Below the pieces are notes generated by a model. The model was not told the origin of the DNA, searched no databases, and saw only the letters and a list, made by a program, of their open reading frames with translations. This document shows positions 1 through 21,295 of a stretch of DNA of 21,295 bases, piece by piece. This DNA comes from a virus: positions 1 to 21,295 of IMG/VR virus record IMGVR_UViG_3300027788_000102. One strand, written 5' to 3'. The position numbers and the translations under genes are program-made. Positions within the stretch are counted from its first letter, which is position 1. Each line of letters begins with the position of its first letter.

Positions 1-848
1 CCGAAAAATATGATTTGGATGACGAGCAGCTTCAGTTTAGGCGGGACAAAATTGACGAGCTAGGTTCTCTTGATCTGTTTCGTCAAGAGTATCCCTCTAA
101 CGAGATGGAAGCCTTCCTGACATCTGGCCGATGCTTTGTGGAAGACAACGTGTTGTCAGCGGCGGAAGAAGAGTGCTATACGCCAGACTTTATTGGCGAG
201 CTATCCCAGTCGCAACTTTATGAACGAGACTCTGGACCCTACAGAGAGTGGCATCGCCCAATGGACAACGAGTCCTATGTGATTGGCGCTGACATTGCGG
301 AAGGCTTATCTCACGGTGACTACTCTTGCGCTCAAGTGCTGGATGCTAGGGGCAGGCAAGTCGCTTGCTATCACGGCCATGTAGATCCTTGGGAGTTTGG
401 CGAAATTTTGTCTCAACTAGGCCAGCGTTATAACGGCGCTTACATGGTTGTCGAACGAAACAATCACGGTTTGACCACACTGAGAAGACTGCAAGAGATC
501 AACTATCCGTCTATGTTTGTCGAGAGCAGTGTAGACGGAGCCTATGGAGACAAGATGACGAAGCGCGGGGGTTTCTTAACGACCAGTAAAACCAAGCCGT
601 TAATTATTGACAACCTTGCGGCCCTCATTCGCCAGCGAGATGCAGGGGTTGCAGACGTTAATTTAATTCGCGAACTGCGGACATATGTCATAAACGAAAA
701 GGGGGCTACCAATGCTCAATCTGGCTGCTATGATGACAGAGTGATGGCTTTTGCTATCGCACTCCACGGACTGGCAACTATGCCGCGACCCAAGAGACTC
801 TTGGCTCCTCGCCGCTTTGAAGCTGTTGATACCGTGGTGGGCTACTGA
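1..848 (+). CDS. terL: Terminase large subunit, C-terminal nuclease part (5' end outside window)
   Basis: This is the end of the DNA-packaging motor protein, which pumps phage DNA into the procapsid and cuts the concatemer. The frame is open to the window edge (first full codon at base 3), so the TTG at 15 is not the real start; the ATPase domain lies upstream of the window. Counting from that TTG, the early part has a QEYPSNEMEAF motif typical of the linker after the ATPase. An RNase H-like nuclease domain follows, with likely metal-binding acids in GADIAEG (Asp about 93), VVERNN (Glu about 148) and CYDDRVMAF (Asp about 240-241). These motifs match the terminase nuclease family (Terminase_6C type). 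The stop shares one base with the portal start (TGATG), as expected for a terminase-portal operon. The assignment is firm; the exact terminase subfamily is not. Confidence 0.93.
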   Translation, partial: EKYDLDDEQLQFRRDKIDELGSLDLFRQEYPSNEMEAFLTSGRCFVEDNVLSAAEEECYTPDFIGELSQSQLYERDSGPYREWHRPMDNESYVIGADIAEGLSHGDYSCAQVLDARGRQVACYHGHVDPWEFGEILSQLGQRYNGAYMVVERNNHGLTTLRRLQEINYPSMFVESSVDGAYGDKMTKRGGFLTTSKTKPLIIDNLAALIRQRDAGVADVNLIRELRTYVINEKGATNAQSGCYDDRVMAFAIALHGLATMPRPKRLLAPRRFEAVDTVVGY

Positions 849-2863
849 TGGAAGAAGATTTTGAAGACGATCAGGAATTTGAAGGCAACGAAGGAATAGA
901 CGTTGAAAACCCTGATGGGCAGCAAGATGTCGAGCTAACCAATATTGGCACTCGCCTGCGCTCCATGTTTGATGAATTTAAAGACGCTCGCAGAGACACC
1001 GAGAACGAGTGGATAGCAGATCTTCGTCAATTTTCCGGACAGTACAGCCCTGAAATTCTTGCTCGCCTTAACGATGGTGCCGGTCAGCGCAGCAAAGTCT
1101 TTGTTGGACTCACCAGAACTAAGGTAATGGCGGCATATAGCCGTATTGTTGACCTTTTGTTCCAAACTTCTGACCAGTTTTTCTCTATAAAGCCCACTCC
1201 CAGACCCACTATAAACCCGCGCAAACGCATGCAAATGCAGCAAAACTTGGTGCAAAACATCATGGCAATGGCTCAAGGCCAGCCGCCGGAGGTTATTCAA
1301 CAGGTTTTTTTAGAAAATGAAGATCGCATTGAGGCAGGGCTTCGTCAGCAAGAGGAAGATTGGGCAGCGCTTGCAGCAAAAGAAATGCAGACGGACATTA
1401 CTGACCAGTTGCTTGAACAAAACGCCGATCAAAAATTAAAAGAGGCGATGCTGGAAGCCTGTATTTATGGCAGCGGCGCAATCAAAAGTGGAACCGTTAA
1501 GATTGAAACCAGTCAGGCGTACTCTTTAGCCACTGACGAGATTGGCAACGAAAGCTATCAAATGAGCTTGGACGAACAGGTGCGTCCAGAAGTTGAGTCG
1601 GTGTCAATTTTCGATCTGTATCCAGACCCATACTGCACGACATTGGAAGACTGTGACGGGTTGTTTCGCCGGCATATATTAACTCGCCGGCAGCTAAGAG
1701 ACTTGGCCGATCTTCCTTCTTTTGATACCGAGATGATCCTGTCTGTCTTAAAAGACAATCGCAAAGGGAATCACACAGAAGAAAATCATGAGCGCACACG
1801 GCGGCGTATTGCGGGCATCAACGAAAATCAAAACTCTCATCGCTACGAGCTTTTAGAATACTGGGGGTCTATCGATGGCTATGACCTCATTGACGCAGGC
1901 GTTGAGCTTCCGGAAGGCTCCGATCCGTCCGAGGAGTTTGATGCGAACATCTGGCTCACAGGAACGAAAGTGATTAAAGCCTCGCTCAATGCGGTGAAGG
2001 GATACCGCATTCCGTACCAAATTTTTCCTTACGAGCGGACCCCCCATCAATTTTGGGGCATAGGTGTGCCGCGAATGATGCGCGACTCCCAGCAAACGAT
2101 GAACGCTGCCACCCGAATCTGGCTAGACAACATGGCTTTGTCTTCTGGGCCAATGGTAGAAGTGAATACCGACTTGCTCGCGGCAGGAGAAGACCCGACC
2201 GACCTACATCCGTGGCGAGTATTCCTGCGCTCTGGTGGTGATGGATCGATGCCGGCGGTTAGATACTACCAACCAACCGCCAACGCAAATGGCCTTAATC
2301 AAATCATTGAAATTTTTCGCCGGTTTGCCGATGAAACGACATCTCTACCTTCGTACACGCACGGCGAGCAGTCGCAAGGTTTAAATAAAACAGCGACAGG
2401 TATGTCTATGTTGATGGGCGCTGCTAACGTGGCGCTTAAAAGCACAATAAAAAATATTGACGATTTCCTTATACGCCCTATGATTGAATCATTGTTCCAC
2501 TTTAATATGGAGTTTGGAACGAACGAGCGAGCCAAAGGCGATTTGAAAATTGTGGCTCGCGGAAGCACTGCTCTTATTCAAAAAGAAGTGCAAAGCCAGC
2601 GCTTATTACAATTCCTTTCGCTGGTCTCAAACCCTATGGATGCAGCACTCGTTGACCGCGCTAAGCTTTTGCGCGACATCGCTGCGAGCATGGAGATTGA
2701 TGCTGAAAAAGTTATTAAGACGGAGGATCAGATCCGTGCCGAACAGCAAGCACTTCTACAGCAACAAAGCATGCTCGCCCAAGCAAGCCAGAGCGATCAA
2801 GGTGCTGTCAATGACGGAGGAATGGCCCCATCTGGTCCACCTTCTGGAGGCCGACCTATCTGA
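848..2863 (+). CDS. Portal protein (P22-like head-to-tail connector)
   Basis: The 671-aa product should form the ring at one capsid vertex through which DNA enters and leaves and to which the tail attaches. The evidence is its position right after terminase, its length, and portal-type motifs: SIFDLYPDPYCTTLEDCDG near residue 252, and near residues 510-555 a LNKTATGMSMLMGAANVAL segment followed by IDDFLIRPMIESLF, a signature seen in podovirus portals of the P22-like type. The N-terminus is very acidic. The C-terminus is Gln-rich (EQQALLQQQSMLAQASQ) and ends in a Gly/Pro-rich tail, like the extended barrel and tail of large portals. The start overlaps the terminase stop by one base and has no strong ribosome site, so translational coupling is likely. 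The last 50 or so bases overlap the next small gene in another frame. Confidence 0.93.
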   Translation: MEEDFEDDQEFEGNEGIDVENPDGQQDVELTNIGTRLRSMFDEFKDARRDTENEWIADLRQFSGQYSPEILARLNDGAGQRSKVFVGLTRTKVMAAYSRIVDLLFQTSDQFFSIKPTPRPTINPRKRMQMQQNLVQNIMAMAQGQPPEVIQQVFLENEDRIEAGLRQQEEDWAALAAKEMQTDITDQLLEQNADQKLKEAMLEACIYGSGAIKSGTVKIETSQAYSLATDEIGNESYQMSLDEQVRPEVESVSIFDLYPDPYCTTLEDCDGLFRRHILTRRQLRDLADLPSFDTEMILSVLKDNRKGNHTEENHERTRRRIAGINENQNSHRYELLEYWGSIDGYDLIDAGVELPEGSDPSEEFDANIWLTGTKVIKASLNAVKGYRIPYQIFPYERTPHQFWGIGVPRMMRDSQQTMNAATRIWLDNMALSSGPMVEVNTDLLAAGEDPTDLHPWRVFLRSGGDGSMPAVRYYQPTANANGLNQIIEIFRRFADETTSLPSYTHGEQSQGLNKTATGMSMLMGAANVALKSTIKNIDDFLIRPMIESLFHFNMEFGTNERAKGDLKIVARGSTALIQKEVQSQRLLQFLSLVSNPMDAALVDRAKLLRDIAASMEIDAEKVIKTEDQIRAEQQALLQQQSMLAQASQSDQGAVNDGGMAPSGPPSGGRPI

Positions 2864-3017
2864 CGCTCTCGAAAAACTAGAGGCGGCAGACGAGAAACAA
2901 TTTCGCTACCAGCAGGGGCGGGCTTACGAGCTACGCAAAATGCTGGGGCTAACTAAAACCGCATCTGCGGTTCTTGATGCTGAGAGAGCGCCAAAGCGAA
3001 CTCACAGTATTGAATAA
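2811..3017 (+). CDS. Small helical protein between portal and scaffold, unknown function
   Basis: This 68-aa protein begins MTEEWPHLVHLLEADLSDAL and is mostly charged helix (EKLEAADEKQFRYQQGRAYE, then LRKMLGL). I choose the ATG at 2811 because an AAGGTG ribosome site lies six bases upstream. The open frame runs back to 2550, but that longer version would overlap the portal by more than 300 bases and reads as low-quality sequence. With the chosen start it overlaps the portal's 3' end by 53 bases. Small proteins of this look sit between portal and scaffold in many podovirus-like genomes. A role in assembly or neck structure is a guess from position only. No domain is recognised. Confidence 0.75.
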   Translation: MTEEWPHLVHLLEADLSDALEKLEAADEKQFRYQQGRAYELRKMLGLTKTASAVLDAERAPKRTHSIE

Positions 3018-3044
3018 CGGACACCCCCAAAAAGGAACCGTAGT

Positions 3045-3941
3045 ATGGCAAAAGTAGATCCAGAAGCACTTGAAGCGGAAGCTCAAGAGATGATAAGCGC
3101 AGCAAGAGGCGTTTCAGCGGAACCCGAAGGGGACACACCGACAGAAGCCCGAACTCGCAAATCAACAGCCCCCAAAGAATCTGCGGATACGGCTGAATCT
3201 GAGCAAGAGATTCCCTTAGAAGATACAGGCGGCGATGTGTCGGAAGAGGAGTTGGCGCAAAAAAAGGCCGATGACCGCTACAGGAATGCTCAACGGAAGA
3301 TGACTCAGGCAACCACTGAGGCTAAAGAACTGCGAAGGCAAAACGAGCAGATCATGGCTGAGCTGGGAAATTTGAAGAATCAGCTTGCAGAAAAAGATGT
3401 CGATGTACAGGCGCTTAAACAAGTGAGGGAAGAATACCCCGATCTTGCGGCTCCTATACTTGATGAGATGGAAAGGACGCAAGCAAAGGTGGCAGAAGCT
3501 ACAGGTGCATTAGAACAACTTCATCAGATGAGGCATGAAGAAGCCCAGCGTACAGCGCAAGCGGCTCACATGGATCTCATACGAGAGTCCCACCCAGACC
3601 TAGACGCTATTGTCGGGACGGGAGACTGGGACGATTGGATGGAGCAGCAAAATGGGCAAGTACATCAATGGGTAGAGTCCGGCTCTAGCAACGATGTCAT
3701 TGCAGTTTTGACGAAGTTCAAAGTGGACAGTGGTTATGCTCAACCTACGGCGCAAGAGAGGGTACTGGCAAAAGGAAGGGCAGCGGCAGAGCCGAAGCTC
3801 CCTAAATCCAGAAAACCCAATACAGGTTCCGGAAAACAAACTTGGACCGTGGCGGATATTACCAGAATGTCTAATACTGATTTTGAAAAAAATCAAGATG
3901 CAATTTTGGCGGCCATGAACCAAGGAGACATCCGGCAATAA
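3045..3941 (+). CDS. Capsid scaffolding protein
   Basis: The 298-aa product probably guides coat assembly inside the procapsid and then leaves. It lies between the portal and coat genes, the standard scaffold position. Its make-up fits: an acidic, low-complexity N-terminus (residues 1-70, rich in Glu, Thr, Ser), then a long predicted coiled coil (about 75-180, with runs such as TEAKELRRQNEQIMAELGNL), then a Trp-containing globular stretch (GDWDDWMEQQNGQVHQW). A basic region near 240-265 (AAAEPKLPKSRKPNTGSGKQ) comes before the C-terminal helix. In P22 the basic scaffold C-terminus binds coat; the same use here is inference. AAAGGAA at 3031-3037 gives a good ribosome site seven bases before the ATG. 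No protease domain is visible. Confidence 0.85.
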   Translation: MAKVDPEALEAEAQEMISAARGVSAEPEGDTPTEARTRKSTAPKESADTAESEQEIPLEDTGGDVSEEELAQKKADDRYRNAQRKMTQATTEAKELRRQNEQIMAELGNLKNQLAEKDVDVQALKQVREEYPDLAAPILDEMERTQAKVAEATGALEQLHQMRHEEAQRTAQAAHMDLIRESHPDLDAIVGTGDWDDWMEQQNGQVHQWVESGSSNDVIAVLTKFKVDSGYAQPTAQERVLAKGRAAAEPKLPKSRKPNTGSGKQTWTVADITRMSNTDFEKNQDAILAAMNQGDIRQ

Positions 3942-3966
3942 ACTATTGTCAGAAAGGTAATTTATC

Positions 3967-4839
3967 ATGGCTATTGGTGCAAATGGATCGGGCGCAGCGT
4001 TTACTTACGCGGCCAACCAAGGTGGCTTCATACCCGAAGTCTTTTCAAAAATGTTGCAGGCGAAGTTTTATAAATCTTCGGTTCTTCCTGCTATTTCTAA
4101 CACCGACTACGAAGGCGAAATCTCTGGTCAGGGCGACAAGGTACACATTCGTACCGTCCCCACTGTCGCAGTTGCCGACTATACTGGTACTGTCAGCTAC
4201 TCAAACCTGACCACCAGCACAGTCGAGCTGAACATTGATCAGGCTAAAAGCTACGCTTTTAAAGTCGATGACATCCTGAAAGCTCAGGGTGATATCGACA
4301 TGCTTGCTGGCGCATCTGGTGATGCTGCTGAGCAAATGCGTATTGCTGTTGAGACTCAAGTCCTATCTAGCATAGTGACTGGTGCTACGACTATTCAGGC
4401 GCAGGCTACTCAAACTTCAGGCAGCATACTCGCCTCGATTCTGAGCATGGGTCAAGCGCTTGATGAGCTGAATATTCCAGAAGAAGGGCGATTCATCGTT
4501 CTTTCGCCTGAGTTTATTTCGCTGCTCAAGCTGTCTGAACTCCGACAGGCTTACCTGACAGGTGATGGCACATCGCCACTGCGTAATGGTCAGGTTGGTG
4601 TGGTTGACCGCTTTAAAGTCTTCAGCAGCAACATGCTGTATACGCCAGCATCTGGTGCAGACGCCGGCTATACACACGTTATGGCGGGTCACCCCAAGGC
4701 GACCTGTTTCGCTTCTCAGTTTACTAACACTGAGACTGTGCGACTGGAAAGCACCTTTGGTGACGGCATTCGTGGCCTGAAGGTTTACGGCTCCAAAGTC
4801 GTAGTGCCTGACGCGCTTGTGATCGGTAAGTGGACTTAA
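3967..4839 (+). CDS. Major capsid protein
   Basis: The 290-aa product is the probable coat subunit with an HK97-type fold. The start region (FIPEVFSKMLQAKFYKSSVL) is the N-terminal pattern common to podovirus coat proteins. It is followed by GDKVHIRTVPTVAVADY and a VELNIDQAKSYAFKVDD stretch, and by a central helix ending AAEQMRIAVETQVL. The C-terminal part carries VVDRFKVFSSNML and a GHPKATCFASQFTNTETVRL segment typical of the axial domain. The position directly after scaffold, a good AGAAAGG ribosome site and the strong hairpin just after the stop all fit a highly expressed coat gene. I am confident of the role, less so of which coat family (P22-like or another) is closest. Confidence 0.92.
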   Translation: MAIGANGSGAAFTYAANQGGFIPEVFSKMLQAKFYKSSVLPAISNTDYEGEISGQGDKVHIRTVPTVAVADYTGTVSYSNLTTSTVELNIDQAKSYAFKVDDILKAQGDIDMLAGASGDAAEQMRIAVETQVLSSIVTGATTIQAQATQTSGSILASILSMGQALDELNIPEEGRFIVLSPEFISLLKLSELRQAYLTGDGTSPLRNGQVGVVDRFKVFSSNMLYTPASGADAGYTHVMAGHPKATCFASQFTNTETVRLESTFGDGIRGLKVYGSKVVVPDALVIGKWT

Positions 4840-4857
4840 TAGGTCCAATCGTTAAGC

Positions 4858-4880
4858 GGGGGAGGGCAACCTCCCCCTCT
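4858..4880 (+). terminator. Rho-independent terminator-like hairpin after the capsid gene
   Basis: A perfect 8-bp GC-rich stem, GGGGGAGG at 4858-4865 with CCTCCCCC at 4870-4877, closes on the tetraloop GCAA, a stable GNRA loop. It begins 18 bases after the capsid stop. The tail after the stem (TCTTCTC) is pyrimidine-rich but not a clean U-run, so it may be a partial terminator or an mRNA 3' end stabiliser that lets coat be made in excess over downstream genes. Confidence 0.65.
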
Positions 4881-4905
4881 TCTCATCAGAATAACTGGAT
4901 GCACT

Positions 4906-5184
4906 ATGATTGACGCTCCAACAAAGAAAGACCAAATATTTGCTGAAGCCAAGAAAGACTTCGGCGTTCAGCTGGACCGCAGAATGACTTGTGCGGATCT
5001 TTCTGACCAGCTTGAAAGATTAAGAACCTCTGGAGTTGAGACAGACACCGCTGATACTCCAGCGCAAGTTCCGAAGCGGGTCCGAAATATTATTACTGGC
5101 AACGAGTTTGATTACGACCCTGTATGGGCAAAACATCCAGACTTGTTAATCATTGAGTGGGAGACACCTAGTGGCGACAACTAA
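4906..5184 (+). CDS. Small head-associated protein, unknown function
   Basis: This 92-aa protein is the first gene after the coat terminator. Residues 5-38 (KKDQIFAEAKKDFGVQLD and following) look like a small helix-extended-helix domain of the LEM/HeH/Rho-N type, seen in several phage head-associated proteins. The C-terminal half carries RNIITGNEFDYDPVWAKHPDL, a conserved-looking segment in comparable phage genes of unknown function. The ribosome site is weak (ACTGGATG). Its end overlaps the next gene's GTG start by 14 bases. Position suggests head completion or decoration; this is inference. Confidence 0.75.
   Translation: MIDAPTKKDQIFAEAKKDFGVQLDRRMTCADLSDQLERLRTSGVETDTADTPAQVPKRVRNIITGNEFDYDPVWAKHPDLLIIEWETPSGDN
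5159..5163 (+). promoter_or_regulatory. Ribosome binding site that decides the start at 5171
   Basis: GGGAG lies seven bases before a GTG codon at 5171. The alternative TTG at 5153 would lie upstream of this site and has no site of its own, so the GTG is the better start. Confidence 0.6.
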
Positions 5185-5848
5185 AGTTGTAAACATAATT
5201 AATCGAGCCAGCATTATTTTGCAGGACACCTCTAATGTCCGCTACCCTAATGAGGAACTGCTAAAGTTTTTTAATGACGGACAGCGGGAAGTGGTGCTGC
5301 ACCGCCCAGACGCAAAAACAGAAAATGCGTCATTTCAATGCGGTGCCTCAAGCAAACAAGTGCTGCCAGCTTCTGCGCTAAGACTGATCGATGTTGTGCA
5401 AAATGTTGGTGGTCGCGCAGTTACGCAGATAGACCGCAAAATTCTAGATGAAACACTTCCTGACTGGCACAACCAAGTCGCTGATGCTACCAAAAAAATT
5501 GAGCATTTTGTTTATGACTCGGCGGACCCCAAGAACTTTTATGTGTACCCGAAGGCTACAACGGCTATGTATCTACAGCTGGTTTACAGCACTGCTCCAG
5601 TCGATATAGCCATTACCAACTTTTCAACTGACACCACCGTCATCTCTGTGGACGATGTGTATGCCAACTGCCTGCTGGACTTTATGCTATACCGAAGTTA
5701 TCAAAAGGACAGTGAATACGCAGGCAATAGTGAAAGATCTATGATGCATTATTCTGCCTTTGCCAATTCGTTGGGCATTAAGACCAGAGCTGATTCGGCA
5801 GTTGATCCAATGCCAAACAACCCTGATCGTAATGCTCAGAGGGCATAG
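5171..5848 (+). CDS. Head-tail connector or adaptor-type structural protein (DUF6682-like)
   Basis: The 225-aa product starts at GTG 5171 with a GGGAG site seven bases upstream. Its N-terminus, INRASIILQDTSNVRYPNEE followed by LLKFFNDGQREVV, is a helical pattern I recognise from phage connector-position proteins grouped as DUF6682. A beta-rich middle follows, with RLIDVVQNVGG and FYVYPKATTAMYLQLVYS, and then a C-terminal helical part (LLDFMLYRSYQKDSEYAGN) like the adaptor proteins that dock under the portal. It sits between the coat region and another connector-like gene. The connector role is an inference from position and fold pattern; the family assignment is from memory. Confidence 0.75.
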   Translation: MATTKVVNIINRASIILQDTSNVRYPNEELLKFFNDGQREVVLHRPDAKTENASFQCGASSKQVLPASALRLIDVVQNVGGRAVTQIDRKILDETLPDWHNQVADATKKIEHFVYDSADPKNFYVYPKATTAMYLQLVYSTAPVDIAITNFSTDTTVISVDDVYANCLLDFMLYRSYQKDSEYAGNSERSMMHYSAFANSLGIKTRADSAVDPMPNNPDRNAQRA

Positions 5849-5850
5849 AT

Positions 5851-6474
5851 GTGAAGTATTTGGATCTTGGACCTTATGTTCGCTCTGAGGCGCAGGGTGT
5901 TCCCGATTACTTACTAGAACGCTCTGTTCGTGAGGCGGCAATAGACTTTTGTGTAACAACAGATGTGTATCGTCCTGAGCCAGAACAAGTCAATGTTAGC
6001 GCTGGAATTTCAGAGTATGATCTGAGCATTCCGGCAGGAACAGAGCTTAACCACATTATTGACATCTTTAGAGACCGAGACCGGCTAACGCCGGTTTCTT
6101 ACGCCAGACTTTTGGAGATTACGGGGGATGGGACTAGCAGTGGGCTTCCCACGAAATACTCGCAAAGAGACAATACTGTTTTTTATTTGGCCCCCATGCC
6201 TTCCTCCGCAGAAACTCTTAGCGTTCTTTATTCTCTCAAGCCCAGCGCAGCCTCAACAGCGATCCCTGACACCGTCGGTAAAGAATACCGAGAGGCAATA
6301 GTTCACGGCACTCTCTATAGATTGCAAATGATGCCTAATCAGCCTTGGTCAAGCATGGGTCAGGCACAGAACAACAAGGTTTTGTGCGACAAAAGAAAAT
6401 CAGAAATCATGCGGCAAGTTCGATATGGCTATGCCGGCGCGGCCTTGACCGTGCGAAGTAGAGGATTTATCTAA
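5851..6474 (+). CDS. Putative neck or head-tail connector protein
   Basis: The 207-aa product starts at GTG 5851, two bases after the upstream stop, with AGAGGG eight or so bases before it. Its layout echoes the preceding gene: an N-terminal helix pattern (LLERSVREAAIDFCVTTDVY), then NVSAGISEYDLSIPAGTELN, a beta section including DRLTPVSYARLLEI, and TVFYLAPMPSSAETLSVLYS, ending in helices with EYREAIVHGTLYRLQMMPNQ. This YDL-P and Y-AP arrangement is shared by phage connector or adaptor proteins, so the pair may be neighbouring rings in the neck, possibly related by an old duplication. No catalytic motif is seen. Its stop overlaps the next start by one base. Confidence 0.72.
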   Translation: MKYLDLGPYVRSEAQGVPDYLLERSVREAAIDFCVTTDVYRPEPEQVNVSAGISEYDLSIPAGTELNHIIDIFRDRDRLTPVSYARLLEITGDGTSSGLPTKYSQRDNTVFYLAPMPSSAETLSVLYSLKPSAASTAIPDTVGKEYREAIVHGTLYRLQMMPNQPWSSMGQAQNNKVLCDKRKSEIMRQVRYGYAGAALTVRSRGFI

Positions 6475-6848
6475 TGGCATATTCTCAAACAATCAACTTG
6501 GTAGCGGGAGACACTCTGCCAGAGCTTTCCGTGTCCTTAAAGGACTCAAGCACCCCCGCTGCTGGAATGGTGCTTGACGCAGAGAATGCAGACACTTGGG
6601 CGGCAATAGACCTGAGTGCGGCGTCCGTATTAATGAGAATCAGGCCGCTTGGTTCACTTACAATATCTTCCACTCTAACGATGATCGTAACCAGCGCTGT
6701 CGCAGGAAAAGTAATAACGCAATTTCCGTCTGGAACGCTTAGCGCGTCAGGGTTATTTGAAGCCGAGATTGAGATTAATTACAATGACGGAGGTAAACAT
6801 ACGGTCCCTGAGCTTATAAAGCTTAAAGTTAGAGATGGTTTTGATTAA
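6474..6848 (+). CDS. Small beta-sandwich structural protein (BppU N-terminus-like)
   Basis: This 124-aa protein is likely a single beta-sandwich domain. The pattern GDTLPELSVSLKDSS near the start, a middle VLMRIRPLG strand, VAGKVITQFPSG, and the end SGLFEAEIEINYNDGG with VRDGFD follows the N-terminal domain found in phage baseplate upper proteins and related tail accessory proteins. AGAGG eight bases upstream and a one-base TAATG overlap with the previous gene support the start. It probably joins the tail or fibre assembly; partner unknown. Confidence 0.68.
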   Translation: MAYSQTINLVAGDTLPELSVSLKDSSTPAAGMVLDAENADTWAAIDLSAASVLMRIRPLGSLTISSTLTMIVTSAVAGKVITQFPSGTLSASGLFEAEIEINYNDGGKHTVPELIKLKVRDGFD

Positions 6849-7141
6849 TGGCAAAATCATTCTTTAGCGGGTCGTTTCTTAAAACAGTAGTTTCGCTAAG
6901 CAAGCTGCGGGCGTCTGTAACACACGAAGATCTTCAAGCGACTCTAACACACGAAGATCTGCAAGCGACTTTACTGCATACAGATGTTCGCGCCATAGCT
7001 CTGTTTGTGCCTCCATCGCCGTTTGTGCGGCCTAATGAAAACCTGTCCGTATTAGACGTTTGCGTGACACTCCTTGCGCCAAAAACTACAGGGTCAATTT
7101 TTAACGGGCCGCTAATAAACAACTTCATGTTTAACGAGTAG
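6848..7141 (+). CDS. Small protein with 9-residue tandem repeats, unknown function
   Basis: The 97-aa product begins MAKSFFSGSFLKTVVSLSKL. Residues 25-42 are two identical 9-residue units, THEDLQATL, with looser copies on either side (SKLRASV before, LHTDVRAIA after). The remainder has PPSPFVRPNENLSVLDV and ends GPLINNFMFNE. The start overlaps the previous stop (TAATG) and has no strong ribosome site. I do not recognise the family. Its place among tail accessory genes suggests a minor virion component. Confidence 0.6.
   Translation: MAKSFFSGSFLKTVVSLSKLRASVTHEDLQATLTHEDLQATLLHTDVRAIALFVPPSPFVRPNENLSVLDVCVTLLAPKTTGSIFNGPLINNFMFNE
6920..6973 (+). repeat. Two 27-bp in-frame tandem repeats
   Basis: Units 6920-6946 and 6947-6973 match at 25 of 27 bases, and both differences are silent, so the protein repeat THEDLQATL is exact. 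Weaker copies flank it at the protein level. Confidence 0.85.
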
Positions 7142-7152
7142 GAAAAACGCAA

Positions 7153-7584
7153 ATGCACCAAGACAGCATAACGCTTAAGGGTAATTTAAAAATTTATCTG
7201 AATAATGAATTCGTGCAAAGCGCATCAAACCTCGTTGTGACAACCGGAAAAGAATTTGTTGCCAGTCGCATGGTGGGCAGCGCAGCCGCTCTTATGAGTC
7301 ACATGGCAATAGGCACAGGCACAACAGCACCAGCTGCCGAGAACACAACCGCTGAGTCCGAGGTGGCAAGGGTAGCGTTAAATTCTGCATCTGCATTAAG
7401 CACCGCTGTAACGTACACCGCCCACTTTCCTGTCGGGGTGCCATCATTCGGCGGCGCAATAACTGAGTCCGTATTGTTAGACAGCGCCACGGGTGGAGCC
7501 ATGTTGTGCCGGACAGTGTTTCCAGTCGTTAATAAATTGGCAACAGACTCGCTCACTATTGAGTGGGTTGTACAGCTAAATTAA
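7153..7584 (+). CDS. Putative tail accessory structural protein
   Basis: The 143-aa product has a pattern common in phage tail regions: an N-terminal DSITLKGNLKIYLNN strand section, LVVTTGKEFVASRMVG, then MSHMAIGTGTTAPAAENT, and a C-terminal half with ITESVLLDSATGGAMLCRTV and LTIEWVVQLN. Proteins with this AIGTG-T-P-A-T-L-E-VAR plan occur beside tail fibres and are probably structural. An AGGAAA ribosome site stands before the ATG. It directly precedes the large fibre gene, with an 11-base gap to that gene's chosen ATG. The exact role is unknown. Confidence 0.68.
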   Translation: MHQDSITLKGNLKIYLNNEFVQSASNLVVTTGKEFVASRMVGSAAALMSHMAIGTGTTAPAAENTTAESEVARVALNSASALSTAVTYTAHFPVGVPSFGGAITESVLLDSATGGAMLCRTVFPVVNKLATDSLTIEWVVQLN

Positions 7585-7587
7585 AGG
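7583..7587 (+). promoter_or_regulatory. Ribosome binding site that decides the fibre start at 7596
   Basis: AAAGG lies eight bases before ATG 7596. The frame is also open from GTG 7563, but that start overlaps the previous gene and lacks a site. Confidence 0.7.
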
Positions 7588-7595
7588 TTTCTAAG

Positions 7596-9722
7596 ATGGC
7601 TTTAAAATTCTCCAACAACGCGACTACAGTTTTAGCACAGAGTCTTTTGGCTGAAAATTTAACTGTACAGTGTGTAAGCCTAACGTCCTTTCCGACACTT
7701 GGGGTTGATGATTACACCTATGCGACCTTAGCAAAATTAGACAGCCCAACAGACATGGAGATTGTAAAGGTTACCGGAATCTCAGGCAGCACAGCGACAG
7801 TTGAGAGGGGACAGCAAGGCACGACAGCTCTCGATTTTGTTGCCGGCAGTCTGTTTGAGCTGCGTCTAACTGCTGGTTCATTAGATGACTTGGCCGGTGA
7901 TATTACCACGGTTGCCGCTGCGCTCTATGGTCTTGGACCAGTTGTCGCAGCAAATACCGCAAAGGTGACATACACCAACCTCCTTCCATTAGACAACACA
8001 TGGACAGCACTCAACACGTTCACTGCTGGCCTAGAGAGCACAGGCGCAGGCGCTAACAGCTTCCGAGCTGGATTTAATTCTGGAGCTACTACGCAGGGCG
8101 CAACCGCTGTAGCTGTTGGTGACTCAGCAGGCCAAACTGCACAGGGATCTAACGCTCTAGCTCTAGGTAGGAAAGCTGGAACTACATCGCAGGGAATAGC
8201 CTCTGTTGCTATCGGAAACTTCTCAGGTAACAGTGGTCAGCTCAACAACGCAGTGGCTATAGGTAGCGGCTCAGGCCAGACTACACAGGGAACAAGCGCC
8301 GTAGGTATAGGTGTCAGTGCTGGTAACAATACGCAGGGCGCAAGCGCTGTAGCTATAGGGAACCAATCCGGTCTGACTACGCAGGGAACAGGCGCAGTCG
8401 CTATAGGAGAGTCAGCAGGAGGCACTGCACAAGGCAACTACGCTGTAGCCATCGGTAGACACACTGGCCTGTCTAATCAGGCAGGGACAGCCACCGCAGT
8501 TGGATACCAAGCAGGTTCCACGGATCAGGGTTCACGCTCTGTTGCTCTGGGATACCGAGCAGGACAAACCAGCCAAGGCAACAACGGCATCATCATCAAC
8601 GGCACTGGTGTTGCACTAGATGATGCCACTAATGGTCACATCCACATAGCTTCTAGTTTAGCCTCTTTAGACTACGACACGGCAAATGGCAAATGGACTG
8701 CCACAGACACTACTGGCGCGTTTGATCTTCGTCCAGACGTCGACCCCCAAATAGCTATTAACACATCTGCTATTGCTCTCAATACAGCCAAGGTGGGCAT
8801 AACTGTAGGACAGACGGATGCCATTGTAGCGAACACCGCTAAAATCAGCTATACCGATGCAGCGGCAGTTGCGCTTAATACAGCCAAGGTGGGCATAACT
8901 GTAGGACAGACGGATGCCATTGTAGCGAACACCGCTAAGGTGACATACACCGATTTACTACCGCTAGGCAACACATGGGCTGGACTCAATACGTTTACCG
9001 CTGGGCTGAGAAGTGAAGGAGCTGGCACTGACTCTGTAAGGATTGGCACTGATGCAGGGTTAACAAGTCAGGCGAACACATCAATAGCAATTGGGAAAGA
9101 GTCTGGCAAGTCAGGCCAAAAAACTGGAGCGTTGGCTATCGGCAATAACGCTGGTTTTTCTAACCAAGGCCAAAAAAGTTTTGCGCTCGGCTTGCAAGCA
9201 GGAAAAACCGACCAAGGGAATTTTTCCATTGCAATTGGAAACAGTGCAGGAAAAACAAGCCAAGGAGACAAAGGGGTTATTATATCAGCAAATAGCGTAG
9301 CCCTTGAAGATACCACAGACAGCCATATACACATAGCAAGTGACGAAGCCTCTATCAATTACACCTCTGCGGCTGGGTTTAGTGTGACCTCTACCGTTAC
9401 GGCAGCAAACAAGTTTACCGCGGCAGCATATTATCTTGCTGGTGCAGGAGGTGCGGCAGGAAGTGTAGTTGGATACTACGGCCTTAGAATTTACAGTATG
9501 AACGGTGATTATTTCTGGGCAGCAAACACAACGCCAGCGTCATACGCTATGCAGCTAGGCTCGACCACAGGAAATCTTGCCCTACTTGGAACATGCACAG
9601 CCACAAGTTTTGTAGGAAGTGGGTCGGCATTAACAGGGCTGTTAAACTTAGCAGATTTAAAAACACTCGTTGCAGCAAGCGCAGACTTTGCAGACTTTCA
9701 GACTAGAATAGCAGCACTATAA
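7596..9722 (+). CDS. Long tail fibre with YadA-head-like repeats
   Basis: The 708-aa product (start ATG 7596) is probably a trimeric fibre. Residues 1-110 form a small beta-rich attachment domain of a kind seen in many phage fibres (ATVERGQQGTTALDF). From about residue 163 come ten full 16-residue units plus a partial one, of the form G-x-T-x-Q-G-x-x-A-V-A-I-G-x-x-A. This is the left-handed beta-roll repeat of YadA-type trimeric adhesin heads. A linker with HIHIASSLASLDY follows. Then comes a short helical part with two near-identical 32-residue units (ALNTAKVGITVGQTDAIVAN), and a second array of four such 16-residue units plus a partial from about 488, ending in HIHIASDEASINY. The C-terminal 130 residues are Ala/Gly-rich. 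No peptidase S74 auto-cleaving chaperone or enzymatic domain is visible. Its likely role is receptor binding or spacing. Confidence 0.85.
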   Translation: MALKFSNNATTVLAQSLLAENLTVQCVSLTSFPTLGVDDYTYATLAKLDSPTDMEIVKVTGISGSTATVERGQQGTTALDFVAGSLFELRLTAGSLDDLAGDITTVAAALYGLGPVVAANTAKVTYTNLLPLDNTWTALNTFTAGLESTGAGANSFRAGFNSGATTQGATAVAVGDSAGQTAQGSNALALGRKAGTTSQGIASVAIGNFSGNSGQLNNAVAIGSGSGQTTQGTSAVGIGVSAGNNTQGASAVAIGNQSGLTTQGTGAVAIGESAGGTAQGNYAVAIGRHTGLSNQAGTATAVGYQAGSTDQGSRSVALGYRAGQTSQGNNGIIINGTGVALDDATNGHIHIASSLASLDYDTANGKWTATDTTGAFDLRPDVDPQIAINTSAIALNTAKVGITVGQTDAIVANTAKISYTDAAAVALNTAKVGITVGQTDAIVANTAKVTYTDLLPLGNTWAGLNTFTAGLRSEGAGTDSVRIGTDAGLTSQANTSIAIGKESGKSGQKTGALAIGNNAGFSNQGQKSFALGLQAGKTDQGNFSIAIGNSAGKTSQGDKGVIISANSVALEDTTDSHIHIASDEASINYTSAAGFSVTSTVTAANKFTAAAYYLAGAGGAAGSVVGYYGLRIYSMNGDYFWAANTTPASYAMQLGSTTGNLALLGTCTATSFVGSGSALTGLLNLADLKTLVAASADFADFQTRIAAL
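8082..8600 (+). repeat. First array of 48-bp (16-aa) fibre repeats
   Basis: Ten units of exactly 16 codons begin at 8082, with a partial eleventh at 8562. The protein pattern is well kept (AVAIG, SQG or TQG), while DNA between units is diverged, so this is a coding repeat array and not a recent expansion. Confidence 0.85.
8781..8938 (+). repeat. 62-bp exact direct repeat, 96 bp apart
   Basis: Bases 8781-8842 are identical to 8877-8938. The 96-bp spacing is 32 codons, so the frame is kept. The repeated part encodes ALNTAKVGITVGQTDAIVAN, a small helical or coiled-coil unit. The identity shows a recent duplication, in contrast to the diverged arrays on each side. Confidence 0.9.
9057..9290 (+). 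repeat. Second, shorter array of 16-aa fibre repeats
   Basis: Four full units of 16 codons start at 9057, followed by a partial unit (GKTSQGDKGVI). They follow the same protein pattern as the first array but use different DNA. Confidence 0.8.
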
Positions 9723-9732
9723 GGAAACCAAG

Positions 9733-10071
9733 ATGAGCAATTATAAAGAGTCACAGCAATCAGGCTCAGTCTATACGAGAGCTTCATCAATTAGCATTGC
9801 TAACGGTTTAGAAAACAAATCAATCCAGTTTATGGAGGAAGAAGTTTTTATTGCTGAAAATGGCGACATGCTTTCAAGACCTGTACTTGGCAGCTTGTCA
9901 GAAAAACTAACAGCAGAAAACATGGAAACTACCTTTCCAATAATTAATCCAGAGACAGGCGAAGATACAGGGGCAGAGGGGTCTTTTATAAACTTTCAAG
10001 TATTGCTTCACTCGCTATACTTGTTTCTTGCAGAGCGCAGAGATGTCGCAGAGGTTGATGAAAGTGAATAG
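9733..10071 (+). CDS. Small conserved phage protein after the fibre gene
   Basis: The 112-aa product begins MSNYKESQQSGSVYTRASSI and has a plan I recognise from small phage proteins beside tail fibres: N-terminal S-G-S-YTRA, then NKSIQFMEEEVFIAENGDML, a Pro-containing middle (INPETGEDTG) and a C-terminal helix HSLYLFLAERRDVAEVD. AAGGAA gives a ribosome site ten bases after the previous stop. No enzymatic motif is seen; a structural or fibre-associated role is likely but unproven. Confidence 0.7.
   Translation: MSNYKESQQSGSVYTRASSISIANGLENKSIQFMEEEVFIAENGDMLSRPVLGSLSEKLTAENMETTFPIINPETGEDTGAEGSFINFQVLLHSLYLFLAERRDVAEVDESE
10050..10054 (+). promoter_or_regulatory. Ribosome site near an uncertain start (10058 or 10064)
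   Basis: AGAGG is three bases before ATG 10058, which is too close, and nine bases before GTG 10064, which is well spaced. The true start of this small gene is therefore unsettled; the difference is two residues. Confidence 0.45.
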
Positions 10072-10327
10072 CTTAATTCAATGGATAAAGAATTGGGGCT
10101 TTAAGCTGATTGTTGTTATTAGTCAGGCAGTCAATGCTTTGGTTTTAAATGGCGAGCCAGACCAGACACTCAGCTCAAGGGCATACTCATGCAACAATGT
10201 TAAAGGGTGGTCACTGGTTGAGCGAGCTATCAACTTTGTTTTCTTTTGGGATGAAAATCACTGTTATAAAAGCTGGGTTCTTGATCTTGAGTTTTCAAAT
10301 CGAATAATCGAAAGGTCAAAGGTGTAA
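10058..10327 (+). CDS. Small phage protein with PDQTLSSRAY and HCYKSW motifs
   Basis: An 89-aa product if started at ATG 10058. Other starts are possible: GTG 10064, which has AGAGG nine bases before it, or ATG 10043. The N-terminus has a hydrophobic stretch, KLIVVISQAVNALVLNG. It is followed by EPDQTLSSRAYSC and, near the end, FFWDENHCYKSWVLDLEFSN. This spacing of G-x-PD-TLSSRA with a C-terminal HC-x-S motif matches, from memory, a family of small proteins carried near lysis or tail genes in many tailed phages, function unknown. The His-Cys pair could bind metal, but only two such ligands are obvious. It overlaps the previous gene by about 14 bases. Confidence 0.65.
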   Translation: MKVNSLIQWIKNWGFKLIVVISQAVNALVLNGEPDQTLSSRAYSCNNVKGWSLVERAINFVFFWDENHCYKSWVLDLEFSNRIIERSKV

Positions 10328-10332
10328 CAAAC

Positions 10333-10659
10333 ATGGCAGAATTTAATTGGAGCATTCAATCCTTGCAGCGCAACACCTATCCAGAAGACATGAGCGGCGG
10401 CGTGATTGTTGCGGTTTGGCAATGCACAGGTGTACAAGGCGAAAAAGAAGGCGAGTTAGGAGGACCGGCAATTTTTACGCCTGACCCTTCTTCTGCTGAT
10501 TACACGCAATACGATGATTTAACTGAAGAACAAGTGCTTGGCTGGTGTTTTGCCGAGGATGCGAATGGGTATTCGCAAGTGAATAAACTGGACACTGAAG
10601 CTCAAATTCAAGCGCAGTTTGATTGGTTTCCAACGACTGATAGTGGCGTACCTTGGTGA
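10333..10659 (+). CDS. DUF7936-like small phage protein
   Basis: The 108-aa product reads as a small beta domain (NWSIQSLQRNTYPEDMSGGV, then IVAVWQCTGVQGEKEGEL) followed by FTPDPSSADYTQYDDLTEEQ and VLGWCFAEDANG. The Y-DLTEEQVLGW motif and the V-x-VxW-x-T start match a widespread phage family that I know as DUF7936, usually found near tail fibre or lysis genes. AAAGGTG lies eight bases upstream. Its stop overlaps the next gene's GTG (GTGA). The biochemical role is unknown; a tail-associated function is likely from its usual surroundings. Confidence 0.68.
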   Translation: MAEFNWSIQSLQRNTYPEDMSGGVIVAVWQCTGVQGEKEGELGGPAIFTPDPSSADYTQYDDLTEEQVLGWCFAEDANGYSQVNKLDTEAQIQAQFDWFPTTDSGVPW

Positions 10660-10922
10660 AGACTCCCCTCTACGAAAGAAGGTCTACCGATGAAATCGAG
10701 GCAATCATTTTGCGATCTGCAAAGGTAGCAGCTAAAGAAGCACTGCGCGATGTGGGGCTGCAAGACGATAATGCAATCCATGACGTAAAAGAGTTGCGTG
10801 ATCTGTTAGATTCTTGGCGCGAGATTCGGAAGTCAGTAGCACACACCGTCATAAAAATTATAACAATGGCGGTGTTAAGTGCTTTAGTCGCTGGGGTGTG
10901 GTTTAAGAACTGGAGCCAATAA
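10656..10922 (+). CDS. Small single-pass membrane protein (DUF6127-like)
   Basis: The 88-aa product starts at GTG 10656 in a GTGA overlap with the previous stop; a TTG one codon earlier is less likely. It has a charged, helical N-terminus with ALRDVGLQDDNAIHDVKELR and then DLLDSWREIRKSV, followed by one C-terminal membrane segment (IKIITMAVLSALVAGVWF). The GLQDDNAIHD-KELRDLLDSWR pattern resembles small phage proteins grouped as DUF6127, typically beside holins. It is the first of three membrane proteins in a row, so a role in host membrane permeabilisation or its control is plausible. Confidence 0.7.
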   Translation: MKTPLYERRSTDEIEAIILRSAKVAAKEALRDVGLQDDNAIHDVKELRDLLDSWREIRKSVAHTVIKIITMAVLSALVAGVWFKNWSQ

Positions 10923-11314
10923 TGATTGGAGTTGTAGATTTAATAGCGGGAATCTTTAAGCCAGCGGCAGAGTTAATTGATGAGCTGCACACCAGTGAAG
11001 ATGAACGGCTTGCAGCTAAAGGACACTTGTTAGATGTTCAGGCAGCAGCCATGCAACGGGTGTTTGACTACGAAAGGTCAACGATTGAGCTACAGTCTCA
11101 AATTGTCAATTCAGAAGCCAGCAGCGTCCATTGGTTAACAGCAACATGGCGACCAATTACAATGCTGGTAATGCTGACGCTGGTTGTCGGCGATGCGATG
11201 ATGTGGCTGCCGAACCCTTTGTCAGATGATGCTTTTATGCTTCTTCAAATTGGTCTGGGGGGCTATGTAGTTGGCAGAAGCGCAGAAAAAATAGTAGGAG
11301 CGATAAAGAAATGA
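10922..11314 (+). CDS. Holin of the 3-TM gene-transfer-agent release type
   Basis: The 130-aa product has an N-terminal amphipathic stretch (GIFKPAAELIDELHTSEDER), a long helix rich in Glu, Gln and Ala, and then SVHWLTATWRPITMLVMLTL, the W-L-T-WRPITM motif of the GTA_holin_3TM family. Two further hydrophobic stretches follow, ending FMLLQIGLGGYVVGRSAEKI; the GLGGYV-GRSAEK ending is also diagnostic. Holins of this family oligomerise in the inner membrane to release endolysin. It overlaps the previous gene by one base (TAATG) and the next by four (ATGA). The family match is strong; whether this is the main holin of the phage is inference. Confidence 0.85.
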   Translation: MIGVVDLIAGIFKPAAELIDELHTSEDERLAAKGHLLDVQAAAMQRVFDYERSTIELQSQIVNSEASSVHWLTATWRPITMLVMLTLVVGDAMMWLPNPLSDDAFMLLQIGLGGYVVGRSAEKIVGAIKK

Positions 11315-11577
11315 GCGAAGAATATGAAGGCAAGGACGGGCTAGCGAGAGACATTGCCAAACTCCGCCATGAATACCGAGAGCTTTACAAGCCAGTCATG
11401 CGGCAGCATTGGAGAGATTTTAAGTCTGCTCGAATTTCGCAAAAATTTCACGAAATGACCAACCTTCATGTTGAATCGGCAAGGGCTGCACCGTACTTCT
11501 GGGGCCACGTAACAATGGCATCAATGGTCGTAAGTATAGTTGCATTTGGTGTTTTGGCATTTTATGCATTTTGCTGA
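11311..11577 (+). CDS. Small membrane protein, possible lysis accessory
   Basis: The 88-aa product has a charged, helical cytoplasmic-type part (DIAKLRHEYRELYKPVMRQH) and one C-terminal membrane segment, MASMVVSIVAFGVLAFYAFC. It starts inside the holin stop (ATGA), so its translation is probably coupled to it. It has no lipobox and no clear N-terminal signal, so it is not an obvious spanin. The tail-anchored arrangement suggests a second holin-like protein or an antiholin; neither is shown. Confidence 0.6.
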   Translation: MSEEYEGKDGLARDIAKLRHEYRELYKPVMRQHWRDFKSARISQKFHEMTNLHVESARAAPYFWGHVTMASMVVSIVAFGVLAFYAFC

Positions 11578-11662
11578 CGAAAAAGTGAGCCGCTCCACAA
11601 TAACCGCTGGAGCGCATTCAAGTGGAATGGCGGTAGAAGTTCAGAAAAAATCGTTAATGTAA
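11564..11662 (+). CDS. Possible very small ORF after the lysis genes
   Basis: An ATG at 11564 opens a 32-codon frame, beginning MHFADEKVSRSTITAGAHSS, that fills most of the gap between two supported genes. There is no good ribosome site, and it overlaps the previous gene's end by 14 bases. A shorter version from GTG 11585 is possible. The composition looks protein-like, but the evidence is thin. The gap also holds a 7-bp stem (CGCTCCA 11591-11597 with TGGAGCG 11608-11614), which may be the real reason for its sequence. Confidence 0.25.
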   Translation: MHFADEKVSRSTITAGAHSSGMAVEVQKKSLM

Positions 11663-11683
11663 TTCAAAAATAAAGAGGAAAAA

Positions 11684-11881
11684 ATGGATAATCAAAAAAT
11701 TATGGTAAACGACAAAGAATACGAAACAGAAAATTTGACTGATGAGCAACATTACTTGATACGACAAATCACTGACCTGTCTCAGCAGTCGGACAGCCAA
11801 AAGTTTAAACTAGACCAGATTACTGTGGCTCGACAGGTTTTCACTGCCCAGTTAACGCGGCTTCTAGAAGAGCCAGAGTAA
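11684..11881 (+). CDS. DUF6447-like small protein
   Basis: This 65-aa protein has the plan MVNDKEYETENLTDEQHYLI, then a helix ending ARQVFTAQLTRLLEEPE. The start, V-x-KEY-x-x-x-x-L-x-x-E, and the following long helix match short phage proteins placed in DUF6447, commonly in marine phages. A strong AGAGGAA ribosome site precedes the ATG. The function is unknown; it is presumably a small dimeric helical protein. Confidence 0.7.
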   Translation: MDNQKIMVNDKEYETENLTDEQHYLIRQITDLSQQSDSQKFKLDQITVARQVFTAQLTRLLEEPE

Positions 11882-11892
11882 AGGAGTTAAAG

Positions 11893-13626
11893 ATGGCTGC
11901 GGTTAATGTCAGCTTATTTCGCGGGATGTCAAAAAAAATATCACCGCGCCTCCTTCCGGAAGACATGGCGGTTAGCTGCATCAATGTTGATTTGGACGCA
12001 GGCTCACTGCGGCCTATAAAAGGGCTAAGCACCAGTGTTACTCTGCCAAGTGTGCAAGGAGGGGTTGGCACGGCTAGTTATAGTGGTAGTACCAAGACCT
12101 TCTTCCAGAGCCGTGATAACGTATGGTTTACGTTTTCTGGATCGAGCGCCAGCGTAATAGATGGCCCAGTGGCAGAGGATGCATATAAACGAGTATATTT
12201 CAGTAACTCTGTTGGCGCATATGTAGCTAGTACCGTAAGCGGAAGTGCTTTCACTAATTATCTTCTTGGTGTGCCTGCGCTGCCTACCGCTCCATCATCC
12301 GCACAAATTCCAGTTGTCTCTGCCACTACAGACACTGAAACAGCTGTCTCTCGATCCTATGTTGTGACCTGTGTAACGGCATGGGGTGAAGAGGGTCCGC
12401 CCTCTCCTCCTTCTGCAATTCTTGACACTAGGTCGGATCAAGCGGTAACAGTTTCTCTCACAGCCTTACCGGCTAATATCAACAATCGAAATATCGTGTA
12501 CTACAGAGTTTATCGAACTGATGCAAATGGCGTTTTTCGATATGCCTTTCAGGTAAGCGCGCTTTCCGCTACCAGTACCACTGATACTGTACTGGAATCT
12601 GCCTTGGGAGAAGAGCTTGTCTCTCAAGAGTGGGACCAACCTCCTCAATTGACCCTCACCGATTACGGTCTTTCCGGAATATGCTCTTTGCCCAACGGTA
12701 TTACTGCGGGATTTACTGGGCAAACTGTTTGTTTTTCGGAATCTTTTCTGCCGCATGCTTGGCCCAAAAGATATCAGCTAACAACGCAGGCCAAAATTAT
12801 TGCGCTCACACCTTTAGAAACGGGCTTGCTCGTTATGACAGAGGGTCAACCATATATTGTGCAGGGTTCAGATCCGGCGGGCATGGTTATGACAGAGCTA
12901 AATGTACCTTACCCCATTGCTAATGCCGAATCGGCGGTTAATGTCGGTGGTTCCGTTATCTATTGCAGCCAAGATGGGCTTGTCAGTGTGAGTTCTGCTG
13001 GAGCCGCTCTAGTGACGGAGACTATATTTACCCGCACAGACTGGCAGGCGGCACATTCCCCTGCCACCGTCCAAGGATTTGAGTGGGAAGGGAAGTATGT
13101 GGGATTTCATACTACCTCTGGAGCAATCAATGGATTTATTTTTGATCCGAGAGGGGGGAAATCGGCATTCACTGCTCTTGAGCTGGATGATTCCGTTACG
13201 GCGGCTTTTTCTTCATCACAAAATAATGAGCTGTATGTGATTACTAACGGAACCGTCAAAAAATTTGCACAGGGGTCTCATCTGCGCTGCACATGGTTGT
13301 CCCGCCATTACTTCTCTGATCGTGCCATAAACATGGGTGTCGCACAGATTGCTTTTGGCGAGAATTTAGGCCAAGTATCAGTTGTTACAGATGGCGCAGG
13401 CGCACACTTAAACGACACCGTAATATTATTTTCCGCCAGTGAAAACACGGACGTATTTGCCTTGGCAGACGTCAGGCATATCGAATATAGAGCGGCGGGG
13501 GGTGACGGGATACATACTTTCCGCCTTCCAAGCGGGTATAAAAGCCATGTCTCTTCTTTTCAGATATCAACAAAGGAGGAAGTTCACTCTATTACTATGG
13601 CTGAAAGTCCGGCGGAACTGAGATGA
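11893..13626 (+). CDS. Large beta-rich tail or neck structural protein
   Basis: The 577-aa product begins VNVSLFRGMSKKISPRLLPE, which with the following NVDLDAGSLRPIKG is a well-known start of a phage structural family (the F-GM-P-x-x-S-R-L-P pattern) of unsettled function. Near residues 150-250 is an FN3-like domain with YVVTCVTAWGEEGPPSPPSA and YYRVYRTDANGVFRYAFQVS. The second half has repeated short strands such as LPNGITAGFTGQTVCFSESF and VIYCSQDGLVSVSSAGAALV, consistent with a propeller-like fold. AAGGAG six bases upstream gives a strong start. It directly precedes the J-like fibre, with a 4-nt ATGA overlap, so the two are probably co-translated and may assemble together. Confidence 0.75.
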   Translation: MAAVNVSLFRGMSKKISPRLLPEDMAVSCINVDLDAGSLRPIKGLSTSVTLPSVQGGVGTASYSGSTKTFFQSRDNVWFTFSGSSASVIDGPVAEDAYKRVYFSNSVGAYVASTVSGSAFTNYLLGVPALPTAPSSAQIPVVSATTDTETAVSRSYVVTCVTAWGEEGPPSPPSAILDTRSDQAVTVSLTALPANINNRNIVYYRVYRTDANGVFRYAFQVSALSATSTTDTVLESALGEELVSQEWDQPPQLTLTDYGLSGICSLPNGITAGFTGQTVCFSESFLPHAWPKRYQLTTQAKIIALTPLETGLLVMTEGQPYIVQGSDPAGMVMTELNVPYPIANAESAVNVGGSVIYCSQDGLVSVSSAGAALVTETIFTRTDWQAAHSPATVQGFEWEGKYVGFHTTSGAINGFIFDPRGGKSAFTALELDDSVTAAFSSSQNNELYVITNGTVKKFAQGSHLRCTWLSRHYFSDRAINMGVAQIAFGENLGQVSVVTDGAGAHLNDTVILFSASENTDVFALADVRHIEYRAAGGDGIHTFRLPSGYKSHVSSFQISTKEEVHSITMAESPAELR

Positions 13627-16487
13627 TTAGCCTCAAGGGTTCCCGCAGAAAAAGCACAGCCACTGTCCCACGCGAGTTTACGGGGCAGGAGAGGATTTTT
13701 GCAGATTCTTTGGTGGAGAGCATTGATTCTTTGGCGGGTCGGCGTGGCGAACCAATAGATAGGGCTGTGACTTTTAGGGATTTATTAGATGCGAATGTTC
13801 TGTCGCTTGCGGCGGGGCAGCCCTTGTCGAATGCTGGGGGTGTAAATCTAGTAAACCCTTTGGACCCGACTACGAGTGTTGGCGGGGGTGTTGAGATTCC
13901 CCCTGCGCCTAGCATACAGATCATTGGTGGCTTCGGCTTTGTTCGTATCACATGGGTCATGCCTGTCTACAGAGGGGCGGCATATCTGGAAATATACAGA
14001 TCGCAGACCGACCTTCTTTCCACCGCAGTTTCAGCTGGGCCTATTGTCCGGTATTCAGGATCAGGTAGTGGCTTCTACGATGACAGAACTGTGGGGGAGG
14101 GTACGACCTATTACTACTGGGCGCGAGGCGTAAACATAAACGAAGTTGCTGGTCCTTTCAATCTTTCAGCAGGCACTAGCGGAACAACTCCTTTAAACTA
14201 TATTTATGTGTCGGGTTTAATCGATGACATTCTGGCCGATGCCGTCAATGCACTCGGATTAAATACGGTAATCTCTGGGGTAACCGGCGACATCAGCAGC
14301 ATCAACGCCGACATCGCCGGCATCACCGCCAGCATCATCGTCATCAACGGCGACATCAGCAGCATCAACGCCGACATCACCGGTATCAACACTGACATCG
14401 GCAACATCGAATCCGACATAACCGCACTCAACGCTATTAATACTTGGGATTCCGCTGTGACATACGCGGTCGCCGATTTAGTGACTTATCAAAACTATAT
14501 CTGGGAAGCGGCTCTAGCTTCCACAAATCAAGCTCCGGCAGCAGGAAGCACATACTGGACGCAAGTAGGGAGTTACGCGCGCCTAGTTGATTTTGTTTCT
14601 GCGACCCAAGGCCAGAACAGCTCGACCCGCGCAACGCTGACCAGTGATTACTACACCAAGACTGATGCTAATTCAGCGATTACCGCTTCTATAGATGCTT
14701 ACACTTCAGCGGTTACTGGTGCTGGTGGCTACACCAGTGACGCTAATGCAACCACTATTATTTACACTAAGGCTGACGCTGATTCAGCGACTACCGCTGC
14801 TATAGATGCTTACACTTCAGCGGTTACTGGTACTGGTGGCTACACCAGTGCCGCTAATGCAAACACTGTTATTTACACTAAGGCTGACGCTGATTCAGCG
14901 ATCACCTCTGAGATTAATGACTTTGCTTCAGCGGTTACTACCCCTGCTGGCTACACAGACGCTGGTGTAACCACTATTATTTACGCTAAGGCTGACGCTG
15001 ATTCAGCGACTACCGCTGAGATTAACAGCTTTGCTTCAACGGTTACTACCCCTGCTGGCTACACAGACGCTGGTGTAACCACTATTATTTACGCTAAGGC
15101 TGACGCTGATTCAGCGATTAGCACCGCGCTAAATACTTACACTACAACAATAGGAGCTAACACAGCAACCCTTCAGCAAACGGCTGAATCTCTTAATGGC
15201 ACACAGGCAAAATATTCAGTCAAGATAGACAATAACAATCATGTGTCTGGCTTTGGCTTGATATCGACAGCCAATGACGCTACCCCATATTCTACGTTTG
15301 TAGTTGCGTCTGATGCCTTTGGTATTTCCGCGCCAACCACAGCCAACAGCGCTACTGACACTGCTGTAGGGGTAGGCTATCCTTTTAAGGTTATTACCAC
15401 CCCTACAACCATTAACGGGGAGGTCATCCCTGCGGGGACGTATATCAATGACGCCTTTATTCATAACGCCCAGATTACTTCGGCGACTATAGGTGTGGGA
15501 ACAATTACCACGGCCAACATTACTGAAGGCGCTATAACGTCTGCAAGTATTGCTGACTCTATCTATAGCGCTAACTGGTTTGCCAGCGGAAATTCAGGCG
15601 CTGCTTCAGGCGTTGGATGGAATATTAATAGCGCTAACGGCTATGCTTTTTTTCAAAACATAGTTTGCAAGGGAATCATTCAGGCAACCGCTCTAATACT
15701 TTCCGCCGGAGCAGAAGTACGCACACTGCAAATCGCGGGCAATGCAGTGACGGTTCCAACTTTTATTACGTTTACATTCCCTGCGTATTCTGTAAATTCC
15801 AGCAACTATAGTACCCCTGTAGACGCTAGCGGGAATGCGACAGCACGAACGTATGTTCGCGCATCAGGGGGGCGACTGTTGGTCACCTGTGTTTTTGGGG
15901 TGAAGACCAACACCACCTCGGACAGTGTTACGCCAAACCTTTACGCTAAGTTAAAAGTCGGGAACTCAACAACGCAATATAACGCTAACTTGGGATCTTC
16001 AGAAACTCACGTTAGTGTTCCACAAAACGGTTCAACCGAAGTTAATATTCGCGTGACGGCTACGCTGGCAGTAACAACAAGCAGTAATCATGGCACCGCA
16101 GATGCTGACGAAAATTACGAAACTACCCCTACACTCTTGATTAATGGGGCATTGAGTTTGAGTGCAGCTTCGTTTTCTACATACAGCAATTACACTAATT
16201 CGGCTTATTTTGGAGACCCAAATTATCAAAACTCTCAAATGTATCAGTGCAAGATAATACATCCCTCAAATCCAGCCATCTTTGAAAACGTACAGGTCAC
16301 AAACAGAGCCGGTTACACCTTTATGGTCTATCGCGGCTCTCCCCGCCAAGAATTTCCGAATGCCGCTAAGCTCACATATCCGGCTGCGGCCTTTGCCAAC
16401 GATCGGGTGAGTATAGAATTGCAAGTTTCTGGGAATAATAGCCAATTAACTGCCTGTAATTTCACCGTAATAAGTTGTAAGAGGTAA
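13623..16487 (+). CDS. Tail fibre or host-specificity protein with J-like centre
   Basis: The 954-aa product is a multi-domain fibre. After a Ser/Thr-rich N-terminus comes an FN3-like domain (about 93-189, ending YYWARGVNINEVAGPFNLSA). A coiled-coil-like stretch with Ile at 3-4 residue steps follows (about 217-270, SSINADIAGITASII). Residues about 273-320 look like a carbohydrate-binding module of the CBM5/12 (chitin-binding-like) type, WDSAVTYAVADLVTYQNYIW. Then come about four and a half 36-37-residue repeats (YTKADADSATTAAIDAYTSA; about 340-502). A DUF1983-like section, found in the centre of lambda J proteins, spans about 502-646 (YSVKIDNNNHVSGFGLIS). The last 300 residues are beta-rich and probably hold the receptor-binding tip. 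Finding a J-like centre without siphovirus tail genes points to module exchange. Confidence 0.82.
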   Translation: MISLKGSRRKSTATVPREFTGQERIFADSLVESIDSLAGRRGEPIDRAVTFRDLLDANVLSLAAGQPLSNAGGVNLVNPLDPTTSVGGGVEIPPAPSIQIIGGFGFVRITWVMPVYRGAAYLEIYRSQTDLLSTAVSAGPIVRYSGSGSGFYDDRTVGEGTTYYYWARGVNINEVAGPFNLSAGTSGTTPLNYIYVSGLIDDILADAVNALGLNTVISGVTGDISSINADIAGITASIIVINGDISSINADITGINTDIGNIESDITALNAINTWDSAVTYAVADLVTYQNYIWEAALASTNQAPAAGSTYWTQVGSYARLVDFVSATQGQNSSTRATLTSDYYTKTDANSAITASIDAYTSAVTGAGGYTSDANATTIIYTKADADSATTAAIDAYTSAVTGTGGYTSAANANTVIYTKADADSAITSEINDFASAVTTPAGYTDAGVTTIIYAKADADSATTAEINSFASTVTTPAGYTDAGVTTIIYAKADADSAISTALNTYTTTIGANTATLQQTAESLNGTQAKYSVKIDNNNHVSGFGLISTANDATPYSTFVVASDAFGISAPTTANSATDTAVGVGYPFKVITTPTTINGEVIPAGTYINDAFIHNAQITSATIGVGTITTANITEGAITSASIADSIYSANWFASGNSGAASGVGWNINSANGYAFFQNIVCKGIIQATALILSAGAEVRTLQIAGNAVTVPTFITFTFPAYSVNSSNYSTPVDASGNATARTYVRASGGRLLVTCVFGVKTNTTSDSVTPNLYAKLKVGNSTTQYNANLGSSETHVSVPQNGSTEVNIRVTATLAVTTSSNHGTADADENYETTPTLLINGALSLSAASFSTYSNYTNSAYFGDPNYQNSQMYQCKIIHPSNPAIFENVQVTNRAGYTFMVYRGSPRQEFPNAAKLTYPAAAFANDRVSIELQVSGNNSQLTACNFTVISCKR
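14285..14378 (+). repeat. 31-bp exact direct repeat in the coiled-coil part
   Basis: Bases 14285-14315 equal 14348-14378, 63 bp (21 codons) apart. They lie in a 99-base run, 14283-14381, where all 33 codons end in C. Both encode GDISSINADI. Confidence 0.85.
14640..15125 (+). repeat. Tandem 108-111-bp fibre repeats
   Basis: About four and a half in-frame units of 36-37 codons, each starting with Y-T/A-K-x-D-A. The last two full units are very close: 14921-15009 and 15029-15117 differ at one of 89 bases, with 78 consecutive identical bases (14932-15009 and 15040-15117). The earlier units are more diverged, so growth by unequal recombination is likely. Confidence 0.85.
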
Positions 16488-16491
16488 GCGG

Positions 16492-16893
16492 ATGAGTTAT
16501 TTAGTAATTTACTGTGCAAATACGGGCGCGATTCATTCTTGCGAATCAGGGCATGAAGAGGGTTCTAAGGATACAGGCTATTTACTGGACCTAATAGTCC
16601 GTCCTCTAGAGTTGCAGCGCGGTCACTTGTTTGTAGAGCAAGCACCGGACGGGCTAACTCAGTGGGTAGAGGAAGGGGTTGTTGTCGATAAGACACCGTT
16701 TTTCCTGACGATTGAGGGTCCGGTTATTTCTAATGTCCCTGCGAATACTTCGGTACTGTGGCCGGATCTGGTCACCACGATAGAGAGTGACGGAACGGTT
16801 GAGCTGGAGTCTAATGTCATAGGTTCTTTCAGCTTGACCTTTACGCATGCCTCACACATGACCGAGACAGTTGAGGTTGATTACAATGGCTAA
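16492..16893 (+). CDS. Small protein after the fibre gene, possible fibre accessory
   Basis: The 133-aa product has an N-terminal part with MSYLVIYCANTGAIHSCESG and LDLIVRPLELQRGHLFVEQA, then a C-terminal beta-rich, Ig-like stretch (PFFLTIEGPVISNVPANTSV; then VELESNVIGSFSLTFTHASH). AAGAGGT six bases before the ATG overlaps the fibre gene's stop region. Its place right after a large fibre suggests a fibre tip, chaperone or accessory protein. I do not recognise its family, and no catalytic residues are evident. Confidence 0.65.
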   Translation: MSYLVIYCANTGAIHSCESGHEEGSKDTGYLLDLIVRPLELQRGHLFVEQAPDGLTQWVEEGVVVDKTPFFLTIEGPVISNVPANTSVLWPDLVTTIESDGTVELESNVIGSFSLTFTHASHMTETVEVDYNG

Positions 16894-17080
16894 AAGAACG
16901 GTCCAAATGGACCCAGACGACACTCGCAAAAAGTCGTATTCTAAGGTAGATAGAGACGCCCTTTCTGCGATCTGGGAATGCATCGAGAATTTGTCAGATG
17001 GAGGCATAGACGTTGGGCCTAAGTGCCTTGCGATGCTAGAAGTACGCCAAGCAATAAAAGAAAAAGCACCAAAACCATAG
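16886..17080 (+). CDS. Small helical protein, unknown function
   Basis: The 64-aa product starts at ATG 16886, eight bases after GAGGT; a TTG at 16871 in the same frame is less likely. It has a basic start (MAKRTVQMDPDDTRKKSYSK) and a helical body with RDALSAIWECIENLSDGGID and AMLEVRQAIKEKAPKP. It overlaps the previous gene by eight bases and is the last gene before the 138-bp gap. No recognised domain. Confidence 0.65.
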   Translation: MAKRTVQMDPDDTRKKSYSKVDRDALSAIWECIENLSDGGIDVGPKCLAMLEVRQAIKEKAPKP

Positions 17081-17084
17081 GCTA

Positions 17085-17112
17085 TTGCAACATCAAATAA
17101 GAGCGCTATGAT
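17085..17112 (+). promoter_or_regulatory. Sigma70-like promoter candidate
   Basis: TTGCAA at 17085-17090 and TATGAT at 17107-17112 are separated by 16 bases. The -10 box matches five of six consensus bases, the -35 box four of six. It lies just after the stop of a gene cluster and in the largest intergenic gap of the window, before the acetyltransferase and internal-protein genes. This is a sequence match only. Confidence 0.4.
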
Positions 17113-17218
17113 GATATAAGTACCATCCCAACTCCGATGGGCAGATCGGAACCTCCCTATATTCAACGGACTGCGTGTGGCTTTTAGCCGCACCGGCTTT
17201 CTATTGCGCGGAGTAAAG
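17113..17218 (+). promoter_or_regulatory. Structured leader candidate before the acetyltransferase gene
   Basis: Two hairpins can form: TCCGAT (17132-17137) with ATCGGA (17144-17149), a 6-bp stem, and GTGTGGC (17175-17181) with GCCGCAC (17187-17193), a 7-bp stem with one G-U pair and a TTTTA loop. A competing CCATC/GATGG pairing (17123-17127, 17135-17139) overlaps the first. The second hairpin ends 15 bases before the CGGAG ribosome site. They could shape a 5' leader, or be chance. Confidence 0.35.
17209..17213 (+). promoter_or_regulatory. Ribosome binding site that decides the start at 17219
   Basis: CGGAG lies five bases before ATG 17219. The same frame can be opened from GTG 17177, but that would place hairpin sequence inside the gene and lacks a ribosome site. 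Confidence 0.55.
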
Positions 17219-17632
17219 ATGGATCTAAAGCCTGCTGACATTAGAGATGTCTGGCCTATTGTTAAACAGGGTCTAGAGATCGTCCAAAAGAGCAGCTGCC
17301 AGACGTGGATACCCGAAGATATCTATGCAGCTTGCGTGTCCGGACAAGGTGTTTTGTACACAGCGGGCCAGATGTGCCTTGGGAATGAAAGATTTCTGGT
17401 TGTGCAGTCACAAAGATGTCCTATTGAGCGCGTCAGCAAGCTCTTGCTATGGGTGGCCTTTGATCCTTGCGAGGGAACCGCTATTCAATTTGCTTCTGAG
17501 TGCGAAGAAATCGCGAGAGATACTGGGCATACAGCCATAGAGTTTGTCACTTCGATAGACAAGCTAGGGCTACTGTCCGAAAGCTTTGGATATAAAAGAG
17601 TATCGAGCCTTTACCGAAAAAATTTACTGTAG
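17219..17632 (+). CDS. GNAT-type acetyltransferase-like protein
   Basis: The 137-aa product has the size and strand-helix order of small phage GNAT-like proteins that sit among virion genes. It begins LKPADIRDVWPIVKQGLEIV, then SCQTWIPEDIYAACVSGQGV, a central strand pair (FLVVQSQRC; LLLWVAFDPCEGTAIQFASE), and the tail with IARDTGHTAIEFVTSIDKLG and ESFGYKRVSSLYRKNL. The ending GF-Y-K-R-x-x-Y is the usual last strand of the family. The acetyl-CoA loop (R-x-x-G-x-G/A) is not well kept, so activity is uncertain. It follows the promoter-like gap and precedes the internal-protein genes. Confidence 0.7.
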   Translation: MDLKPADIRDVWPIVKQGLEIVQKSSCQTWIPEDIYAACVSGQGVLYTAGQMCLGNERFLVVQSQRCPIERVSKLLLWVAFDPCEGTAIQFASECEEIARDTGHTAIEFVTSIDKLGLLSESFGYKRVSSLYRKNLL

Positions 17633-17641
17633 GAGTAAACC

Positions 17642-18205
17642 ATGTCTGGCGGCGGTGATCCCAAAACACCCTCTGAATCTGAGGCTTATAAAGCTTTGGC
17701 GGAGCAAGCAGGAACATATTTTAATCGATACCAAGATGTGTTTGTTCCGCTTGAAAACTCATACATAAACAGCGTTGTGGATATCGGCAGCGAAGACAAT
17801 TATAACAGAGCCGCTGGCGCTGCCGGCAGCGCGTTTACCTCCGCGTATACACCGGAGCTATTAAATCAGCAACGACAAATGCTGTCACAGGGTATAGACC
17901 CCTCATCCGGCAAGTTTCAAAGCACCAGCCAGAACAGTTATGGGAAATTTGGCAGCGCGATGGGGCTGGGCATAGCCGATGCCGGCGCAAACAACACTGA
18001 CAGACTGTTCGGTGGGATGACTAATCTGGTCAAAATGGGGCAAGGCATTCAGTCGGAGGCTACTCAGGGTCAAATTGGGCTGGCGTCTGCTTCAGAAACC
18101 AAGGCTCGCGGCGCAGCCGAAACCGATTTTATTAAATCTCAGTCTAATGAATCAGTGGCTGGAACCGCAGCCGGAGTAGCCGCAGGCTACGGGTTGAATT
18201 CCTGA
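17642..18205 (+). CDS. Putative internal virion protein, first of the set
   Basis: The 187-aa product starts with a strong AGGAGT ribosome site. It begins MSGGGDPKTPSESEAYKALA and continues YFNRYQDVFVPLENSYINSV, a start pattern I recognise from small internal virion or ejection-type proteins of podoviruses. The rest is Gly/Ala/Ser/Gln-rich and helical (GLGIADAGANNTDRLFGGMT), ending VAGTAAGVAAGYGLNS. It is followed by three more genes of this style. The ejection role is inferred from position and composition. Confidence 0.72.
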   Translation: MSGGGDPKTPSESEAYKALAEQAGTYFNRYQDVFVPLENSYINSVVDIGSEDNYNRAAGAAGSAFTSAYTPELLNQQRQMLSQGIDPSSGKFQSTSQNSYGKFGSAMGLGIADAGANNTDRLFGGMTNLVKMGQGIQSEATQGQIGLASASETKARGAAETDFIKSQSNESVAGTAAGVAAGYGLNS

Positions 18206-18765
18206 TGGCTTTGTTTGAATCAGCCCCCAGCAACCCTAATTACAACCAGTTTTTAGGGCAGCTGTCGAATCCTAATGACTTGACTAGTTTTTACGGACCT
18301 GACGGACGGCTTAACAACCAACCATCAAACCCGCTTGACGTTGACAGTTACATGGGCGATGACGACTTCGGCGGACAGCGCCTGTTTGCAGACGTTATTA
18401 AGCGGCAAACCGAAGATTACATGAAGCGTTTTGCTCCGATAGAGGGTGCATTGGCAGACTCTATTACTGCGACAGGGACAACGTATCTTGAGTCGGACTT
18501 GGATCGTACTAGAGAAGGTATTACTGGAGGCATCACAAACGCGGAGTCTCAGCTAAGCAGAAACCGAGAAAGATACGGCGCTACACAGGGAACTCCAGAG
18601 GATCTTTCTCAGGAGAAAATTAGCGCAATGGTGGGCGGGCTTAACGACACAAGAACGCGGGATTCAGATCGCAGAATGGCGGTACTGAGTGGAGGACTTG
18701 GAGAGTTAGGAGCCAAGGCCAGAGAGCCTATTGGCGGCACAGGTGGTGGTGTAGGACAGGGGTAA
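18205..18765 (+). CDS. Putative internal virion protein, second of the set
   Basis: The 186-aa product starts in a one-base TGATG overlap with the previous gene. The N-terminus is Asn/Pro-rich (SNPNYNQFLGQLSNPNDLTS), with an acidic, Gly-containing patch (SYMGDDDFGG). The C-terminal half is a charged helical region (DLDRTREGITGGITNAESQL, then RNRERYGATQGTPEDLSQEK) ending in a Gly-rich tail. No family is recognised. Translational coupling with its neighbour and the helical make-up suggest it is part of the same internal or tail-tip assembly. Confidence 0.65.
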   Translation: MALFESAPSNPNYNQFLGQLSNPNDLTSFYGPDGRLNNQPSNPLDVDSYMGDDDFGGQRLFADVIKRQTEDYMKRFAPIEGALADSITATGTTYLESDLDRTREGITGGITNAESQLSRNRERYGATQGTPEDLSQEKISAMVGGLNDTRTRDSDRRMAVLSGGLGELGAKAREPIGGTGGGVGQG

Positions 18766-18769
18766 CAAA

Positions 18770-19477
18770 GTGACATTATTAGCATCAGGAAACAATCTTC
18801 GCCAGCAAAGCTTAATGGGCCTGCAAGCCCTGTCTCAAGAAGACGCTGAGCGAGAAGCGCTCTATGAGCAAATGAAGCAAGCGAAAAGCCAGAAAGACGC
18901 GCAGACCAAAGGCACGGTCGGTGGCATCGGTGCGGCGTATCTTATAAACCAAGGACTGCCGGCTGCAACCACGACTGTTAGCTCTGTCCCAGTATCGGGT
19001 ACTGCCTCCGGTGTAGGTTCGGCCTCGCAATCTTCGACACTAGTCGGACAAACCGCCTTGCAAGCCAGCCAAGCTAAGGCAGCTGTCGATGGAGCGACAA
19101 TCATGGGAGCGCAGGCGGGAGGGACCGGCGGTGTTGCTGGCACTGCTAGTGGTGTTGGTGGTGTTGCTGGTACTGCTGGAACTACTGCGGCTGGGACTGC
19201 GGCTGGGACTGCTGCTGGAACGACTGCTGCCGGTGGTGTTGCTGGTGCTGCTGGAACTGCTGCTGCTGGAACTGCTGCTGGAACTGCTGCCGCGACTGGA
19301 ACTGCTGCTGCTGGAACTGCTGCTGCTGGAACTGCTGCCGCGACTGGAACTGCTGCTGCTGCCGCCGGAGGAGGGGCCGCTGCCGCCGGAGGAGGAATGG
19401 CTGCTCTCGCAGCAGCGACCGGACCACTGGCAATTGGCATTGGTGCTGCTTTCTTACTTTCATCGCTGTTCGGCTAG
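18770..19477 (+). CDS. Gly/Ala/Thr-repeat protein with a C-terminal membrane segment
   Basis: The 235-aa product starts at GTG 18770 with AGGGG nearby upstream. Residues 1-60 form a charged helix (SLMGLQALSQEDAEREALYE, then QMKQAKSQKDAQTKGTVGG). From about 116 to 218 it is almost only Gly, Ala, Thr and Val (GTAAAGTAAGTAAATGTAAA). The last 25 residues are hydrophobic (ATGPLAIGIGAAFLLSSLFG), like a membrane-inserting segment. Its place among internal-protein genes suggests a protein that is ejected and inserts into or crosses the host membrane, which is speculation. The repetitive DNA also gives long open frames on the other strand and in another frame; these are shadows. Confidence 0.72.
   Translation: MTLLASGNNLRQQSLMGLQALSQEDAEREALYEQMKQAKSQKDAQTKGTVGGIGAAYLINQGLPAATTTVSSVPVSGTASGVGSASQSSTLVGQTALQASQAKAAVDGATIMGAQAGGTGGVAGTASGVGGVAGTAGTTAAGTAAGTAAGTTAAGGVAGAAGTAAAGTAAGTAAATGTAAAGTAAAGTAAATGTAAAAAGGGAAAAGGGMAALAAATGPLAIGIGAAFLLSSLFG
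19120..19400 (+). repeat. GC-rich Gly/Ala/Thr codon repeat region
   Basis: Short repeats of GCTGCTGGAACT-type units make up most of this stretch. The largest exact copy found by eye is 42 bp: 19272-19313 equals 19320-19361, offset 48. The region is a likely site of slippage and of assembly error. Confidence 0.85.
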
Positions 19478-19486
19478 GAGATTCAC

Positions 19487-21097
19487 ATGGCACGTTATTA
19501 CGGACTGGGTCAAACAGCAGGATTCGCTGATGGACTTGCACAGGGTTTTGGGCTGGTTAATGAAGTCTATAACGACAAGGAAATAAACCGGCTAAAGCAG
19601 GAAGAGCTAGATGCAACTGCGGGATATCGCATGGCTGAAACCGAGGCCACATCTAAATACCGTGACCAGCAGATTGGAATTGAACAGGGGCAGCTTGATC
19701 TTGACAATGAAAGGCTTGGTCTAGATAAAAAAGAGTCGGCTGCCACTATTGCTGGCCTTCAGGCAGACAACCAAGTCAGATTGATAAACGCTAAGACTGC
19801 TGGCGTTAACGCTACTACCGCTGCCACTAACGCTGATACCAACAGGTTTGTCCGAGAAGAAGCGGGAACACAAGCGCAGTTTCTTAGGGACGAAAAAGCG
19901 AGACAGCTGAATCTGCAACAAGCGGGCGAAACACTCGCTAGCCTTGACATCGCATTCAAAGAAAGTGCGAGGACTGGTGTGCCGGTGCCTACAGAGGTTA
20001 TACAAAATGCTATCGAGATGACAGATAAGACCCCTCTATCGGTAGCGCGAGCCGTTTCATCATTGGCCCCAGTAAACATGGAGGTTATGAACACCACCCT
20101 ACAAGGCGTCTTTTCAGAAGGGGGCGACATAAATGACGAAAAAGCTTTAGAGGTTGTGGGCGAATTTCTTAATCAAAACACAGAGGTGGGCAGGGTCATG
20201 TCCACAGCAACTGATGTCAATTTACCTATAGCTTATGACGGCTGGCTTATGTATAAAAAAGATCTGCTCAGCGCGTCCGCATCTGTAGATGGAGAAACCC
20301 CTACACTATCGGCAATGGCTAGGATTACTCTCCAAAACCCCAAAGACCCCACGCAGTTTGTTCACTATGACGCGCCGGTAACAAGGGGCAGAGGCGCTGG
20401 CAGCTCTGAGGCTGGACAGTTTCCTGTAGCAGAATTTTTATCTGGCACTGCGGGTTATGCTGTTCAGGTCCGGTATGCACAAGAGAACTTTCGACCTTTG
20501 CTTGAGCAGCACAGAATCGACACAATGTACGGAAACGCCGGAGAATATCAAACAGCCCTTCTCGCTGAGCAGTCGCGATTAGCTGAATGGGTAACAGACT
20601 ACCCGACATCTCAGCCCCTAGTTGCGGGAGTAGACAATAACACGTTAACGCAAAAAGTTATTAACAGTGCCGCGAAAGACAATACGCTAAACATGGGCAA
20701 TCCAAAAGTAATGTCTTTTATACCCGATTCTACGTCTTCCATTATTGATTTTCGCGCCTTTATGGATAGTGATCCCAAGCTCAAAGCATTACAGCAGTCA
20801 TATCAAATACCTTCCAAGAATAAAAATGGCGTCACAGAGGGTGTGCCTGTCAAGCTGACTGATAGTGAGGTGTTAATCCTTATGTCAACCACAGACACCA
20901 CCACGGGGAAAGACGGGACAGACGTTACTAATCCTACACCGCGAACTAGAACGGTGTTGGCGGATCTTATGGCTAAAAGAGGGAATGTCACTCAACTAGA
21001 AAGAAAGGGAAATCCTCTTTTTAAAGTATTTGGCAGCGGAAATTCTGAAGAATTGCCAGACATGAGCATGATGGCCGGCGCTGGGATTAAACGATAG
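19487..21097 (+). CDS. Large coiled-coil internal virion or ejection protein
   Basis: The 536-aa product begins MARYYGLGQTAGFADGLAQG, a Gly-rich start. A long helical, coiled-coil-like section follows to about residue 160 (INRLKQEELDATAGYRMAET; QIGIEQGQLDLDNERLGLDK). The middle is a mixed domain (LSVARAVSSLAPVNMEVMNT, GWLMYKKDLLSASASVDGET). The C-terminal third includes IPDSTSSIIDFRAFMDSDPK and ends MMAGAGIKR. No lytic transglycosylase or peptidase motif was seen. The length, helical N-terminus and position after the Gly/Ala-rich protein fit an ejected internal protein. GGAG six bases upstream gives a good start. Confidence 0.72.
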   Translation: MARYYGLGQTAGFADGLAQGFGLVNEVYNDKEINRLKQEELDATAGYRMAETEATSKYRDQQIGIEQGQLDLDNERLGLDKKESAATIAGLQADNQVRLINAKTAGVNATTAATNADTNRFVREEAGTQAQFLRDEKARQLNLQQAGETLASLDIAFKESARTGVPVPTEVIQNAIEMTDKTPLSVARAVSSLAPVNMEVMNTTLQGVFSEGGDINDEKALEVVGEFLNQNTEVGRVMSTATDVNLPIAYDGWLMYKKDLLSASASVDGETPTLSAMARITLQNPKDPTQFVHYDAPVTRGRGAGSSEAGQFPVAEFLSGTAGYAVQVRYAQENFRPLLEQHRIDTMYGNAGEYQTALLAEQSRLAEWVTDYPTSQPLVAGVDNNTLTQKVINSAAKDNTLNMGNPKVMSFIPDSTSSIIDFRAFMDSDPKLKALQQSYQIPSKNKNGVTEGVPVKLTDSEVLILMSTTDTTTGKDGTDVTNPTPRTRTVLADLMAKRGNVTQLERKGNPLFKVFGSGNSEELPDMSMMAGAGIKR

Positions 21098-21295
21098 ATG
21101 CCCTTTGTAACCCGCCGCAGAGGGGCTACAGACCAGTCTCGTTCTTCCTCCTCTCCTAGTGTTCCCGTGTCGCAAGAAGATGACATATTCCAGACTGGCG
21201 CGGGGCTTTCGACTGGCTATGAACAAACCATTGGCACTATCCAAGGCGTTCGCTCGCTATTTAATACTCTTACGGGTGATGATGCAGAAGCTGAA
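21098..21295 (+). CDS. Start of a further virion protein (3' end outside window)
   Basis: ATG 21098 begins at the base after the previous stop (TAGATG), and the frame is open for 66 codons to the window end. The visible start is MPFVTRRRGATDQSRSSSSP, then DDIFQTGAGLSTGYEQTIGT and FNTLTGDD. The basic Arg-rich start and Ser-rich stretch are followed by a Gly/Thr-rich part. It is probably another internal or tail protein, judged only from context. Confidence 0.6.
   Translation, partial: MPFVTRRRGATDQSRSSSSPSVPVSQEDDIFQTGAGLSTGYEQTIGTIQGVRSLFNTLTGDDAEAE

What the first reader, a model, noticed from the sequence alone, without database searches (positions are those of the whole stretch)
14283..14381. 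Run of 33 consecutive codons that all end in C
From 14283 to 14381 every third base is C. Isoleucine is always ATC there, while the flanking fibre DNA favours T or A at third positions. It coincides with a 31-bp exact repeat in the coiled-coil part. It may be a recently acquired or expanded cassette from a high-GC source, or under selection at the DNA or RNA level.
Basis: seen in the sequence. Interest (0 to 1): 0.55.

Follow-up and report, generated by a model that had tools for sequence, protein, structure and literature searches.

The report
Duplicated coiled-coil repeat in phage fibre
A phage tail-fibre gene carries a short array of near-identical seven-codon units that all end in C, best explained by copying of one small coiled-coil unit; this is a known way in which phage fibres grow, although this stretch is unusually uniform.

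Summary
In the tail-fibre gene 13623-16487, 33 consecutive codons (14283-14381) end in C, in a gene with 29% C at third positions. Independent codon choice would give this about once in 10^18; none of 794 ORFs in 120 other viral loci comes near it. The run lies inside seven in-register 21-nt units (14289-14435), each encoding one heptad, with Ile/Leu at both core positions; the segment is modelled as one confident helix. Best explanation: one C-ending heptad was tandemly duplicated inside an older coiled coil, so the codons are copies, not 33 independent choices. A high-GC donor is not supported: no matching DNA was found, and the best of 285 sampled codon usages gives only 10^-5.5. A Vibrio phage gene has a 71-codon all-T run in a 21-nt heptad array, so the phenomenon recurs. 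One residue remains: heptads 1-4 differ at 10 first/second positions but at no third position. Simple duplication plus neutral drift reproduces such a run in about 0.5% of simulations; faster amino-acid change raises it to 7-14%. Ordinary in kind, extreme in degree.

The parts
13623..16487 (+). tail-fibre gene (954 aa) that contains the run
   Evidence: PHROG tail fiber families phrog_37064 6e-22, phrog_19394 7e-19, phrog_496 2e-17; Pfam PF09327 Phage_Tail_Tip 2.5e-5, above its cut-off, residues 518-688
14283..14381 (+). run of 33 codons ending in C
14289..14435 (+). array of seven 21-nt (seven-codon) units, h1-h7
   Evidence: TRF period 21, 7.0 copies, 14288-14434; units listed
14289..14309 (+). 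heptad h1 DISSINA, identical to h4
14310..14330 (+). heptad h2 DIAGITA
   Evidence: 4 differences from h1, none at third positions
14331..14351 (+). heptad h3 SIIVING
   Evidence: 6 differences from h1, none at third positions
14352..14372 (+). heptad h4 DISSINA, exact copy of h1
14373..14435 (+). heptads h5-h7 DITGINT DIGNIES DITALNA, more mixed third bases (6 third-position differences from h1)
14285..14315 (+). first copy of the 31-bp exact repeat
14348..14378 (+). second copy of the 31-bp exact repeat
14220..14288 (+). upstream stretch, also modelled as mostly helical, with mixed third bases, next to which the array sits
   Evidence: codons; helix; coil reading is inference
14652..15117 (+). 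second, unrelated tandem array in the same gene (111/108-nt units), suggests the gene grows by in-frame duplication

Best explanation
It is a tandem expansion of one coiled-coil heptad inside a phage tail-fibre shaft. Shown: seven in-frame 21-nt units, core Ile at 13 of 14 core positions (Leu at the other), one unit repeated exactly, and a confident single-chain helix model. Inferred: a 21-nt unit that happened to use only C-ending codons (chance about 2 in 10,000 per such heptad) was copied in register by slippage or unequal recombination. The copies inherited their third bases, and outward-facing residues then changed while the Ile core was kept. The array would act as a stretch of a trimeric coiled-coil stalk whose length can change in seven-residue steps without breaking the reading frame.
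For: 21-nt period, 7.0 copies; exact h1=h4. Seed heptad DISSINA all-C probability 2.4e-4 under window codon usage. The same gene has a second in-frame tandem array of 111/108-nt units. Helix 33-121 of the folded segment with pLDDT 97-98 over residues 41-80; the array is residues 43-91 of that segment. None of the relatives whose post-domain region was read (L003, L141, L142, L387-L395) shows this array or a same-base run longer than 17. DIxxINxDI motifs encoded in other viral contigs have no such run (80 of the 120 fetched loci examined, longest C run near the motif 6), so the protein motif does not force C. Independent parallel: Vibrio phage 489E54-1 gene with a 71-codon all-T run built on the 21-nt unit VDAAYAA, and a relative with conserved flanks, a rearranged array and a 33-codon T run. 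Prophage fibre coils whose lengths differ by multiples of seven are described in PMC3368898 (passages); codon homogeneity as a mark of slippage in PMC1557989 (passages).
Against: h2 and h3 differ from h1 at 10 first/second positions and no third position. Simulated duplication plus neutral drift at the observed divergence gives a run of 31 or more in about 0.5% of cases (0.3-9% over the neutral settings with 35 or more conditioned cases). Faster surface amino-acid change (dN/dS 4-10) gives 7-14%. No close relative with a different copy number was found, so expansion was not seen directly. Trimerisation was not modelled.
Confidence: 0.75

Rival explanations
1. The segment was imported from a phage or bacterium with strongly C-ending codons (high GC) and has not yet adapted.
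For: The run is 61% GC against 48% for the rest of the gene; all-C is less improbable under high-GC codon usage than under the window's own.
Against: No DNA match in phages or plasmids beyond two weak unrelated hits; the specific all-C heptad pattern hit 0 viral contigs, and a slightly shorter one hit 12 genome contigs, none read as a fibre coil. Best codon usage among 285 loci still gives 10^-5.5. The C-run shares register and sequence with the neighbouring mixed-codon heptads h5-h7.
Confidence: 0.1
2. C-ending codons are kept by selection on translation or RNA/DNA (for example uniform decoding of a stalk while it folds), while surface residues change freely or are diversified.
For: No third-position change in h1-h4 despite 10 other changes; third-position share low in both arrays, pooled 10 of 45, one-sided p 0.07. 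The Vibrio parallel also keeps T through rearranged codons.
Against: C bias fades in h5-h7 and is near the gene average in the upstream helical stretch, 7 of 21 codons; the same motif in other viral contigs lacks it; none of the tests is significant after allowing for post hoc choice.
Confidence: 0.1
3. Adenine-directed mutagenesis by a diversity-generating retroelement, which could alter first and second bases of AAC-type codons and leave third-position C alone.
For: The NNC codons of the run could be derived from AAC-type codons; a distant relative, Aeromonas phage phiARM81mr, carries what looks like such an element near its tail genes.
Against: No template copy in the window; differences between array copies are not limited to A; A in every ATC codon of the run is unchanged. 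The phiARM81mr variable repeat is in another gene, not in the tail-tip fibre. The rest of the window's genome is not held.
Confidence: 0.02
4. Chance or assembly artefact.
For: A metagenomic contig with repeats can be misassembled.
Against: Chance about 10^-18; the reading frame is intact through all repeats, and the units are not all identical.
Confidence: 0.03

Closest known systems
Trimeric coiled-coil stalks of phage/prophage tail fibres (PCoil domains of E. coli prophage fibres, PMC3368898, passages read)
   Same: Low-complexity heptad stretch between fibre domains; length changes in multiples of seven residues.
   Different: PCoil is Ala/Ser-rich with almost no Ile/Leu; here the core is Ile. 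Third-base uniformity was not among the passages read ('codon' occurs 0 times in that text).
Vibrio phage 489E54-1 gene VP489E541_P0030 (L140) and its relative in MG592661 (L397)
   Same: 21-nt heptad array with a single third base over 71 and 33 codons, changing between relatives with conserved flanks.
   Different: Base is T, residues Ala/Asp/Tyr/Val, gene annotated only as hypothetical protein. It was found through a BLAST hit on the opposite strand, so it is not an unbiased sample.
Coding tandem repeats of Borg elements (PMC9879509, passages)
   Same: Repeat units divisible by three, in frame, distinct codon usage inside the repeats.
   Different: Mostly disordered regions, in archaeal elements.
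T4 fibritin coiled coil (1avy, weak sequence match E 0.086)
   Same: Trimeric phage coiled coil (recalled).
   Different: Match is not significant; no homology claimed.

Membership tests
Phage tail fibre / tail tip protein | Profile match to tail fibre families | tested here: met
   phrog_37064, 19394, 496; PF09327 above cut-off
Heptad coiled coil | Seven-residue period with hydrophobic core positions | tested here: met
   13 Ile and 1 Leu at 14 core positions in seven units
Heptad coiled coil | Helical | tested here: met
   Single-chain AlphaFold2 without alignment: helix 33-121, pLDDT 97-98 over residues 41-80; the model may overextend the helix
Heptad coiled coil | Trimeric assembly | not testable with these tools
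   Only single chains can be folded
In-frame tandem repeat array | Head-to-tail units of constant length divisible by three | tested here: met
   TRF period 21, 7.0 copies, 68% matches
In-frame tandem repeat array | Copy number differs between close relatives | tested here: inconclusive
   No close relative found; relatives at 30-43% identity lack the array where the region was read
Diversity-generating retroelement variable repeat | Template copy differing only at A | tested here: not met
   No such pair involving the array in the 21-kb window; genome incomplete

The most novel reading that the evidence does not exclude
The array is a hypervariable coiled-coil stalk in which codons are exchanged or substituted in strict codon phase: first and second bases (surface residues) turn over while the third base is held constant, by codon-phased recombination among units or by selection on the third base. 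The all-T array of the Vibrio phages would be another case, making 'one third base per array' a general signature of such stalks.
Probability: 0.12. Interest if true: 0.45.

Novelty: new member of a known kind. Interest (0 to 1): 0.22.

Why it matters
Runs with a single third base are a cheap marker of young, in-frame repeat growth in phage genes. They can be mistaken for foreign DNA or codon selection; here they mostly record copying. If the third base really stays fixed while residues change, such arrays would be a natural test of how phage stalks diversify.

Tried and rejected
High-GC donor: pattern, BLAST and codon-usage tests gave no support. A tighter all-C pattern gave 3 loci: in L384 and L386 the run reads antisense to a D/V/G-rich repeat, and L385 is a short run in a GC 0.69 gene. 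One search pooled all fetched loci, including those fetched by third-base patterns, and so is not used as a background; it lists longer runs than 33, mostly homopolymer-like or Asp/Ala-rich repeats. The best BLAST hit to phages (Vibrio phage 489E54-1) lies on the opposite strand of its gene, so it is not homology, but it led to the all-T parallel. The Pantoea plasmid hit was not pursued beyond its annotation. Structure search of the helix model against viral structures returned nothing. The 'om 3' rows are no different from 'om 1' because acceptance was capped; one search replaces them. In one search only each ORF's best-scoring run is kept, so 'longest C run 8' refers to best-scoring runs. 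Of the 12 genome contigs, L128 and L133 gave no ORF of 150 codons at the match and L134 only one in another frame. The literature searches were made; only passages of PMC3368898, PMC9879509 and PMC1557989 were read, other papers only as listings.

Full report
Observation. The window is a 21,295-base virus record. ORF 13623-16487 encodes a 954-aa tail fibre in a structural module with terminase, portal/head-tail adaptor, major head protein and internal virion protein. Codons 14283-14381 all end in C: 33 in a row, where the gene has 29% and the window's 25 listed genes 23.5% C at third positions. Under the window's own codon usage the residues would all be C-ended with probability 10^-17.9. Within-gene synonymous shuffling (2000 rounds) never gave a C run above 12 in this gene nor any same-base run above 17 in the window. 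In 794 ORFs (305,650 codons) of 120 other viral loci, none scored above 5 on -log10(n p^r), against 15.0 here. A second set of 26 loci (117 ORFs, 58,001 codons) also had none above 5.

Anatomy. The run covers Thr-Gly plus the first 4.4 of seven consecutive 21-nt units (14289-14435; TRF period 21, 7.0 copies). The units read DISSINA, DIAGITA, SIIVING, DISSINA, DITGINT, DIGNIES, DITALNA. Positions 2 and 5 of each heptad are Ile (13 of 14) or Leu, a 3-4 spacing typical of coiled coils (recalled). h1 and h4 are identical, and with their flanks give the 31-bp repeat at 14285-14315 and 14348-14378. Relative to h1, changes at codon positions 1-2 / 3 are: h2 4/0, h3 6/0, h4 0/0, h5 3/2, h6 4/1, h7 4/3. 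A single-chain model of residues 181-339 gives a helix through the whole array with pLDDT 97-98 over most of it. The same gene has a second tandem array, 14652-15117, with 111/108-nt units.

Does the protein motif force C? No. In the 80 loci listed, the longest C run near the motif was 6, including repeated coils of similar GC such as L021 and L028. Many of the 80 matches lie in short frames that are probably not genes, so the number of real coils among them is much smaller.

Does a high-GC donor explain it? Not by itself. Whole-window megablast against 50,697 phage records found nothing. The array found one weak phage hit on the opposite strand of its gene and one weak plasmid hit. The all-C heptad pattern hit no viral contig (the window's own record is left out), and a slightly shorter one hit 12 bacterial or archaeal contigs, where the ORFs read look unrelated to fibres (judged by eye). 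Codon usage from 285 fetched loci gives at best 10^-5.5 for 33 C-endings, median 10^-7.5 at GC 0.60-0.65, because four-fold boxes would use G as well. Few loci above GC 0.65 were sampled. Only non-independence, that is copying, removes most of the improbability: a single all-C DISSINA heptad has probability 2.4e-4.

A parallel. Vibrio phage 489E54-1 gene VP489E541_P0030 has 71 consecutive T-ending codons in a 21-nt VDAAYAA array. Its relative in MG592661 keeps the N-terminal and C-terminal parts but has a rearranged array with a 33-codon T run. So uniform third bases over divergent heptad arrays recur, with another base and other residues. The example was met through a BLAST hit, not an unbiased survey.

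Relatives of this fibre. tblastn of the N-terminal 316 residues matches 157 phage records, all below 60% identity; viral contigs gave 5 and 3 relatives. In the 13 relative loci read, including near-duplicates, the region after the shared domain has other coils or other domains, with longest same-base runs of 5 to 17 and no comparable array (L396 is too short to show the region). No close relative was available to show copy-number change.

What remains. Simulating duplication of a C-ending heptad followed by neutral change, at the observed divergence at positions 1-2, gives a run of 31 or more in about 0.5% of cases; with surface dN/dS of 2, 4 and 10 the figures are 2.5-2.7%, 7-8% and 14%. Third-position changes are 6 of 27 in this array and 4 of 18 in two adjacent-copy comparisons of the second; pooled 10 of 45 against 15 expected, one-sided p 0.07. 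Duplication therefore accounts for most of the signal, with a weak hint of diversified surface residues or conserved third bases.

Verdict. A locally expanded heptad array in a phage fibre stalk: ordinary in kind, unusually uniform in degree. In-frame repeat growth (PMC9879509), heptad-step length changes in prophage fibres (PMC3368898) and codon homogeneity as a trace of slippage (PMC1557989) are already described; only passages of these papers were read.

Noticed in passing
window 14652-15117: Second tandem array in the fibre gene: 111/108-nt units encoding YTKADADSAI-type repeats.
   Followed up: partly
window 18770-19477: Gly/Ala/Thr low-complexity gene with a 12-codon T-ending run and many 3n-period repeats; the opposite strand is open for 192 aa (18862-19440).
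   Followed up: no
window 7563-9722: A second tail-fibre-like gene with AIGxxSG repeats and a duplicated 96-nt unit at 8773-8954.
   Followed up: no
window about 14445-14570: Directly after the coil, a W/Y-rich segment weakly like a C-terminal part of chitinase B (E about 0.08; probably its chitin-binding domain, recalled) and 52% identical over 42 aa to an Enterocloster phage protein.
   Followed up: no
L398 (Aeromonas phage phiARM81mr) 1286-1405 and 1835-1954: A 120-nt repeat pair whose 13 mismatches are all at A in the second copy, next to a gene annotated as retron-type reverse transcriptase: it looks like a diversity-generating retroelement with its variable repeat in virion gene p57; the template lies inside the annotated start of the RT gene.
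   Followed up: partly
L397 (MG592661) 425-498: Two 'CRISPR spacers' annotated in this Vibrio phage lie inside the coding heptad array (opposite strand), probably a misannotation of tandem repeats.
   Followed up: no
L129 (Muribaculaceae contig): A gene in a 37% GC contig with a 17-codon C-ending run followed shortly by a 13-codon one, without an obvious protein repeat; parts of the contig are masked.
   Followed up: no
window 14200-14460, minus strand: The array is open in an antisense frame that reads D/V/A/G residues (GNN codons), which may be why it matches the Vibrio array on the opposite strand.
   Followed up: partly
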